From the NCBI RefSeq assembly GCF_900103285.1, contig NZ_FNGS01000007.1:62001-126000 (forward strand): a stretch of 64,000 nt of DNA, written 5' to 3'. Below the pieces are notes generated by a model. The model worked only from the letters and a program-made list of their open reading frames with translations, did no database searches and had not been told where the DNA came from. The stretch's first letter is position 1. Every line of letters starts with the position of its first letter. Shown here piece after piece: positions 1 through 64,000 of this stretch. The stretch comes from Siphonobacter aquaeclarae. GTDB lineage: Bacteria > Bacteroidota > Bacteroidia > Cytophagales > Spirosomataceae. A program made the translations under genes and the position numbers.

Positions 1-742
1 CTGCATTTCCATGCTGGCCTATCTCCGGCATATCAATGCCAATCAGGGGATCAGTATCGAGCTGAAGAAGAAAATGCCGCTCGGCAGCGGCCTTGGATCG
101 TCGGCGGCGAGTTCGGTGGCAGGCGTCTATGCCCTGAACGAGCTGCTCGGGCGTCCGCTCACGCAACTGGAACTGCTTCCCTTCGCGATGGAAGGCGAAC
201 GTTTTGCCAGCGGTACGGCGCATGCCGACAACGTAGCGCCCAGTCTGCTCGGCGGTTTCGTCGCAATCCGTAGCTACGATCCGAAGATCGACGTCATCAA
301 AATTGACACGCCGGCCGAGCTTTTTGCCACGATTGTACATCCTCAGATTGAGGTCAATACCCGCGATGCGCGGAATATTCTCCGGAAAGAAACATCCCTC
401 AAAAACACGATTACCCAGATGGGCAACGTAGCAGGGATGGTCGCCGGCCTGATGAAAGGTGACTATGGCTTGATTTCCAGGAGTTTGGTCGACGTCATCA
501 TCGAGCCGGTGCGGGCCATCCTCATTCCGGGATTTACCGAAGTCAAACAGGCCGCGATTGAAGCCGGTGCGCTGGGATGCAGTATCTCCGGGGCAGGCCC
601 GTCCATGTTTGCGCTCAGCAAAGACCGCGATACGGCCAAGAAAGTCGGCGAAGCCATGCAACGGGCGTTTGCCGGTGTCCAGATCGACAGCGAAATCTAC
701 GTTTCCGGAATCAACCAGAACGGCCCCGTCGTACTGGGGTAG
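1..742 (+). CDS. thrB: Homoserine kinase, 5'-truncated by the window edge
   Basis: The frame is open from base 2 to the stop at 740-742, so about 246 codons of the C-terminal four fifths are present. The family phosphorylates L-homoserine in threonine synthesis. The GHMP-kinase ATP loop PLGSGLGSSAAS is intact, and the C-terminal glycine motif SISGAGPSMFAL is typical of homoserine kinases. The usual length is about 310 residues, so roughly 60 N-terminal residues lie outside the window. A rho-independent hairpin follows 25 bases after the stop, so this is probably the last gene of its transcript; thrA or thrC would be expected upstream (inference). Confidence 0.93.
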   Translation, partial: CISMLAYLRHINANQGISIELKKKMPLGSGLGSSAASSVAGVYALNELLGRPLTQLELLPFAMEGERFASGTAHADNVAPSLLGGFVAIRSYDPKIDVIKIDTPAELFATIVHPQIEVNTRDARNILRKETSLKNTITQMGNVAGMVAGLMKGDYGLISRSLVDVIIEPVRAILIPGFTEVKQAAIEAGALGCSISGAGPSMFALSKDRDTAKKVGEAMQRAFAGVQIDSEIYVSGINQNGPVVLG

Positions 743-767
743 CTTTCCGGCGATGAAATAACCACTT

Positions 768-802
768 ATCCCGGAAGGCTGCCTTCCGGGATTTTCCTTT
801 TT
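768..802 (+). terminator. Rho-independent terminator after thrB
   Basis: An 11-bp GC-rich stem (ATCCCGGAAGG with CCTTCCGGGAT) has a 3-base loop and is followed by TTTCCTTTTT. It lies 25 bases beyond the thrB stop. Confidence 0.85.
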
Positions 803-833
803 GGGGCAGCAGGTATTAATCTCCTGTCTCCCT

Positions 834-841
834 TACTTTTG
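834..841 (+). promoter_or_regulatory. Candidate -7 box of the terC promoter
   Basis: TACTTTTG fits the Bacteroidota -7 consensus TAnnTTTG and lies 53 bases before the terC start, downstream of the thrB terminator. No clear TTG -33 element is seen at the usual 17-23 base spacing, so the call rests on one box. Confidence 0.4.
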
Positions 842-894
842 CACCCGGCAGGATTCTTTTGCTGCCTGCCTTTACCGACAACTAGCTCTTCTGC

Positions 895-1707
895 ATGGAA
901 TTCCCAAACCTGGCCGACCCGGCCGTCCTGATAAGTCTTCTCACGCTCTCTTTCCTCGAGATTGTGCTCGGGGTCGATAACATCATTTTCATTTCGATTA
1001 TCGTCGACAAGCTCGAAGCGGCCCAGCAGCGCCGCGCCCGTACCATCGGGCTGCTGCTCGCGATGGTCTTCCGGATCTGCCTGCTTTTCGGGATTACTTC
1101 CCTGCTGAAACTGACGAGCCCCTTGTTTGAAGTACCCTTTCTGCATGAACATGGAACCGATAATCCGGTCGGAATCAGCTGGAAAGACCTGATTCTGCTG
1201 GGCGGCGGGTTGTTTCTGGTAGGAAAAAGTACGCTGGAAATTCACCACAAACTGGAAGACTCCGCCGCCGAGGGAACAGGCATGGCAAAGTACTCGAAGC
1301 TCAGCCTGATCATCGTGCAGATTGTACTCGTGGATGCGGTATTCTCGATCGACAGTATTCTGACAGCCGTAGGTCTCGTCGAAAACGTATGGATCATGAT
1401 TATCGCCGTGGTCCTGTCGATGGGCGTTATGCTGGCGTTTTCCGGTGTCATTGCCGACTTCATCAACCGAAACCCGACGCTGCAAATTCTCGCGCTGTCG
1501 TTCCTCATCGCGATCGGTATCATGCTCGTTGCCGAAGCCTTTCACCAGGAGGTCAGCAAGACCTACCTGTACACGGCCATGGCCTTCTCGCTGGTAGTAG
1601 AGCTGATCAACATGCGCCTCCGCCGGAACATCGATATGGTGAAGCTGAACGAAAAACTACCCGATTACGCCGATTTCGGGGAGAAAGACGACGAATCCAA
1701 ATCCTGA
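895..1707 (+). CDS. TerC family integral membrane protein
   Basis: A 270-residue protein with about seven hydrophobic segments. Two acidic membrane motifs typical of TerC are seen: DNIIFISI near residue 28 and VDAVFSIDSI near residue 146. The family is linked to tellurite resistance and, in characterised members, to manganese export that supports exported metalloenzymes; which ion is moved here cannot be told. The C-terminus is short and acidic. It stands alone between the thrB terminator and the convergent small gene at 1708, whose stop codon abuts this one. Confidence 0.9.
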   Translation: MEFPNLADPAVLISLLTLSFLEIVLGVDNIIFISIIVDKLEAAQQRRARTIGLLLAMVFRICLLFGITSLLKLTSPLFEVPFLHEHGTDNPVGISWKDLILLGGGLFLVGKSTLEIHHKLEDSAAEGTGMAKYSKLSLIIVQIVLVDAVFSIDSILTAVGLVENVWIMIIAVVLSMGVMLAFSGVIADFINRNPTLQILALSFLIAIGIMLVAEAFHQEVSKTYLYTAMAFSLVVELINMRLRRNIDMVKLNEKLPDYADFGEKDDESKS

Positions 1708-1887
1708 TTACTCCGCAGCCCGGTACTTGCGCCGGATGGGGTTGATCAGAAACTTTTTCTGGGCAGTAAAGCTGTCCGGATGCAGTTGAGCAAACAGCTG
1801 CTTCCACTCTTCAAAACGCTCAGGCTCCGCTTTCGCAAAGGCCTGGGCGTTGATTTTTTTCTGGTGGAGGTATTCTTCGAATGTCAT
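1708..1887 (-). CDS. Conserved-looking 59-residue hypothetical protein
   Basis: ATG at 1887 to TAA at 1708 encodes 59 residues starting MTFEEYLHQKKIN and ending IRRKYRAAE. The protein is charged, with no membrane segment or signal peptide, and is probably helical. Its ATG lies 5 bases after the stop of the MFS exporter gene, so the two are almost certainly cotranscribed. It abuts the convergent terC gene with no spacer. I recognise no named domain. Coding nature is supported by the operon-type spacing and by a composition that looks like a soluble helical protein rather than an antisense shadow. Confidence 0.7.
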   Translation of the reverse strand: MTFEEYLHQKKINAQAFAKAEPERFEEWKQLFAQLHPDSFTAQKKFLINPIRRKYRAAE

Positions 1888-1892
1888 GACGG

Positions 1893-3062
1893 TCAGTAGT
1901 TCATTGCCGGAGATTTGCGCATCCGGATGTACACCCAGGCTGCAAAGGTAATCAGACTGCAGAGCAGAAAGTTGATCTGGTAGCTGTTTCGCAAGTGGTT
2001 ATGCATCCAGCCGGAGGTAAGGGCTCCCAGACCAATACCCGCTTCGAGGGCGATGTAGGTCGTAGCGACGGCCCGTCCTCGGAACAGCGGATGGGCGAGG
2101 TCTACTGTCCATGCCTGTAGTGCCGGCGAGTTCAGACCCCAGGGAATACCGAAAAGAAAGGCCATGGCCAGTACCATCCAGGCGTCGGTCGCAAAGGCCA
2201 GGCCCAGCATCGCCACTACCTGAATCAGAATGGAAGACCGGAGTACTGCTACCCGCCCGAACCGGTCTGACGCCCGGCCGGCTACCAGGCGGATGAGCAG
2301 AGACGACAGGGTATAGGTCATGAAAAACGTCCCCTTATTCGTAATACCAACGGCGGTACAGAGATCCGGGCCGATTGTCAGGATAATCCCAATGGCATAG
2401 CTCACCAGCAGCATGACGATGGCCGGAGCGAGTACGCGGGGCTCGAATACCTCGTTTTTCCGGATGAGAAGCAAGCGCGGAGAAAAGCGTTCGCGGTGTT
2501 CCAGTGTCTCTTTGAGATTCATCAAAATCAGAATAGAGAGGAGGGCAAACGCCGACGACACGTAAAACATGGTATTGACCGACGACCACGATACGAGCCA
2601 GCTACCCAGCGGCGGTCCTGCCGACATGCCTATACTCGCTGAAATACCGATAACACTCAGGGCTTCGCCGCGGCGGTCTTCCGGAGCAACATCGGCTACA
2701 TATGCCGACGTCGCCGTGGGTTTGAATCCCGTCGAAAAACCGTGAAAAAGCCTCAGCAGCAGAAACCCGTAAATCGTTACCATAAACGGATACAGCAGTC
2801 CGCAGACAAAACACACGAGCGAGCCGAATGCCATGATGGGTACCCGGCCGACGGTATCCGTCAATTTTCCCGAAAAAGGCCTGGAAAAGCCTGCTGTCAG
2901 CGTAAACAGGCTGATTACCAGCCCGACATATTCGCGCCCGCCGAGCGCCGATAAATACCCCGGTAACTCGGGGATCATCATGTTGAAACTGGCAGTGAAG
3001 AGAAAGTTACTGGCGCACAGCAGCCAAAACTGGATCGTGTAGATACTTCGGCTGGAATCCAT
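1893..3062 (-). CDS. Major facilitator superfamily transporter
   Basis: A 389-residue protein with about 12 hydrophobic segments and the two-fold MFS arrangement. The loop 2-3 motif appears as GKLTDTVGRVPIM near residue 60 and its second-half counterpart as GRASDRFGRVAVL near residue 260. I chose ATG 3062 (MDSSRSIYTIQFW) because the hydrophobic part begins directly after it; the frame stays open far upstream but on the antisense of the ATP-grasp gene. It resembles small-molecule and drug exporters; substrate unknown. The 59-residue gene at 1708 follows it. Confidence 0.88.
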   Translation of the reverse strand: MDSSRSIYTIQFWLLCASNFLFTASFNMMIPELPGYLSALGGREYVGLVISLFTLTAGFSRPFSGKLTDTVGRVPIMAFGSLVCFVCGLLYPFMVTIYGFLLLRLFHGFSTGFKPTATSAYVADVAPEDRRGEALSVIGISASIGMSAGPPLGSWLVSWSSVNTMFYVSSAFALLSILILMNLKETLEHRERFSPRLLLIRKNEVFEPRVLAPAIVMLLVSYAIGIILTIGPDLCTAVGITNKGTFFMTYTLSSLLIRLVAGRASDRFGRVAVLRSSILIQVVAMLGLAFATDAWMVLAMAFLFGIPWGLNSPALQAWTVDLAHPLFRGRAVATTYIALEAGIGLGALTSGWMHNHLRNSYQINFLLCSLITFAAWVYIRMRKSPAMNY

Positions 3063-3179
3063 GCGGCAAAGGTAGCCTTTTTGCCCAAGAAGGAAATCCG
3101 CATTTGGGAATACGCCCCGGCTTCCCTTTATTGGACTGGAATTTACGTGGGAACGAAACCTCTTCAATCTGAGCCGGTT

Positions 3180-4388
3180 ATGGGACTGTCTTTTCTCTGC
3201 ATCGCTACCTTCTTCAAAGGCAATGAATTTCTGAAATCTTGTAAACAGGCCGGGAATACGGTGTACCTCCTCACCGAAAAGAAACTGGAACACAAGCCCT
3301 GGGTCCGTGATTTCATCGACGAGATCTTTTTTGTGGATACGCCTGCCGGACAGGAGCTGAACCTGGAAGAAACCGCGAAAGGTCTTGCCTATATGCTTCG
3401 CAGCCGGCAGGTCGACCGCGTTGTGGCGCTCGATGATTTTGATGTGGAAAAAGCTGCCTACTTCCGGGAAGTATTCCGGTTTCCGGGCATGGGCCAGACG
3501 CAGGCGCGGTATTTCCGGGACAAGCTCGCCATGCGGGTAAAAGCCACTGAGGCAGACCTGAGAATTCCGGCGTTTTCGTCTCTTTTTCACGATGAAACGA
3601 TCACCGCCTTTGCCGATTCGCACGCGTTCCCGATGGTGGTAAAACCCCGCGGCGAGGCCTCTACGACGGGCATCCGGAAGGTATGGAACAAGGACGAACT
3701 CTGGCAGGTTGTCCACAGCTTCGGCGACCGCCGCCACGAATACCTCGTCGAGCAGTTCAAGCCGGGGGATGTGTACCATGTCGATGCCCTGACCGCCGGC
3801 GGGAAAGTCGTTTTCAGCCGCGCCAGCCGCTACCTGTCGACACCGATGGAAGTGGCGCACGGCGGCGGAATTTTCCGCTCTGCGACGCTGGAAACCGGAT
3901 CGGAAGAAGAAGCGGCGCTGCTTGATTTCAACGAAAAACTACTGACAGCCTTCGGCCTCACCGATTCGGCCAGCCATACCGAGTTTATCCGCTGCCACGA
4001 AGACGGGGAGTGGTACTTTCTGGAAACGGCCTCCCGCGTGGGTGGCGCGCATCTCGCCGAAATGGTGGAGGCAGCCACCGGGATCAACCTCTGGCGGGAA
4101 TGGGCCCGGCTCGAAACGGCGGCGGCGAAAGGGTTGACTTATGAACTGCCGCCTGTCCGGTCGATGCACGCCGGGATTGTTATTTCACTGGTGAAAGAAG
4201 CCCATCCGGACCTGGCAGGGTATGAGGCGCCGGAACTCTGGTGGCGGATGAATGAAGAATTTCACATCGGGCTGATTGTGCAGTCGGATAGCCGGCAACG
4301 TGTAAACGAATTGCTGGATACATATGCGGAAAAAATCGCGCGGGAAAGCCACGCATCTGCTCCGGTGCGCGACCGGCCGACGCATTGA
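3180..4388 (+). CDS. ATP-grasp domain ligase-like protein
   Basis: A 402-residue protein of an ATP-grasp subfamily common in Bacteroidota. Visible features are a pre-ATP-grasp N-domain (MGLSFLCIATFFKG), the nucleotide-binding lysine in VVKPRGEASTTGIRK, the acidic hinge YLVEQF, and the metal-binding stretch HTEFI with FLETASRVGGAHLAEM. Such enzymes couple ATP to carboxylate-amine bond formation (dipeptide or amino-acid ligases); the substrate is not identifiable. I chose ATG 3180 over an upstream frame extension because family members begin with this MGLxFLC segment. It is divergent from the MFS gene with about 117 bases between starts. Confidence 0.82.
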   Translation: MGLSFLCIATFFKGNEFLKSCKQAGNTVYLLTEKKLEHKPWVRDFIDEIFFVDTPAGQELNLEETAKGLAYMLRSRQVDRVVALDDFDVEKAAYFREVFRFPGMGQTQARYFRDKLAMRVKATEADLRIPAFSSLFHDETITAFADSHAFPMVVKPRGEASTTGIRKVWNKDELWQVVHSFGDRRHEYLVEQFKPGDVYHVDALTAGGKVVFSRASRYLSTPMEVAHGGGIFRSATLETGSEEEAALLDFNEKLLTAFGLTDSASHTEFIRCHEDGEWYFLETASRVGGAHLAEMVEAATGINLWREWARLETAAAKGLTYELPPVRSMHAGIVISLVKEAHPDLAGYEAPELWWRMNEEFHIGLIVQSDSRQRVNELLDTYAEKIARESHASAPVRDRPTH

Positions 4389-4795
4389 ACAGAAATACCC
4401 GGCCTATCCCCTGAAAAAGATGTAGCATTACACCGCTAGGTATTACTAACCAGTTAGTTTTTTACGTAGCGGGCGATATTTTTTTTTGAACGCCGGGACA
4501 ACTGACCAGCAAGGATACGGTGAAAAGTAAGGATGGAAGTGTTCTACCGATTGACAATAAATATTGTTTTTCTGCTTAAGTTATTTAATTGTAAATAAGT
4601 AATTAGTCGTTTAAGTATAAAACCGAACAGATTAGCTGGAACGGTATTATGCCTTGAAATTCAAAGCCTTATCTTTATTTTGCAATCACTTACTCAATTA
4701 GTGCTTCGGTATTGAATTTATGTGCGCAGCCACAGCCGCTTCGCCGGCGGCATGTAATGCAGTGCGTTCGCGTAAACTTTAACCTGATATGCCGA
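4389..4795. other. AT-rich intergenic region, 407 bases
   Basis: No gene or RNA is recognised. It is clearly richer in A and T than its flanks. There is an imperfect 14-base dyad, ACAATAAATATTGT, at 4554-4567 followed by TTTTT. A TTG at 4654-4656 lies 18 bases upstream of TTATTTTG (4675-4682), a one-mismatch -7 box that could drive the small gene at 4796. Confidence 0.5.
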
Positions 4796-5053
4796 ATGTT
4801 GACTAACGAAAATGCCCTGTTCAGCTCTGACGCCTCCCTGAAACCCTTCTTTTTTGATGGAAATCTGTGGTTCGGTCTCGTGGATTCTTCGGAGCGTTTG
4901 CTGGAGCTGGAGGAGTTCTATCCTAACCGGAAGTACCTGAAAGCTCGTCTGTTTGCCGGTTCGGGGTACTATTACCCCTGTTTCGGATTCAAGGGTGAAG
5001 GAATCACACTGGAAAATTATCTCGATCTGCAATTAGAGCTCGTTAACTACTGA
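4796..5053 (+). CDS. Hypothetical acidic 85-residue protein
   Basis: ATG 4796 gives an 85-residue protein, MLTNENALFSSDASLK to LQLELVNY, rich in aromatic and acidic residues. It has no signal peptide, membrane segment or metal motif, and I do not recognise a family. An upstream in-frame start would add about 28 basic residues that look non-coding, so the internal ATG is preferred. A one-mismatch -33/-7 pair (4654-4682) and a strong terminator just after the stop (5064-5105) support a short monocistronic gene. Confidence 0.5.
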   Translation: MLTNENALFSSDASLKPFFFDGNLWFGLVDSSERLLELEEFYPNRKYLKARLFAGSGYYYPCFGFKGEGITLENYLDLQLELVNY

Positions 5054-5063
5054 GAAACACACT

Positions 5064-5105
5064 AAAAAAGAAAAAACGGAGTCGCCACTCCGTTTTTTCT
5101 TTTTT
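5064..5105. terminator. Bidirectional terminator between convergent genes
   Basis: A 19-bp perfect stem: AAAAAAGAAAAAACGGAGT pairs with its complement around a CGCC loop. A-tracts on one side and T-tracts on the other let it terminate transcription from both sides. It overlaps the stop codon of the minus-strand gene at 5104. Confidence 0.9.
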
Positions 5106-6393
5106 AGTCTTCGTCCGGCTGGTTTCGTTCCCGGACCAGTATCTTGTCGATTCGCTGCTCATCCATGTCGATCACTTCCAGAATGAGGTTGCCCCAGGTA
5201 ATTTCGTCTCCTTCGACGGGAATCCGCCGCAGGTGATGCAGCATAAATCCGGCAACGGTCGAGTAGTCTTCCTCCAGAAAATCCCGGATATCCCGGCGGC
5301 CCAGCCGCGTCAGGAAATCAATAAACGGCATTTGCGCCTCCACGAGGTAGGAGCCGTCTTCCCGCCGGTGGAAGGTAAAGTCAACTACTTCGTCGTCCGG
5401 AATCTGCCCCACGATGGCTTCAAATATGTCGTTGACCGTTACCATACCCTGCAAAATCCCGTACTCATCGACGATGAAACCGTGGTGTACCTTTGACTTC
5501 CGGAATTCGTCCAGCACCTGATACGCCGAAATGTTCTCCGGCAGGTAAAGCGGTTTTTCGATCAGGCTGCGGAGGGGCGTTTCGGAAGTGGCCAGGTACA
5601 AATCCTTGACAGTCAGGTATCCCAGCATGTTGTCGAGCGAACGCTCGCCAACGGGGTAGACGGAGTGCCGCTCTGCTTCTACTTTCTGCCGGACCTGTTC
5701 CGGCGTATCGTTGACATCTATCCAGACCAGATCGCTCCGGTGCGTCATCAGAGACACAATATGGCGATCGCTGACGTTAAATACATTTTCGACGATCTCC
5801 TGTTCAATGACGTCAATCGTTCCCTGTTCCAGCCCTTCGTTGACAATAGCCTTGATTTCTTCTTCTGTCACCATCCCGTCATCACCCTTCCGGATGCCCA
5901 GTACTTTGACGATGAGGTTGGTAGACATCGACAATAACCAGATAAACGGATAGGTCAGCCGGGAGAGGAGGGACATTGGCAGCGCCAGCGTCTTTGATAT
6001 CGCTTCGGGCCGGGTAAGGCCGATCCGTTTCGGAACGAGCTCACCGACGACGAGAGTCACATACGTTATCAGCAGCAGGAGTAGTGCCCGGGAGAGCGTC
6101 GGCGCATAGGGCGCCAGTGACGGAAATCCCATCAGCCATGCGGTAAGGTTGCCTTCGAGCTTCTCGCCCGAATAAATACCGGTCAGGATGCCGATAAGGG
6201 TAATGCCGATCTGAACGGTGGAAAGAAAGGTATCGGGTGCCTCTGCCAGTTGAAGGGCCTGTTTCGCGCGCGCGTCTCCCCGCTCGGCGTCGTTTTTCAG
6301 ACGGATTTTGCGGGCGGAAACCAGGGCGATTTCCGCCATGGAAAAAACGCCGTTAAGGACGATCAGCAGGAGAAGAATAAGTAGTTCGGTCAT
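5104..6393 (-). CDS. Hemolysin-family CNNM/CorC-type membrane protein
   Basis: A 429-residue protein with the standard order. An N-terminal DUF21 (CNNM) transmembrane domain covers about residues 1-190 and contains GELVPKRIGL. Paired CBS domains lie about 200-330 (HSVYPVGE, HHGFIVDEYGILQGMVT), followed by a CorC_HlyC domain about 345-420. The family is annotated as TlyC-type hemolysin, but characterised relatives act in magnesium or cobalt efflux and homeostasis. Ion transport is therefore the better guess, with CBS domains sensing nucleotides. It stands alone and ends in the shared terminator. Confidence 0.92.
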   Translation of the reverse strand: MTELLILLLLIVLNGVFSMAEIALVSARKIRLKNDAERGDARAKQALQLAEAPDTFLSTVQIGITLIGILTGIYSGEKLEGNLTAWLMGFPSLAPYAPTLSRALLLLLITYVTLVVGELVPKRIGLTRPEAISKTLALPMSLLSRLTYPFIWLLSMSTNLIVKVLGIRKGDDGMVTEEEIKAIVNEGLEQGTIDVIEQEIVENVFNVSDRHIVSLMTHRSDLVWIDVNDTPEQVRQKVEAERHSVYPVGERSLDNMLGYLTVKDLYLATSETPLRSLIEKPLYLPENISAYQVLDEFRKSKVHHGFIVDEYGILQGMVTVNDIFEAIVGQIPDDEVVDFTFHRREDGSYLVEAQMPFIDFLTRLGRRDIRDFLEEDYSTVAGFMLHHLRRIPVEGDEITWGNLILEVIDMDEQRIDKILVRERNQPDED

Positions 6394-6477
6394 GGACGGG
6401 CCGCGAGATTCTTTTCAAATATCCGGCAAAAAACACGCCAAAGGTAAAATTTCTTTTATTCCGGCCGGAAACCGGGT

Positions 6478-9459
6478 TTAGTGGATGTCATTGCTGAAGG
6501 CGTCCCAGAGAATCTCTGCCGGGTGGAGCGCAATCCGCCCTGTACCGTCCTTGATCTGGTGCCGGCAGCTCGTGCCGGGTGCGGCGATCAGTACGTCTTC
6601 CGGTTGTTTACGGACCGTCGGGAACAGCACCAGCTCTCCGATTTGCATCGACAGGTCAAAATGCTTCGCTTCATAGCCGAAGCTGCCGGCCATTCCGCAG
6701 CATCCGGAGGGAATCATGTGCACCTCGTACTGAACCGGTAGCGACAGGATCTTTTTGGTATGCGTCAGGCTCGACAATGCTTTCTGGTGGCAGTGCCCGT
6801 GCAGCTTGATGAGCCGTTTGGCGGCTGTAAACTGATCCGACTTGATATTCTTCTTGTCGATCTCCTGCGCCAGAAATTCATCGAAGATAAAGGCCCGCTC
6901 GGCTACCTGCCGGGCTTGCTCCTGAAGCTCGGAGGGTACCAGTTCGAGGTACTCGTCCCGCAGCGTCAATAGCGCGGAAGGCTCCAGACCGATGATCGGC
7001 GCGCCTTCCCGGATCGCTTCTGAAAGTAGTTTAACGTTCTGAATAGCAATGGCTTTCGCCTGCTTGACCATTCCTTTGGACAAATACGTCCGGCCCGACT
7101 CGACGTGGTAGGGAATTTCGATTTTATACCCGAGACCGCTCAGCAGCAGAATCGCCTTTTTCCCAACTTCTACGTCGTTGTAGTTCGTAAACTCATCACA
7201 GAAAAACAGGATACGCTTGAACTTGACCCGCCCGGTACTGTTGAGGCGGGCTTCGTTTTCAGCAAACCACTTCCGCAGCGTTTGAGGGGCCATTTCGGGC
7301 ATCGAGCGACCGGGTGCGAATCCCATGACTTTTTTGATGACGGTTGAAGGTAACTTGCTCGTCATCATCCAGTTATAGAGTCCAGGTGTTTTGCTTCCGA
7401 TGCGGGATAGGGCCGTGAAATTGCCGATCATCCGCGAACGGAACGGTACTCCGTGCGCATCGTAATAATGCTGAAGAAACTCGGCTTTCAGTTTCGCTAC
7501 GTCGACGCTGCTCGGGCATTCCGATTTACAGCCTTTGCAGCTCAGGCAGAGATCCATCACATCCTTGATTTCGGCGTGGTCGAACGGATTTTTCTTATCC
7601 GACCGCGTCAGAAATTCCCGGAGAATATTGGCCCGTGCCCGGGTCGTATCGTGTTCTTTCCGGGTAGCCATGAAACTGGGGCACATGGTGCCGCCGGAAA
7701 GCTCTGTTTTGCGGCAATCTCCTGATCCGGAACATTTTTCGGCCAGGCGCAGGATGTTTTCCTGTCCGGAGAAATCGAAATAGGTATTGATTTTACGAAC
7801 CGGTTTGTCAGCGTCATACCGCAGAAACTGATTCATCGGCGGCGTGTCGACGATCTTCCCGGCGTTGAACAGGCCTTCCGGATCGAAAAGCTGTTTCACT
7901 TCCCGGAACAGGCCGTATACCTGCTCGCCCATCATCTGCGGGATAAATTCGCCGCGGAGACGACCGTCGCCGTGCTCGCCCGAGAGCGAGCCGTTGTATT
8001 TTTTGACCAGCTCGACGGTATCGGCGAGTACCTGCCGGAAAAGCCGCTGCCCTTCTGCCGTTTTCAGGTTGATCATCGGCTCGACGTGCAGCTCGCCGGC
8101 GCCGGCGTGGGCGTAGTAGCTGGCATGCAGGCCGTGACCTTTCAGTATTCCTTCGAGGTCGGCGATGTATTCCGGAAGCTCCTCCGGCGCTACAGCGCAG
8201 TCTTCGATGAGGTTAACCGGCTGTATATCACCGGGAAGATTGCGGATCAGGCCAAGGCCACCCTTGCGGACGTCCCATACCTGTTTCGTCTGTTCTCCAT
8301 AGATCACCGGCGTTGCATAGGCCAGCTGGTGCTGCCGGAGTTCGGTCAGAAATCCGTCGACCTGCGCCTGCAATACCTCCGGCGTATCGGCCATGAATTC
8401 GACCATGAGAATTGCCGCCGGATCTCCTTCGATGAAAAAGCGGTTTTTACTCTGCTCGGGATTGTCTTTCGTGAAATCGAGAATGTATTTGTCAACCAGC
8501 TCCGACGACATCGGGTGATGCCGCAGCGCCACCAGATTGGCCCGGAGCGACTGGTCGATCGAGGTACAATGCACGCACACCACCGCTACCTCTGCCGGAG
8601 GGAGTGGTAAGAGATTGATTTTCAGTTCTGTTGCCAGCGCCAGCGTACCTTCCGATCCGGCGAGAAGCGCACATAGGTTAAAATCGGAACCGCCCGTACT
8701 GAACGGATCCGTTTCAAGCAGGGCGTCAAGCGCATAGCCCGTATTGCGGCGGGTCAGCGATTGTTTGGGAAAGCGGCGGACGATCTGTTCCTGATTCGTC
8801 TTGTCCGACAGCAGTTGGTGTAATCCCTGATAAATCCGGGTTTCGAAGGCATTTTCAGCGTCGGTACCTTCTACTTTATTCTGGTAGCGCCAGGGGGTAA
8901 GCGAGCGGAATTCCGCCTCCGAACCGTCTGAGAGAATCACCTTTGCCGAAAGCAAATGATCCCGCGTATTTCCCCAGACAATACTATGGAGGCCGCAGGA
9001 ATTATTGCCGACCATCCCGCCGATCATGGCGCGGTTGGCGGTCGACGTTTCCGGTCCGAACATCAGCCCGTACGGCGCCAGTACTTTGTTGAGGTCATCC
9101 CGGATCACTCCCGGTTGCACCCGAACCCAGCGCTCCTCCGCATTGATTTCGAGGATTTCGGTGAAATACTTCGACAGATCCACCACAATGCCTGCTCCTA
9201 CTACCTGCCCGGCAAGGGATGTACCGGCCGTCCGCGGAATGAGCGTCGTCCGGTTAGCCCGGGCAAAAGCAACCAGCTCGTGCAAGTCCTGTACGTTCCG
9301 CGGGATGGCCACCGCCACCGGTTTTTCCCGGTATACAGACGCATCCGTTGCATACAGAATCCGTTGGGCATGATGCTCAGGCGTGTTGTTGTAGTAAAGT
9401 TCTCCCTGAAAACGGGACCGGAGAACGTCAAAGCGGGAGGCTTCGATGGAGGCAGGCAT
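6478..9459 (-). CDS. Fused FAD-linked dehydrogenase / Fe-S oxidoreductase (YdiJ/GlcD-GlcF type)
   Basis: A 993-residue fusion. The N-terminal half is an FAD-binding 4 domain (PRTAGTSLAGQ, GGMVGNNSCGLHSI) followed by an FAD-oxidase C domain with SGEHGDGRLRGEF. The C-terminal half carries two cysteine clusters for 4Fe-4S binding (CSGSGDCRKTE...MCPS and CLSCKGCKSECPS) and CCG-type motifs (HGHCHQKA, PSGCCGMAGSFG). Fusions of this kind oxidise D-2-hydroxyacids such as D-lactate or glycolate, or D-2-hydroxyglutarate in YdiJ, feeding electrons to the respiratory chain. The substrate is open. I chose ATG 9457-9459 (MPASIEASRF) because upstream codons look non-coding. Confidence 0.9.
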   Translation of the reverse strand: MPASIEASRFDVLRSRFQGELYYNNTPEHHAQRILYATDASVYREKPVAVAIPRNVQDLHELVAFARANRTTLIPRTAGTSLAGQVVGAGIVVDLSKYFTEILEINAEERWVRVQPGVIRDDLNKVLAPYGLMFGPETSTANRAMIGGMVGNNSCGLHSIVWGNTRDHLLSAKVILSDGSEAEFRSLTPWRYQNKVEGTDAENAFETRIYQGLHQLLSDKTNQEQIVRRFPKQSLTRRNTGYALDALLETDPFSTGGSDFNLCALLAGSEGTLALATELKINLLPLPPAEVAVVCVHCTSIDQSLRANLVALRHHPMSSELVDKYILDFTKDNPEQSKNRFFIEGDPAAILMVEFMADTPEVLQAQVDGFLTELRQHQLAYATPVIYGEQTKQVWDVRKGGLGLIRNLPGDIQPVNLIEDCAVAPEELPEYIADLEGILKGHGLHASYYAHAGAGELHVEPMINLKTAEGQRLFRQVLADTVELVKKYNGSLSGEHGDGRLRGEFIPQMMGEQVYGLFREVKQLFDPEGLFNAGKIVDTPPMNQFLRYDADKPVRKINTYFDFSGQENILRLAEKCSGSGDCRKTELSGGTMCPSFMATRKEHDTTRARANILREFLTRSDKKNPFDHAEIKDVMDLCLSCKGCKSECPSSVDVAKLKAEFLQHYYDAHGVPFRSRMIGNFTALSRIGSKTPGLYNWMMTSKLPSTVIKKVMGFAPGRSMPEMAPQTLRKWFAENEARLNSTGRVKFKRILFFCDEFTNYNDVEVGKKAILLLSGLGYKIEIPYHVESGRTYLSKGMVKQAKAIAIQNVKLLSEAIREGAPIIGLEPSALLTLRDEYLELVPSELQEQARQVAERAFIFDEFLAQEIDKKNIKSDQFTAAKRLIKLHGHCHQKALSSLTHTKKILSLPVQYEVHMIPSGCCGMAGSFGYEAKHFDLSMQIGELVLFPTVRKQPEDVLIAAPGTSCRHQIKDGTGRIALHPAEILWDAFSNDIH

Positions 9460-9611
9460 TGTATTCACACCAAAAAAGGAACGCAACTTGCATGGATAAT
9501 CAGCCCGGAAAAGGCCCGACGCAGGCATAGCCGCCTGCTGTCCCCGCAAAGGTAAGGCCCTTTTCCGATGTATCCCTGTAACGCTGCCGGTTTATGCGGT
9601 TATAAGGCGGG

Positions 9612-9911
9612 TTATTGCCGGAATGACAGGTGCTCGCGCACAAGCGCCTCCCATTCCTCGTCCAGCGAAACGGCGGGAAATGCTGCGCCTGCCCGGCGGT
9701 ACCAGTACCGCGCGTTCCATTCATCTCCTTCCTTGCGGTGGAGGTAGGCGTGGAGACGATCATACGGGCGGGTGCCTTCGGCGGATTGAGCAATTTCATG
9801 GGCCGATTCCCAGTCGCCCTTCCCGTCGTACCACAGCGCCTGCAACACATCCGGAAAGCCGGCAGGAGGTTCGGGCTGCTCCAGCGTCCCGGAAAATTCT
9901 TGAAAAGTCAT
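9612..9911 (-). CDS. Conserved hypothetical 99-residue protein
   Basis: A 99-residue soluble protein (MTFQEFSGTLEQPEPPAG to REHLSFRQ). It matches my memory of a small conserved protein family found in several phyla, with the core ALWYDGKGDWESAHEIAQ and a conserved HAYLHRKEGD...NARYWYRRAG segment. No enzymatic motif is visible; function unknown. It is transcribed divergently from the esterase gene that begins at 9998. Confidence 0.8.
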   Translation of the reverse strand: MTFQEFSGTLEQPEPPAGFPDVLQALWYDGKGDWESAHEIAQSAEGTRPYDRLHAYLHRKEGDEWNARYWYRRAGAAFPAVSLDEEWEALVREHLSFRQ

Positions 9912-9997
9912 CGTTTTTCGCGTTTAGGTTTCCGGCCAACGTACCGGGGGAACGGGCAAATACATGTATTTTTCCGCTCCTAAAACAACCTTCGGTG

Positions 9998-11041
9998 GTG
10001 AAAGTACACCTGAAAACTCTTTCTGATGACGACCGGCCTGTTTTTCTGACCGGATCGTTCTGCGACTGGCAGACAGAGCTGCCCGCATTCCGGATGACGA
10101 ATCTCGGCGCCGGCGGCTATGAATTTACTTTTCCGGAACTAGTACGTCCACCCTTTTCGTACAAGTATACGAAGGGAGACTGGTCGTCCGTCGAACTCGA
10201 CGCCAGCGGCTGGGATACCCCGAACCGGGAATGGATCGGGCGGGTAGCCACCCGCTCGGATACGGTACCGCACTTTATGACCGGAGGGAAGGCCTTTGAT
10301 CCCTGGATGTCTCCCGGGCTGAAAATATGGCCGGAGATGACCATGAAGCCGCTCCGCCGGAAAAGGCGTGTGTCTATTCTGCTTCCTGCGGGCTATGGCA
10401 ATACCGATGAGCGGTATCCGGTGCTTTATTTTCAGGACGGACAGAATATATATGGCGGCGGCAGTGTTTATGGCGACTGGGCGCTCGACCGCAAAATGGC
10501 CATCCGCGCGCAGCAGGGCAGGCGCCCGTTTATCGGCGTCGTCATCGATCACGGAGCCGAACGGCGCCGCGCGGAGTTTAACCCCTATGCCCGGCACCGG
10601 GAAGGCGTGAAATACCTGCAATGGCTGACGACGGAGCTGAAGCCTGAAATCGACCGGCATTTCCGTACCTTACCCGACCGCCGGAATACCGGCCTGTGCG
10701 GCAGTTCACTCGGAGGCCTGATCAGCCTGTATGGCGTCGCGCATTTTCCGGATATCTTTGGTATGGGGCTGATTTTCAGTCCTTCGCTGTGGGTTTCGCA
10801 GCAGGTATATACCGATGCCGCAACGATTCGCAGCGGATTGGGGACGAAAATATACCTCTATGTCGGAGGGAAGGAATCTGCCGGAACGGCCGCGGCCGTC
10901 CGTAAAATGAACCGGGTACTCCGGGAAGCCGGAGCGGCAGTGGCTCTTTCTGAAAAACCGGCAGCCACGCATTCAGAAGCCGCCTGGAGCGCTGAGCTGC
11001 CTTTTGCCTTGTCTTATTTGTTGGACGAATCAACCGTATGA
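9998..11041 (+). CDS. Alpha/beta-hydrolase esterase with N-terminal CBM48-like domain
   Basis: A 347-residue protein. The first 90 residues form a glycogen-binding/CBM48-like beta domain (VFLTGSFCDWQ...FSYKYTKGDW). The rest is an esterase D-type alpha/beta hydrolase with YPVLYFQDGQN and the nucleophile elbow GSSLGGLIS; a C-terminal His is in the ATHSEAAW stretch. There is no signal peptide. The likely start is GTG 9998 (VKVHLKTL), since no ATG lies at the domain start; GTG 9995 is equally in frame. The gene lies 3 bases before leucyl aminopeptidase, so the two form an operon. Natural substrate unknown. Confidence 0.8.
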   Translation: MKVHLKTLSDDDRPVFLTGSFCDWQTELPAFRMTNLGAGGYEFTFPELVRPPFSYKYTKGDWSSVELDASGWDTPNREWIGRVATRSDTVPHFMTGGKAFDPWMSPGLKIWPEMTMKPLRRKRRVSILLPAGYGNTDERYPVLYFQDGQNIYGGGSVYGDWALDRKMAIRAQQGRRPFIGVVIDHGAERRRAEFNPYARHREGVKYLQWLTTELKPEIDRHFRTLPDRRNTGLCGSSLGGLISLYGVAHFPDIFGMGLIFSPSLWVSQQVYTDAATIRSGLGTKIYLYVGGKESAGTAAAVRKMNRVLREAGAAVALSEKPAATHSEAAWSAELPFALSYLLDESTV

Positions 11042-11044
11042 TAC

Positions 11045-12490
11045 ATGAAAATTGCTTGCGTACCTCAGTTTTCGGACGATTGTCAGGCACTGATCTATCC
11101 CATTACTTCCGACTGGGCTGACTGGTCGGTCCTTGCAACAGCTACCGGAGTCAGCGAAGCATTGCTCCGGGAAGAAGTCAAAGGAGAGAAGGGAGAAATA
11201 ACCCCCTTTTTCGCCAATGAGCGCCGGGTATTCATCGTCGGGTTAGGCAAAGACCCCCGTTCTTCCGATATCATCAGAGCGCTCCGTACGGTGGTTTTTC
11301 GCCATAAAGCGAAACTTTCTGCCGTAATAGGTGTGGAGATGAGCAACCTGCCCGCTGCCTGGGCGGAGTTTGTCGCGAACGGTGTACGGCTGGCGGAATA
11401 TGACTTTGGGCTGTATAAAACCGATACCAAACCTGCTCCGGTATGGGCCGGACCGGAGGGCAGGCTGGAACTTCATCTGGCCGCCGATGCTTCTGCTGCG
11501 ATCCGGAAAGGGGAAATCCTGGCTGAAACGCAGCTGCAGCTCTTCCGTTTGCTGAACGCGCCCGCTAACCACAAGAATCCCAGGACACTGGCAAGCTGGG
11601 CAATGCAGTCGGGCGACCGCTACGGGTATTCCGTCCGCGTATTCGATGCCGGCGAATGCCAGGCGATGGGCCTTGCCTCGCTGCTGGCGGTCGGACAGGG
11701 TAGCCCCAACGAAGCCGGATTTATCGTCATGGAATACAAGGGAGAGGGCGCTTCGCAGACCGTGGGCCTCGTCGGGAAGGGCGTTACGTTTGATACCGGC
11801 GGGATTTCCATCAAGCCTTCCGAAAACATGCACCTGATGAAGTCGGATATGGGTGGCGCCGCTGCGGTGCTCGGGACAATGGAGGCCGCTGCCCGCCTCA
11901 GATTGCCGGTGCACCTGGTCGGAATCGTGCCGACGACGGAAAACAGCATCGACGGGGAAAGCATGAAACCCGGAGATGTCATTCCATCCTATGCCGGAAA
12001 AACCATTGAAGTGACGGATACCGACGCGGAAGGACGCCTGATTTTGGCTGACGGACTGGCGTATTGTGTCAAAAATTATCAACCGGATGTGTTGATAGAC
12101 CTCGCAACGCTGACCGGCAGCGTGATACGGACCCTCGGATACCAGGCGGCCGGACTTTTCACCAACAACGACAAGCTGGGCAAACAACTCAAACGGGCCG
12201 GGGAACATACCGGCGAGCGGCTCTGGCGTTTGCCACTCTGGGAAGAATACGCCGAGCACCTGAAATCCGATGTGGCAGATATTCGTAATTTCTCCGGACT
12301 GCCTCATTCACAGGCTATTGCGGCAGCGAAATTTTTGGAAGTATTCACAGAAGGGCATTCCGCCTGGGCGCATCTTGATATTGCCGGGACTGCCTATGGA
12401 GATACTGATTTTGCTCCGCAACGTGCCGGAACCGCCTATGGAGTCCGTTTACTGATCGATTTTCTGGAAAGACAGATCGTTGATATTTGA
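11045..12490 (+). CDS. pepA: Leucyl aminopeptidase, M17 family
   Basis: A 481-residue cytosolic dizinc aminopeptidase that removes N-terminal residues from peptides. The M17 catalytic half is intact: the metal-binding lysine and aspartate lie in GKGVTFDTGGISIKP, a further ligand in MKSDMGGAAAV, and the signature reads DTDAEGRL. The first residue of that signature is usually Asn (NTDAEGRL); here it is Asp, while the Asp and Glu ligands and the Arg are kept. It directly follows the esterase gene. Confidence 0.92.
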   Translation: MKIACVPQFSDDCQALIYPITSDWADWSVLATATGVSEALLREEVKGEKGEITPFFANERRVFIVGLGKDPRSSDIIRALRTVVFRHKAKLSAVIGVEMSNLPAAWAEFVANGVRLAEYDFGLYKTDTKPAPVWAGPEGRLELHLAADASAAIRKGEILAETQLQLFRLLNAPANHKNPRTLASWAMQSGDRYGYSVRVFDAGECQAMGLASLLAVGQGSPNEAGFIVMEYKGEGASQTVGLVGKGVTFDTGGISIKPSENMHLMKSDMGGAAAVLGTMEAAARLRLPVHLVGIVPTTENSIDGESMKPGDVIPSYAGKTIEVTDTDAEGRLILADGLAYCVKNYQPDVLIDLATLTGSVIRTLGYQAAGLFTNNDKLGKQLKRAGEHTGERLWRLPLWEEYAEHLKSDVADIRNFSGLPHSQAIAAAKFLEVFTEGHSAWAHLDIAGTAYGDTDFAPQRAGTAYGVRLLIDFLERQIVDI

Positions 12491-12779
12491 TGAAAAAATG
12501 AGAAAAAAGTGACTTATCGTACTTTCGTGCGACTAAAAAAATGATTTTAGTCACATTTCGACCTAACTGTCGTCATGTGTCATTGGCTGAAAAAGGGAGA
12601 ATATTGCTTCTGAAACTAATCAAAACAGGTCATTTTTTTCCCTGGACTCTCAGACACACCCCCGGACGGATACTCACCATGCGAACTTCGGTTCGTAATT
12701 CTTTCGGGAGAAATTTCACTTAAAGAGAACTGAGAAATGATTGACCCCGTTTTCATTGCGTAACAAGTGGGTTAGTGAT
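12491..12779. other. Intergenic region with several hairpins, no gene recognised
   Basis: There is no convincing reading frame. An 8-bp stem GACTAAAA/TTTTAGTC lies at 12531-12552 and may end the pepA transcript, though no T-run follows. A UUCG-tetraloop hairpin, CGAAC-TTCG-GTTCG, lies at 12682-12695. The stretch ends at the bidirectional terminator at 12780. A small RNA is possible but no consensus promoter was found. Confidence 0.4.
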
Positions 12780-12811
12780 AAAAGCCGTTCTGCCTCAGAG
12801 CGGCTTTTTTC
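12780..12811. terminator. Bidirectional terminator
   Basis: AAAAGCCG-TTCTG pairs with CAGAG-CGGCTTTT around a short loop, with one mismatch. TTTTTT follows on the plus strand and TTTTATC on the minus strand, so it can end plus-strand transcripts and the DUF4230 gene at 12816. Confidence 0.8.
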
Positions 12812-12815
12812 CTTT

Positions 12816-13415
12816 TCAGGGGTTTTCGATGACAGGGGGGAAAGTGTATTCGATTTTCCAGCCGGATGTTTCAGCCAGTTGCGTCAGCAGAATCTGTACC
12901 TGTCGGCGGGCTACCTGGGGTAGTTCGGAAGCGACGGCCTTGTTGTGGATAACCTGTTTGGCGTCGGAGAGCAGCTTGGTATACTCGTCTTTGTTGAACC
13001 GGTTGAAGAGGCCCTGATCGATGTCGTAGATGTTATAGTCCGAATCGATACTGAGAATTTCCGGCTCCGGCATTTCGTCGATGATCATCCGGCGGGAGCC
13101 TTCTTCCCAGCGCATGTGCACTTTCTGGAAATCATAGCCCACCATGACTTTGGCTTTTGTGACGATCAGCGCCTTTTTGGAGCCCGCCTTGAGGCCCATG
13201 AAAAGGTCTTTGCGGTCGGTATGATCGTGGATTTCGGAAAAATGCCCTTCGGCGAGGACGACTTTGAAGACTTTCTCAATGCGCTCCAGCAGCACGGTTG
13301 ATTCCGTCCGGATTTCTTTCTGGCGGGAAGTACTCAGTTTCCCAAAGAGGGTGGCGACGCCAAAACCGGCTCCGGTCCCGAGCAGACCGATGAAAAGCAA
13401 CTCAATAAGTTCCAT
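12816..13415 (-). CDS. DUF4230 domain membrane protein
   Basis: A 199-residue protein with one N-terminal membrane segment (IELLFIGLLGTGAGFGVATLF) followed by a DUF4230 domain, recognised by the conserved ALIVTKAKVMVGYDF segment and downstream acidic stretch. The family is widespread in Bacteroidota and Firmicutes and has no assigned function. A short C-terminal helix (ETSGWKIEYTFPP) is typical of it. The gene is monocistronic, ending in the terminator at 12780. Confidence 0.88.
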   Translation of the reverse strand: MELIELLFIGLLGTGAGFGVATLFGKLSTSRQKEIRTESTVLLERIEKVFKVVLAEGHFSEIHDHTDRKDLFMGLKAGSKKALIVTKAKVMVGYDFQKVHMRWEEGSRRMIIDEMPEPEILSIDSDYNIYDIDQGLFNRFNKDEYTKLLSDAKQVIHNKAVASELPQVARRQVQILLTQLAETSGWKIEYTFPPVIENP

Positions 13416-13613
13416 GTGTTGAAGTGGTGGAATGTGCCGGCTGACGGTTGAGTGCCTGATCCGGCCGGATAGTACAAAACGATGGTAAATTCGGGGAAAC
13501 GCGATACAAAATTGACTAATTCCATGAAATGCATATTACTATTTTTCGCGTTGGGGTAAAATAGCTTAATTTTCCGGGAATTTTAAACCGACCATTCCTA
13601 ATTCCCTGACCAA

Positions 13614-15284
13614 ATGCCCTCAAAACAGCTGGAGACGCTAGATTACCTCGTATTCCTGGTCTATTTTATTATCGTTGCCGGTTACGGATATTGGATTTAC
13701 AAGAAGAAGCAGACCGAAAAAATATCCACAACCGACTTCTTTCTGGCGGAGGGTTCTCTTACCTGGTGGGCAATCGGAGCCTCGTTGATTGCCTCGAATA
13801 TTTCGGCTGAGCAGTTTATCGGGATGTCCGGAAACGGCTTCTCCATGGGGCTTGCCATCGCTACCTACGAATGGATGGCTGCTGCTACCCTGATTGTCGT
13901 AGCGGTGTTTTTCATGCCGATCTACCTCAAGAACCGGATCTTCACGATGCCGCAGTTTCTTACCCAGCGGTACAACAATACGGTGTCGATGATCATGGCC
14001 ATTTTCTGGCTGTTTTTGTACGTATTGGTCAATTTGACGTCTATCCTCTTTCTGGGGGCGCTTGCCGTTTCGACGATCTCCGGCCTGAACTTCACGGGTT
14101 GCATGATCGGTCTGGCGGTTTTCGCCGTGATCATCACCATCGGGGGTATGAAGGTAATCGGCTTTACAGACGTTATTCAGGTATTCTTCCTGATTCTCGG
14201 CGGTTTGGCAACGACCTACCTGGCGATCAACCTTGTCTCTTCTGAAAACGGTACGCAGGGCCTGCTCAACGGATTCGATCTCATGCTGAGCAAATCGGCC
14301 GATCACTTCCAGATGATCTTCCCTAAAGGCCACCCGCATTATGCATCGCTGCCGGGTCTGACGATCCTGATCGGCGGTATGTGGATTGTAAACCTGAACT
14401 ACTGGGGTTGTAATCAATACATTACACAACGTGCGTTGGGCGCCGATCTGAAAACAGCTCGTGAAGGGATTCTCTTCGCTGCTTTTCTGAAGCTTCTCAT
14501 GCCCGTCATCGTAGTATTGCCGGGTATCGCCGCCTATACGCTCTATCAGCAGGGGCTGTTCCAGCAGGATATGCTGACGAACGGAGAGCTGAACCAGGAC
14601 CGGGCGTATCCGGTTCTCCTCAACCTCCTGCCGACCGGGCTGAAAGGACTTTCCTTTGCAGCATTGACGGCTGCGGTGGTAGCGTCGCTGGCAGGTAAAG
14701 CCAACTCCATTTCGACGATCTTCACGCTTGATATCTACAAGAAATACATCGCGCCGAATGCCTCTGAAACACAGCTGGTGACGGTCGGCCGGGTAGCCAT
14801 CTGGGTAGCCATGATTCTGGCGATCCTCATTTCGCCGTTCATGGGGATTGACAAAAAAGGCGGATTCCAGTTCATCCAGGAAATGACCGGTCTGGTTTCT
14901 CCGGGCGTATTTGCCGCCTTTATCATGGGCTTTTTCTGGAAGAAGACGAACTCGGCCGGCGCGCTTTTCGCTATTGTGGGCGGTTTTGTGCTGTCGCTGT
15001 TCTTCAAGAATGTGCTGCCGGAAATGGTGAACCTGGAGTTTCTCGCGCCGAGCGGTTTCGCGGTTCTCAATGAGACCTCACATCTCTATGAAATTCCCTT
15101 CCTCGATACGATGGGGTTTGTCTTCCTCATCTGTGTGGTGGTGATGGTGATTCTGGGTATTGCCCAGCCGAGCAGCAAGGGATTGGCGATCGATCCGTCG
15201 ATGTTCCGGGTGAAACCGACTTTCGCGATGGGAGCCGGTCTGGTTCTCCTCGCTGTTGCGATTCTGTACGCCGTATTCTGGTAG
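13614..15284 (+). CDS. Sodium/sugar symporter, SGLT type (SSS family)
   Basis: A 556-residue protein with about 14 hydrophobic segments and the LeuT-type order of the sodium:solute symporter family. Features are the DFFLAEGSLTWWAIG segment typical of SGLT-like proteins, the unwound-helix sequence SLIASNISAEQFIGMSG, and GGMWIVNLNYWGCNQY, where vSGLT places sugar-binding residues. It probably imports a monosaccharide with sodium, although the substrate cannot be fixed. It is flanked by its own terminator; a near-consensus -7 box (TATTTTTC) lies at 13540-13547. Confidence 0.9.
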   Translation: MPSKQLETLDYLVFLVYFIIVAGYGYWIYKKKQTEKISTTDFFLAEGSLTWWAIGASLIASNISAEQFIGMSGNGFSMGLAIATYEWMAAATLIVVAVFFMPIYLKNRIFTMPQFLTQRYNNTVSMIMAIFWLFLYVLVNLTSILFLGALAVSTISGLNFTGCMIGLAVFAVIITIGGMKVIGFTDVIQVFFLILGGLATTYLAINLVSSENGTQGLLNGFDLMLSKSADHFQMIFPKGHPHYASLPGLTILIGGMWIVNLNYWGCNQYITQRALGADLKTAREGILFAAFLKLLMPVIVVLPGIAAYTLYQQGLFQQDMLTNGELNQDRAYPVLLNLLPTGLKGLSFAALTAAVVASLAGKANSISTIFTLDIYKKYIAPNASETQLVTVGRVAIWVAMILAILISPFMGIDKKGGFQFIQEMTGLVSPGVFAAFIMGFFWKKTNSAGALFAIVGGFVLSLFFKNVLPEMVNLEFLAPSGFAVLNETSHLYEIPFLDTMGFVFLICVVVMVILGIAQPSSKGLAIDPSMFRVKPTFAMGAGLVLLAVAILYAVFW

Positions 15285-15307
15285 TTTACCGGATTTCCGG
15301 TTCCGGA

Positions 15308-15342
15308 CACCCCGCAAGGTTCGCCCTGCGGGGTGTTTTTTT
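15308..15342 (+). terminator. Rho-independent terminator after the symporter
   Basis: A 12-bp stem with one mismatch (CACCCCGCAAGG with CCCTGCGGGGTG), a four-base loop, then seven T. Confidence 0.92.
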
Positions 15343-15440
15343 ACGATCAAACGGGTAGGAAATGCGCTTCCTGCGCTTATCGGAGCATCGGTCATGAAAA
15401 AATAAGTGTCGAAATAACACCCATAGTGACAAAAGTTCCC

Positions 15441-15448
15441 TATTTTTG
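15441..15448 (+). promoter_or_regulatory. Candidate -7 box for the DUF1080/copper-protein operon
   Basis: TATTTTTG matches TAnnTTTG exactly, 52 bases before the ATG at 15501. No clear -33 TTG is seen. The palindromic 12-mer TGATAATCAATA (15459-15470) lies just downstream and could be an operator. Confidence 0.5.
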
Positions 15449-15500
15449 ACTAATTCACTGATAATCAATAGTGGATATTCCTCACAATTCGTTAAAACCT

Positions 15501-17327
15501 ATGAAGTTTCCTCTCTCCCGAGGATGGAATGCCCGGTGGTGCCGGGTATTGGGGTTAAGTCTGGGCTGGACGGCCGTCGCCGCGCAGACACCGCTTCCGC
15601 TGACTGACCTTTCGTCGTTCCGGAATCCGTCCAAATCCTGGAGTATCGTTGGCGCCGCCAGCGGAACTCCGCAAGACGCCGCGCTCAAAGGAGCATCCGG
15701 AACAGGCGTACTTCTTGCCACCCCCGGCAAACTCTACAACCAGGCCGATTACCTCGTCACCAAGTTCGAGCACGGGGATATGAACATCTCCCTGGATTTT
15801 ATGCTTCCGAAGGGCTCCAACTCCGGTGTGTACCTGATGGGCCGCTACGAGGTGCAGCTTTACGACAGCTGGGGTGTGCAGAATCCGAAGTCGATCGACT
15901 GCGGAGCCCTGTACGAGCGCTGGGACGACAAACGTACCCCCAGCGGTTACGAAGGCCACGCTCCGCGCCTCAATGCCAGCCGGGCTCCCGGCCTCTGGCA
16001 GCACCTGGAAATCGCTTTCAAGGCGCCGAAATTTGATGCTTCCGGGAAGAAAATTTCGAATGCCCGCTTTGTGAAAGTAGTGTTGAACGGCACGATCATC
16101 CACGAAAACATCGACGTGTTCGGACCTACCCGCGCGTCTCTTTACAACGATGAAAAAGCCCGCGGACCGCTTGTGCTTCAGGGAGATCACGGTCCGGTAG
16201 CATTCCGATCTGTTTCATACGAACTGCTCGACAAGGCGCCGCTGGTAGCCGGTCCGGTAGAATACGCGTTTTATTCCGGGAAATACAGTGTCATTCCGAA
16301 CCTGGATACGCTGAAAGCCAAGCCCGTTCGCACCGGTACGGTTGAAAAAGTCAACAGCACGCTGGCGGATGGTAAATCGGACTACCTGCTGGTTTTCAAC
16401 GGAAAGCTCACTGCGCCGGATGCCGATCAGTATCAGCTGATTGTCCAATGGACCGGTAAAGGCCGCCTCGTCGTGGACGGCAAAAATGTATTCGAAGGAG
16501 ACCTCTGGTATGACAAGCCCAAGACCGTCGACGTAACACTGTCAAAAGGCGAGCATACCTATTCCCTGCTGCAGGCAAAGGACTTTTCCTGGGCGCCCAA
16601 AGTCATCGGATTTTATGCCGAACGAAAAGGCGGCAACCTCCAGGAACTGCATGGTTTCGGCTCCGTACCAGACGTGGACCCTGTACCTGTGATCGCCGTT
16701 GAACCCAAAAACGAAGCCGAGCAGGTACGCTCATTTGTCTGGAAACCCGGTTTTACGGCCGGAGACGCCAACAAAAAACTGCGTGTACTCCACGTTGGAG
16801 ACCCGACAGGCGTGCATTACAGCTACGATCTGGATCAGGCGTCGCTGCTGGTCAGCTGGCGCGGCGGGTTTATCAACATGGCTGATGCCTGGCACGAGCG
16901 CGGCGAAGCGCAGACGAGCGAGCCGCTTGGAGCCGTACTTCCATTGTGGGCTACTGCGCCCGTAGGCGCGGAAGGCTCCGCGACGCCGGATTCGACCGCG
17001 GGTCTGATCTACAAAGGCTATCGGCTTGACGGACAGGGACATCCGACCTTTACCTATCAACTGGCCGGCGCCGAATTCACGGATTTCATTCAGCCGTATG
17101 AAAGTGGAAAAGGCCTGTCCCGGACGGTTAGCCTGAAGGGCGGCTCAGGCCTCGAGTACCGCCTGGCGAAAGGCCGGACGATCGCTTCGGTCGGCAAGGG
17201 CCTCTACCTCGTCGACGGTATTTTCTATGTGCAGACGACGGCCCGCGTCCGTATCGTCCCGAACAACGGACAACAGGAACTCCGGGCAGCCGGTGGTGCC
17301 CCCGTCCAGTACGAACTGATCTGGTAA
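15501..17327 (+). CDS. Secreted DUF1080 (3-keto-disaccharide hydrolase-like) protein
   Basis: A 608-residue exported protein. ATG 15501 gives a signal peptide (MKFPLSRGWNARWCRVLG, hydrophobic core, AVAAQ cleavage region). Residues about 30-240 form a DUF1080 concanavalin-like domain, with SNSGVYLMGRYEVQLYDSWG characteristic. A PA14-like beta domain follows about 250-380 (KGRLVVDGKNVFEGD), then a C-terminal region of unknown fold. An upstream in-frame ATG (15471) would give a poorer signal peptide. The 4-base gap to the next gene makes an operon. DUF1080 members include 3-keto-glycoside hydrolases, so oxidised-glycan breakdown is a reasonable inference. Confidence 0.85.
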   Translation: MKFPLSRGWNARWCRVLGLSLGWTAVAAQTPLPLTDLSSFRNPSKSWSIVGAASGTPQDAALKGASGTGVLLATPGKLYNQADYLVTKFEHGDMNISLDFMLPKGSNSGVYLMGRYEVQLYDSWGVQNPKSIDCGALYERWDDKRTPSGYEGHAPRLNASRAPGLWQHLEIAFKAPKFDASGKKISNARFVKVVLNGTIIHENIDVFGPTRASLYNDEKARGPLVLQGDHGPVAFRSVSYELLDKAPLVAGPVEYAFYSGKYSVIPNLDTLKAKPVRTGTVEKVNSTLADGKSDYLLVFNGKLTAPDADQYQLIVQWTGKGRLVVDGKNVFEGDLWYDKPKTVDVTLSKGEHTYSLLQAKDFSWAPKVIGFYAERKGGNLQELHGFGSVPDVDPVPVIAVEPKNEAEQVRSFVWKPGFTAGDANKKLRVLHVGDPTGVHYSYDLDQASLLVSWRGGFINMADAWHERGEAQTSEPLGAVLPLWATAPVGAEGSATPDSTAGLIYKGYRLDGQGHPTFTYQLAGAEFTDFIQPYESGKGLSRTVSLKGGSGLEYRLAKGRTIASVGKGLYLVDGIFYVQTTARVRIVPNNGQQELRAAGGAPVQYELIW

Positions 17328-17331
17328 TCAC

Positions 17332-19332
17332 ATGAAACGCATAGCCCGATATTTAACTCTCTCTTCCCTGCTGGCTGCCTCTGCTGCGTATGCGCAGAAG
17401 CCGGCTTCGGAAGCCGATTTTTACCAGCTCCGTACGCTTCCCATTCCGGAAAATGCTATTCTGGAAGTGGGAGGGATGACGGTCCTCCCGGACGGTCGCC
17501 TGGCGGTTTCAACTCGTCGCGGAGAAATCTGGATGGTAGAAAACCCCTACCAGAAAAACGGTACTGCACCGTATTTCAAGCGGTTTGCTTCCGGCCTGCA
17601 TGAAGCGCTGGGGCTTACGTATAAGGATGGATCGTTCTATTCCTCGAACCGCGGGGAACTGACGAAGATCACGGATGAAGACGGAGACGGCCGCGCCGAC
17701 CGTTATGAGCCGGTTATTCAGCTACCCGTCACCGGAAACTACCACGAATACAGCTATGGCCCGGTGTTTGACAAGGATGGCAATATGCTGGTCACGCTCA
17801 ACGTCGCCTGGGTAGGATACGGCGCCAGCCTGGCGAAATGGCGGGGATGGCTCATCAAAGTCTCCCCCGATGGCAAGGTAGAACCTATCGCTGCCGGACT
17901 TCGGTCGCCGGCCGGTCTGATGATCAATTCTGCCGGAGATATTTTTTATGCGGAAAACCAGGGAGACTGGGTTGCTTCCGGAAAGGTTACGCTTCTGAAG
18001 AAAGGTACTTTTGCTGGCCACGGTCAAAGCCTCAAATGGACAAAAGAGCCTGATTCCCCGCTCAAACTGACGATCGATCAGCTGCCGGATACCGGTGAGG
18101 CGGTCGCTACTGCCGGTACCCGCATTCCGAATTACCAGTTTCCGGCCTGCTGGTTCCCGCATGTACTGATGGGTATTTCGACCTCGGATATCCTCGAAGA
18201 TACCGAAGGGCATTTTGGCCCGCACTTCAAGGGGCAGTACTTCGTCGGCGATCAGGGACACTCCAAAGTCATGCGGATGTACCTCGAAAAGGTAAACGGC
18301 GAGTACCAGGGCGCCTGTTTCCCCTTCCGGGAAGGATGGGCTTCCGGTTTGCTGCGCCTGCAATGGGGGCTCGACGGCTCCATGCTGGGCGGGATGACGA
18401 GCCGCGGCTGGTCGTCTACCGGTAAAGCTCCCTACGCGCTGCAACGCCTCATCTGGTCCGGAAAAACGCCTTTCGAAATGCAGGAAATCCACTCAAAAGC
18501 AGATGGGTTTGAAGTAGTATTCACCAAACCGGTGGACAAGGAAACGGCAGCCAATCCGGCAAACTACAAGGTATCAAGCTTCACGTACAAGTATCACCAC
18601 AACTATGGTAGCCCTATTATCAATGCTGAAGAAAGCAAGATCAAGGGTATCAAAGTAGCGGACGACGGCCGTTCGGTACGTATCGTTCTGGATGGTACTT
18701 TCCGTGAGCATTACATTTATGAAATCAAGCCTGAAGGCGTACGGTCAGCAGAAAACGATGGAGTACTGCACCCCGTGGGTTATTACACGCTGAATGCCGT
18801 AGCCAAGAGCGATGTCGTAACAGCCTTTACCCCGTTCAAAGCGACGGAAACGGCTCATCACCACATGGACATGCCGGCAACGGATACCAAGGCAACGGCC
18901 AAGACACCCGGTAAGGCTTCCGCCAAGCGGGTGACTGAGATGCCCGCGTCGTGGTCGGCGCCGGATCAGGTGATTACCGTGGGTACCAAACCCGGGTTGA
19001 AGTTCGACGTCGCCGAGGTACAGGTCCGCGCCGGTTCGAAGGTGAAGCTGGTCTTCAACAACAACGACGACATGACGCACAACTGCGTCGTGGTAGCGCC
19101 CGGAGCGGCCGACGAAGTAGGTACGAAAGCGATCAATCTCGGCTTGAAAGGTCCTGATCTGCAATACGTTCCGAACTCGCCCAAGGTGCTGTTCCATACC
19201 AATCTGTTGCAGCCGGAATCGTCCGAAACGATCTATTTCACGGCCCCGGCCCAACCCGGCGAGTACACCATGCTGTGTACGTACCCCGGGCACCATACGC
19301 TGATGCAGAGCAAGCTGAAGGTGGTGAAGTAA
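17332..19332 (+). CDS. Secreted beta-propeller protein with C-terminal azurin-like copper domain
   Basis: A 666-residue protein with a clean signal peptide (ending AAYAQ). Residues about 25-390 resemble the six-bladed propeller of PVC-type membrane-bound dehydrogenases/PQQ-like sorbosone dehydrogenases (LRSPAGLMINSAGDIFYAEN; VGDQGHSKVMRM). After a beta domain and a Lys/Thr/Ala linker, residues about 550-666 form a cupredoxin. Its type-1 copper ligands are His583 (MTHN), Cys649, His654 and Met658, matching the Cys-x4-His-x3-Met spacing of azurin. The protein probably oxidises a periplasmic substrate and passes electrons through copper (inference). It pairs with the DUF1080 gene. Confidence 0.85.
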   Translation: MKRIARYLTLSSLLAASAAYAQKPASEADFYQLRTLPIPENAILEVGGMTVLPDGRLAVSTRRGEIWMVENPYQKNGTAPYFKRFASGLHEALGLTYKDGSFYSSNRGELTKITDEDGDGRADRYEPVIQLPVTGNYHEYSYGPVFDKDGNMLVTLNVAWVGYGASLAKWRGWLIKVSPDGKVEPIAAGLRSPAGLMINSAGDIFYAENQGDWVASGKVTLLKKGTFAGHGQSLKWTKEPDSPLKLTIDQLPDTGEAVATAGTRIPNYQFPACWFPHVLMGISTSDILEDTEGHFGPHFKGQYFVGDQGHSKVMRMYLEKVNGEYQGACFPFREGWASGLLRLQWGLDGSMLGGMTSRGWSSTGKAPYALQRLIWSGKTPFEMQEIHSKADGFEVVFTKPVDKETAANPANYKVSSFTYKYHHNYGSPIINAEESKIKGIKVADDGRSVRIVLDGTFREHYIYEIKPEGVRSAENDGVLHPVGYYTLNAVAKSDVVTAFTPFKATETAHHHMDMPATDTKATAKTPGKASAKRVTEMPASWSAPDQVITVGTKPGLKFDVAEVQVRAGSKVKLVFNNNDDMTHNCVVVAPGAADEVGTKAINLGLKGPDLQYVPNSPKVLFHTNLLQPESSETIYFTAPAQPGEYTMLCTYPGHHTLMQSKLKVVK

Positions 19333-19345
19333 GTAATGCAGGTGG

Positions 19346-19391
19346 AAAAGTCCTCCGCAGGCCCGCCAGGCGGGAGTGCGGAGGACTTTTT
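19346..19391 (+). terminator. Long-hairpin terminator after the copper-protein operon
   Basis: A 14-bp stem AAAAGTCCTCCGCA pairs with TGCGGAGGACTTTT. It encloses an inner CCCGCC/GGCGGG stem and is followed by T-rich sequence. Confidence 0.9.
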
Positions 19392-19496
19392 CTTTGTATC
19401 TTACCCCGCCGGTGAATGGAACTGATCCGGTTGACAACCCATCCGGATCACCCGTCCGCCAGGCGCGGGAACCGCTCCGGAAAACCCCCTCGTCCT

Positions 19497-21644
19497 ATGG
19501 AACGTTTTCTCCTCACCGCCTATTTATGCTGTCTGATGGGCCTTTCTGCCTGCCACTCACCGAAAGAATTACACACTGTGCCTGACCAAGACGCCTACCC
19601 CAAGCCTCCGGTAGCACCCCGGAAGCCCCAGACTTTTACCGAACACGGATACCAGCGTACCGACGATTACTTCTGGCTGAAAGACAAAAAGAACCCGGAA
19701 GTACTGGCCTACCTGAAAGCCGAAAATACGTATGCCGACACCGTTCTGGCACATACCAAACCCTTTCAGGAGAAGCTCTTTGCCGAGATGAAAGGCCGGA
19801 TTAAGGAAGACGATCAGTCGGTGCCGGTCTTTTCCAATGGCTACTATTACTACACCCGTACTGAAACCGGTAAACAATACGCCATTCAGTGCCGGAAGAA
19901 AGGTAGCCTGTCTGAAAAGGAGGAAATCATCCTCGACGGGAACAAGCTCGCCGAAGGACACGACGCCTTTATACTTGCCGGTACCTCAACCAGCGAAGAC
20001 CAGAATCTGCTGGCCTACCAAAGCAACAATACCGGCTCCTATGCCGAGTTTGACCTGAAAGTAAAGGATTTACGGACCGGCCAGCTTCTCCCGGATGTCA
20101 TTGAAGGAATCAGCGGATTTGCGTGGGGAACAGATAATAAGACCCTCTACTACGTCACGTACGACAAGGCGCTACGTCCGTACCGTCTTTACCGCCATAC
20201 CCTCGGGGAAAAAGGAAAGGACGTACTGCTGTTTGAAGAAAAAGACCCGCTGTTTACCCTGAACGTGGGTCGCTCGAAATCAAAAGAATTCATCATCGTC
20301 TACACCGGTAGTTTTACGACGTCGGAAGTCATGCTCATTCCGACGGCAAACCCGGCCGGGAAGCCGGAAGTATTCCTCCCCCGGCAGAAAGACGTGACTT
20401 ATGGCGTGGATGTCCATCCCGATCATTTCTTCCTGACTTACAAGGACAAGCAGAACCTGAATCAAAAGATTTACGAACTGCCGCGAACAGGCTATCAGGA
20501 CCGGAAGACGTGGAAGGAAATCGTTCCCCACAACCCGAAAGTGAAGATTGAGGACACGGAAGTATACCAGCAATACCTGGTGATTGAGGTACGGAACGAA
20601 GGATTGATGCAGATCCGCGTCCGCAACCTGCAATCGGGCGAAACGAAGACGGTCGAATTCCCGGAACCGGTATACACCGCGTTTTCGATGGGATTGCCCG
20701 ATTTCAAGTCGACCAAAATCCGCTACGGATACACCTCCCTGAACCGGCCCATGAGTACGTTTGAATACAACATGGAAACCGGCGAGACGGTCAAACTGAA
20801 GGAAACCGAAGTACCCGGCGGCTTTGACCCTGAAAAGTATGAAGTGAAGCGGCTGTGGGCGACGGCTCCGGACGGCGTCAAGGTGCCGATTGCGGCTGTT
20901 TATCAGAAAGGGCTGGAACTGGACGGTAAAAATCCCCTGCTCATGACGGGCTATGGTTCCTATGGGATTTCATCGGACGCGTATTTCGACCGGAACGCTT
21001 TCAGCCTCATCGACCGGGGTTTTGTCTATGCCATCGCGCAGATTCGCGGCGGATCAGACCTGGGCGAGCAATGGTACGAAGACGGCAAGCTGCAGAAAAA
21101 GATCAATTCCTTCACCGACTTCATCGCGTGCGCGGAGTACCTCGTCAAGGAAAAATACACGGCGTCTGATCGCCTGGCTATCATGGGCGGGAGCGCCGGC
21201 GGGCTGCTGATGGGCGCTGTGACCAATATGCGGCCAGACCTGTTCAAGGTTGTCATTGCCGAAGTACCGTTCGTCGATGTGATCAATACCATGCTCGATA
21301 CCAGCCTGCCGCTGACCACGCAGGAGTACGAGCAATGGGGTAATCCCAACGTCAAAGCCGACTATGATTACATCCGGAAGTATTCGCCCTATGATAATAT
21401 CAAGGCGCAGGCCTATCCGAATATCCTGGCGACGGGCGGCCTTAATGACTCGCAGGTAGGCTTTCACGAACCGGCAAAGTATGTCGCCAAATTGCGTACG
21501 CTGAAAACGGATAAAAACCTGCTGCTGCTGAAGATCAACATGGGATCGGGGCACGGCGGAGCCACCGGCCGTTTCGATTACCTCAAGGAAGTAGCCTTCC
21601 AGTATGCGTTTATTTGTGACCGCATCGGCTGGACAACCGAATAA
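19497..21644 (+). CDS. ptrB: Oligopeptidase B-like prolyl oligopeptidase (S9A), lipoprotein
   Basis: A 715-residue serine peptidase. The N-terminal MERFLLTAYLCCLMGLSAC is a lipoprotein signal with the lipidation Cys at residue 19, so the enzyme is probably membrane-anchored outside the cytoplasm. A seven-bladed propeller (about 40-430) precedes the alpha/beta-hydrolase domain. The nucleophile lies in MGGSAGGLLMG, the Asp in GGLNDSQV, and the His in GSGHGGATGRF. S9A oligopeptidase B cleaves short peptides after basic residues. A frame extension to 19416 is rejected because it destroys the signal peptide. Confidence 0.92.
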   Translation: MERFLLTAYLCCLMGLSACHSPKELHTVPDQDAYPKPPVAPRKPQTFTEHGYQRTDDYFWLKDKKNPEVLAYLKAENTYADTVLAHTKPFQEKLFAEMKGRIKEDDQSVPVFSNGYYYYTRTETGKQYAIQCRKKGSLSEKEEIILDGNKLAEGHDAFILAGTSTSEDQNLLAYQSNNTGSYAEFDLKVKDLRTGQLLPDVIEGISGFAWGTDNKTLYYVTYDKALRPYRLYRHTLGEKGKDVLLFEEKDPLFTLNVGRSKSKEFIIVYTGSFTTSEVMLIPTANPAGKPEVFLPRQKDVTYGVDVHPDHFFLTYKDKQNLNQKIYELPRTGYQDRKTWKEIVPHNPKVKIEDTEVYQQYLVIEVRNEGLMQIRVRNLQSGETKTVEFPEPVYTAFSMGLPDFKSTKIRYGYTSLNRPMSTFEYNMETGETVKLKETEVPGGFDPEKYEVKRLWATAPDGVKVPIAAVYQKGLELDGKNPLLMTGYGSYGISSDAYFDRNAFSLIDRGFVYAIAQIRGGSDLGEQWYEDGKLQKKINSFTDFIACAEYLVKEKYTASDRLAIMGGSAGGLLMGAVTNMRPDLFKVVIAEVPFVDVINTMLDTSLPLTTQEYEQWGNPNVKADYDYIRKYSPYDNIKAQAYPNILATGGLNDSQVGFHEPAKYVAKLRTLKTDKNLLLLKINMGSGHGGATGRFDYLKEVAFQYAFICDRIGWTTE

Positions 21645-21654
21645 ATCAACCGAT

Positions 21655-21684
21655 AGGGCAGGGGCGAACCCTGCCCTCTTTTTA
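21655..21684 (+). terminator. Rho-independent terminator after ptrB
   Basis: AGGGCAGGG pairs with CCCTGCCCT around a short loop, followed by CTTTTT. It lies in the 45-base gap before the TraB/GumN gene, which may have its own promoter or rely on read-through. Confidence 0.85.
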
Positions 21685-21689
21685 TACCT

Positions 21690-22526
21690 ATGCTGCGCGT
21701 TGTTGTTTTGTTTTGCCTGCTGACGGGAAGTGCCTTCGCCCAGCAGAAGTCTCTTTTGTGGGAAGTTTCGGGAAACGGTCTGAAACAGCCTTCGTATCTG
21801 TATGGTACGTTCCACCTGCTGTGTCAGAAAGACTTGAAGATCAGTCCGACAGCGATGGAAAAGCTGAAAGATGCCGGACAGATGTACCTCGAAATTGACA
21901 TGGACGATCCCCAGGAAATGTCGTCCATGATGAACAATATGTACCTGAAAGGCCAGACGCTGAAGGACCTGACCGATTCGACAGACTATGCCTTCCTCTC
22001 CCGGTTTTACCAGGATTCCCTGCATATCAGCCTCGCCGCTGTCGGGAAAATGAAGCCCTTCATGCTGATGAGCCTGTTGTATCCGAAGTTGCTGGGGTGC
22101 TCGCCGGGCTCGCCGGAGCTGGTGTTTATGCAGGCGGCATCGACGGCCAAAAAGCCGATTATGGGGCTTGAAAAGGCGGCAGACCAGTTTGCCGTCATCG
22201 ATAAACCCGGGCCGAAGAAGACCGCCGAACAGCTCGTGAAATTTGTCCGGGAATACGAAAAATCCCGGAATGAATTCAACGAAATGCTCGATCTCTACCG
22301 GCAGCAGGACGTGGAAGCATTGTACCGCCTCACCGAATCACAACCCGACTACGCCGATCAGATCGAGGATCTACTCTGGAACCGCAATGCCAACTGGATA
22401 GGAGTACTGGAGAAGGCGATGGCGGAGAAAGCGACGTTTGTCGCGGTAGGCGCCGGGCACCTCGGCGGGCCGAAAGGTGTGCTGGCGCTCCTGCGTGCCA
22501 AAGGCTACCAGATCCGGGCGCTGTAG
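21690..22526 (+). CDS. TraB/GumN family protein, exported
   Basis: A 278-residue protein with a signal peptide (MLRVVVLFCLLTGSAFAQ). It shows the paired motifs of the TraB/GumN/Tiki superfamily: YGTFHLL near residue 38 and VGAGHLGGPKGVL near the C-terminus. Metalloprotease activity has been shown for animal Tiki relatives; bacterial members are uncharacterised. Its stop codon abuts the stop of the convergent outer-membrane gene with no spacer. Confidence 0.88.
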   Translation: MLRVVVLFCLLTGSAFAQQKSLLWEVSGNGLKQPSYLYGTFHLLCQKDLKISPTAMEKLKDAGQMYLEIDMDDPQEMSSMMNNMYLKGQTLKDLTDSTDYAFLSRFYQDSLHISLAAVGKMKPFMLMSLLYPKLLGCSPGSPELVFMQAASTAKKPIMGLEKAADQFAVIDKPGPKKTAEQLVKFVREYEKSRNEFNEMLDLYRQQDVEALYRLTESQPDYADQIEDLLWNRNANWIGVLEKAMAEKATFVAVGAGHLGGPKGVLALLRAKGYQIRAL

Positions 22527-24440
22527 TTACCGGGACGTACGGAAAAGGTCGACGCGGTCCGGCGCTTCTACCCGGAAGTCGGGCATTCTCAGGACGGATT
22601 CCCCGCTGCCTTCAATGCGCAGCCTGTTGGTAATTCCCGGGAAATTCGGATAATACCCCAGCCGGACCTGGAAGGTATTGAACGTCAGGTTTTCGTTCCG
22701 GAACCGGAAGCCGATGCCATAGCCCTGGTAAATGTTGGAAAACAGGTGGGAGTTGTCGAACGACAAAAGCCCCAGGTCGATGAACCCGACAAACGCCGTC
22801 CGGAAGCCGAACATCTGAAACGGGGAGAAAAAGACAGATTGCAGGTTCATAATTGCCCGGTTGGTACCCCGTAAAAAGTTACTGGATACGCCGGGTATCC
22901 CGTCGTTGTTGTTCAGCGTCAGGTACTCATACTGAAACCGGTTGATACCGGCAGTATACTTGAAGGTGACGAAATGCCGGAAGCTGGACCGCCGGTGCGT
23001 CATCAGCGGGCTGAAGTAGTTAGCCTCGATGTTGAAGGTACCCTGCTGAATATGACCGTGTTCGAGGTAGCCGCTGACGGAAGTCAGCGCGTAGAGGTAT
23101 CCCCCTTTCTTGTTTCCGAGGTAAGTGCCGTGCGCCAGACGCAGGGACGAATAGGTGCGGAGGCCTATATCCGACTTTTCCTTGCCCCAGGTCAGGGACG
23201 CCAGAAAGCCGACGGGAACGTCTTCCGTCCGTCCGAAGCCGTAAATCAGGACGTCCCGTTCGTAGTTCCGGTTGGAATAACCGATACTTCCCAGATACAC
23301 GCGCAATCCCGGAAAGAGGTTTTCCGCCCCGGCCGGCAGGTTAGACCGCTGCAGGTAGCCGTAGCCGCTGGTACGCGCCGCCAGGATGAGCCGTGTCCGG
23401 CTGTTGAGTTTCTGGTCCCGGAAGCCGAGCTTGAAGGCGCGGCCAAACCAGGCATCCTGAAACCCGTAGCGCAGGCGGGCCCGTACCGTTGTATCTGAAT
23501 TCGGGTTGACGAAGACGAACTTATTCTCCTGTACCAGCGATACCTCAAAAGCTCCTGCATACTTGATTTCAGGCGTGATGAAGTCCTTTTGCAGGCGCGC
23601 GCCAACCTGCTTTTTATCCCGCAGATAGTCTAAATACAGCTGGGTAGTCGTCAGCGACCGGCCGATATACGGCAGCGAATACCGGCTGAAGAATTCAAGC
23701 GGTTGGTAGGGCGCGTCTCCTTTATACGCAATCCCTGTTTTCCAGGCATGGGCCATGCCGCGGACGTTTTTCTGTTCGACGGCGAAATTAAAGTTCTGGG
23801 GACCGCTGGCGCTTCCGTCGGGAATAAGCGACCAGAGATCCTGCGTCACGACGAGTATATCTACCACGTGTGAATAATTCGCCACCGGAAGCACAAAAAT
23901 CCGGGCATCGTGGAGAATAGGCGTCTGCCGGAGAACCCGCTCGTTGTCTTTCAGTACATCCGGATTGACTTCTTCCCCTTCTTTGAAAAGCAGAAGAGAC
24001 CGGCGGATAGTCTGCTCCCGGGTATCGTGGTGCAGCCGGTTGCCCAGGCGCTCAAACCAGTTGGAGGCTACACGTGTGGTATCGTAGATACTGGGGCCGA
24101 AGACGTCGAGGCGTTTGACATAAATATTGCGGATAATCCGCCCGGAATAGACTTTGAACGGGTTTTCCTCGATTTTCGAAACTTCCTGATTCTGGGCGTT
24201 GGTATTGTAGGGATACCGGAAAAGCAGGTCGTACAGACTGCCGGTCCAGTTCCGTTTTTTCATTTTGGTCCGGAGATTGGTGAACCGGATGCTGTCGCGC
24301 TGAGCAGGCGTGAGGCGGGGCAGGGTATCCTTCCGGGCTACGGATCGGGGCAGGGTATCGGGCCGGGCGCTTTTCTGGGCCGTGCCACTGGACGGCAGCA
24401 GCAGCCAGCCGAGCAGAAAGAACCCCATTCCGATGCGCAT
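22527..24440 (-). CDS. BamA/TamA-like outer-membrane beta-barrel protein
   Basis: A 637-residue exported protein. ATG 24440 gives the signal peptide MRIGMGFFLLGWLLLPSSGTAQ; an in-frame ATG at 24512 would add 24 unlikely residues. After a basic linker, residues about 95-200 resemble a POTRA-type domain (IRNIYVKRLDVFGPS; LLLFKEGEEVNPDVLKDNERVLR). The remainder is rich in alternating aromatic/polar strands, as in a 16-strand barrel. It is related to surface-antigen/Omp85 proteins but is shorter than BamA, so general assembly is unlikely to be its role. Function unknown. Confidence 0.8.
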   Translation of the reverse strand: MRIGMGFFLLGWLLLPSSGTAQKSARPDTLPRSVARKDTLPRLTPAQRDSIRFTNLRTKMKKRNWTGSLYDLLFRYPYNTNAQNQEVSKIEENPFKVYSGRIIRNIYVKRLDVFGPSIYDTTRVASNWFERLGNRLHHDTREQTIRRSLLLFKEGEEVNPDVLKDNERVLRQTPILHDARIFVLPVANYSHVVDILVVTQDLWSLIPDGSASGPQNFNFAVEQKNVRGMAHAWKTGIAYKGDAPYQPLEFFSRYSLPYIGRSLTTTQLYLDYLRDKKQVGARLQKDFITPEIKYAGAFEVSLVQENKFVFVNPNSDTTVRARLRYGFQDAWFGRAFKLGFRDQKLNSRTRLILAARTSGYGYLQRSNLPAGAENLFPGLRVYLGSIGYSNRNYERDVLIYGFGRTEDVPVGFLASLTWGKEKSDIGLRTYSSLRLAHGTYLGNKKGGYLYALTSVSGYLEHGHIQQGTFNIEANYFSPLMTHRRSSFRHFVTFKYTAGINRFQYEYLTLNNNDGIPGVSSNFLRGTNRAIMNLQSVFFSPFQMFGFRTAFVGFIDLGLLSFDNSHLFSNIYQGYGIGFRFRNENLTFNTFQVRLGYYPNFPGITNRLRIEGSGESVLRMPDFRVEAPDRVDLFRTSR

Positions 24441-24611
24441 AAAAGTACTCAATGATCCCCGATTTAGCGTTTCCCGGAACGGGTCCGGTGCCTCCTTAAC
24501 TACGCTGCCCATCCTTATGTTTGGACGGCAGCCATCTGTTTTCTAACGGACATGCCCCGTGGAATGGTATGTCTTTCCGGTACTGCGGAACGGTTTCCTG
24601 CGCGTTCCGCT

Positions 24612-24619
24612 TATTTTTG
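24612..24619 (+). promoter_or_regulatory. Candidate -7 box for maf
   Basis: TATTTTTG is an exact TAnnTTTG match 22 bases before the maf start. No perfect -33 TTG is present at the expected spacing. Confidence 0.5.
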
Positions 24620-24641
24620 CCGCCGAGTCAATTTTTCCTGC

Positions 24642-25223
24642 ATGTTAGTCCTTTCCAGACCTCTTTTGCTGGGTTCCAATTCGCCCCGCCGGCAGCAGAT
24701 CCTGCGGGATGCCGGGTTCCCGTTTTCGGTGGAAGTCCATCCGACCGATGAAGACTTTCCGGCTGATATGCCGACCGAAGAAGTACCCGTTTTTCTCGCC
24801 CGGAAAAAAGCCGAAGCCTTTCGCGAAACCCTGGGTGAAAAACTGGTACTGACGGCTGACACAGTTGTCCGAATCAACGAAAAAATCTTAAATAAACCTA
24901 CCAGCCCTGAGGAAGCGGCGGCGATGCTGCGCGGGCTGTCCGGACAGACGCATGAAGTAACGACCGGCGTATGCCTGATGGGGCAGGAAGAAACGATAGC
25001 GTTTGCCGATACGGCGCGGGTTCGGTTCCGGGAACTGACGGATTGGGAGATCCGCTACTACCTCGAAACCTGCCGCCCGTTTGACAAAGCCGGTTCCTAC
25101 GGTGTGCAGGATTTTATTGGTATGGTGGGCATCGACCGCATCGAAGGTTCTTACTTCACCGTGATGGGTCTTCCCGTACACCGGGTATACGACGTGCTGA
25201 AGCCGTACCTCGTGCAGGAGTAG
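24642..25223 (+). CDS. maf: Maf family nucleoside triphosphate pyrophosphatase
   Basis: A 193-residue protein with the Maf signature LLLGSNSPRRQQIL at residues 8-21, the conserved ADTVV, and KAGSYGVQDF. Maf proteins hydrolyse dTTP/UTP or modified nucleotides to monophosphates, acting as house-cleaning enzymes. Several upstream in-frame codons exist, but ATG 24642 puts the S-x-R-R motif at the usual place. It is divergent from the barrel protein gene and monocistronic. Confidence 0.93.
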   Translation: MLVLSRPLLLGSNSPRRQQILRDAGFPFSVEVHPTDEDFPADMPTEEVPVFLARKKAEAFRETLGEKLVLTADTVVRINEKILNKPTSPEEAAAMLRGLSGQTHEVTTGVCLMGQEETIAFADTARVRFRELTDWEIRYYLETCRPFDKAGSYGVQDFIGMVGIDRIEGSYFTVMGLPVHRVYDVLKPYLVQE

Positions 25224-25260
25224 GAAAACAGTTTTCCGTTTATCTTTTTGTTGAAAGGAC

Positions 25261-25959
25261 TCAGATACCGGCGAGGTACGATTTGCCGCCCAATGCCCGC
25301 ATTTGCCGCGCGATGGCGTTGGTCCGGCGTTGTACATACCCCGACGGGTTCGTCACCGAAAAGCGGATCGGGCTTGGCAGTACCGCCGCGATACGCGCGG
25401 CTTCGGTCCGGCTAAGCGAAGCCGCCGGTTTGCCGAAAAAGCGCGCCGAGGCAGCCTGCACCCCAAAGGTCTGCGGTCCGGTTTCGGCTACATTGAGGTA
25501 TACTTCCAGAATACGCTGCTTTCCCCAGATCACCTCGATCAGCAGGGTAAACCAGGCTTCCAGAATTTTCCGGAAATAACTCCGCCCCTGCCACAGAAAT
25601 ACGTTTTTGGCGACCTGCTGGCTGATGGTACTGGCGCCTTTGATCCGGCGACCTTTGAGGTTGTTTTTGAACGCGTTGCCCATCATTTCAAAGTCAAAAC
25701 CGAAATGCTGCGGAAAGCGCTGGTCTTCGGAAGCAACAACGGCGAGGGCCATCTCCGGCGAAATCTCGTCGTACGGCGTCCAGTCGTAATGAAGCTCCCC
25801 GCCGCCGGAAAACTTGCGGTCGAGCATCGTCCACGTAAACGGAATGGGTACGAACCGGAAAAAGACGGTTGCGCCGATGGAACTGATCAGGAAATAGAAA
25901 ATCAGTTTGCCAATAAAACGAAGCACCTGCTGTGGCCAGGAAAGATTGGAAGCGGGCAT
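25261..25959 (-). CDS. mtgA: Monofunctional peptidoglycan glycosyltransferase
   Basis: A 232-residue GT51 enzyme that polymerises lipid II into glycan strands. One N-terminal membrane anchor (LIFYFLISSIGATVFFRF) is followed by the catalytic motifs VASEDQRFPQHFGFD (catalytic Glu), KGASTISQQVAKN, and ILEVYLNVAETG. ATG 25959 (MPASNLSWPQQ) fits the family length of about 230-240. No transpeptidase domain follows, which confirms MtgA rather than a class A PBP. Confidence 0.94.
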   Translation of the reverse strand: MPASNLSWPQQVLRFIGKLIFYFLISSIGATVFFRFVPIPFTWTMLDRKFSGGGELHYDWTPYDEISPEMALAVVASEDQRFPQHFGFDFEMMGNAFKNNLKGRRIKGASTISQQVAKNVFLWQGRSYFRKILEAWFTLLIEVIWGKQRILEVYLNVAETGPQTFGVQAASARFFGKPAASLSRTEAARIAAVLPSPIRFSVTNPSGYVQRRTNAIARQMRALGGKSYLAGI

Positions 25960-26116
25960 AAATGATACAATGCTTGCGATCGGGGCTATGCCCCCGACAA
26001 CTACCCCGGATATCTTCGAAAAACGGCCGAAATGCCGGGAAAGTGTGGTTAAGTCGAGAAACAAAAATAAGAGGACACAGGAGAATTCGTTAGAACGGGT
26101 CTAAAAGAATCCGCCT

Positions 26117-27250
26117 TTATACCCAGAACAGGATTTCGGCTACGCGGTCGGCCATGAGTTTTCCGGCTTCGGTCAGGTAGATAAACGACCCCTCGCGCCG
26201 TACCCAGCCGCTGCTTTCCAGCCCCGGCAATTCCCGGTCTACTTCCGCTCTTCCGCTTGCCGATAAGGCGCTGACCCGGTCGAGGTCGCTGCCCCATTGT
26301 GTCCGGAGGCTCGTCAGGAGGTATTCGTTGACAAGGTCCTGATCGGAAAGGTATTCGGTTTCGAGCGGCAGAGTGTTGGCTTGCAAGGCCTTGATATACT
26401 GCTGGTTATTGGAGACGGCATGCAGCCGGGTCCGGCTGCCGTCATAACTGTGCGCCGACGGCCCGATGCCCAGGTACGGGCGTTGTTTCCAGTAGCTGCT
26501 GTTGTGCCGGCTGTAGTGACCGGGCTGTGCGAAATTGGAAATCTCGTACTGCTCGTATCCTTTTTGACGGAGAAAATCCACCAGAATCTGAAACTGTCCG
26601 GCTGCAAATTCGTCGTCAATCGGCGCGATGCGTTTCGACGAAAGCCATTTGCCGAAAACCGTTTTCGGTTCAATCGTCAGGCAGTAGGCCGAAATATGCG
26701 GCACGCCGAGATCGGCGGCTTTCTCCAGATCGCTTCGCCAGATACGATGCGGATCGGCCTCGTCGCTCGGAATGGCGTAAATAAGATCAATTGTCAGATT
26801 GGAAAAGCCGGCATCCTGCGCCAGCCCTACGCAGCGGCTGGCTTCTGCAGCCGTATGCACGCGGTGGAGGTAGTTCAGGTGCGGTTCGTGAAACGACTGC
26901 AACCCGATGCTCAGCCGGTTGATGCCGTGGCGCCGCAACTGGGTCAGCTTCTCCGGGGTCAGGTCGTCCGGGTTGGCTTCCAGGGTTATCTCGGCGCCGG
27001 GAGCGACTACGAAATACCGGTGGACGGTCTCGAAGATTTTACCCAGGTCGGCGTCTTCGAGCAGCGAAGGCGTTCCTCCTCCGAAGTAGATGGTTTCCAG
27101 CCGGTTATCCGGCAGAAAATTGCTTCGCAGCTCGATTTCCCGGCAGATGGCGGCGGTCATGTCCGACCGGCCGCTCAAAGCCGTACTGAAATGGAAATCA
27201 CAATAGTAGCAAGCCTGCCTGCAAAAGGGAATATGGAGGTAAAGGTGCAT
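26117..27250 (-). CDS. hemW: Radical SAM heme chaperone HemW
   Basis: A 377-residue protein starting with the HemW radical-SAM motif CRQACYYCDF (Cys10, Cys14, Cys17). It also has FGGGTPSLL and NPDDLTPEKL near residue 95, and the HemW C-terminal domain (YEISNFAQPGHYSRHNSSYW). HemW binds heme and inserts it into respiratory enzymes. The phenylalanine after the cluster-binding Cys (YYCDF) is the HemW/HemN-type pattern rather than the oxygen-independent oxidase. The start lies 15 bases after the methyltransferase stop, so these two are cotranscribed. Confidence 0.93.
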   Translation of the reverse strand: MHLYLHIPFCRQACYYCDFHFSTALSGRSDMTAAICREIELRSNFLPDNRLETIYFGGGTPSLLEDADLGKIFETVHRYFVVAPGAEITLEANPDDLTPEKLTQLRRHGINRLSIGLQSFHEPHLNYLHRVHTAAEASRCVGLAQDAGFSNLTIDLIYAIPSDEADPHRIWRSDLEKAADLGVPHISAYCLTIEPKTVFGKWLSSKRIAPIDDEFAAGQFQILVDFLRQKGYEQYEISNFAQPGHYSRHNSSYWKQRPYLGIGPSAHSYDGSRTRLHAVSNNQQYIKALQANTLPLETEYLSDQDLVNEYLLTSLRTQWGSDLDRVSALSASGRAEVDRELPGLESSGWVRREGSFIYLTEAGKLMADRVAEILFWV

Positions 27251-27265
27251 GCCGGCGGCTGTACG

Positions 27266-28036
27266 TTACTTCGTGGCGATATAGAAAAAGTCAAAGCAGT
27301 TTTCTGCATCGTCCGTCAGGAAGTAATCCTTGTAGGTAATATCAGAAACGAGGTTACCGGCCGACTGCTGGATAATGTTCCGGCTGAGGCGGTTGGCGAT
27401 GTCATAGGGTACCTGCAGCAGGCGCCGGGGCAGGCGGTACTGGAGGTTGAAAACGTCAAAACGGGTAATCCGCTGAACGGACTTCCGGTTCTGCTCGTAG
27501 TAATCCCATACCTTCTGATTACCGTGAACGCCTTTCGTTTCGATAGCAGGAAAGTGCTTGAGAATCAGATTTTTGAGCTCGCCGGCGAGGTACTCCCGTA
27601 CATGCCAGGGGTTTCGGGTGAGGGAGTATTTGCGGTTGACGGTCGTAAGAATAAGTTTGCCGCCCGGCTTCAGAACGCGATGTGCTTCCCGGATGAAGAA
27701 ATCATCGTCCTCGATGTGTTCGATGACCTGAAAGGTGACAATATAGTCGAAGGTATTGTCCGGAATACCTTTCAACGGAGGTAAGAACATATCGACAAAC
27801 GTAAACGCAGGGTATTCCTGACTCAGTTTGGTCATCAGCGGTTCGTTCTTATCGACACCGGTATAGCCGGAGACGGAGGGGGCCAGTACGGCTACTCCGC
27901 GGCCGGTACCGCATCCGATTTCGAGCAGGTTTCCGTGAACCATCCCGGCGGCTTCCACATAGGGAAAAAGCAGGCGCTGGTGAACAGGATTGTCGGATAC
28001 CAGTTCGGAGGAGGCGATTTCGGTGGTTTTGTACAT
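27266..28036 (-). CDS. Class I SAM-dependent methyltransferase
   Basis: A 256-residue protein with motif I LLEIGCGTGRGVAVL near residue 47, VDKNEPL, the Asp-rich IEHIEDDDFFIREAHRVLKPGG and a C-terminal basic region. It belongs to the Methyltransf_11/25 group; the substrate is not deducible. I chose ATG 28036 (MYKTTEIASSE); the open frame upstream overlaps the next promoter region. It leads the two-gene unit with hemW. Confidence 0.85.
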   Translation of the reverse strand: MYKTTEIASSELVSDNPVHQRLLFPYVEAAGMVHGNLLEIGCGTGRGVAVLAPSVSGYTGVDKNEPLMTKLSQEYPAFTFVDMFLPPLKGIPDNTFDYIVTFQVIEHIEDDDFFIREAHRVLKPGGKLILTTVNRKYSLTRNPWHVREYLAGELKNLILKHFPAIETKGVHGNQKVWDYYEQNRKSVQRITRFDVFNLQYRLPRRLLQVPYDIANRLSRNIIQQSAGNLVSDITYKDYFLTDDAENCFDFFYIATK

Positions 28037-28263
28037 GGCGTTAGCTGGTGGATTGAGCGGTGCCGGATGCGTGGTACTGACCCGGCCGGATCGCAAAATC
28101 AGGTTATTTGAAGGGCAAAAATACCATCTTGAGAGCAAATGCCGAAAAATATCGGCTTCCCCGGGGTGAGAACGCCGGCTTTTTTCGTTATTCGTTACAC
28201 CCCGCGCCGGGTAGGGTGGTTCCGAATAAAAAGCCCATCTTTGTATCACTCGTGCATGTATCC

Positions 28264-29532
28264 ATGAAATACCCGATTTATTTCGTCAGTCTGCTCGCTG
28301 TTCTGGCCGGTTGTACGCCATCGAACGTCAAAACCAAGGCCCGGACGGGGAGTTCCGCCGGAGCGACTTCCTCGCGCAGTTCGGATCCTTTTCTGTTTGC
28401 TCTCCGCAGCCGTTTTCTGGATAACGGAGATCAGGTCCGGGTGTATGTTTCGGTAGAACCGGAACGGGAGCTGACGCCTGAGGCTTTTGCGCAGGAGTTT
28501 ACGGTCCGTACCTCGCTCCTGCCGGACTATAACAGCCGTCAGGAATTACTGCCGGCCCGAGCCGTCAAACTGACAGAAGGAGAGAATTTCCTCAAAAAGG
28601 GCCAGTCCTTTATCCTCTGGTATGATTTGCCGAAACCAGCAGCCGATAAACAGATTTATACCGGCGTAGCGATGACGGAAATCACGGATACCAAGGGAGG
28701 TACGGCTGTGAATGATACGCCGATCCGGTTTCAATCCGGCAAAGTGAGTGACTACTTTGCGTTTTTTGATGCTGCCGGAAAAGTACCGGTACTGACCAAT
28801 TTCGCCCGTCAGGGAGATACGCTGCAACTCAAAGGCCTCAGCCGCGCCGATACCGCTTTCAAGTCGTTTCATTACGGCTTCGACTTTGATCCGGCCTTGC
28901 CGCCGATGGCTACCATGCGGCCGCAACCGAAGCAGCTTTACGTGGATTCGATGGCCCGGGTCGCAACCGGCAAACCGTTTGTGGTCGGTAAGGAGGGGCT
29001 TCATTATTTTGTCCGCGACACGACCGAAACCTATGGCATTGGCCTGGTAGGCGTACCCGACCGGTATCCCCGGTACACCTTCCCGCAGCAGCTCAACCGG
29101 CCGCTCGTGTACATGAGTACGAACCAGGAAATCAACGACGTCCGGAACGGAAACGAACCCAAACGGGCACTCGACCGCTACTGGCTCGCCATGTCAAACG
29201 GCAATCAGCAGACGGCAAAACGGACCATCTCGGCATTCTACCGCCGCGTGGAGCAGGCCAATAAGCTGTTTACGGGCTACAAGGAAGGCTGGAAGACCGA
29301 TCGCGGCATGGTATACATCATCATGGGACCGCCAAACCGCGTCAACCGGAGCAAGGACCGGGAGGTATGGGTGTACAACAAACGCAATTCTCAATTTTCA
29401 GAAATCAATTTTACCTTTAATAAACGGAGTAACCAGTTTGTCGAAGATCACTACGAGCTCTCGCGGTTTGTGGAGTTTCAACCCATCTGGTACCCGGCTG
29501 TAGAAGCATGGAGAAACGGGGAAATCGAGTAG
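28264..29532 (+). CDS. GWxTD domain lipoprotein
   Basis: A 422-residue lipoprotein (MKYPIYFVSLLAVLAGC; lipidation at Cys17). It has an N-terminal beta-rich half and a C-terminal GWxTD domain, recognised by FTGYKEGWKTDRGMVYIIMG and the following YNKRNSQFSEINFTF. The domain is found in Bacteroidota and Acidobacteriota surface proteins with no known function. A near-consensus -7 box CATCTTTG precedes it. Its last 25 bases overlap the start of rlmB, indicating coupled translation. Confidence 0.87.
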   Translation: MKYPIYFVSLLAVLAGCTPSNVKTKARTGSSAGATSSRSSDPFLFALRSRFLDNGDQVRVYVSVEPERELTPEAFAQEFTVRTSLLPDYNSRQELLPARAVKLTEGENFLKKGQSFILWYDLPKPAADKQIYTGVAMTEITDTKGGTAVNDTPIRFQSGKVSDYFAFFDAAGKVPVLTNFARQGDTLQLKGLSRADTAFKSFHYGFDFDPALPPMATMRPQPKQLYVDSMARVATGKPFVVGKEGLHYFVRDTTETYGIGLVGVPDRYPRYTFPQQLNRPLVYMSTNQEINDVRNGNEPKRALDRYWLAMSNGNQQTAKRTISAFYRRVEQANKLFTGYKEGWKTDRGMVYIIMGPPNRVNRSKDREVWVYNKRNSQFSEINFTFNKRSNQFVEDHYELSRFVEFQPIWYPAVEAWRNGEIE

Positions 29533-30323
29533 GCCCGAACCAGGAAAATCGGAAACCCTATTACCCGAGGCCGAAAGCCCCGGCGGCAGAGCTGAAATCG
29601 GAGATCGTCTTCGGTATTCAGCCTGTGCTGGAGGCTATCCGGGCAGGAAAAGAAATAGATAAGCTGCTGGTACAGCGGGAGCTGGGAAATGTGGAAGTAT
29701 TGGAATTTGCCCGTTTGCGGGGTATTCCGACGCAGAAGGTTCCCGGTCCGAAGCTCGACCAGATCACGCGGAAGAACCACCAGGGCGTCATCGCCTTCGT
29801 CTCCGCGATTAATTATGCGAAGCTGGAGAATGTCGTTGCCGGCATTTTTGACGAAGGAAAGACGCCCCTGCTGCTGATTCTGGACCGGGTGACCGACGTT
29901 CGGAATTTCGGCGCAATTGCCCGTACCGCTGAATGCGCCGGCGTGCAGGCTATCGTGATCCCGACAAAGGGAGCCGCGCAGATCAATTCCGACGCCATGA
30001 AGACGTCTTCCGGCGCGCTTAACTTTATTCCGGTTTGCCGGGAGAACGATCTCGTGCAGACGATCCGTTTCCTGCAGGAATCCGGGATTCAGGTGGTAGG
30101 TTGTACCGAGAAGGTATCGAAAACGCTTTACGAGGCAGATCTGACGGGTCCGACGGCCGTTATCATGGGCTCGGAAGAAGACGGAATCTCTGATACACTT
30201 TTGCGCATCGCCGACGAGCTCGTTTCCATCCCGATGACGGGCCGCGTTTCCTCGCTCAACGTATCGGTGGCCAACGGTGTGATGCTTTTTGAAGCGATCC
30301 GGCAGCGATCTCTGTCGGTTTAG
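29508..30323 (+). CDS. rlmB: 23S rRNA (guanosine-2'-O-)-methyltransferase RlmB
   Basis: A 271-residue SpoU/TrmH enzyme with an N-terminal substrate-binding domain (FGIQPVLEAIRAGKEIDKLL) and the SPOUT motifs LDRVTDVRNFGAIARTAE, MGSEEDGIS and IPMTGRVSSLNVSVA. The basic disordered N-tail of about 30 residues is common in Bacteroidota members. It methylates the ribose of G2251 of 23S rRNA in the E. coli numbering. It overlaps the GWxTD gene by 25 bases. Confidence 0.93.
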   Translation: MEKRGNRVGPNQENRKPYYPRPKAPAAELKSEIVFGIQPVLEAIRAGKEIDKLLVQRELGNVEVLEFARLRGIPTQKVPGPKLDQITRKNHQGVIAFVSAINYAKLENVVAGIFDEGKTPLLLILDRVTDVRNFGAIARTAECAGVQAIVIPTKGAAQINSDAMKTSSGALNFIPVCRENDLVQTIRFLQESGIQVVGCTEKVSKTLYEADLTGPTAVIMGSEEDGISDTLLRIADELVSIPMTGRVSSLNVSVANGVMLFEAIRQRSLSV

Positions 30324-30343
30324 CAAAATTTGCCGGCCAGAAG

Positions 30344-30375
30344 AAGACCTTTCCGCTAGGAATGGTCTTTTTTTT
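30344..30375 (+). terminator. Rho-independent terminator after rlmB
   Basis: AAGACC and TTCC pair with GGAA and GGTCTT across a GCTA loop, followed by eight T. It isolates the downstream sigma-factor operon from rlmB. Confidence 0.9.
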
Positions 30376-30462
30376 GTTTCAAACCGTCGGATTGCAAACC
30401 GGAAGAGGTGATTTTTCCGCAGGAGGCCGTTGCAAAACGCAAAAAAAAATCAAAATTTAATA

Positions 30463-30547
30463 TATTGATTATCAGGCACTTGTAAAGGGTAGGAAAATTT
30501 TTTTGAAAAGTGGAGGTTACATTTTCCCATCTCGATTGATATATGGA
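30463..30547 (+). promoter_or_regulatory. Control region of the ECF sigma operon
   Basis: It contains the 12-mer TATTGATTATCA (30463-30474), half of a TTGATNATCAA dyad. It also contains a 54-base block (30494-30547) with AAAATTTTTT, GGTTACATTTT and CGATTGATATA. The block recurs on the minus strand before the small lipoprotein gene (35386-35333), 42 of 54 positions identical without gaps. GGTTAC plus TATA spaced by 19 bases resembles an ECF-type -35/-10 pair. The block overlaps the annotated ATG at 30543, so a leaderless or later start, or a non-promoter role, must be considered. Confidence 0.6.
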
Positions 30548-31145
30548 AAATTTCAAGGAATTGATAGGGATTCAGAGCCAGGAAAAGTTGCTTGCTCGGC
30601 TCCGTTCGAAGGATCGTCGCGAATTGAATGAAGCCATTCGGGACGTTTACAGCCACCATATCAGTCCTGTCAGATACTTCGTCATGCAGAATGGAGGGAA
30701 CGCCCAGGACGCGGATGACTTAGTGCAGATTACAGTCCTCAATTTCGTACAGGCCGTACGGAATGGTAGTTTCCAGTTACAGGAAGGGACAACGATTGAA
30801 GCGTTTCTTTTTGTACTGGCTAAAAACCGCTGGCGGAATACCCTGAAGCAGCGGGGACTAATGCGCGATTATGTGCAGGAAATGGAATCAACGGTGGCCG
30901 ACGTGGATTTCTGGGAGGCTTCAGCCCAGAGAATCATGGAAGAACGGGAAGACCAGGAACGCTATTTGAAGTTGTTTAACCTACTGGGTGAGAGGTGTCG
31001 GTTTATCCTGACGGCCTATCGCCGGGACGGGCTTTCCATGAAGGAAATCGCCCGGCAGATGGGGTATGACAATGAACGAATCGCCATCAATGAAAAATAT
31101 AAGTGTTTACAAAAACTCAAAGCCCTCTTTCGCTATGAGACCTAA
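30543..31145 (+). CDS. ECF-type RNA polymerase sigma factor
   Basis: A 200-residue sigma-70 family protein. Region 2 is seen at about residues 30-95 (AEDADDLVQ-like AQDADDLVQITVLNFVQAVR, then FLFVLAKNRWRNTLKQR). Region 4 lies at about 140-198 with the helix-turn-helix LSMKEIARQMGYDNERIAINEKYKCLQKLK. The unusually long linker between them (DYVQEMESTVADVDFWEA) is seen in Cytophagales ECF groups. The next gene starts inside its last 11 bases, the classic arrangement for sigma and its regulator. If the upstream conserved block is a core promoter, translation may begin at TTG 30561 instead. Confidence 0.88.
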   Translation: MENFKELIGIQSQEKLLARLRSKDRRELNEAIRDVYSHHISPVRYFVMQNGGNAQDADDLVQITVLNFVQAVRNGSFQLQEGTTIEAFLFVLAKNRWRNTLKQRGLMRDYVQEMESTVADVDFWEASAQRIMEEREDQERYLKLFNLLGERCRFILTAYRRDGLSMKEIARQMGYDNERIAINEKYKCLQKLKALFRYET

Positions 31146-31863
31146 GACAGCCTATGAGCAACTGGAATGGATAGACGCATATTTCCAGAATGCTCTCCCC
31201 CCTCAGGAACGTATTGAGTTCGAGGACGAGTTGCGTACTAATCCGGAATTTGCCAAGGAAGTTGCCTTTATGCAGCAGGTCGAAGACGTGGTAGATGATT
31301 TTCTGCTTGCCGAGATGGTCAGCGAAATCCACGCAGAGAAAGTGCAGGAATGGCATGCAGAGGAACCCCGGGTTCACGAAGCTCCCGTTGTTCCGCTCCA
31401 TCAGCCCGCCGCCGGCCGGGTTCCCTGGTGGAAGTGGTCTGCAGGTATGGCCGCCGCGGCGACCATCGCCTTCACGAGCTACATTACGCTCAGTCCCATT
31501 GAGTTACACGATTCCCTGAGCCAGACTATCCGGGGCGGAGACAACAGCATCTCCGAACAGCCCAGCCGTGTCTGCTTCGAGAATTTTTATGCCGGTCGCT
31601 CCTTTGTGATGACGCAGCAGCCTGAACAGGCTATTCCGCGTCTCCAACAGGTGATCGATTGCGAAGTCCGTCCCTACTTCAAGGATGCCTCCAAATGGTA
31701 CCTGACGGTGGCGTATCTCCAGGCAGATCAGGCCCAGCAGGCAGAGAATATGTATCAGGAAATAACCAAAAATCCTGATTTTCAGTACGATATCAATTGG
31801 CTTGACAAGCAGAAGATCCGTTGGCAGATCCGAATCGCAAAGTGGTTCGGAAAGTCAAACTGA
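31135..31863 (+). CDS. Single-pass membrane TPR protein, candidate anti-sigma factor
   Basis: A 242-residue protein. The N-terminal 97 residues are acidic and helical (LEWIDAYFQNALPPQERIEFEDE...) and predicted cytosolic, resembling the N-termini of Bacteroidota anti-sigma proteins. One membrane segment spans about residues 98-119. The C-terminal part (about 130-242) carries TPR-like helices (ASKWYLTVAYLQADQAQQAENMYQEI) and would be periplasmic. No zinc-binding His-x3-Cys-x2-Cys motif is seen. ATG 31135 overlaps the sigma stop by 11 bases, implying translational coupling. The anti-sigma role is inferred from position and topology. Confidence 0.7.
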   Translation: MRPKTAYEQLEWIDAYFQNALPPQERIEFEDELRTNPEFAKEVAFMQQVEDVVDDFLLAEMVSEIHAEKVQEWHAEEPRVHEAPVVPLHQPAAGRVPWWKWSAGMAAAATIAFTSYITLSPIELHDSLSQTIRGGDNSISEQPSRVCFENFYAGRSFVMTQQPEQAIPRLQQVIDCEVRPYFKDASKWYLTVAYLQADQAQQAENMYQEITKNPDFQYDINWLDKQKIRWQIRIAKWFGKSN

Positions 31864-31922
31864 GTTGAAAGGCTGTCTCGCTCACAGGCAATAACCATAG
31901 ATTGGTTCACTATCCAACCCGA

Positions 31923-31958
31923 AAACCCTTCCTTGTCCCGGGAAGGGTTTATTTTTTT
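31923..31958 (+). terminator. Rho-independent terminator of the sigma operon
   Basis: A 10-bp stem AAACCCTTCC/GGAAGGGTTT with an 8-base loop, followed by ATTTTTTT. Confidence 0.92.
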
Positions 31959-31962
31959 GGAG

Positions 31963-32060
31963 GGCGGTAGGCTTTAGGCAATAAGCTTTAAGCCAGGACT
32001 CGTGCCGAAAGCCTACCGCCTGCCTAAGGCTTACTGCCTAAAGCTTACCGCCTAAAGCCC
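31963..32060. repeat. Palindromic intergenic repeat (member 1)
   Basis: The 13-bp arms GGCGGTAGGCTTT (31963-31975) and AAAGCCTACCGCC (32008-32020) are perfect complements. Further related words such as GGCAATAAGC, GCTTTAAGCC and TGCCTAAAGC fill the rest. The vocabulary is shared with the palindromes at 47201-47268 and 47486-47553, so these look like one degenerate REP-like family. Confidence 0.7.
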
Positions 32061-32070
32061 ATCAAAGCAA

Positions 32071-34920
32071 TTACTCCCTAAACCAATACCGCGCCAGCGT
32101 TATCCCCAGAAAAAGGCTGCCGATCAGGCAGATACCGAGCGAGATACGGCCGATGCTTTTCCACTTGGATTGATACAGCACCGAAGCATCTCCGATCAGA
32201 ATCATATTGGCCCAGTAGTAGGGGTGGTCATAGAGCACGCCCATCTTGGACGAGAAGAAGTCGAGCTTGGCCTGACGAAGGGCCTCGTCGATCGAATCCC
32301 CCTTGCGGAGGTGATAATACAGACGTTCAGAAAGATAGGCCGACGACTGATCGTGCGCGTTCCAGAGCGTTGTAACCACGCTTGGACAACCGCCGTATAG
32401 AAATCCCCGGGCGAGGCTCATCAGCCCTTCGCCGCGGTGCAGCCGTCCCCGGCCGGTTTCGCAAGCGCTGAGCACGACCATGCGCGTATGCGAGAACGAA
32501 AGATTATATAATTCGTCTGTATATAACTTATACTGTGAATTATCCGGATAAAAAGCGATAAACGAACGCTCGGCGTCTTTGTCGTCCGTACGGGCGTGTG
32601 TAGCGAGGTGTATGATTTCCGAGGAGGCGTAGCTCTTCAGAAACTGATCTTTCGTCGCCTTGTTATTGGCAAACTGAATACCGCCCACGGCCATAATCTC
32701 TTTTTGGGAAGCCGGGAGTGTTCCGAGCGTTTTATCCCGGAATGTATTCTTCTGAACAGAGAGATCGGAAAACGGAGCCATGGCGAGTACGCCGCTCGGC
32801 CCGCCACCCCAACTTGGAGGCGGTGAATGAATCTGGGCGAGCGACGCGCCGTATGCGTACCGGATGGCATAGTCCCGAAGCAGGAACCCGTGGCTGGACG
32901 CGTCGGATTCAAGTACTTCAAACGGCAGGTAATTCAGTTCCTTGTCCCGGATAATGATCAGGCGGTCTACACCCCTGAGATAAGGCAGAACCGGCGCAAA
33001 CAGGTATTGATACGCGAACTGCGCCGCCTGATGGCCCTTGTAAGGCGAGATGCCGGGATTTTCATAAAGAGATACCTGCAATTTCTGGATGATGCCGCGG
33101 ATGTGCTCGTTCATGGGCCGGCGTAACCATTTTACCGCGCCTTTTGTCACCACAAAAATGAATACATCCTGATCTGTCAGTACATAGGAAAGGACGGCCG
33201 ACTTGTCGTCGAGTACCTTGGTCCGCAGGTCGTCCACGCCGAGCGTTTCGTTGGCTGCCCGGTAGCGGGCATACATTGGAATGCGCTGGCGGAGTTTCTG
33301 CCGGAATTTGTCGAGCGCCAGTTTTTGTTCGACCAGTTTGGCTTTCAGATTGGCCTGCTCCTCCTTGCTGAGCGGTTGCTGCAGTTGCAGTTTCAGGGAA
33401 GTAATTTCTCCCTTGATCTGGCTTTCCTGCATGGAAAGATCTCTCGGAACCCAGGCTGATTTGAGCGACTGTTCTTTCCGGGCGTCAAAAAGGGTAGATG
33501 CACGGGTACTTTCCGTGATTTCAAACGCTTTTTTGAGGTAACGGTATTGGTGGGTTTCGGCGTAGAGCTCATAGGCAATCCGAAGGGCTTGTTCGTTGAC
33601 AGCCGATACCTGCTGACCGAAAAGCAGCTTGGCATCGGCTACGTCGTAGTTCGTCCGGATCCGTTCGGCCAGGTGAAGAGCAAGCTGGTACGTCGCAAAG
33701 GTTTCTTCCAGAAAAGGCTTCCTGCGCTGCAGGCCGATCTTTTCAAGTACGGAGGCCTGGCCCAGCAACGCCTCAAACAACTCACGGTCAGACAGAATGC
33801 CTTCGTTCAGGTCAGGCAACGAAGTTCCCTTACCAAGCGGCGCGCCAAGGTAGACGGCGCTCATGGCATGGCGGTAGTTTTCCAGCGCGGCCTCATAACG
33901 GCCGTTTTCTTCCAGGAGTCGGGCTTTGTCGCGGTAGGAAACGGCGAGGGTGGGATGGTGTTCTCCCCAATAAGCAATAGATAAACGTATAGAACGGTCA
34001 AAGGCTGCTATCCCCTGCTCCAGCTGATGCGTTCCGGTATAATACGTTCCCCAGTTCCGCCATAATGTTATGGCCAGTTCGGCAAAATCACCGGAACTGC
34101 GCTGTTTGTATTGAGCAATCAGTCGCTGAGCCTGTTCCAGGTATCGACGGGCAGCCCGGTTATTCCTGAGCTTGGAATAGGTTTGGGCTACATTGATCTG
34201 ATAAACGATCTGTCGGTAGGGTTCAGGTTCGTTCGCCAGGGTTTCCAGACTCAGACGAAGAGACTTTTCGTAGTCACCTAAGTTGTTGTATTGTGTGCTG
34301 AGGTTACTGGTAAAGAAGGAGAGCAATGAGGAAAGGTGATATTCTTTAGCGACGCTGACGGATTTTTCGAAATAAATTGTCGCCTGAATGAAGTCATAGG
34401 TGTTATTGTAGTAAACACCCCGCTGGTTATAATAGGCTGCGACGTAGGCGGGTGTCTCTTGAACGAGCTTTGGCGCCGTTTCCAGCAAGTTTTCAGCCAG
34501 TCCGTAATAATAATCGGCCTGCTTTTCCTGAAAAGATTCTGTGTAAAAGTATCCGAGATTGGAGAAGGCTTTGAACCGAATCGAATCAACCGGCGTCTTG
34601 TGCAACAAATCAATAGCTGACTTGCATGCTGCAACGGCCTTCGCAGTAGCTCCGGAAACAAAGTAGATGGTACTAGACTCAACTTGGAGATCGGCAACGC
34701 GCGGAGTACTCTTTTGCTGACGGGCTAGGGAAACCGCTTCTTCCATCAGTTTAATGGCCCCGTTATAATCTCCGCCAAGGTAAGTTGATTCCGCTTTTTG
34801 CTGTAATGTCCGAATCGGATCAGCGGGCAATACCTGTTGTGCCTGTGCTGCCTGGAGGAACAGGAGCATCAGCGCGCACAAGATCGAAAGAAGCCTTCCG
34901 CTTTTAGTGGAACACAGCAT
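32071..34920 (-). CDS. Exported TPR-CHAT protein (caspase-like protease domain), C-terminally membrane anchored
   Basis: A 949-residue protein. A signal peptide (core ILCALMLLFLQAAQAQ) is followed by multiple TPRs over about residues 35-430 and a coiled-coil linker around 470-540. The CHAT domain spans about 600-900. Its predicted dyad is His775 in HLATHA and Cys820 in SACETG, both in the expected context (RGEGLMSLARGFLYGG follows). One membrane segment near residues 926-945 is followed by a very short tail, so the bulk lies in the periplasm. CHAT proteins are clan CD peptidases; in type III-E CRISPR a TPR-CHAT protease cleaves a sigma-factor inhibitor. It is convergent with the sigma operon. 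Confidence 0.88.
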   Translation of the reverse strand: MLCSTKSGRLLSILCALMLLFLQAAQAQQVLPADPIRTLQQKAESTYLGGDYNGAIKLMEEAVSLARQQKSTPRVADLQVESSTIYFVSGATAKAVAACKSAIDLLHKTPVDSIRFKAFSNLGYFYTESFQEKQADYYYGLAENLLETAPKLVQETPAYVAAYYNQRGVYYNNTYDFIQATIYFEKSVSVAKEYHLSSLLSFFTSNLSTQYNNLGDYEKSLRLSLETLANEPEPYRQIVYQINVAQTYSKLRNNRAARRYLEQAQRLIAQYKQRSSGDFAELAITLWRNWGTYYTGTHQLEQGIAAFDRSIRLSIAYWGEHHPTLAVSYRDKARLLEENGRYEAALENYRHAMSAVYLGAPLGKGTSLPDLNEGILSDRELFEALLGQASVLEKIGLQRRKPFLEETFATYQLALHLAERIRTNYDVADAKLLFGQQVSAVNEQALRIAYELYAETHQYRYLKKAFEITESTRASTLFDARKEQSLKSAWVPRDLSMQESQIKGEITSLKLQLQQPLSKEEQANLKAKLVEQKLALDKFRQKLRQRIPMYARYRAANETLGVDDLRTKVLDDKSAVLSYVLTDQDVFIFVVTKGAVKWLRRPMNEHIRGIIQKLQVSLYENPGISPYKGHQAAQFAYQYLFAPVLPYLRGVDRLIIIRDKELNYLPFEVLESDASSHGFLLRDYAIRYAYGASLAQIHSPPPSWGGGPSGVLAMAPFSDLSVQKNTFRDKTLGTLPASQKEIMAVGGIQFANNKATKDQFLKSYASSEIIHLATHARTDDKDAERSFIAFYPDNSQYKLYTDELYNLSFSHTRMVVLSACETGRGRLHRGEGLMSLARGFLYGGCPSVVTTLWNAHDQSSAYLSERLYYHLRKGDSIDEALRQAKLDFFSSKMGVLYDHPYYWANMILIGDASVLYQSKWKSIGRISLGICLIGSLFLGITLARYWFRE

Positions 34921-34967
34921 AGCTCCCGCGGCAATAAGTCACTTGTACAAAATAACCATAATCTCCT

Positions 34968-35025
34968 AAAAACGCCAAAACCTCCGGGGGCATGGCGGTG
35001 CGCCCCGAAGGTGGTTGCTTTGGCG
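34968..35025 (-). terminator. Terminator of the small lipoprotein gene
   Basis: On the minus strand a CGCCAAA/TTTGGCG base supports an inner GC-rich stem (CCTTCGGGGCG with GCCCCCGGAGG), followed by TTTTT. It lies between the lipoprotein stop (35117) and the CHAT start, so the CHAT gene probably uses its own promoter. Confidence 0.7.
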
Positions 35026-35116
35026 AATGCAGTACTGCCTGAGCGGATTTCTTAAGATACTTGAATTGCAGTACTATGTCTCAACGGCTAGGTGAATCCC
35101 GTTATCTCTTTATAAT

Positions 35117-35305
35117 TTATCTTTTAATTACCGGTGTCGGAGGAATACTTCCTTCGGAATCAGCATCTTGCACGACTTGGCTCACGGTCTTCGTTTTCGT
35201 CTGTTGAGGGGTAATCTCATCGAGTTCGCGTTGGCAGGAAGCGAGTGAGAACAGGCTTGCCGCAAAGAGCAGATTCAAGAGTGAGAGTCGTGCAAAAGTT
35301 TTCAT
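35117..35305 (-). CDS. Small 62-residue lipoprotein
   Basis: A 62-residue protein with a clear lipoprotein signal (MKTFARLSLLNLLFAASLFS then LASC, lipidation at Cys24). The mature part is only about 39 polar residues, rich in Gln, Thr and Asp and ending PPTPVIKR. No domain is recognised. Its upstream region matches the sigma-factor gene's upstream block over 54 bases, which suggests control by that sigma factor. It may be an envelope-stress effector or a signal peptide-like partner of the CHAT system (inference). Confidence 0.7.
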   Translation of the reverse strand: MKTFARLSLLNLLFAASLFSLASCQRELDEITPQQTKTKTVSQVVQDADSEGSIPPTPVIKR

Positions 35306-35332
35306 TTTTTTAAGTTTTATGTCCCGAATTCA

Positions 35333-35386
35333 TCCTTATATCAATCGGGAAGGCAAAATGTAACCTGCTCGAACAGAAAAAATTTT
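35333..35386 (-). promoter_or_regulatory. Promoter-like block shared with the sigma-factor gene
   Basis: Read on the minus strand it runs AAAATTTTTT, 11 variable bases, GGTTACATTTT, then CGATTGATATAAGGA. It is identical to 30494-30547 at 42 of 54 positions with no gap. Here the TATA element ends about 30 bases before the ATG at 35305, a normal promoter distance. Confidence 0.65.
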
Positions 35387-35413
35387 AGAAAACCGATTTT
35401 GTATGTTTTAATT

Positions 35414-35426
35414 TATTGATTATCAA
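35414..35426. promoter_or_regulatory. Palindromic operator-like site between divergent genes
   Basis: TATTGATTATCAA contains the perfect dyad TTGAT-T-ATCAA. It lies between the divergent lipoprotein (35305) and DUF3108-like (35542) genes. The same 12-mer occurs upstream of the sigma gene and, inverted, at 15459. Confidence 0.5.
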
Positions 35427-35541
35427 TTGGTTATGTGAATAAAAAATTTTGCATTTTTTTTCTCTTTCCTTTTTCAGAAGGCTGGAAAAAGGCCCGGAAT
35501 GAAAAATGAAAATTTGTACTTTTCTAAGAAACTCTCCTGAA

Positions 35542-36228
35542 ATGAAAACGCTGATTTCTGCCATCCTCCTCCTCTGGGCAATGGAAAATGCCTGGGCACA
35601 GGACTGCCTGGTCTCCAGTTATTTTAAAAAGAATTCAAAATTGGAATTCCGTACAACGGACGAGGGTGGGAAACTCCAAACAAGGGTGGAGTATGAAGTG
35701 ATTGAGACCAAAAGTACAGGAAACCACGTAGAAGCTGTTGTGAAGTCGACAGTTTTCGACAAAAAAGAAAAACAACTATCGACAGCTGATGTGGTTTACC
35801 AATGTACCGGTTCCGAGTTTCGCATGAATATGCGTAGCTACGTTCCCGCACAACAAACCCAGGGGATGAAAGACATGCAGGTTAAGGCCGACGACTCCTA
35901 CCTGATCTTCCCGCGGAACATGACCACCGGCAGCCGCCTCCCTGACGGCAACTTTCACCTGGAAACCAGCATGAACGGCATGAAAATCATGTCGCTCAAC
36001 CTGTCGGTAACCGACCGACAGGTCGTTGGTAAAGAATCCGTTACGACGCCTGCGGGGACCTACGACTGCCTCAAAATTACGACCCGGCAGCAAATGAAAT
36101 CGGTTATGTCGTTCGACTACGAAACCACGGAGTGGTACGCGCCGTCAAACGGTATCGTTGTTAAAACAGAACTCTACCGAAAAGGAAAGCTTCAGAGTAT
36201 CAGTCAGTTGACAAAGCTGATCAACTAA
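35542..36228 (+). CDS. Exported hypothetical protein, DUF3108/TapB-like
   Basis: A 228-residue protein with a signal peptide (MKTLISAILLLWAMENAWAQ) and a beta-rich mature part. The segment KESVTTPAGTYDCLKITTRQ followed by TTEWYAPSNGIVVKTEL is the pattern of DUF3108/TapB-like outer-membrane-associated proteins, although my family assignment is tentative. It is divergent from the small lipoprotein, sharing its control region. It overlaps the 3' end of the convergent glgE gene by 8 bases. Confidence 0.7.
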   Translation: MKTLISAILLLWAMENAWAQDCLVSSYFKKNSKLEFRTTDEGGKLQTRVEYEVIETKSTGNHVEAVVKSTVFDKKEKQLSTADVVYQCTGSEFRMNMRSYVPAQQTQGMKDMQVKADDSYLIFPRNMTTGSRLPDGNFHLETSMNGMKIMSLNLSVTDRQVVGKESVTTPAGTYDCLKITTRQQMKSVMSFDYETTEWYAPSNGIVVKTELYRKGKLQSISQLTKLIN

Positions 36229-38155
36229 CCGGGTACTCGATCCGGAACAGGTGAAGGGGCAAAATCGCCGGGTCCAGCTCAACGTAGTTCCAGTCACCCT
36301 GCCACTGCCACCGGTTGCCGGTAAGCAGGTCGTGCACGAGGTACGGTTCATCTTCCCGTCGACCGATCAGCGCCGGCGGCAGGTAGATCCCCGCACTTTG
36401 CCGGTGATGCGGGTCGAGGTTGACCACGCAAAGTACCTGATTCCCGTTTTCGTGTACCTTGAGATATCCGATCAGGGCGTCGTTGGGCAGGTGTACAAAC
36501 GTCAGGTTGTCGGTTCGCTGCAAAGCGGAATTCTCTTTCCGAATGCGGTTGACGAGGCGGATCAACAATGTCAGCTTGTTTTCCCGATCCCACTCCCAAT
36601 GCGCGATTTCGTATTTCTCGGAATTGAGGTATTCCTCCTGGCCGGGGAAGGCCTCGTGGTACATCTGTTCAAAAACAGGGCCATAAATGCCGTAATTGGA
36701 GGAGAGCGTCGCAGCCAGAAAAAAACGGGTCAGGAAGACCGGCTCCAGTCCGCTTTGCAGTGGAAACGGATTGATATCATGTGTATTCGGCCAGAAATTG
36801 GGCCGCAGAAAGGCGGATTTACCGGCCAGTTCGTGTACATATTCCGTTAGTTCTTCTTTCGTATTCCGCCAGATAAAATACGTGTAGTTTTGGGCGAAAC
36901 CGATCTTTCCCAGCAGGTCTATCGTTTTCGGCTTTGTAAACGACTCCGCTACGAAAAGCAGGTCGGGGTACTTTGCCCGCGTTTCCCGTATCAGCCATTC
37001 CCAGAAGAGAAAAGGCTTGCCGTGCGGTTGGTCGGCCCGGATCAGCCGGACGCCCCATTCCGCCCAGCAGAAGACAACGTCCCGCAGGGCCTTCCAGAGA
37101 TTTTCCCAGTCATCGCATTCAAAATCAAAGGGATAGCTGTCCTGGTACTTATGGGGAGGGTTTTCGGCGTACTGGATACTGCCATCGGGCCGGTGCCGGA
37201 ACCAGCCCGGATGCTGGCTAACCCACGGGTGATCAGGCGCGCACTGCACCGCCAGGTCCATGGCGATTTCGATGCCATGTGCGGCTGCCTGCCGGATCAG
37301 GTGACGGAAATCGTCCAGTGTACCCAGTTCCGGGTGAATCGCATCATGACCGCCGAGCTCATTACCCACGGCATACGGCACGCCAGGCTCACCCGGTTGC
37401 GCAACAGCAGCGTTGTTTCGTCCTTTCCGGAACTGACGCCCGATCGGGTGAACCGGCGGAATCTGCAAAACATCAAAACCCAGCTCCGCCATCCTGGGGA
37501 GCAGCTTCGCCGTTGTGGCAAACGTGCCATGCAGGCCCTTCGCAGGGGCCGTTGAGCGGGGAAAGAGGTTGTACCAGGCAGAAAAAGCGGCACGCTCCCG
37601 TTCGGCAAAAACCGTCAGCTCCCGGCGGTACCGCGTGCGGTGACGGGGAACGGGATACCGGTGAATCCAGTCGGTTACTTCCTGACTCAAGGCGAGGTGA
37701 AAGGTATCCGTGCCAGCTAATTCGCTGTTTATTTGTTCGAGGCGGGGCTTGTCTTCCGGCGCGGCGTCTTCCGCCATCCGGCTGAACAGGCGAATACCTT
37801 CCGCGATTTCATGCTCGACCGACTGCCGGTCCTGCAGTTTGATCCGCAGGTTCTCCTGCCAGGTAAGGGCGTGATCGATCCAGGCTTCGACCGTGAAAAC
37901 GTAAAATCCGGTTTCTGTGAGCCTGAAATGACCACGGAACCGGTCGTTGCCCAGGTCCTCCATCCGGACACGCTCCCATTCCTGACGGGTTTCGTGCCGG
38001 ATAAGCAGATGGCCGGAAACCCGTTCGAAACTATCGGACAGAAAATCGGCTTCGACCGTAAACACGTCTCCCGCAAGGCCTTTGGCCGAAAAACGTCCTT
38101 CCTCCAGTTCGGGAAAAACACCAGTAATGTAGACACGGCAGGTTCCGGATTCCAT
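36221..38155 (-). CDS. glgE: Alpha-1,4-glucan:maltose-1-phosphate maltosyltransferase
   Basis: A 644-residue GH13_3 enzyme that transfers maltosyl units from maltose-1-phosphate to glucan. An N-terminal DUF3416 domain (about 1-170) precedes the barrel. The family nucleophile segment reads RADQPHGKPFLFWEW, the acid/base segment FVAESFTKP, and the third acidic site is in NFWPNTHDI. Family length (about 650-670) fits. ATG 38155 is preferred to a TTG 9 bases upstream. The usual partners (trehalose synthase, maltokinase) are not in the window. Confidence 0.92.
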   Translation of the reverse strand: MESGTCRVYITGVFPELEEGRFSAKGLAGDVFTVEADFLSDSFERVSGHLLIRHETRQEWERVRMEDLGNDRFRGHFRLTETGFYVFTVEAWIDHALTWQENLRIKLQDRQSVEHEIAEGIRLFSRMAEDAAPEDKPRLEQINSELAGTDTFHLALSQEVTDWIHRYPVPRHRTRYRRELTVFAERERAAFSAWYNLFPRSTAPAKGLHGTFATTAKLLPRMAELGFDVLQIPPVHPIGRQFRKGRNNAAVAQPGEPGVPYAVGNELGGHDAIHPELGTLDDFRHLIRQAAAHGIEIAMDLAVQCAPDHPWVSQHPGWFRHRPDGSIQYAENPPHKYQDSYPFDFECDDWENLWKALRDVVFCWAEWGVRLIRADQPHGKPFLFWEWLIRETRAKYPDLLFVAESFTKPKTIDLLGKIGFAQNYTYFIWRNTKEELTEYVHELAGKSAFLRPNFWPNTHDINPFPLQSGLEPVFLTRFFLAATLSSNYGIYGPVFEQMYHEAFPGQEEYLNSEKYEIAHWEWDRENKLTLLIRLVNRIRKENSALQRTDNLTFVHLPNDALIGYLKVHENGNQVLCVVNLDPHHRQSAGIYLPPALIGRREDEPYLVHDLLTGNRWQWQGDWNYVELDPAILPLHLFRIEYPVS

Positions 38156-38253
38156 AGCAATCAATCAGACTGATTTTGGCCGGAAGCTATCAAATATTCG
38201 GGAAAAGGAAACAGATCGTTTGTCAATCTCAGCAGGAAGATTCTGGAGATAGC

Positions 38254-40644
38254 TTATAAACGGAGACCCACTGAAACCTGGATGGCCCGTCCGTCGGAAG
38301 ACCATACTCCGGGGCCGGGGTACATCGTCGGGCGTTTTGTGAAATAGCTTTTGTTCCCGGCGTTACTGATACCGGCGCGGAGCGTAAACCGGCCGCCGAA
38401 ACGGTATCCCATATTCAGGTCCCACAGGCCGTACGCCGGAACAATACCTTTGGCGCCGTTGGCCGTCGGTTTGATGGTATTGAGCGGATCGGCAAACGTC
38501 TCCGAAACATAGCTGTATTGCAGCGTAGCCGAGAACCCATACCAGCTTACCTGCAGGCCGTTACGGCTCATCCAGCGGGGGACGGATTCGATGGTATTGC
38601 CCGTGATGTCCCGGTTTTTTTCTGTTCCGTCAGTGACGCGCCCGGAGAGGTACTTCCCATCCATCAGCGACGTCGCCGAAAAGAGCGAAACGCGGCTATG
38701 CTTCTGCTGAACAAAGGCATACTCGGCATAGGCTTCCACGCCGCGGGTACGGCTGTCTCCGATATTGGTTTTATAGATGTACGACTGGCCGTTTTCAGTG
38801 ATGACCTGGCTACCCAGGCGGTTTCGGCAGACCAGTTCAAACAGGTTGATGTCAAAAGTCAGGCGGTTGTCGGCGGCAGTACCGCTGATGCCCAGTTCGG
38901 CATTGTGTCCGCGCGCGTCTTTTGTATCCGGATTGGCTTTTTCCAGTATGTTGTTCGGGATGATGTCTTTGTAGACGACAGGCCGGTAGGCCTGCGACCA
39001 GCCGCCGTATAACCGGATATGTTCCCGCAGGCGGTATTGCCCGTTGAGGCTGAAAAGGGGAAAATGGTGGTCGAATTGATTGGGAATACCTTTCGGATCA
39101 TAGTAAGCCAGGTATCCCGTGGATTTTGTCGTGCCGGACTCCACCCGTACACCCGCCGTTACGTGCAGGCGGGAAGTGAGCTGGAAGAGGTTTTCGGCGA
39201 AGAAAGCGACGTTTTTCGTCCGCAGATGCAGGTCCCTGGCAAAGGGTCCGGTAAGCGTCAGGTCATAATCTGTGCCTGTTGTTCCCTTGCCTGCCTGCCG
39301 GCGGTGCAAGTCATTGTTCATCAGCTGAATACCCGCTGCCAGGATAGCCGGTACCCGGCCGATTCCGTATCGGTGCAGGCCGCGTATTTCGAGGGTATAG
39401 CTGTGAAACTGGTCCCGGTCGACCTGCCGGTTTTTATACTGCCCCGTCGCCCGGTTAATTGTATCCGGCTGATTGGCAAACCCTTCAAATGTAACGCTGT
39501 TCCGGGAGCCAAGTACGGCCGACAGGGTAGCCTGAATCGTTGTCCGGGGTGAAACGGCCCATTCTGCGCGCAGCGAAGGAATGTAGATATCCGGGCTGAA
39601 GTAATTGCGGGAGCGGGTAGCCTGGCGCGGGTCGGCGGCAAACAGCGAGTCGGTCAGCGGACCGGGAATCTGGTAGCGGTACGTCGACCGACCCAGCTCC
39701 GCCGTCAGCATCAGGCGCTGACTTACCTGAAAACGAAGGCTGGCAAACTGGGCTTCCGAAACAGAGCGGCTGTTGCGGCGGTATCCGTCGGACGTCCGAC
39801 GCTGGTAATATACGTTATACAAAAGCCGGCCCGTTTTGCCGCTTACCCGGTGAAAGGTACTCTGGAGGCCGAAGGAGCCGGCGGTGTTCATGGTTTCATA
39901 GGAAAACGCCCGGGAAGTATCCGCTTGTTTCAGGACATAGTTGAGCATGCCACCGAATTGCGCTCCGTACTGCAGCGACGCATTGCCGCGAACCAGCTCC
40001 ACGCGCTCCACGGCCTCCATCGGAACCGAGTAATGGCTCGCCGGATAGCCATACATATCTGAGTTGGTCAGCACGCCGTTTGCCCTTATGTTGTATTCCC
40101 AGCTCCGGTGCGGGTCGAGGCCGCGCGTAGCGAGGTTGACCTGATTGCCGGACCCGTCCATGTCATAGGCGAAGGCTCCCGGTACTTTGGCAAAAACCTG
40201 GCGGATGTTTTTTTCGGCCAGATTGGCGTCGGTCTGTGCGACGGGGATTGCTTCCGACTTTCGCCCGCTCAGGAGGTAAGTGCCCTGGACATCCGCCAGG
40301 GGCCGAACGGAACGATCGAGGCGCTCGCGTACGGCTACTTCATTCAGCAGCGAAACGTCTTCCTGTAATAGAAAAACACGGGTCGAAGTGCCTGATACCG
40401 AGATAGCTTGCCGCAACGTCGAAAAGCCGACGTGGGAAATACGGATGTCGTAGGTTCCGGTTGAGAGCGTTGCCTGAAAGGCGCCTGAAGCATCGGTCGT
40501 CAGCAGGCCCGGCCGGCCCGTGATCCGGACGGCAGCACCTGCAACGCCTTTTCCTTCCGACTGAATGACTTTCCCCGAAAAAAGTACCTGCCCGAAAGAA
40601 AGATGCCCGAACAACAGCAACAGTAAAAAGGAAAGGTGCTTCAT
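38254..40644 (-). CDS. TonB-dependent outer-membrane receptor
   Basis: A 796-residue receptor. The signal peptide (MKHLSFLLLLLFGHLSFG) is followed by a carboxypeptidase-regulatory-like beta domain (about 22-100), the plug (about 115-250; RGLDPHRSWEYNIRANGV, VERVELVRGNASLQYG) and a 22-strand barrel ending in an aromatic-type terminal strand (IQVSVGLRL). Plug wording resembles FecA/siderophore-type receptors rather than SusC. It is the last gene of a four-gene operon, 3 bases after the DUF3179 gene. The ligand is unknown; iron or another metal complex is a reasonable guess. Confidence 0.92.
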   Translation of the reverse strand: MKHLSFLLLLLFGHLSFGQVLFSGKVIQSEGKGVAGAAVRITGRPGLLTTDASGAFQATLSTGTYDIRISHVGFSTLRQAISVSGTSTRVFLLQEDVSLLNEVAVRERLDRSVRPLADVQGTYLLSGRKSEAIPVAQTDANLAEKNIRQVFAKVPGAFAYDMDGSGNQVNLATRGLDPHRSWEYNIRANGVLTNSDMYGYPASHYSVPMEAVERVELVRGNASLQYGAQFGGMLNYVLKQADTSRAFSYETMNTAGSFGLQSTFHRVSGKTGRLLYNVYYQRRTSDGYRRNSRSVSEAQFASLRFQVSQRLMLTAELGRSTYRYQIPGPLTDSLFAADPRQATRSRNYFSPDIYIPSLRAEWAVSPRTTIQATLSAVLGSRNSVTFEGFANQPDTINRATGQYKNRQVDRDQFHSYTLEIRGLHRYGIGRVPAILAAGIQLMNNDLHRRQAGKGTTGTDYDLTLTGPFARDLHLRTKNVAFFAENLFQLTSRLHVTAGVRVESGTTKSTGYLAYYDPKGIPNQFDHHFPLFSLNGQYRLREHIRLYGGWSQAYRPVVYKDIIPNNILEKANPDTKDARGHNAELGISGTAADNRLTFDINLFELVCRNRLGSQVITENGQSYIYKTNIGDSRTRGVEAYAEYAFVQQKHSRVSLFSATSLMDGKYLSGRVTDGTEKNRDITGNTIESVPRWMSRNGLQVSWYGFSATLQYSYVSETFADPLNTIKPTANGAKGIVPAYGLWDLNMGYRFGGRFTLRAGISNAGNKSYFTKRPTMYPGPGVWSSDGRAIQVSVGLRL

Positions 40645-40647
40645 CGG

Positions 40648-41784
40648 CTAGTATCGGGCGGTGGAGGGTTGAAAGGTCTTCCAGCTATGCCAGAATTCCT
40701 GGGAAGCGGGCAATGCGCGCAGGCGGCCGGAGGGAGAGCGTCCCATCAGGTCGAATGCGTATCCGGGGGCTTTGAGCGAATCTCCGGAAAGTGAGAAAAT
40801 GACCTGATCGTCGGGGCGCTGGAAGGCGGCAAAACTGGCTGTATCGCGGGCAAGTACCAGCACAACAGGTGTTTTTCCGACCCAGTCGTTGACAATGCGC
40901 TCTTTTTTCAGCCGGTTCCAGTCATATGCTTTGGAAGCGGTACCTGCTTGCACACCCACTACCCATGACTTGTCTTTCCAGGAATCAGGATCGGTGCCGG
41001 TCAGCTCATCGCGTGAGGCGCCTTTTTCGTACTTCAGGTCTTTGCTGTATTTCCCTTCTGCCGCGGGGTCTGCCTGGAGAATTCGGGCATTCGGGTAGAG
41101 TTTGAGCCACTGACTAAGGGTCGTCTGGAAGCTTTGAATTTCCGGAAGAAAAGTACCTTTCAGCGGTCCTGCTACGGCTTCGCCGTTTACCTGGCGCCAC
41201 CAGGTGCCCGTTTTGGAATCTTCAAACATGGCGTTGAAGTGGTCCATGCCAACGAGGCGGAAGGTCTCCGGCTCCCCGTCGATCAGCGAGGCAAATACCC
41301 GGCCTGTCCGGCAAACCGAACAATAGGTTACGAGTACCGGCGTACCGGCGACCGTATCCCGTACCTGGTGATGATAGGCCAGGTATTGAATCGGATAGGC
41401 GCGGGCTTCCCGGCCCATGACGAGCCCCATGACGAGGCGTTCTCCCGGTACCTTGCTCGATGCTGCGGGTAGCATCCGCACTGATTCCGGTTCGAGAAAC
41501 ATGTGATCGGCCGAGAACTTCCCGTTGAAAAGCCAGACAACAGCCGCTCCAATCGCCAGCAGGGCAATGGTCGATTTGCGGGACGAAGGCCTGAGCGCCG
41601 CGGCAAGGCCCAGGGCGCAGCAAACCCCGAAAAGCGCGCGGATTTCCCAGCGCCACTGATGCAGAAAATAGGCGGTATCCAGACTCTGGGACCGCTGGCT
41701 TCCCGGCATGGGCATAATGAAATACACCCGGAGTACCTCGAAAGCCAGCAGTCCTGCCAGTCCGGCATAAAAGAACTTCTTCAT
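40648..41784 (-). CDS. DUF3179 domain membrane protein
   Basis: A 378-residue protein with three or four N-terminal membrane segments (about 1-95), then an extracytoplasmic DUF3179 domain. The conserved cysteines are in LVTYCSVCRTGRVF, and downstream are the family's FRLVGMDHFNAMFEDSKTG and TGTWW features. The CxxC looks like a redox or metal-binding site, but no activity is established for the family. ATG 41784 is taken; TTG 41790 is also in frame. It lies 6 bases after the PAP2 gene and 3 before the TonB receptor, so it is translationally linked to both. Confidence 0.88.
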   Translation of the reverse strand: MKKFFYAGLAGLLAFEVLRVYFIMPMPGSQRSQSLDTAYFLHQWRWEIRALFGVCCALGLAAALRPSSRKSTIALLAIGAAVVWLFNGKFSADHMFLEPESVRMLPAASSKVPGERLVMGLVMGREARAYPIQYLAYHHQVRDTVAGTPVLVTYCSVCRTGRVFASLIDGEPETFRLVGMDHFNAMFEDSKTGTWWRQVNGEAVAGPLKGTFLPEIQSFQTTLSQWLKLYPNARILQADPAAEGKYSKDLKYEKGASRDELTGTDPDSWKDKSWVVGVQAGTASKAYDWNRLKKERIVNDWVGKTPVVLVLARDTASFAAFQRPDDQVIFSLSGDSLKAPGYAFDLMGRSPSGRLRALPASQEFWHSWKTFQPSTARY

Positions 41785-41790
41785 ACGCAA

Positions 41791-43332
41791 TTACAGGCCG
41801 GCACCGTCTGCCTGAGCACGTTTGATGGCATACTGACCAACGGCCTTGCCGTGTTCCAGGCCCACTTCGGAGTCGGAACGGTAGTGAATACATCCGTAGA
41901 TGCGGGACGTAGAAGCTTCCAGCGCAAGAGCATTCATCGCGTCGGCTTCCGTCGGAAAAAGGTAGGCGAGTACCGTTGCAGCGGCTCCGGAAAACGTGGA
42001 GTGGCCGGAGGTAAAGCTCGGGAAATTGGGCGTACCGATAGTCGAACGGACTTCGTGGTCTACCTGAAACGGACGCGGTGTGTAGTAATAGTACTTGGTG
42101 TCCCAGCAGGCTATACCGGCATCCATCAGCGTCGTGCCGACGAGCGCCATGGTACGGGCAGCGCGGAGCTCATTCTCCTTGTATTTGCGCGTCAGGTTGG
42201 CGGCTTCGCGGTTCCAGTGACCCGGAGGGGTATAGCTGCCGACGCCGTCTGACCAGTAGGACGCAATCCGGTGTTCGTTCCGCGTAATGCGCGACGCCAT
42301 CCCGCGTAATTCATTCAGGTCTTTTTCAAAAGCAGCAGTACCCAGCGCCGGCGGGGGGCTCGGCCGCATGGCCACTTTCTGCGCATCGGTAAAATTCCAG
42401 GTTTTTACGTTTCCGAACGTCGGGAGCATCGGCGGGCGGGCCGGAATGTCGAGGCTTACCCATTCGGTTTTCAGCCCGCGGGCTTTTGCGTCGGCGATCA
42501 TTGCCGGTACGGCGGCCTGGTTATTGGCTGCGCCCATGCCGTCAGCCTTTGCCCGGGCGATGACCTTGGCCGCAATGGCTTTGCCGAGCGCATCGCCGGC
42601 ATCCAGATCGCTGCGGGTATTGGCGCCGGACCAGATACGGGCATTCCGGTGCTCTTCGTAAAACGCCGTCAGTTTATCTACTTCTCCGGGAAACATGAGC
42701 TTCAGGATTTCGAGCGACGCGGCCGCAACAACGGCGTCTTCCGACGGGTAGGAGGGCAGATCTGTCACCGCCAGCAGCGGTTTCAGCGTCGCGTCGTTTT
42801 TGCCCGGCGCGGCCCGGTTGTAGAGGTATTTGTATTTCCAGGCGGCAACCAGCGCGTCATACTGGGCGACGCCCAGGTAGGAAAACATCCGGGAGGCGTA
42901 CGGCGGGTTACAAAAGGGGAACTTCGGTTCCGCTTTCGGATTCGCAGCGTCGGGTACCGGGTACTTCTTCTGTACTTCGTCGTATACCGGCGGCAGGTTG
43001 TAGTTGGCTGCCAGGGTACGGGCCAGTTCGTTCCAGCGGTAAACGCCGCCGGCCGACCAGAACTGCACGCGGTCTTTCTGCGCGTCGGTAAGCTTTGAAA
43101 CAGTAGTCTTGAGCTCAGCGATTTCTGCCAGGTATTCGGTGGAATTCGCGGCTTTGGGAGCCGCTACGGCTACTTCGTCAGGGCTGCCCAGTACATATGT
43201 TTTCCATTGCCCGCCGTTGGCGTCGAGCCCCGCCGGAACATAGGGAGATAAGCTGGCCTGTTCAATGGATTTATCGCAGCTGCCCAGAAAGAGCGCCAGC
43301 AGGGCAAGTCCGGTAATCGGAAAAAGTTTCAT
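41791..43332 (-). CDS. Haloperoxidase-like PAP2 superfamily lipoprotein
   Basis: A 513-residue protein with a lipoprotein signal (LALLALFLGSC, lipidation at Cys19). The C-terminal third carries the three-part vanadate/phosphate-binding motif of PAP2 and vanadium haloperoxidases: KYYYYTPRP, SFTSGHSTFSG and SRIYGCIHYRSD. The long N-terminal helical part matches the vanadium chloroperoxidase-like branch of Bacteroidota. Whether it is a phosphatase or an oxidant-producing peroxidase cannot be told. It is second in the operon with a barrel protein, DUF3179 and a TonB receptor. Confidence 0.9.
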   Translation of the reverse strand: MKLFPITGLALLALFLGSCDKSIEQASLSPYVPAGLDANGGQWKTYVLGSPDEVAVAAPKAANSTEYLAEIAELKTTVSKLTDAQKDRVQFWSAGGVYRWNELARTLAANYNLPPVYDEVQKKYPVPDAANPKAEPKFPFCNPPYASRMFSYLGVAQYDALVAAWKYKYLYNRAAPGKNDATLKPLLAVTDLPSYPSEDAVVAAASLEILKLMFPGEVDKLTAFYEEHRNARIWSGANTRSDLDAGDALGKAIAAKVIARAKADGMGAANNQAAVPAMIADAKARGLKTEWVSLDIPARPPMLPTFGNVKTWNFTDAQKVAMRPSPPPALGTAAFEKDLNELRGMASRITRNEHRIASYWSDGVGSYTPPGHWNREAANLTRKYKENELRAARTMALVGTTLMDAGIACWDTKYYYYTPRPFQVDHEVRSTIGTPNFPSFTSGHSTFSGAAATVLAYLFPTEADAMNALALEASTSRIYGCIHYRSDSEVGLEHGKAVGQYAIKRAQADGAGL

Positions 43333-43350
43333 GAAAGTCAGGAAAAGGGG

Positions 43351-44307
43351 CTATTTGCCGGTAACATTAAAGGTATGCTGGACGCCGAGGGTATACATCG
43401 TGGATTCGCCGACGTTGCGTCCGGCGATGACGCGGCCATATTGGCCGACGAGCGAAAAGAAGCTCCCGTTTTTCAGGTAGATATGCACTTTTGCCATGCC
43501 GCCTACCGAAGTCATATCCATTTTATTGGTCGGAAACGGCATGTCCTGGCGACGGATATCATCTCCCTTCCGCGTGGTCATGTTTTCCACATACCCTTCC
43601 ACCTGTACATGTTTGTTGATATACCCGAGGCGGGCGGAGGCATCAATCGCATTGGGTACTTCCACTTCGTGCGTATCGTAAATCTGCCCGTTGGCCTGGT
43701 AGGCGTCGCGGTCGATGTGGATATTCGAGCGGAAGAGGTACCCCGCATGTGCCGTCAGGTAAAAGCCATGCAGCTTGTAGTGAAGAACGCCCTTAACAGA
43801 AGCTGTTTTCGAACGGATACCAATCGAAAACGGCAGCATGTCCGGGATATAGTTCGTCGTCGGAAACGAAACACCACCTGTTACAAAGGCCGCAAACGTA
43901 CCGGCTTTGCCTTCAGCTTTCACGGCCCGGTATTTCAGCCAGAGGGAGAGGTCCTGCAGGCCTTTCTGACCGGAGAAGTGACCGCCTGTCGAATGGGTCC
44001 ATACGTACGGCAGGGCCGCCATGACGTTGAGGTTTTTCGTCAGGCCATAGGCGCTCATGGCTGTCACGTTTTGATTGACGAACGTACCGATGTTGCCGTT
44101 TTGGCGTTTGAGCGTACCCTCCCAGTAAGTGTCCCACTGGCTGTTAGAATAAGATAAAACATTACAGATCAGGTGCTTACCCATCATAATGCCATCGGTA
44201 GGTGTCTGGGCAAGTACGCTGCTGGTTCCGGATAGAGCGGCAACGGCTCCGCAGGCGAACAGCCGCACAATCCGGTTGGAAATCGGGAAAGTAGAGAATA
44301 AGGTCAT
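43351..44307 (-). CDS. Outer-membrane beta-barrel protein (MetA/phenol-transport-like)
   Basis: A 318-residue exported protein with a signal peptide (FACGAVAALSGTSSVLAQ). The mature part is made of alternating strands, with MSAYGLTKNLNVMAALPYVW and KGLQDLSLWLKYR typical of the 'MetA-pathway of phenol degradation, putative transporter' barrel family. ATG 44307 is chosen; TTG 44313 is also in frame. It is the first gene of the four-gene operon, 18 bases before the PAP2 gene. Confidence 0.78.
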   Translation of the reverse strand: MTLFSTFPISNRIVRLFACGAVAALSGTSSVLAQTPTDGIMMGKHLICNVLSYSNSQWDTYWEGTLKRQNGNIGTFVNQNVTAMSAYGLTKNLNVMAALPYVWTHSTGGHFSGQKGLQDLSLWLKYRAVKAEGKAGTFAAFVTGGVSFPTTNYIPDMLPFSIGIRSKTASVKGVLHYKLHGFYLTAHAGYLFRSNIHIDRDAYQANGQIYDTHEVEVPNAIDASARLGYINKHVQVEGYVENMTTRKGDDIRRQDMPFPTNKMDMTSVGGMAKVHIYLKNGSFFSLVGQYGRVIAGRNVGESTMYTLGVQHTFNVTGK

Positions 44308-44465
44308 AGGCAAGTTCTGGGGGAAACAAACACTAATTAAAAGTCGGTATTTTTTGAGAGCTAGTCAATCGGAAGGTTGAATTTTATTCGGAGGAAAGGA
44401 GAATCAGGCATTTTTTATTCGGTTAAGGGCGGTAAAAAGCATCCGGTTTCGCGGCCGAATGTCAC
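44308..44465. promoter_or_regulatory. Upstream region of the PAP2/DUF3179/TonB operon
   Basis: It lies between the symporter terminator and the barrel gene start and must hold the operon promoter. No exact TAnnTTTG was found on the minus strand; TTAGTGTTTG is the closest, with one base too many between TA and TTTG. Confidence 0.35.
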
Positions 44466-44530
44466 AAAAAAACGGACTGACTTCTTCCAGAATCCCTTGA
44501 AAATCAAGAAACAGGAGAAAGTCAGTCCGT
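44466..44530 (-). terminator. Long-hairpin terminator of the symporter gene
   Basis: The 12-bp arms ACGGACTGACTT (44472-44483) and AAGTCAGTCCGT (44519-44530) enclose an inner CTTGA/TCAAG hairpin. On the minus strand TTTTTTT follows the stem directly. Confidence 0.85.
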
Positions 44531-44612
44531 CAATAGAGATTGAGAGAGGTTACGTTTTTCGCTTCAAAGTTATATTATTTCTTCAATAGTGAAAAATTAA
44601 CCTTCCGAAAAA

Positions 44613-46064
44613 TCAGGCGGCAAGCGGTTTGGGCTGCCGGAGCAGTGCCAGGCCGACGAGCGTAATGAATCCGTTCAGCAGGAGTTTCTCAAACCCGAAG
44701 GTATAGCCGAAAAGCCCTTCGGAGTTGGTTACGATCAGGTAGGTCAGCAACGGAGAAACGAGGCAGACAACCGGCACATAGGAATCCCGCACATGCCATT
44801 TCGTATAGAGACCTACGGCGTAGAGACCGAGCAGGGGGCCATAGGTATACCCGGCGAGGTCGAAAATCGTCCGGATCATGGCCTGGCTGTTCAGTTGCCG
44901 GAAAAGCATAATCACCAGCAGGAAAAGCACGGAAAACATGATGTGGACGCGGGTTTTGATGCGTTCACGGTCTTTTTCCGCGTACTTTTCAATGTTGAGG
45001 AAGTCGATGCAGAACGACGTCGTCAGGGCCGTCAGCGCCGAATCGGAGCTGGCATAGGTTGCAGCCGTAATCCCCAGCAGGAAAGTAATGGCCGCGACAA
45101 TCCCGAAGTGATTGCCGAGGGCGAGCATCGGGTAAATATCATCTGATTTGGCCGGCAGCTGGATACCCATCTGCTGCGAGTAAATCAGCAGCAGCGCGCC
45201 TAGGTTAAGGAAGGCGAAATTGACGATCACCAGTACCACGCAGAACCAGAGCATGTTCTTTTTCGCTTCGCCGATGTTCTTGCAGGTCAGGTTTTTCTGC
45301 ATCAGGTCCTGATCCAGGCCGGTCATGACGATGGCGATAAACGCGCCGGAGATGAAATCCTTGAAGAAGTTGTTTTTCGGCGCCCAGTCCCACACAAATA
45401 TTTTGGAGTAGCTGGTCGACTGCACCGTCGTCCACAGCTCCGAGAAGTTGAGGTTAAGCTGTTTGGCAATCAGGAATACCGTCAGAAATACCGCCGTGAC
45501 CAGGAAGAAGGTTTGCAGGGTATCCGTGATGATGATGGTTTTGACGCCGCCTTTGAAGGTATAGATCCAGATGAGGAGGATGGCGAAAACGACCGTCGCC
45601 TCGAACGGAATCCCAAACCTGTCAAAAATGGCCAGCTGAAGCACCTGCACCGCGATAAACATACGGCCGGCAGAGCCGACTGTCCGCGAAACCAGGAAGA
45701 ACCCGGCCCCTGTTTTGTACGACCAGAACCCGAAGCGCCTTTCCAGGTAGGTATAGATCGAAATCAGGTTCATTTTGTAGTACATCGGCATCAGCACGTT
45801 GGCGATGACGAAGTATCCGACCAGATACCCCAGGATAACCTGAAAGTACGTAAACTGAGAGGTATTGACGTTTCCGGGTACTGAAATGAACGTCACGCCG
45901 GACAAAGACGTGCCGATCATCCCGAAAGCCACCAGGTACCAGGGCGATTGCTTGTTTGCGGTGAAAAACGCATTCGTATCCGCGCCTCTGGAGGTGTAAA
46001 AAGAAACCGCCACCAGCACAGCAAAATAGCCGATCAGGATAAAAAGAGCGAGGTAAGCATTCAT
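44613..46064 (-). CDS. Sodium:solute symporter (SSS family)
   Basis: A 483-residue protein with about 13 hydrophobic segments. It has SSS features FGMIGTSLSGVTFISVPG in the unwound first helix and ITAATYASSDSALTALTTSF in the sodium-2 site helix. It differs from the SGLT-like protein at 13614 and belongs to the branch often found near sialic-acid or carboxylate use genes; the substrate is not deducible. It is monocistronic, with its own terminator. Confidence 0.88.
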   Translation of the reverse strand: MNAYLALFILIGYFAVLVAVSFYTSRGADTNAFFTANKQSPWYLVAFGMIGTSLSGVTFISVPGNVNTSQFTYFQVILGYLVGYFVIANVLMPMYYKMNLISIYTYLERRFGFWSYKTGAGFFLVSRTVGSAGRMFIAVQVLQLAIFDRFGIPFEATVVFAILLIWIYTFKGGVKTIIITDTLQTFFLVTAVFLTVFLIAKQLNLNFSELWTTVQSTSYSKIFVWDWAPKNNFFKDFISGAFIAIVMTGLDQDLMQKNLTCKNIGEAKKNMLWFCVVLVIVNFAFLNLGALLLIYSQQMGIQLPAKSDDIYPMLALGNHFGIVAAITFLLGITAATYASSDSALTALTTSFCIDFLNIEKYAEKDRERIKTRVHIMFSVLFLLVIMLFRQLNSQAMIRTIFDLAGYTYGPLLGLYAVGLYTKWHVRDSYVPVVCLVSPLLTYLIVTNSEGLFGYTFGFEKLLLNGFITLVGLALLRQPKPLAA

Positions 46065-46209
46065 GAATGAATCGTTAGCAACAGGAGTAGAAATCAGAAA
46101 ATACCGTCAGGATATGGGTCGAAAAACGCACATTCCTGCAAACCTAATCAATCCGGACCACATATTACTTGTTTCGGGGGAAAAGCTGGCAAAGTTCGCC
46201 GGAAGACGG

Positions 46210-46240
46210 TTGGGTATGCGGTTTATTCCCGTTAAATTTG
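46210..46240 (+). promoter_or_regulatory. Bacteroidota-type promoter of clpS-recR
   Basis: TTG at 46210-46212, a 20-base spacer, then TAAATTTG at 46233-46240 fits TTG-N17-23-TAnnTTTG exactly. Transcription would begin near 46247, about 28 bases before clpS. Confidence 0.75.
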
Positions 46241-46274
46241 TTCTGAATTTTGAAAACTGTCCTTTCGAAAAGCC

Positions 46275-46568
46275 ATGTTAGTGAACACCTTACCAAAACC
46301 GTGGGAAGAGGAAGACGTTGATGTACTGGAGCTCATCGACGAAAAGGAAGAGCATGATCTGGTGGTATTCAACGACGATGTGAACACGTTCGACTGGGTC
46401 ATCGATACATTGATCGACGTCTGCGGGCATTCGCCGGAGCAGGCCGAGCAATGTACCATTCTCATCCACTTCAAAGGCAAATGCGCGGTGAAAAAAGGTC
46501 CTTTCGAGGAGCTCGCGCCGATGCGCAATGCCATCTGCAACCGGGGCATCAGCGCCGAAGTGGTCTAG
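46275..46568 (+). CDS. clpS: ClpS, adaptor of the ClpAP/ClpCP protease
   Basis: A 97-residue protein with the N-degron-binding features VVFNDDVNTFDWV (Asn-Asp pair and Thr) and the helix GHSPEQAEQCTILIHFKGKCAV. ClpS delivers proteins with destabilising N-terminal residues to the Clp protease. The acidic tail before the core is usual. It begins a two-gene unit with recR 24 bases downstream. Confidence 0.92.
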   Translation: MLVNTLPKPWEEEDVDVLELIDEKEEHDLVVFNDDVNTFDWVIDTLIDVCGHSPEQAEQCTILIHFKGKCAVKKGPFEELAPMRNAICNRGISAEVV

Positions 46569-46592
46569 GCAAACTTTATCCGGGAATACACC

Positions 46593-47201
46593 TTGAATTA
46601 TCCTTCCAAGCTTATCGAAGACGCCGTTGAGGAGATCAGCAAGCTGCCGGGAATCGGGAAGAAAACGGCGCTTCGTCTGGCACTTCATTTACTCAAACGG
46701 GAGGAGCAACAGACGACTCAGCTGGCGGAAGCCCTGGTCAGTCTGCGGCAGAAGACCCGCTATTGCCGGCAATGCCATACCATTTCGGACGAAGAGCTGT
46801 GCCATATCTGTGCCAGTCCCCGTCGCGACAGCAGCCTGATCTGCGTCGTCGAAGATACCCGCGACGTCCTCGCGATTGAAAATACCGGGCAGTACCGGGG
46901 CCTGTACCATGTACTGGGCGGCCTCATCAACCCGCTCGAAGGCATCGGCCCCGCGGAGTTGCAGGTAGAATCCCTGATCGAACGCGTTGCCCAATCCGGA
47001 GAAGAAATCCGCGAAGTGGTACTCGCACTCAGTCCGACCATGCAGGGCGATACCACGTCGTTTTACCTGACCAAGCGCCTGCGTTCTTTCCCCCTCAAAA
47101 TCACTACTATCGCCCGGGGTATCCCCATTGGCGGCGACCTCGAATATGCCGACGAGATTACCCTCGGCCGGAGTATTGTGGGGCGGATATCGTATGAGTA
47201 G
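46593..47201 (+). CDS. recR: Recombination mediator protein RecR
   Basis: A 202-residue protein with the helix-hairpin-helix [17 protein letters not shown], the four-cysteine zinc motif ([16 protein letters not shown]), and the TOPRIM domain ([19 protein letters not shown]). RecR works with RecF/RecO in loading RecA at gaps. TTG 46593 is used as start because family members begin MN[FY]PSKL and no ATG is nearby. The stop codon TAG lies at the edge of the tandem duplication, which copies its last codon. Confidence 0.93.
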
Positions 47202-47268
47202 CTGTAGGCTTTAAGCTATAGGCAATAAGCAGGTCCCTGCCTATAGCTTAAAGCCTACAGCTTATTGC
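47201..47268. repeat. Palindromic intergenic repeat (member 2)
   Basis: The 23-bp perfect arms at 47201-47223 and 47239-47261 (GCTGTAGGCTTTAAGC core) are separated by 15 bases. The loop word GCAATAAGC can instead pair with GCTTATTGC at 47260-47268, so two mutually exclusive hairpins exist. Confidence 0.85.
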
Positions 47269-47279
47269 TTAAATCTCCG

Positions 47280-47479
47280 CTACTCCGGAAAAGCCGACTT
47301 ATCCAGTCCCGGTATCAGCCGGAGCGCATTTTTGTAGTATACCTTTTTGAGAATGGCATCCGGAAGACCCATCCCGTACATGCGCCGGAAGGCGTGGTAC
47401 TTCTTGTGGTAGGGGAAGTACTCGTCCTCCGTTTCGAGTACCCGGAAGTACGTCGCATATTCGGAGGGTACCCAGCTGT
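47280..47479 (-). pseudogene. Orphan 3' fragment of the amidohydrolase gene
   Basis: This is the unit-1 copy of the last 66 codons and stop of the gene at 47565. It has no start or promoter of its own. It keeps an open frame, and most differences from the intact copy are silent; one is Trp to Arg in the HAFWRMYG segment and one Val to Ile. Confidence 0.85.
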
Positions 47480-47485
47480 TGAGTA

Positions 47486-47553
47486 GCTGTAGGCTTTAAG
47501 CTGTAGGCAATAAGCAGGTCCCTGCCTATAGCTTAAAGCCTACAGCTTATTGC
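47486..47553. repeat. Palindromic intergenic repeat (member 3)
   Basis: The copy inside duplication unit 2; its arms (47486-47508 and 47524-47546) are complementary except for one base, where member 2 is perfect. It sits directly downstream of the intact amidohydrolase stop. Confidence 0.85.
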
Positions 47554-47564
47554 TTAAATCTCCG

Positions 47565-48680
47565 CTACTCCGGAAAAGCCGACTTATCCAGTCCCGGTAT
47601 CAGCCGGAGCGCATTTTTGTAGTATACCTTTTTGAGAACGGCGTCCGGAAGACCCATCCCGTACATGCGCCAGAACGCGTGGTACTTCTTGTGGTAGGGG
47701 AAGTACTCGTCCTCCGTTTCGAGTACCCGGAAGTACGTTGCATACTCGGAGGGTACCCAGCTGTCTTTCCCGAAGAGAATACGGTTCTGGTATTTCTCGA
47801 AAAACTTACGGGCCGTGCGCGGCTGCCGCCCCAGTTCGGCAATGACGGCGCCGATTTCCACATTTACATTCGGCAATACCGTCAGGATACTGTCCAATTT
47901 GCGGAGATCGTTCGGGTACCAGCCCATGTGCGCAGCAATGAACTGGGTTTTCGGATGCTTGCGGAAAACCTTGTGCTGCTGGTCGATCAGCTGCTCCCAG
48001 GTATAACCGCCTTTGCCGCCCTGCCGGCGACCGGGATTGAGCTTGAGTTCCAGCCAGCGTTCGTTGTAGCGGTCCAGCGGGTCCCAGAAGGGGCGCGGAT
48101 CGGCGGTATGGATCAGAACCGGTACGCCGAGCTCGCCGCATTTGGCCCAGATCGGGTCCAGGCGCGGATCATCCACCGGAATAATCTTACCGGTATTGTC
48201 CTTGATGTTGAAGCCGAGGTTCTTATAAATTTTCAGACCGCGCGCTCCTTTTTTCACGTCTTCTTCCAGCACTTTTACCGCCTCTTCCGTCCATCCCGGC
48301 TTTCCGAGACCGTCAAAGACGATATTGGTGAATAACGCGATGCGTTTCGGGGCCGACTGGCCAATGTTTGCCAGTGCCTGGTCGAAAAACTGCGTACTCT
48401 CAGGGAGGTTGTTGGTCCAGCCCCGCCCGCTCAGGTTGACCATGATCCGCATATTCAGCGCGTCCATTTGTGCCAGCAGTTCCTTCAGGTTTTGCGTGGG
48501 CATCTGAAACTGGTGGTTGTGGACGTCGATAAACGGAAATTTCGCCCGGGTCAACTTATGCTCTTCGACCCGTAACGTCGAAACGGGATCATACTCTTCG
48601 AAACCCAGAGGCTGGTCTGTCGTCTGCGCGCTGAGAAACCCCGGCAGCAGAAGGGCAAGAAGTGTAGCAGTTTTTCGCAT
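47565..48680 (-). CDS. Exported amidohydrolase (amidohydrolase_2 type)
   Basis: A 371-residue protein with a signal peptide (MRKTATLLALLLPGFLSAQ). The TIM-barrel metal-binding motif is FIDVHNHQFQMP near residue 50. Further candidate ligands are in VPVLIHTADPRPFWD and FIAAHMGWYPNDLRK, and the late conserved Asp is in FGKDSW. This is the decarboxylase/lactonase-like branch of the superfamily; the substrate is unknown. Its 3' end is duplicated just downstream. ispF lies 17 bases upstream on the same strand, so they may be cotranscribed. Confidence 0.87.
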   Translation of the reverse strand: MRKTATLLALLLPGFLSAQTTDQPLGFEEYDPVSTLRVEEHKLTRAKFPFIDVHNHQFQMPTQNLKELLAQMDALNMRIMVNLSGRGWTNNLPESTQFFDQALANIGQSAPKRIALFTNIVFDGLGKPGWTEEAVKVLEEDVKKGARGLKIYKNLGFNIKDNTGKIIPVDDPRLDPIWAKCGELGVPVLIHTADPRPFWDPLDRYNERWLELKLNPGRRQGGKGGYTWEQLIDQQHKVFRKHPKTQFIAAHMGWYPNDLRKLDSILTVLPNVNVEIGAVIAELGRQPRTARKFFEKYQNRILFGKDSWVPSEYATYFRVLETEDEYFPYHKKYHAFWRMYGMGLPDAVLKKVYYKNALRLIPGLDKSAFPE

Positions 48681-48697
48681 AGGAGGAAAAGGAGATA

Positions 48698-49180
48698 TCA
48701 GGATTTTGATTGAATGAGGGCAACGGCATGGGCCGCGATCCCTTCCTTTTTGCCGACGAAGCCGAGGTGTTCGGACGTCGTCGCCTTGATGGAAAGGTCT
48801 TCTTCGTCGATCCCCATGACTTCGGAGAGGACGATTTTCATCAGCGGAATATGCGGATTGAGCTTGGGTTCCTGCAATACGACCGTCACGTCGATGTTGC
48901 CGACTTCATACCCTTTTTCCCGGATCATTTCCAGCACCCGCCGAAGAAGTACCTTGGAGTCAACACCTTTCCATTGCGGATCCTTGTCTGAAAAATGGTA
49001 CCCGATGTTGCGGAGATTGGCCGCGCCGAGGAGCGCGTCGCAGATGACGTGACAGATCACATCGGCATCCGAATGCCCTTTGGCGCCGTGTGTATGGGGA
49101 ATTTGTATGCCGCCGAGCCAGAACGGCCGGTCTTTTTCGAGTTGATGTACGTCGTATCCGTGTCCGATGCGAAAAGACAT
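48698..49180 (-). CDS. ispF: 2-C-methyl-D-erythritol 2,4-cyclodiphosphate synthase
   Basis: A 160-residue MEP-pathway enzyme that cyclises CDP-ME-2-phosphate with loss of CMP. The zinc and substrate motifs are RIGHGYDVHQL (Asp10, His12), HGAKGHSDADV and IKATTSEHLGFVG. ATG 49180 gives the standard length; the longer open frame upstream is not needed. Confidence 0.95.
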   Translation of the reverse strand: MSFRIGHGYDVHQLEKDRPFWLGGIQIPHTHGAKGHSDADVICHVICDALLGAANLRNIGYHFSDKDPQWKGVDSKVLLRRVLEMIREKGYEVGNIDVTVVLQEPKLNPHIPLMKIVLSEVMGIDEEDLSIKATTSEHLGFVGKKEGIAAHAVALIQSKS

Positions 49181-49247
49181 GCGCAAATAAGCTGATTGAA
49201 TCAGCAAAATAAGCGGGAATGCGCTGGGATTCGCTGTCTGTGCCCGA

Positions 49248-49940
49248 TTAATTCCGATCCGGAAGCCGATACCGGACGTAGAGCATGAGGTAAGGAAGGT
49301 AGCTGTAATTCCGCATGTTGTGCTCGATTTTCGGAATCTGGTCGGGAAGGGTAGTGGATTCGACCAGGCCGTCGGTCCAGAAGTTGATTTTCGGGCTTCC
49401 GAGGTAGTGGCATCCCATTTCAAAGCTGACGCCGATCCGCTTCTTTGGCACTGCACGGCCAAAACCGAGGCCAAGGTGCGGGATAACCGGCCACCATTTC
49501 AGCGAAAGCCGGGCCTGTCCGAATTCTTCCGGGGAAATATTGATCGCATCCACGTGAAGACCTGTCAGCGTATTGCCGGAAACGGAGTAGCTCGGATCGA
49601 TTTGAAGGGCCAGTCCGCCCGTCAGGTAAAACGAACTTTTCCGGAAAGGTACCCAGTTCGCGCCGGCATGCAGCAGGTTCATGCGGACGAGCGGCTGCAG
49701 GTGAAAGGTGGACTCCTTGTTGGCATCCACGTCAAAAGGCTTTTTATAGGCCACCCGGGTAAAACCCAGCCGGAACTGCCAGCGATGATTCAGACGCCAG
49801 GCACCTTCCACACCATATCCCAGCGTTCCGCCGGCAAGACCAGCCGAAAAACGGGCAGAATCTCCGGGAAAATGAACGGCAAAGGAGGATAGCGCTCCCG
49901 ACCAGCAGAGAACAAACAGAAGGATTGAACGTAGCTGCAT
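49248..49940 (-). CDS. Outer-membrane beta-barrel protein, hypothetical
   Basis: A 230-residue protein with a signal peptide (MQLRSILLFVLCWSGALSSFA) and alternating strands throughout (YGVEGAWRLNHRWQFRLGFT; PHLGLGFGRAVPKKRIGVSFEMG). It looks like a small 8-10 strand barrel of the outer_membrane_beta-barrel group. No function is assignable. ATG 49940 is picked for the signal peptide. Confidence 0.72.
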   Translation of the reverse strand: MQLRSILLFVLCWSGALSSFAVHFPGDSARFSAGLAGGTLGYGVEGAWRLNHRWQFRLGFTRVAYKKPFDVDANKESTFHLQPLVRMNLLHAGANWVPFRKSSFYLTGGLALQIDPSYSVSGNTLTGLHVDAINISPEEFGQARLSLKWWPVIPHLGLGFGRAVPKKRIGVSFEMGCHYLGSPKINFWTDGLVESTTLPDQIPKIEHNMRNYSYLPYLMLYVRYRLPDRN

Positions 49941-50032
49941 AAACGTGGCGGCGTTGATTAGCTGCGTGAAAGGTACGGGTTTTGGCCGAGGCCGGAGGGA
50001 AAGCGGTTGATTTTTAAACAATTGGTAAGGCG

Positions 50033-51280
50033 TCAGATAATCCGCCGGAGTACCATGCTCGTGATGAAGAGCTGCCCTTTCCGGCGGACGGCCATGACGA
50101 TTTCTCGTCCTTCTCCCCGTTGCATGATTTTGTAAAGGTCTGAGATCGAGATATCATTGCAGAACTCGCCGTTGACGCTCACCAGCTGATCGCCCGACTG
50201 CAAACCCGCAAGCTCTGCCGGGGAGTTCTTTTCCACTTTTTCAACAATGTATTCGTGGTAGTCGGTACCCCGGGCGATGATGTCCATGCCGCTCATGTTG
50301 TGCTCGAATGCTTCCCGCAGACGCCGGCGGATCGGTTTCAGGACGATGTAGCGGTCCCGGTAATTGAACGTGACTTTAAACCGCCGCAACAACTCGCAAC
50401 CTATATTGCCCTGACGCTCAATATTATGGGCGATTTTCATGCCATATGCCATACTATCCGGGAAGGAGGCAATCAGGTTATTGACCTCCAGAGTTCCGAT
50501 ACGGATTTTTTCGACCCGTCCGAGGCTGCCGTTGATGACGCCGGAAAGCCCGCGGCCAAGCTGCGCGCGAACGACCTTGTTCGGCAGCTGAATGTTGCTT
50601 CGGGAGTGAATATCCAGCGACAGCGCGTGTCCGGCGCCGGTATCGATGACTACTTTAAGCGGGACGGTACGATCTTTTTCCACCAGCGCTACGGCATTGA
50701 GGTAGGGTTTGGCTTCCTCAATGGTAATCGGGAATTGTTCGCCTTTGCGCCGTTTGTAGGTATAATGCTCGGGTTCTTCGAGGAGCAGCTCCCTGCGGGC
50801 AAAATCGATCGTTACAACAAAATGATTGAAAAGCTCATACCCGAAAATTCCGTGGACAGGCACGCCGACATACTCCGAAATCTGGAGAATATCCTGATCC
50901 AGTACCACCACGTTCTGGTTGAAGCCAACCATATGCCCCATCTGAATCGAATTGCCGATCATGACCGTAGCGGAAAGACTGCCGCCTTCTCCGGCGCCGG
51001 CGATCTGCACCTTCCGGACGGGCTTCATTTTTTTGGCAACAGGTACTTTGGGATCGGTAATCAGAATGGTCGATACGCCGGAGTCCAGGATGAACCGAAG
51101 CGTGTCAGAGTCGTTCACCTTGACCGGTACAATGATCAGGTTAGACTGAAGCTCGAAAGGAATACGGGTCGTTTTATGGCGTCCCTTCAGGTAAAGTCCA
51201 AATTGACCTTGCCCACAGCTGCCGGGTGCAAAACCCAAAACCAACCCGAACAGCAGAACGAGTGGTATAACGTGTTTCAT
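50033..51280 (-). CDS. Retropepsin-like aspartyl protease with PDZ domain, exported
   Basis: A 415-residue protein with a signal peptide. Two Asp-Ser/Thr-Gly motifs are present: FILDSGVST near residue 64 and VVIDTGAGH near residue 212. This implies two retropepsin-type halves in one chain. A PDZ domain at about 325-400 (NSPAELAGLQSGDQLVSVNGE) likely presents substrates. The family is common in Bacteroidota with unknown substrates. The near-match TGATAATCAAGA lies 52-63 bases upstream of the start. Confidence 0.87.
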   Translation of the reverse strand: MKHVIPLVLLFGLVLGFAPGSCGQGQFGLYLKGRHKTTRIPFELQSNLIIVPVKVNDSDTLRFILDSGVSTILITDPKVPVAKKMKPVRKVQIAGAGEGGSLSATVMIGNSIQMGHMVGFNQNVVVLDQDILQISEYVGVPVHGIFGYELFNHFVVTIDFARRELLLEEPEHYTYKRRKGEQFPITIEEAKPYLNAVALVEKDRTVPLKVVIDTGAGHALSLDIHSRSNIQLPNKVVRAQLGRGLSGVINGSLGRVEKIRIGTLEVNNLIASFPDSMAYGMKIAHNIERQGNIGCELLRRFKVTFNYRDRYIVLKPIRRRLREAFEHNMSGMDIIARGTDYHEYIVEKVEKNSPAELAGLQSGDQLVSVNGEFCNDISISDLYKIMQRGEGREIVMAVRRKGQLFITSMVLRRII

Positions 51281-51496
51281 GGCGGTCCGGAATTAAGGAC
51301 TAACACGCCCTTAATGTACATTCTTTTTTCCTGATAATCAAGATGCTCGTCGATCAATAACAGGGGAACAAAGGCACTTTCAGGGATTTTCGTTACTTTC
51401 GCCGCGCGGATAGCCCGGCTGAAAATGCTTTCCTGATGCCTGTAGGGCCTTCTTTGATTGATTACAAACTTTCTTCTGATTATTCTATCTTTTCGT

Positions 51497-52255
51497 ATGA
51501 GAAAACAAATTGTCGCGGGCAACTGGAAAATGAACAAGACCGCCGAAGAAGCCGTCGCGCTGACCTCGGAAATTGTTAACATGGTTGCCGACGAAGTGAC
51601 GGGTTCGGTAGAAGTGGTGCTGTGCGTTCCCTTCATTTACCTGCCTGCGCTTCAGCGGTACGTTGGCGGCCGCATTTCTGTCGGCGCTCAGAACTGTCAC
51701 CAGAAAGCTTCCGGCGCGTATACCGGTGAAATTTCAGCCCCGATGCTGAAATCCCTCTCCGTGCCCTACGTTATTCTGGGTCACAGCGAACGCCGTCAGT
51801 ACTTCGGCGAAACCGACGCTCTCCTGGCAGAAAAGGTGGACATCGCCCTGGCAAACGGCCTCAAGCCGATCTTCTGCTGCGGAGAATCGCTCGAGCAGCG
51901 TCAGAACGAAGATTACCTCGCCATCATCAGGGATCAGGTTACCAACAGCCTCTTCCACCTCCCGGCCGAGCAGTTCGGACAGGTAGTCATTGCCTATGAA
52001 CCGATCTGGGCGATCGGTACGGGGCTGACGGCTTCTGCCGACCAGGCACAGGAAGTTCACGCGGCGATCCGCAGCCACATCGCATCGAAATACGGCGCCG
52101 AAGTAGCAGATAACACGACGATTCAATACGGCGGTAGTGTCAACGCAGCCAACGCGGCTGAATTGTTTGCCTGCCCGGACGTAGATGGCGGCCTTGTCGG
52201 CGGTGCTTCCCTGAAGTCCCGCGATTTTGTCGACATTATCAAGGCGATCCGATAG
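51497..52255 (+). CDS. tpiA: Triosephosphate isomerase
   Basis: A 252-residue glycolytic enzyme that interconverts dihydroxyacetone phosphate and glyceraldehyde-3-phosphate. Catalytic residues are Lys11 (GNWKMNKT), His96 (ILGHSERR) and Glu168 (AYEPIWAIGTG); the phosphate loop YGGSVNAAN is intact. Codon use is more biased than in its neighbours, as expected for a highly expressed gene. It is monocistronic with its own terminator. Confidence 0.97.
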   Translation: MRKQIVAGNWKMNKTAEEAVALTSEIVNMVADEVTGSVEVVLCVPFIYLPALQRYVGGRISVGAQNCHQKASGAYTGEISAPMLKSLSVPYVILGHSERRQYFGETDALLAEKVDIALANGLKPIFCCGESLEQRQNEDYLAIIRDQVTNSLFHLPAEQFGQVVIAYEPIWAIGTGLTASADQAQEVHAAIRSHIASKYGAEVADNTTIQYGGSVNAANAAELFACPDVDGGLVGGASLKSRDFVDIIKAIR

Positions 52256-52278
52256 CCGTTTTAGACATACTCGGGGTA

Positions 52279-52326
52279 CAGAATGAGTGGGTTCCGGAAA
52301 ACGGGAATACACTCATTCTGCTTTTT
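52279..52326 (+). terminator. Rho-independent terminator after tpiA
   Basis: An 11-bp perfect stem CAGAATGAGTG/CACTCATTCTG with a 20-base loop, followed by CTTTTT. Confidence 0.88.
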
Positions 52327-52551
52327 ATGTAGCCTTTCCGGCATGGCCGGGCACTTTCCCGCGCGGAAGCGGGTTCAGAAAATACAATTTTAACAAGTGC
52401 ATGTTCCGGCCCGGAATACCAGGCCGGAGCGTGTTTCGATCAGGGTGCTGGGGGAAAATATTGGCCTGTTTACGCAATAAATGGGCTTTGATTTCGTCCA
52501 ACAGAGTGATCACCCTTGGCCATGATATTGCCATAATGATACAGGTATCTC

Positions 52552-54132
52552 ATGAAGAGACTTTCTTTCGTCCAATTTATTTTTGTTCTCCTGCTGGGCC
52601 TCTCCGCTAATGCCCAAACGAGCCTGATCCTGCCCGACCAATCCAACTGGAACGTGGTGGAAGAAGGAAAGACGATTTCCTTCCAGCTTCGCCTCAAGGG
52701 GAACCTGCCCGATTCGACCCACCTTCAGTTCTCTATTCCTGAAGGTCGTGTAGACGGGATGAAACTCGATTCACTCGGAAACTTCGCCTGGACGCCATCG
52801 TTTGATCTGGTGGACCGCATCCAGGGCAGTAAGATATTCCCGGTGTTGTTTGAAGCATCCGTCCGCGGCGGCGAGCAGATCCGCAAGGTCGCCGAGTTCC
52901 GGTTGCTGCACGTCAACCGCGCCCCATACGTAGGGGAGCTGAAGCCTTTCTACGTACAGTACAACGTTCAGAATACCTATCAGGTGGACGGTAATTCCGT
53001 CCGTGATCCGGATGGAGATCCCCTCGTGTTCATCCCCATCCCGGATGAAATGCCTGAAGGAGCCAAGCTCTCCGCGCAGGGCGAATTCACCTGGAAACCT
53101 TCTCAGACACAATTCAATCGGCTGAAGGCGAGTCCGTTGTGGGTGGAATTCTATGTGGAAGACCAGCCGATGAAATCCCGGAGCAAGGGCCGTCTGAAGA
53201 TCGATGTTACCCAGCTCGACCTTCCGCCTGAAATCTCGGTTGTGCCCAATACCCGCTCATTCAAAATCCGGGAAAACAGCACGCTCAGCCTGGCTTTTTT
53301 CCTGACCGATCCGAATGGCGATCAAGATATTCAGGAATTTTCCTTCCTGTCGGATAATCCGTCGATTCCGAAATCGTCCCTGAAGCGAAATACAGACAAT
53401 CAATATGAATTTATCTGGAAGCCCGATTATGAATTTGTCAAGGATCCCCTTGATACACTGGGCTTTAACATTACTTTTTTCGTGATTGACAAGTCGCAGA
53501 AAAAGGATGAAAAGAAAATCCATATCACGGTTGAAAATGCTGTCAACGAACGCGAAAAGGACTTTCAACTCTATACACAGTACCGTACGGCGCTGATCCG
53601 TGCCTGGGAGCTTATTTCACAACTGACTGAAAAGCAGGAAGAACTCCGCCGGTTGTATTCCCGCGCGAAATCCGGCAAGAAAAACCGGTCGGTCATGAAC
53701 GCAGGCATCGGGGCGGCTACGGCGATTACCCCGCTTACGATGGGCACGAACCCGAACAAGACGCTCGTTTCGACCATCGGGGGAACAGCCACCGCTACTG
53801 TCGGTACGCTGGAAGCGACCGAAGTCATCGGCCGGTCCATCAGCCCGCTGGTGGATCAGCTCAACAAAATCATCGTCAAGAAAAACGAACTGCAGACGAA
53901 GGGAGACATTTTCGCCCGGAAGTATAACCTGCGGTCGTCCCGCCGGGGCAGCGGCTCGCCGACCCAGTTTGCCCGCGACCTGGATGATTTCGAATCGTCG
54001 ATGAAAGTCAACGACCTCCTGGCGCTTGAACTTGACGCCAGCTGGCAGGACCGGAATATGCCCAGGAACGCGCAGGAGCAGGACAAGCGGCTCCAGAAGA
54101 TGTTCCGGGATTATGTTCCTTTCACAGACTAA
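52552..54132 (+). CDS. Exported Ig-like/cadherin-like repeat protein
   Basis: A 526-residue protein with a signal peptide (MKRLSFVQFIFVLLLGLSANAQ). Three tandem putative-Ig/cadherin-like domains lie at about 25-345, each with a repeated core such as LGNFAWTPSFD, QGEFTWKPSQ and QYEFIWKPDYE and a DPDGDPL or DPNGDQD calcium-type turn. The last 180 residues are coiled coil with a Gly/Ala/Thr-rich central stretch. There is no type IX sorting tail. Function unknown; an envelope structural or adhesion role is inferred. Confidence 0.8.
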   Translation: MKRLSFVQFIFVLLLGLSANAQTSLILPDQSNWNVVEEGKTISFQLRLKGNLPDSTHLQFSIPEGRVDGMKLDSLGNFAWTPSFDLVDRIQGSKIFPVLFEASVRGGEQIRKVAEFRLLHVNRAPYVGELKPFYVQYNVQNTYQVDGNSVRDPDGDPLVFIPIPDEMPEGAKLSAQGEFTWKPSQTQFNRLKASPLWVEFYVEDQPMKSRSKGRLKIDVTQLDLPPEISVVPNTRSFKIRENSTLSLAFFLTDPNGDQDIQEFSFLSDNPSIPKSSLKRNTDNQYEFIWKPDYEFVKDPLDTLGFNITFFVIDKSQKKDEKKIHITVENAVNEREKDFQLYTQYRTALIRAWELISQLTEKQEELRRLYSRAKSGKKNRSVMNAGIGAATAITPLTMGTNPNKTLVSTIGGTATATVGTLEATEVIGRSISPLVDQLNKIIVKKNELQTKGDIFARKYNLRSSRRGSGSPTQFARDLDDFESSMKVNDLLALELDASWQDRNMPRNAQEQDKRLQKMFRDYVPFTD

Positions 54133-54134
54133 CA

Positions 54135-54165
54135 AAAAAGAGCGGGATGATCTCCCGCTCTTTTT
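54135..54165. terminator. Bidirectional terminator between convergent genes
   Basis: AAAAAGAGCGGGA pairs with TCCCGCTCTTTTT around a 5-base loop, with A and T tracts on either side. Confidence 0.92.
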
Positions 54166-54631
54166 ATTTCGAGGCTAGTGGAATGGCTCCATTGTGCGTC
54201 AGGATACGCCGGTGATAGTCGATCTGACCGAGGTGGTAATTGAGGTGCCCGTTGAGGTGGATGAGAAAATACCCGACAGACATTTCATACCCGAGCGGAT
54301 TATCCGGATAGGGTTTCTTCAGGTCTTCTTCCGATAGCTTCCCGACGGAATCGGTGATAATGGGCAGCAGTTCGTCCAGCGCCGCCAATAGCTCGGCTTT
54401 CGGAATATTCCGGCTGGCAAATTCAGCGGCGCGGTCCCGGACGTAGGGATATCCGCCCAATCCGAGGCCGATAAACGTCCGGAGATTGCCAATCAGATGC
54501 AGACATAGGTTGCCTGCGGGGTTGCTGATGCCTTCGGTGGTAAGCCAAAGCGCATCTTCGGTAGCATAGGCGTCGATTTCCTGCCGGAGGCGGGTAATGT
54601 CGCGGTGGTAGAGGGCGGCAAAGTCATTCAT
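54164..54631 (-). CDS. DinB/DUF1572-like metal-binding protein
   Basis: A 155-residue four-helix protein. The three candidate metal-binding histidines of the DinB superfamily are in NLCLHLIGN near residue 46 and in LIHLNGHLNYHLGQIDYH near residue 127. Members include metal-dependent thiol transferases and hydrolases; activity here is unknown. Its ATG overlaps the YCII stop (ATGA), so translation is coupled. It ends an operon that began with the SDR gene at 58376. Confidence 0.88.
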   Translation of the reverse strand: MNDFAALYHRDITRLRQEIDAYATEDALWLTTEGISNPAGNLCLHLIGNLRTFIGLGLGGYPYVRDRAAEFASRNIPKAELLAALDELLPIITDSVGKLSEEDLKKPYPDNPLGYEMSVGYFLIHLNGHLNYHLGQIDYHRRILTHNGAIPLASK

Positions 54632-54969
54632 GAGTATTGGAGTTCACGGATTTCAGCCCATCCGTCGGATTCAAAGATGGGACAGGACCGGAGAAGGGCA
54701 GTCGCCGTTTCCAGGTTTTCTTCACGGATCAGTAAAAATCCTCCGACAAATTCAAGTCCATGAAAAAGGGGCCCGTCTTCGGCAGGCAGCGAAGGATCTT
54801 TGATGACCTTGCCGTCCATCGTAAGCGACCCTCCGTGAACTAGCTTCTCACTTGCGCGGAGGGCTTGCAGCCAGGTTTGCCAGTGCTGCTGGTGTGTTTG
54901 GGTGAACGCTTCGGAATGTTCGTCGGTCCGCCCGTCGGGTTCCCGAAACAAAATCAGAAAGGTTTTCAT
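54628..54969 (-). CDS. YCII/DGPF-type small protein
   Basis: A 113-residue protein of the YCII-related (DGPFAET) fold: LILFREPDG at the start, HGGSLTMDGKVI, DGPLFHGLEFVGGFLLI and a terminal SCPIFESDGWAEIREL. The family is linked to ECF sigma factors elsewhere and has ferredoxin-like folds; function unknown. The ATG lies within the 61-bp repeat copy, directly beside the AT-rich insert. Before the insertion it overlapped the SIS gene stop as ATGA. Confidence 0.87.
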   Translation of the reverse strand: MKTFLILFREPDGRTDEHSEAFTQTHQQHWQTWLQALRASEKLVHGGSLTMDGKVIKDPSLPAEDGPLFHGLEFVGGFLLIREENLETATALLRSCPIFESDGWAEIRELQYS

Positions 54970-55017
54970 GGTCGTCCGGTATTGGCATAAAGGCCCGACA
55001 ATCGGCGGGCATGCTCG
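54957..55017. repeat. 61-bp direct repeat, left copy
   Basis: Identical at all 61 positions to 55868-55928. It carries the first codons of the YCII gene and a remnant of the last 16 codons of the SIS gene. Confidence 0.97.
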
Positions 55018-55867
55018 ATTTTTGGGAATTCATATGCTTCCTACAAATAATTTGCTCTGTTTTTAATTGCTGTGTTGTATGTCTGAACGAAATTGCCTGT
55101 TCCTAGTACTAATACAATATTTTATTAATGTCTAAGAAACTATATATTAATATCATCTAATAATAAATAACTCAATCAGGATTTGTTACCTGTATTAAAA
55201 TATAGTCCGTAAAAAAATCAATTTCCTTTATGTTATCGACACTTTGCCATCGAATTACAATGCCAGGATTCTTAAAAGATGGTTCACCACCTGTTAAACC
55301 CAAAGTTGTTATTGCGTTATCGTCATTAGTTAGATTAGGGGTTTTGTTGATAATAACACGGTCTACTTTATTGAGTTTAAAAAATATTTCATAGACTCCG
55401 TTCTTAAAAAATACTTTTTGGCATCCTGTGTTTTTGCAAGGATAGCCCTTCACTTTTACTATATTTTCAGCCTTACCTAGGACTTTTTCCACTTCTGTTA
55501 ATGTTTTTCCTTTAATTGTGTTAAAATCTAAGATAAGATTTTTCTCTTTCGTACTAGCTTTTTGAACTGCTTCAGAATTTGTTTCAGTTTCTGTATTTGG
55601 ACCGCTGCAGCCTATCATTACTATAGCTGCAGAAAAAAATAAAGCAAAGATTGAATTTTGGGTTGTCATGTATTTAGAAGTTATATTTAAAGTACTTACA
55701 AAAGATAATACTTAAGAAAGTCTTTTTGTAGAAAGCTCTTTCAAATGGTAACTATCGTAATAGATTGATAAAGGTAGGCGTTTTGAAGATACCTCAATAT
55801 CATTTGAAAACTATTGGAGTATCTCTGCCTGATGATTTTGTACTTCATCGCAGAAAAAAACATATTC
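55018..55867. mobile_element. 850-bp AT-rich insert between 61-bp direct repeats
   Basis: Base composition drops sharply from the GC-rich surroundings. It holds one lipoprotein gene (55172-55669) and about 200 bases of AT-rich DNA on either side. No transposase, integrase or clear terminal inverted repeat is visible, so the mechanism is unknown. A plus-strand frame at about 55765-55880 encodes KIPQYHLKTIGVSLPDDF, possibly a gene fragment. Confidence 0.75.
55172..55669 (-). CDS. Lipoprotein of unknown function on the AT-rich insert
   Basis: A 165-residue lipoprotein (MTTQNSIFALFFSAAIVMIG then Cys21). The mature part has a polar linker and one compact domain: GKTLTEVEKVLGKAENIV resembles the helix of SmpA/OmlA-like or BLIP-like folds, and YPCKNTGC has two cysteines that could form a disulfide. 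It is AT-rich in codon use, unlike every other gene here, suggesting recent acquisition. I do not recognise a named family. Confidence 0.75.
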   Translation of the reverse strand: MTTQNSIFALFFSAAIVMIGCSGPNTETETNSEAVQKASTKEKNLILDFNTIKGKTLTEVEKVLGKAENIVKVKGYPCKNTGCQKVFFKNGVYEIFFKLNKVDRVIINKTPNLTNDDNAITTLGLTGGEPSFKNPGIVIRWQSVDNIKEIDFFTDYILIQVTNPD

Positions 55868-55928
55868 GAAAGGTTTTCATGGTCGTCCGGTATTGGCATA
55901 AAGGCCCGACAATCGGCGGGCATGCTCG
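55868..55928. repeat. 61-bp direct repeat, right copy
   Basis: The identical partner of 54957-55017. It contains the true 3' end and TGA stop of the SIS gene (55877) and a 4-codon remnant of the YCII start. Confidence 0.97.
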
Positions 55929-56659
55929 TCATATGCCGACTCAAACAGGGAGACAGCGCGCTCGGTTCCGACAATCGCTCCGGCAGTCAGTACTTTCGGA
56001 GGCTGGCCGGCTTCGGTGAGTAAACGGGCGGTTTCGGCTTTGATGCAGTTGATCAGCAGCGCACCGCCGACAGTACTTCCCGGCGATACAGGTGTATCCA
56101 GTCCCGGAATCAGGACCATGGCGTCGCCGACGGGCGCGCCGGTATCCAGCACGAGGTCGGAAAAATCGGTCAGTTTCTTACCATCAGCCCGCTTCGAGGT
56201 ACTGGCGTCCGAATGTTCCTGCGTAACAACGGCTACCACCCGGATACCCCGCTGCTGAAACAACTCTGCCATTTCAATCGGAACGACATTACATCCGCTG
56301 GAGGAAATCACCAGCGCTGTATCGGCAGGTTGCAGGTCAAAATTCCGGAGAATACGCTCGGCGAGTCCCGGGACATTTTCCAGAAACATCGCCTGCCGCT
56401 GGCCGTTGGCGCCTACGACGAGGTTGTGGAACGTCAGCGATAATTCCACAATCGGGTTGAAACCCGGAAACGAACCGTATCTCGGCCACATTTCTTCGAC
56501 CATAATGCGGCTGTGTCCGCTGCCGAATACATGCACCATACGGCCGGCGAGAATGGTTTCTGAAAACCATTGGGCGGCCTGGGCAATGGCGGATTCCTGC
56601 GCCGATACGACATCAAGAATGTGCTGACTACGACGAAGGTAGTCCTGAATGACACTCAT
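55877..56659 (-). CDS. SIS domain sugar isomerase-like protein (UPF0309 type)
   Basis: A 260-residue protein with one SIS domain. Visible segments are VHVFGSGHSRIMVEEMW near residue 41, the phosphosugar-binding ALVISSSGCNVVPIEMA, and VVAVVTQEHS. It has the UPF0309/sugar-isomerase-domain architecture rather than GlmS or GmhA. It would bind a phosphorylated (amino) sugar; activity unknown. It starts 11 bases after the ROK kinase gene, and the pairing of ROK kinase with SIS protein fits amino-sugar use. Confidence 0.87.
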   Translation of the reverse strand: MSVIQDYLRRSQHILDVVSAQESAIAQAAQWFSETILAGRMVHVFGSGHSRIMVEEMWPRYGSFPGFNPIVELSLTFHNLVVGANGQRQAMFLENVPGLAERILRNFDLQPADTALVISSSGCNVVPIEMAELFQQRGIRVVAVVTQEHSDASTSKRADGKKLTDFSDLVLDTGAPVGDAMVLIPGLDTPVSPGSTVGGALLINCIKAETARLLTEAGQPPKVLTAGAIVGTERAVSLFESAYDEHARRLSGLYANTGRP

Positions 56660-56670
56660 TATCAGTTGGT

Positions 56671-57561
56671 TTAAGAGGGATGTAACACAAATCCGGCGGC
56701 GCCGAGCGCGCCGGCCATATCGCCGAAATGGGCCTGGACAATCGGCGTTTGCTTGCCGCCTGGCGTCCACTCATATAAATGGAGAAACGACCGCAGCGGA
56801 TCAAAAAGCGCGTCTTCGGCCAATGTAATTCCTCCGGCAAGGGCGATGCATTCCGGAGAAAACGCATTCATCCAAGACGCAAGAGCCGTAGCCAGCCGCT
56901 GTACCGACTGTAACCAGGCCCAGGTCGCAACGGGCTCTCCTTTCCGGTAAGCTTCTACCAGTTCCCAGGTCGAAGTATACTTCCCGCAGGTACGCTCCGG
57001 AACGGAATGATTGCCGATGGCGTGCTCCAGGCTACCCGGCATGCCCGTTATACCCCGGGTATGGAGCCCGGCATCTACAACCGTATGACCGAGGTGCCCT
57101 GCCATTTGCCCAACGCCCTGGTAGAGGCGTCCGTCAAGCAGCAGGCCGCCGCCTACGCCGGTACCGAGCGTCAGCAGCAGGGCATTGCGGTACCCGCGCA
57201 GGTTACCAAAACGGGCTTCAGCCATCAGCGCGGCATGGGCATCGTTGATGACCCGCGCAGGCCGGCCGAGAAACTCCGACCACCGGAAATGCTCCAGGCC
57301 GGCGAGGCGTCCCGGCATTACTGAAATCGTTTCATTCGTGGCATCAGGCAGGCCGGGGGCCGATATACCCACACCGGAAACCGGCGTTTGCAGATAGCCT
57401 TCTAGGTAGCGGACCATTTCGGCCACGCTTTCCTTCCAGCTTCCGTCGCCGGTATCGGCAGTCGGAATGTAATGCTGCCGGTGAATCTCTCCATCGGCCG
57501 ACACCAGCAGTCCCTTGATGTTTGTGCCGCCGAGGTCGATACCGATTGCGGTTGGTTGCAT
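56671..57561 (-). CDS. ROK family sugar kinase lacking the zinc cysteine cluster
   Basis: A 296-residue kinase with the ATP phosphate loop IGIDLGGTNIKG, the catalytic Asp in VINDAHAA, and LTLGTGVGGGLLLDG. The zinc-type signature normally reads CxCGxxGCxE after the GH residues. Here the region (GHLGHTVVDAG..., SLEHAIG) has no cysteines, so it would not bind zinc. ROK kinases phosphorylate glucose, N-acetylglucosamine, N-acetylmannosamine or fructose; the substrate is open. It lies 20 bases after the SDR gene. Confidence 0.88.
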   Translation of the reverse strand: MQPTAIGIDLGGTNIKGLLVSADGEIHRQHYIPTADTGDGSWKESVAEMVRYLEGYLQTPVSGVGISAPGLPDATNETISVMPGRLAGLEHFRWSEFLGRPARVINDAHAALMAEARFGNLRGYRNALLLTLGTGVGGGLLLDGRLYQGVGQMAGHLGHTVVDAGLHTRGITGMPGSLEHAIGNHSVPERTCGKYTSTWELVEAYRKGEPVATWAWLQSVQRLATALASWMNAFSPECIALAGGITLAEDALFDPLRSFLHLYEWTPGGKQTPIVQAHFGDMAGALGAAGFVLHPS

Positions 57562-57581
57562 AGGTTCAGAGGTAAATGAAG

Positions 57582-58376
57582 TCAGGATTGTTTCCGGCCT
57601 TCGGAGACGGTCCATCCGCCGTCGACAGCCAGTACCTGGCCGGTAGTAAATCGACCGTAATCGGAGAGGAGGTAGACTGCCGCGCCGGTGAGGTCGTCCG
57701 GACGGCCGATTCTGCCGCCGTCCAGTGGTTGCTTGGTCCGGATGAAGGCCATGATTTCCGGATCAGTAGCTGCCCGCTGGCTCATTGGGGTTTCGATAAG
57801 TCCGGGCGCCAGGACGTTGACGCGGATGCCGTCCCGGGCATAATAGGCCGCAAGAGACTGGCTGAAGCCGATCACCGCGGATTTAGCTGCGGCGTACGCG
57901 TGGGTTGAAAAAAAATCCGGAGACGGGGAGTAACCGAGTACAGAGCTGATATTGAGGAGACTGCCGCCCGTTTTCTGCTTCTGCCATTGACGTACAGCGG
58001 CCTGGTTCGAGAGCATCAGGCCGGTGAGGTTCCGGCGGAAGGTTTCATTCCAGCCATCAAGCGTGAGGGCGTCCAGCGGACCGTCCCCGAACCGGCGACC
58101 GCTGCCGCCGGCGACGTGATACAGTCCGTCGAACCCGCCAAACTCCACAATCGCCTGCCGGATGGCGCGGGCGGCGGTCAGTTCATTCGTCGCGTCTCCC
58201 TCCAATACATGACCCTTCGGTCCGAGCGTACGGGCGGCGGTATCGAATGTATCCGGATCGTTCCCGACCACGAGGACTTGCGCTTCTTCCCGGATGAACG
58301 CGCTGGCGGCAGCCAGGCCAATGCCCGCGGTGCCGCCGATGACCACCAGTGTTTTGTTTTTCAGCCAACCGGCCAT
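57582..58376 (-). CDS. Short-chain dehydrogenase/reductase
   Basis: A 264-residue classical SDR with the cofactor motif GGTAGIG, the catalytic Tyr-Lys in HAYAAAKSA with Ser in NISSVLGYS, and the C-terminal GQVLAVDGGWTVS. NAD(P)-dependent oxidation of an alcohol or sugar is expected; the substrate is unknown. It is the first gene of the five-gene operon SDR-ROK-SIS-(insert)-YCII-DinB. Confidence 0.92.
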   Translation of the reverse strand: MAGWLKNKTLVVIGGTAGIGLAAASAFIREEAQVLVVGNDPDTFDTAARTLGPKGHVLEGDATNELTAARAIRQAIVEFGGFDGLYHVAGGSGRRFGDGPLDALTLDGWNETFRRNLTGLMLSNQAAVRQWQKQKTGGSLLNISSVLGYSPSPDFFSTHAYAAAKSAVIGFSQSLAAYYARDGIRVNVLAPGLIETPMSQRAATDPEIMAFIRTKQPLDGGRIGRPDDLTGAAVYLLSDYGRFTTGQVLAVDGGWTVSEGRKQS

Positions 58377-58475
58377 GCAGAACAGTTTATTGGATTATCG
58401 GGTGAAAGTTTTTGGTAATTCTAGTGAAAATATTTCTCATATCTTGCCAAAAAATCGAGTCCTAATCCGGTTTCC

Positions 58476-59504
58476 ATGCAACCTCTGCCTATCAAAACAA
58501 CCGTTGTCGGTTCCCTTCCTTTTCCCGGCTGGCTGGAAAAAGCCAGTCAGCAACTCGATGTTTACGGTCCCGCCGATGTCGAAGAAATGATCGAAGACGC
58601 TGTCATCGCCGCTATCCATGACCAGGTCGCAGCCGGTCTGGATGTGATAACGGACGGGGAGCAGACGCGGCTTGACTTCAATTTGTCCTTTTACGGATTT
58701 ATCAAGGGTATTCTGGCAAATCACGCCGAAACACGCCGGTTTGGCCCGCCTGCGCACGACCAGCGGGGCAAGCATACGGTAGTCGAACACCTGACGGCAC
58801 CGGCTGGACTGGGTGTCGTCGAAGAGTTCCGGCGGTTGAAACGACTGGCGCCGGAGGGGCACATTCTCAAAGCGTCCATTCCCGGGCCGTATACGCTTTC
58901 GGGCCGGCTGCTGCCCGGTGAAATCTATGCCGACCGCTGGGAGATGACGGAAGCCCTGCTGCCGCTTGTCCGGAAGGAAATCGCGGATCTGGTCGCCGCA
59001 GGATGTACCGAAATTTGCGTAGATGAGCCTTCGATGAGTTGCTATGCATACAAAGAGGATACGCGCCGGTTTGTCGATATTTTCAACAGGACGATAGCGC
59101 CGGCAGTAGGAAAAGCCCGGTTGTCGATGCACCTCTGTTTTGGAAACTACAAGGGGCGTTCGGTTGGCAAGAAAACAATCGCTCCGATGCTTCCGTCTTT
59201 CCTGGATATGAATGTGGACGAACTTCATACCGAAATGACTATCCTCAATTTCGCAGAAGTACACCTGCTGGAGCAGTTTGCGGAGCGATATGATGTAGCC
59301 GTCGGAGTGATCGATGTCAAGAGCTATTACATCGAAACACCGGAGGACGTTGCCGGGCGTATCCGCCAGTGCCTGCCTTATGTTCCGGCGGAAAAGCTGG
59401 CCGTCGCGCCCGACTGCGGCCTGAGCCAAACGGCCCGTTGGGCTTCCAAAAAGAAGCTCGCCAGCATGGTGGCGGGCGCAAAGCTGGTCCGGGAGGGGTT
59501 ATGA
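58476..59504 (+). CDS. Cobalamin-independent methionine synthase (MetE C-terminal type) protein
   Basis: A 342-residue protein related to the catalytic C-terminal half of MetE. Zinc ligand segments are SMHLCFGN (His and Cys) and APDCGLSQTARW (Cys), with TDGEQTRLDFN and VDEPSM also conserved. It lacks the N-terminal MetE half, as in archaeal MetE-type and related methyltransferases, so it may use a methyl donor other than polyglutamyl methyl-THF. It is divergent from the SDR operon. Confidence 0.88.
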   Translation: MQPLPIKTTVVGSLPFPGWLEKASQQLDVYGPADVEEMIEDAVIAAIHDQVAAGLDVITDGEQTRLDFNLSFYGFIKGILANHAETRRFGPPAHDQRGKHTVVEHLTAPAGLGVVEEFRRLKRLAPEGHILKASIPGPYTLSGRLLPGEIYADRWEMTEALLPLVRKEIADLVAAGCTEICVDEPSMSCYAYKEDTRRFVDIFNRTIAPAVGKARLSMHLCFGNYKGRSVGKKTIAPMLPSFLDMNVDELHTEMTILNFAEVHLLEQFAERYDVAVGVIDVKSYYIETPEDVAGRIRQCLPYVPAEKLAVAPDCGLSQTARWASKKKLASMVAGAKLVREGL

Positions 59505-59552
59505 GTTTGGTAGATTATTCGCCATTTTCGCTGAGAATTCATCCCTGGAACC

Positions 59553-60059
59553 ATGATTGAAACTGCGCGGCTTCGCCTGCTGACCTGTGACCGTACCCTT
59601 TGGGAGGCCGTTCTGGCCGGAAATAATGTCCTGAGCCAGGTCATCGGTGCGAACGTACCCCGGAAGTGGACCGAGAGCGCAGCTGCGTTTCCGGCTTTTT
59701 ACGAACAGGTGAAGAAAGACCTGACCCTCGAAACCTGGGGAGGAAACCTCATTGTCTACAAGCCGGATAACCTGCTCATCGGCAGCTGTGGCTACAAAGG
59801 AAAGCCCAATGAAGCCGGAGAAGTAGAGATCGGGTACGAAATCAAAGCCACTCACCGGGAAAAAGGCCTGGCAACGGAAGCTGCCAACGCGCTTGTGGAC
59901 TATGCCTTCACCTTTCCGGAAGTGAATTCCGTGATCGCCCATACCTTGCCCGAGGAAAGCCCTTCGACCCGCGTCCTGACCAAGGTAGGGTTCGTACATG
60001 CGGGAGAAACAGAAGATCCGGACGACGGAATCGTCTGGCGCTGGATATTGAAACGATGA
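59553..60059 (+). CDS. GNAT family N-acetyltransferase
   Basis: A 168-residue GNAT of the RimJ/RimL-type Acetyltransf_3 group. Visible are TARLRLL at the start, IGSCGYKG, EIGYEIKATHREKGLATEAANALVDYAF containing the acetyl-CoA loop, and STRVLTKVGFV near the end. The acceptor is unknown. Its last four bases overlap the MBL gene start (ATGA), so they are coupled. Confidence 0.9.
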   Translation: MIETARLRLLTCDRTLWEAVLAGNNVLSQVIGANVPRKWTESAAAFPAFYEQVKKDLTLETWGGNLIVYKPDNLLIGSCGYKGKPNEAGEVEIGYEIKATHREKGLATEAANALVDYAFTFPEVNSVIAHTLPEESPSTRVLTKVGFVHAGETEDPDDGIVWRWILKR

Positions 60060-60895
60060 TCAAACCACATCAGAAAGACGAACGCCTGCTGCACGACATC
60101 CGGTCTACCCGGATGAGCGACAAGGGGTTTCGTGTCTGGTGGCTGGGACAAAGCGGTTTTTTGGTACAGTGGAAGGGAAAACACCTCCTTTTTGATCCGT
60201 ACCTGTCCGATTCCCTTACCCGGAAATACGCGGATACCGATAAACCACACGAGCGCATGAGCGAGCGGGTCATTGACCCTGCGGAGTTGTCGTTTATCGA
60301 CGTTGTGACCTCAAGCCACAACCATACGGATCACCTTGATGCCGAAACCCTGCTGCCCCTGCTTGCGAATAATCCGGGGATGCAGCTGCTGATTCCGGAG
60401 GCGAACCGGCAGTTTGTCGCCAACCGGCTGCAGTGCAACCCTGCCTTTCCGACCGGACTGAACGACGGCGGAAGCGTAGTACTCGGCGATTTCCGGTTTT
60501 TCGGGATACCGGCGGCGCACAACGGGCTCGACCGCGACGATCAGGGAAGGTGCCTCTACATGGGCTTTATCGCGGAATTCGGCTCCTACCGCATCTATCA
60601 CTCAGGAGATACGCTCTGGTTTGACGGCCTGGAGGATATACTACGCCCCTTTGCGGTTGACGTGGCCTTTCTGCCCATCAACGGGAACAAACCCGAACGC
60701 CGGGTAGCGGGTAATCTGAACGCCGAGGAGGCAGCCCGTCTCGGCCGGGAGATCGGCGCGAAATGCGTCATCCCGCATCATTACCACCTGTTTGCCTTCA
60801 ATACCGAAGATCCCCTCCACTTTATTCGCTGGGCGGAAAAATACGGAACCCCGTATCATGTCCTCGAACTCGGCGCTTCCTTCGATATGCCCTAA
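60056..60895 (+). CDS. Metallo-beta-lactamase fold hydrolase (UlaG-like)
   Basis: A 279-residue protein with the metal-binding motif SSHNHTDHLD near residue 85, later ligands in YHSGDTLWFDG, and IPHHYHLFAFN at the end. This is the UlaG-like L-ascorbate-6-phosphate lactonase/YtkL branch; the true substrate is not deducible. It overlaps the upstream GNAT gene and the convergent LuxR-type gene by 4 bases each. Confidence 0.91.
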   Translation: MIKPHQKDERLLHDIRSTRMSDKGFRVWWLGQSGFLVQWKGKHLLFDPYLSDSLTRKYADTDKPHERMSERVIDPAELSFIDVVTSSHNHTDHLDAETLLPLLANNPGMQLLIPEANRQFVANRLQCNPAFPTGLNDGGSVVLGDFRFFGIPAAHNGLDRDDQGRCLYMGFIAEFGSYRIYHSGDTLWFDGLEDILRPFAVDVAFLPINGNKPERRVAGNLNAEEAARLGREIGAKCVIPHHYHLFAFNTEDPLHFIRWAEKYGTPYHVLELGASFDMP

Positions 60896-62010
60896 ACATT
60901 CCGGACCATCGATTCCAGATCGGCATCGGGAGCCAGGTTGAGGCGCTTCCTGAGCCGGTAGCGGGCCGTATTGGCGCTTTGGGGAGAAATACCGAGAATA
61001 TCGGCGATTTCCTTTGTACTGAGGTTCATTTTCAACAGGGCCATTAACCGGATATCATGGGAGTTGAGTACCGGAAACTGCTGATGAATACGGCTGAAGA
61101 ATTCCGGGTGGACGTTCTCGAAAACGTCCTTAAAATGCACCCATTTCGCCTCGCCCTGCTGGTGGGTATTGATGAGGTTGGGTATCTTCCGGATTTCGGC
61201 GGTGTTGTCTTCCTGGATCCGCTTTTTGATTTCTTCCAGAAACCGGCTGTTCTTCACTTCCTGAAGCGTATAGCTGGTCAGTTCGCGGCTGCGCTGTTCC
61301 AGTTCTTCCTCCCGCTCACGGCTTTGCTCTTCCAATAGGCGGGAATAGCTCTCCAGCTTTTCATTCTGGCCTTCGATGGTATGGATGTGCAGGAAACGCT
61401 GTACTTCCAGGTTAGACAAATAGGTAGAGACGAGGTAGGTCATCACCGTCATGCCGATGCATTCAAAGAGATTTGTAATCTTCTCGTCCTGGCTTACGGC
61501 CGGCAACAGGTAAATCACGATACACATCAGCACCATTCCGCTGAGTGAAAGGATCGTACGGGGTTTCAGGTCCGGAAGGAACATCACCTGAAACAAAATC
61601 AGGGACGTCAGGTAAAAGACGAGCGACTGCCGGTCGAAGTACACCAGCAGCGACCGGCCAAACAGGTACACAAAGGATGATACGATAACAAAATGATACA
61701 GCAGCCGCGCATGGGATGGGAGCGGGTCGTTTTTGGAAGGCCATAGCCGGAAAAGGAAAAACGACGCCACGAGGTTCATCAACAGTTCAATCTCGGAATA
61801 GAGCAGGAGCCTGTGCCGCAAATCGGAAAACAGAATACCCTGCTGATACCGGGAAAAGTAGATCAGGATGACCTCTATCAGAAAAGCAATCCCGGCCCAG
61901 AACATGACTTTCAGACGGGAATGGGTAGCTGCCAGCTTGTAGGAGCGGAACTCGGAAGCGTATGCATCGGGGACAGAAACAAACAAAGAGGCGGGTAGCA
62001 AAGAAGCCAT
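60892..62010 (-). CDS. Membrane-anchored LuxR-type transcription regulator
   Basis: A 372-residue protein. About six membrane segments occupy residues 30-210, followed by a coiled coil (LESYSRLLEEQSREREEELEQ, about 220-270). A C-terminal LuxR helix-turn-helix follows (LMALLKMNLSTKEIADILGIS with SANTARYRLRKRL, about 310-365). This resembles the membrane LuxR/7TMR-like regulators of Bacteroidota, where signal sensing is by the membrane part. Its target is unknown; it may regulate its own upstream region or the convergent GNAT-MBL genes. Confidence 0.88.
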   Translation of the reverse strand: MASLLPASLFVSVPDAYASEFRSYKLAATHSRLKVMFWAGIAFLIEVILIYFSRYQQGILFSDLRHRLLLYSEIELLMNLVASFFLFRLWPSKNDPLPSHARLLYHFVIVSSFVYLFGRSLLVYFDRQSLVFYLTSLILFQVMFLPDLKPRTILSLSGMVLMCIVIYLLPAVSQDEKITNLFECIGMTVMTYLVSTYLSNLEVQRFLHIHTIEGQNEKLESYSRLLEEQSREREEELEQRSRELTSYTLQEVKNSRFLEEIKKRIQEDNTAEIRKIPNLINTHQQGEAKWVHFKDVFENVHPEFFSRIHQQFPVLNSHDIRLMALLKMNLSTKEIADILGISPQSANTARYRLRKRLNLAPDADLESMVRNV

Positions 62011-62295
62011 GGCGGTGACGGAATTTCCTGCGTAAAAATCGCCCCAAAACAGGTCAAATCAACACCTGTCTATATTAAGTCTATGATTTTAATTTGGTTG
62101 ACGGCCTGAAAAAGGGCCTCATTTGCACCTGTATCTAAATTTCATGCCGCCACGAAGGCCGGGTATCTATTGCCAACGATACGCCAGTCTATACGCCTTT
62201 CGCTGTTCCTGACGTCCGTCGAGCGAAGCTACTGCCCTGTTTTCAAGCGGAGTTCCATGAAATGGAAATCGAGTTAACCTGTCCTTGAACGATTT

Positions 62296-62451
62296 ATGTC
62301 TTCCACCACCAGTACGAGTTGTCCACATTGCGGGTCGACGTCAACCGAACGTCGTCGCCGGCCCGCTTCGCTTAAAATTCTACTGTTTTTTGTCCCTACC
62401 CAGTGGTACCTGTGCGAACGGTGCCGCCGGCATTTTCTTAAGATTCGCTGA
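62296..62451 (+). CDS. Small 51-residue zinc-ribbon protein
   Basis: ATG 62296 to TGA 62451 encodes 51 residues with a CPHCG knuckle (Cys9, Cys12) and a second CERC knuckle (Cys40, Cys43), separated by a basic and hydrophobic stretch (RRRRPASLKILLFF). The spacing suits a zinc ribbon, and I recall similar short proteins from Cytophagales. A terminator follows 6 bases after the stop, which supports a real gene. Function unknown; nucleic-acid or protein binding is possible. Confidence 0.7.
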   Translation: MSSTTSTSCPHCGSTSTERRRRPASLKILLFFVPTQWYLCERCRRHFLKIR

Positions 62452-62457
62452 ACACGG

Positions 62458-62489
62458 AAAGCCTGGCTTCGTTGAAGCCGGGCTTTATC
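62458..62489 (+). terminator. Terminator after the zinc-ribbon gene
   Basis: AAAGCCTGGCTTC pairs with GAAGCCGGGCTTT, one mismatch, around a GTT loop; a weak T-tract (TTTATCAG) follows. Confidence 0.75.
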
Positions 62490-62639
62490 AGTTTTGAGTT
62501 TAGTGCTTTGAGTTTAGTGTTTCGGATTGTCCCTCCGCCCCATGCCTCCTTCCCTCCGCAGAGTTATTCCCGCCCGTAGTTGTTTGTCTGGCAGCTTGTT
62601 GTTTGTTTTGAGAACGGAACAAGCTAACAGGTCAGCGTC

Positions 62640-63587
62640 GTGGTCAGAATCTATTACAAGGAAGGAAAGCAAATCCGGAAGGAGAACGATGTCAAGGAAC
62701 TGGGTCACCTGAAAAACGTGATCTGGATAGATCTGCAATCGGCCAGTCAGGAAGAGGAAGAGTGGGTGGAAAACAAATACGAGGTCAGTTTTCAGACCCC
62801 GCAGGAGATCGTCGAAATCGAAAGCTCCGCCCGTTTCTTCGAGCAGAACGATACCATCAACGCGAACTCCAACTTCCTCCGGATCGATTCCGAAGGGTTT
62901 CATATTTATCCCGTGTCGATGATTCTCCGGAATGGCACGCTGTTTACCTTCCGCCGGGGTGATTCCAAGACCTTTGCCGATACCGTCAAGCGGATGAAGG
63001 TGAGCGGGGACGAGACGTTTCAGGTAGGTGTGGATATCTTTATCCTGCTGCTCGAAACGCGGATCGAAACCGACGCCGATTTGCTCGAAGCCATTTCCCG
63101 GGACGTTACGACCCTTTCCAAATCGCTGAGTGCTGATCAGAAACCCCGCCAGGATGTCCTGTTGCGCATCAATGCCCTTCAGGAAAATACCATGATGCTC
63201 CGGGAGAGTATCATCGATAAACAGCGGGTACTTTCGAACGTGCTCCGGAGCCAGCTCTTTCCGGATTCGCACCGGGAGCGCCTCCGCCTGGTACTGAAAG
63301 ACATCAGCTCTCTGCTCGAATATTCGACGTTTAACTTTGAACGTCTCGAATACCTCCAGAATACCTTTATGGGTCTGGTCAATCTCGAACAAAACCAGAT
63401 TATTAAAATCTTCACGGTCGTGACGATTGTGTTCATGCCGCCGACGCTCATCGCCGGTATCTTCGGAATGAACTACAACGAAATTCCTACCTCTGCCCAG
63501 CCGTATGGTTTCTGGCTTTCGCTGGGAATGATGCTCCTTTCCTCGGTCGCCGTACTGGCGTGGTTCCGCCGGAAACACTGGATTTAA
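62640..63587 (+). CDS. corA: CorA-type magnesium/cobalt transporter
   Basis: A 315-residue protein with a long cytosolic N-domain, coiled-coil helices (about 130-250) and two C-terminal membrane segments, the first ending in the signature GMNY of FGIFGMN type (IAGIFGMNYNE). The GMN selectivity filter identifies CorA, a pentameric divalent-cation channel. It starts at GTG 62640 (MVRIYYKEG); no ATG lies at the domain start. Confidence 0.92.
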   Translation: MVRIYYKEGKQIRKENDVKELGHLKNVIWIDLQSASQEEEEWVENKYEVSFQTPQEIVEIESSARFFEQNDTINANSNFLRIDSEGFHIYPVSMILRNGTLFTFRRGDSKTFADTVKRMKVSGDETFQVGVDIFILLLETRIETDADLLEAISRDVTTLSKSLSADQKPRQDVLLRINALQENTMMLRESIIDKQRVLSNVLRSQLFPDSHRERLRLVLKDISSLLEYSTFNFERLEYLQNTFMGLVNLEQNQIIKIFTVVTIVFMPPTLIAGIFGMNYNEIPTSAQPYGFWLSLGMMLLSSVAVLAWFRRKHWI

Positions 63588-63673
63588 AAGCAGGGATATC
63601 AGCGGAAAAGGCGCTTTTTTGAAATTAAAAGTGTCAAATCGACAATTTTAATTTTTCTGTTCAGAAACCAAGT

Positions 63674-63681
63674 TATTTTTG
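63674..63681 (+). promoter_or_regulatory. Candidate -7 box for the gene at 63726
   Basis: TATTTTTG is an exact TAnnTTTG match 44 bases before the start. No clean -33 TTG is seen at the usual spacing. Confidence 0.5.
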
Positions 63682-63725
63682 CAGTTACGCGAGAATAGTT
63701 TGCTTCTAAACCCCCTCCGTACGCT

Positions 63726-64000
63726 ATGACTTCTTCTGTTTCGCCGAGACGCGCCGTTCGCCTCGGACTGGCGCTGGCGCTGGGCGGCTCCCTGCTGGGC
63801 CTGACGGCAACCCGCCAAACCGGGTTGGTTCACACAGTCAACATTCTGCTCGACTCCGTCCTGACCGACGCGCAGAAACGTCTTCCCGAAAATGCACTCC
63901 GTACCTTGCGCGCTGCTGATGGCCTGGAGGTGACGACCTTCGCGACGGAACCCATGCTGCAGAATCCGACAAACATGGATATCGACGAACGCGGACGGGT
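63726..64000 (+). CDS. Membrane-bound dehydrogenase-type propeller protein, 3'-truncated by the window edge
   Basis: The open frame from ATG 63726 to the window end covers 91 codons. A signal peptide (RLGLALALGGSLLGLTA) is followed by ENALRTLRAADGLEVTTFATEP and NPTNMDIDERGRV. That is the N-terminal pattern of PVC-type, often heme-binding, membrane-bound dehydrogenases. It is distantly like the propeller protein at 17332. The catalytic and heme domains lie outside the window. Confidence 0.78.
   Translation, partial: MTSSVSPRRAVRLGLALALGGSLLGLTATRQTGLVHTVNILLDSVLTDAQKRLPENALRTLRAADGLEVTTFATEPMLQNPTNMDIDERGR

What the first reader, a model, noticed from the sequence alone, without database searches (positions are those of the whole stretch)
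54957..55928. AT-rich 850-bp insert flanked by 61-bp perfect repeats that rebuild both interrupted genes
The right repeat holds the SIS gene end (CCATGA) and the left repeat the YCII start (ATGAAAACCTTTC). Before insertion the two genes evidently overlapped by ATGA. The event duplicated 61 bp so that neither gene was lost. No transposase or integrase is present. A 61-bp target duplication is far larger than that of ordinary IS elements (2-14 bp), which points to a site-specific element remnant, a repair-based capture of foreign DNA, or an unknown element type.
Basis: partly seen in the sequence, partly recalled or inferred. Interest (0 to 1): 0.75.

Follow-up and report, generated by a model that had tools for sequence, protein, structure and literature searches.

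The report
Foreign gene inserted with 61-bp duplication
A small AT-rich foreign gene seems to have been inserted between two overlapping bacterial genes, and the 61 bases at the insertion point were copied so that both genes kept their full length; it looks like one capture event of a rare, already described kind rather than a new mobile element.

Summary
Joining the flanks through one copy gives SIS (260 aa) and YCII (113 aa) overlapping by ATGA, as YCII and DinB do.

No transposase, integrase, terminal inverted repeat or second copy was found.

The empty site was not found: none of 80 named SIS loci examined has YCII nearby, and the five other same-genus genomes gave no SIS match. In 1.50 Mb (24%) of the host genome, 1 of 15 AT-rich patches, this one, has an exact repeat of 14 bp or more at its edges. 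Another patch holds a diverged 179-bp repeat pair, undecided.

The anatomy matches "insertion with long target duplication", described for restriction-modification genes of Helicobacter pylori. My preferred mechanism is a staggered break, fill-in and end-joining of a foreign fragment; the host has Ku and a LigD polymerase domain. This is inferred, not shown. New member of a known kind; moderate interest.

The parts
54957..55017 (-). left 61-bp copy; holds the start of YCII (ATGAAAACCTTTC on the minus strand) preceded by a duplicated SIS tail that is no longer joined to the SIS gene
55018..55867 (.). 850-bp AT-rich insert (GC 0.302)
55172..55669 (-). 165-aa lipoprotein-like frame (N-terminus judged by eye, Cys21 shared by the three closest sequences; no signal-peptide program was run); no Pfam family at 0.001; homologues 50% and 48% identical in two genomes of the same family; model has two helix-plus-strands units
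55868..55928 (-). right 61-bp copy; holds the native SIS end (stop TGA) followed by a duplicated YCII start that reads on into the insert and soon meets a stop codon
55877..56659 (-). SIS-domain protein, intact (260 aa); 75-82% identical to the 80 named loci kept by the search
54628..54969 (-). YCII-domain protein, intact (113 aa)
54164..54631 (-). DinB-like protein, overlaps YCII by ATGA; next gene of the same operon-like row
55030..55037 (+). 8-bp TCATATGC inside the insert, 12 bp from the left copy; the same 8 bp lie directly next to the right copy at 55929-55936; possible microhomology, weak

Best explanation
One event of insertion with long target duplication. A foreign AT-rich fragment carrying a lipoprotein-like gene was captured at the SIS-YCII junction. 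I think most likely two nicks about 61 nt apart on opposite strands opened a staggered break, the overhangs were filled in so that each side kept the 61 bp, and the fragment was joined between the two ends by Ku/LigD end-joining. Shown: perfect 61-bp duplication, foreign composition, one gene and no recognisable mobility gene, both host genes whole, Ku and a LigD polymerase domain in the genome. Inferred: that it was an insertion into an empty site, the staggered break, the fill-in and the end-joining.
For: 61/61 identity with abrupt loss of similarity beyond. Insert GC 0.302 against 0.539. One copy restores an ATGA overlap identical to that of YCII/DinB. SIS and YCII look native at these ends: the close SIS homologues (69-80% identical) align to residue 258-260, and the ten YCII matches, own included, start at residue 1 or 3. 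Ku at G000:C14:133242 and a LigD polymerase domain at C14:137631, both over the curated cut-off. An exact edge repeat of 14 bp or more at 1 of 15 AT-rich patches suggests a rare event rather than a resident element. In none of 6 homologue loci is the gene bracketed by an exact repeat of 16 bp or more within 6 kb (gene positions; repeats), so the gene is not known to travel as such a unit. In print: tandem duplications at staggered breaks depend strongly on Ku in mammalian cells (passages of PMC8355091).
Against: No empty site was seen. A 61-nt stagger is long. At the SIS side an 8-bp shared sequence followed by 12 extra bases is not explained by simple blunt joining (fraction of shuffles 0.009-0.0105, 0.001-0.012). 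No test here separates end-joining from template switching or a circle crossover. The LigD ligase domain was not tested. The passages read on long target duplication name no enzyme. A second AT-rich patch in the genome (C14:325656-327124) lies between diverged copies of a 179-bp block; if that is an older case of the same kind, such events are less rare here than I assume.
Confidence: 0.5

Rival explanations
1. Single crossover of a small circular DNA that carried the lipoprotein-like gene together with a 61-bp piece of the SIS-YCII junction. This is the circle model proposed for genes with long flanking repeats in Arabidopsis.
For: Produces exactly this anatomy; passages of PMC2869330 argue for it over target duplication in plants.
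Against: It does not explain how foreign 30% GC DNA first came to be joined to 61 bp of this host. No other copy of the insert or full repeat found in the genome.
Confidence: 0.17
2. Replication template switching: the polymerase left the junction, copied a foreign fragment, and returned 61 bp upstream of where it left.
For: Gives a long duplication with no enzyme of its own; an 8-bp shared sequence near one junction is the kind of microhomology expected.
Against: The 8 bp do not sit at the joint: 12 unexplained bases lie between; the other junction shows no similarity above shuffles.
Confidence: 0.15
3. Remnant of an element integrated by a site-specific recombinase, the 61 bp being its att identity block at the 3' end of SIS (a cis-mobilizable remnant).
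For: Gene 3' ends are common attB sites and identity blocks of this size occur (recalled, not tested).
Against: No integrase-like frame in the insert; full 61-mer at no third place in the genome; no SIS-end repeat longer than 12 bp downstream of SIS in 20 of 22 SIS loci of relatives, about 1.5 kb held each; no hit to the protein in phages, viral contigs or plasmids (the viral scan only reaches close relatives).
Confidence: 0.08
4. Assembly artefact joining an unrelated fragment at the repeats.
For: 61 bp is short enough to be an assembler word; N runs exist elsewhere in the fetched stretches, as gaps or withheld bases.
Against: To be joined, the fragment must itself carry the exact 61 bp at both ends, which chance cannot give; no N on this contig; the gene has homologues in the same bacterial family.
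Confidence: 0.05

Closest known systems
Insertion with long target duplication, restriction-modification genes of Helicobacter pylori (Nobusato et al. 2000; Furuta et al. 2010; neither read, seen as citations in PMC1643837, PMC3154945, PMC3031569, PMC4978471, PMC3874152)
   Different: Cargo here is a lone lipoprotein-like gene, not a restriction-modification system; host is a Bacteroidota bacterium; no strain pair showing the empty site
Single transposed genes with flanking direct repeats in Arabidopsis (passages of PMC2869330)
   Same: Non-transposon genes flanked by repeats over 30 bp that match the target site
   Different: Plant genomes; authors prefer circle insertion at pre-existing homology
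Tandem duplications from staggered breaks repaired by end-joining (passages of PMC8355091)
   Same: Fill-in of overhangs followed by Ku-dependent joining
   Different: Mouse and human cells, duplications without a foreign insert; the bacterial case is inferred

Membership tests
Insertion with long target duplication | foreign unit flanked by direct repeats much longer than IS duplications | tested here: met
   61/61 bp; insert GC 0.302
Insertion with long target duplication | repeat present once in the empty site of a relative | tested here: inconclusive
   no relative with SIS next to YCII: 0 of 80 named loci, up to 3 kb flank each, and none among the loci except the own genome
Insertion with long target duplication | no transposase or integrase in the unit | tested here: met
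   the only listed frame over 60 aa lying wholly inside the insert is the lipoprotein-like one; no Pfam family
Insertion with long target duplication | cargo is a restriction-modification system (as in the published cases) | tested here: not met
   no significant Pfam, NCBIfam or PADLOC family; I treat this cargo as typical, not defining
Site-specific integrative element or its remnant | recombinase gene or a further att copy | tested here: not met
Insertion sequence or MITE | terminal inverted repeats and 2-14 bp target duplication | tested here: not met
no inverted repeats of 20 bp or more; end-to-end inverted similarity of the last 40 bp no better than shuffles, 0.47 and 0.83 by two scorings; duplication is 61 bp.
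Integron gene cassette | attC site with conserved fold at the cassette end | tested here: inconclusive
   the repeat folds no better than shuffles, z -1.04, and is host coding sequence; no attC model was run
End-joining capture | host has Ku and LigD | tested here: met
   Ku; LigD polymerase domain in an 829-aa open frame; the ligase domain itself was not tested
End-joining capture | event lost in ku or ligD mutants | not testable with these tools
   needs a bench assay

The most novel reading that the evidence does not exclude
Insertion with long target duplication is not a property of restriction-modification genes but a general way in which end-joining bacteria pick up single foreign genes between tightly packed genes: because the duplicated stretch spans the stop of one gene and the start of the next, capture inside an operon costs neither gene.
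Probability: 0.3. Interest if true: 0.55.

Novelty: new member of a known kind. Interest (0 to 1): 0.38.

Why it matters
How single foreign genes without mobility genes enter bacterial operons is seldom seen at base resolution. Here the duplication is unmarred, the insert is strongly AT-rich, and the duplication explains how an insertion into overlapping coding sequence left both genes whole. It would widen a pattern known from H. pylori restriction-modification genes to other cargo and another phylum, and gives a signature (long perfect repeat spanning a stop/start overlap around a composition shift) that can be counted across genomes and correlated with Ku/LigD. One search of the held library for 'long target duplication' together with 'bacteroidetes' gave 0 papers; that is not proof of absence.

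Tried and rejected
No SIS-YCII neighbourhood found outside the own genome, so the site cannot be compared. Donor: the lipoprotein-like protein matched 7 of 59 genomes at E 0.001, 6 of 222 family genomes and 2 of 395 of a class sample at E 1e-8, own genome included each time; none in named genomes and viral contigs (which reach close relatives only), phages or plasmids; no DNA match in plasmids. DNA similarity to the two nearest homologues is 65-67% and lies inside the coding region.

A second candidate in the same genome is left undecided. One search showed exact 41-bp repeats 1290 bp apart around AT-rich DNA at C14:325773 and 327063. I first put it aside as a dispersed palindromic motif. On rechecking, the palindromic part is indeed dispersed (13 places with up to 4 mismatches in the sampled 1.50 Mb), but the first 28 bases of the repeat occur only at these two places, and the pair belongs to a block of about 179 bp, 138 of 167 aligned bases identical. 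In a control of 298 random places with the same spacing the best score was higher (87 against 72; I did not look at what gave it). It may be an older long duplication or a repetitive intergenic unit on both sides.

Patch test: one search listed 17 AT-rich patches; two with long N runs were dropped before the count of 15. The test looks for exact repeats of 10 bp or more within 400 bp outside and 250 bp inside the estimated patch edges, so it misses diverged repeats and does not see the C14 block pair. Results: 61 bp here, 13 bp and 11 bp in two others, none in twelve.

Extended homology beyond the 61 bp: I tested whether the insert ends are degenerate SIS and YCII sequence. SIS side 0.016 by protein shuffle, 0.001-0.012 by nucleotide shuffle depending on length; YCII side 0.36-0.68 by nucleotide and 0.58 by protein. 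Shuffles kept base composition only. I treat the SIS-side 8 bp as possible microhomology, not as homology.

Function of the cargo: no significant family in Pfam, NCBIfam or PADLOC (weak hits only). Structure model mean pLDDT 80.6; no PDB match at E 0.001 or better; best 0.0034 to one chain of an integrative model (TM 0.40), then a cysteine-rich secretory protein at 0.012. Left as unknown. Rfam: two hits far below the gathering scores. Insert fold no better than shuffles.

Full report
What is there. The two 61-bp copies are identical and lie at 54957-55017 and 55868-55928. Between them are 850 bp at GC 0.302; the window has 0.539. The genes all read on the minus strand: a dehydrogenase-like gene, a sugar-kinase-like gene (names of these two by resemblance, not tested), SIS, the insert, YCII, DinB. 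Joining the flanks through a single copy gives SIS of 260 aa whose TGA stop lies in the ATGA that starts YCII of 113 aa; YCII and DinB overlap by the same four bases.

The insert holds a 165-aa frame on the same strand as its neighbours (55172-55669) with a lipoprotein-like N-terminus, judged by eye; Cys21 is shared by the three closest sequences but not by all seven aligned. The gene looks real by conservation: homologues of 50% and 48% identity in two genomes of the same family and weaker ones elsewhere, with 48 invariant columns in the three-way alignment (counted from the list) and 9 in the seven-way one. The fold prediction shows two units of a helix followed by strands; the PDB comparison gave nothing at E 0.001 or better.

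Where it comes from. The host probably belongs to the Spirosoma group: four contigs of its family relatives have the same lengths as contigs of named Fibrella, Larkinella, Rudanella and Telluribacter records (the link is my inference). The insert has no DNA relative in plasmids and, outside itself, only a 30-base chance-level hit in the sampled own genome. The homologue in G215 also sits in an AT-rich stretch, with an IS110-like transposase frame (name recalled) about 1.2 kb further on. The gene therefore seems to be a sporadic accessory gene of this family, but in none of 6 homologue loci is it bracketed by an exact repeat of 16 bp or more (gene positions; repeats).

Is it a resident element? 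I scanned 1,496,560 called bases of a genome of 6,189,941. Of 15 AT-rich patches of at least 500 bp, one, this one, has an exact direct repeat of 14 bp or more at its edges; one has 13, one 11, and twelve have none of 10 or more. Two further patches with long N runs were dropped. The full 61-mer occurs only at its two places; the next hit is 18 bases. The insert occurs once. One patch, C14:325676-327625, contains two copies of a block of about 179 bp, 83% identical over aligned bases, that bracket its AT-rich middle and contain a dispersed palindromic motif. The edge test does not see them. I cannot say whether this is an older duplication of the same kind.

How it probably arose. The target stretch was present once and became two with no loss. 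Staggered nicks with fill-in give that directly, the duplicated length being the stagger. Bacterial end-joining needs Ku and LigD (recalled; also stated in abstracts listed). A Ku match in a 271-aa open frame and a LigD polymerase domain in an 829-aa open frame lie about 4 kb apart on contig C14. According to the passages read of PMC7719229, end-joining is sporadic in bacteria and all Bacteroidetes of that study that have it have the conventional kind. Passages of PMC8355091 show Ku-dependent tandem duplications at staggered breaks in mammalian cells. The step from those facts to this locus is inference. Template switching and a circle crossover give similar products and cannot be excluded.

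A detail that does not fit neatly. Directly beside the right copy the chromosome reads TCATATGC; the same 8 bases lie in the insert 12 bp from the left copy. Shuffled sequences reach such a match in 0.001-0.012 of trials depending on the length tested, at one of two junctions. It may be microhomology that helped hold the ends, with 12 bases of filler, or chance.

Consequence for the operon. The coding sequences survive, but in the left copy the SIS tail is no longer part of SIS, so YCII has lost its overlap with a translated SIS frame; in the right copy the duplicated YCII start reads into the insert and soon meets a stop. This is the reading of sequence only; expression is untested.

What is known. 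'Insertion with long target duplication' was named for H. pylori by Nobusato et al. 2000. I could not read that paper or Furuta et al. 2010 (the second is not held; the first I did not ask for by id); I read passages of papers citing them: PMC1643837, PMC3154945, PMC3031569, PMC4978471 and PMC3874152, which gives the length as in the order of 100 bp. PMC2869330 (passages) reports genes with long flanking repeats in Arabidopsis and prefers a circle model. The present case fits the H. pylori pattern in anatomy, with different cargo and host.

Limits. No empty site, no reads, no strain pair. Of 59 genomes searched, own included, the five others of the same genus had no SIS match. None of the 80 named loci had a YCII match within the flank held, although 71 had the kinase, 59 the dehydrogenase and 1 a DinB-like match (only 80 of at least 564 relatives were kept). 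The SIS-YCII junction is thus private to this lineage in what I could search, and insertion into an empty site rests on the collapse of the repeats.

Noticed in passing
window 47195-47764: A 285-bp tandem duplication (98%) whose second copy takes in the last 200 bp of an amidohydrolase-like frame (name recalled) at 47565-48680, minus strand; another recent duplication at a gene end in the same window.
   Followed up: partly
G000:C14:325656-327124 (L119): AT-rich DNA (GC 0.34) between two copies of a 179-bp block, 138 of 167 aligned bases identical, with a dispersed palindromic motif inside; possibly an older long duplication around foreign DNA, possibly a repetitive intergenic unit.
   Followed up: partly
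G000:C14:64201-66000 and 290926-292950: AT-rich one- or two-gene patches without edge repeats of 10 bp or more, so other foreign-looking genes in this genome entered without long duplications or have lost them.
   Followed up: partly
L072 1060-1485 and L074 1865-2371 (genomes G137, G232): Distant homologues of the lipoprotein-like gene sit next to a helix-turn-helix-regulator-like frame (by eye), which may hint at a recurring accessory pair.
   Followed up: no
window 54628-54969: YCII no longer overlaps a translated SIS frame, so expression of YCII and DinB may have changed.
   Followed up: no
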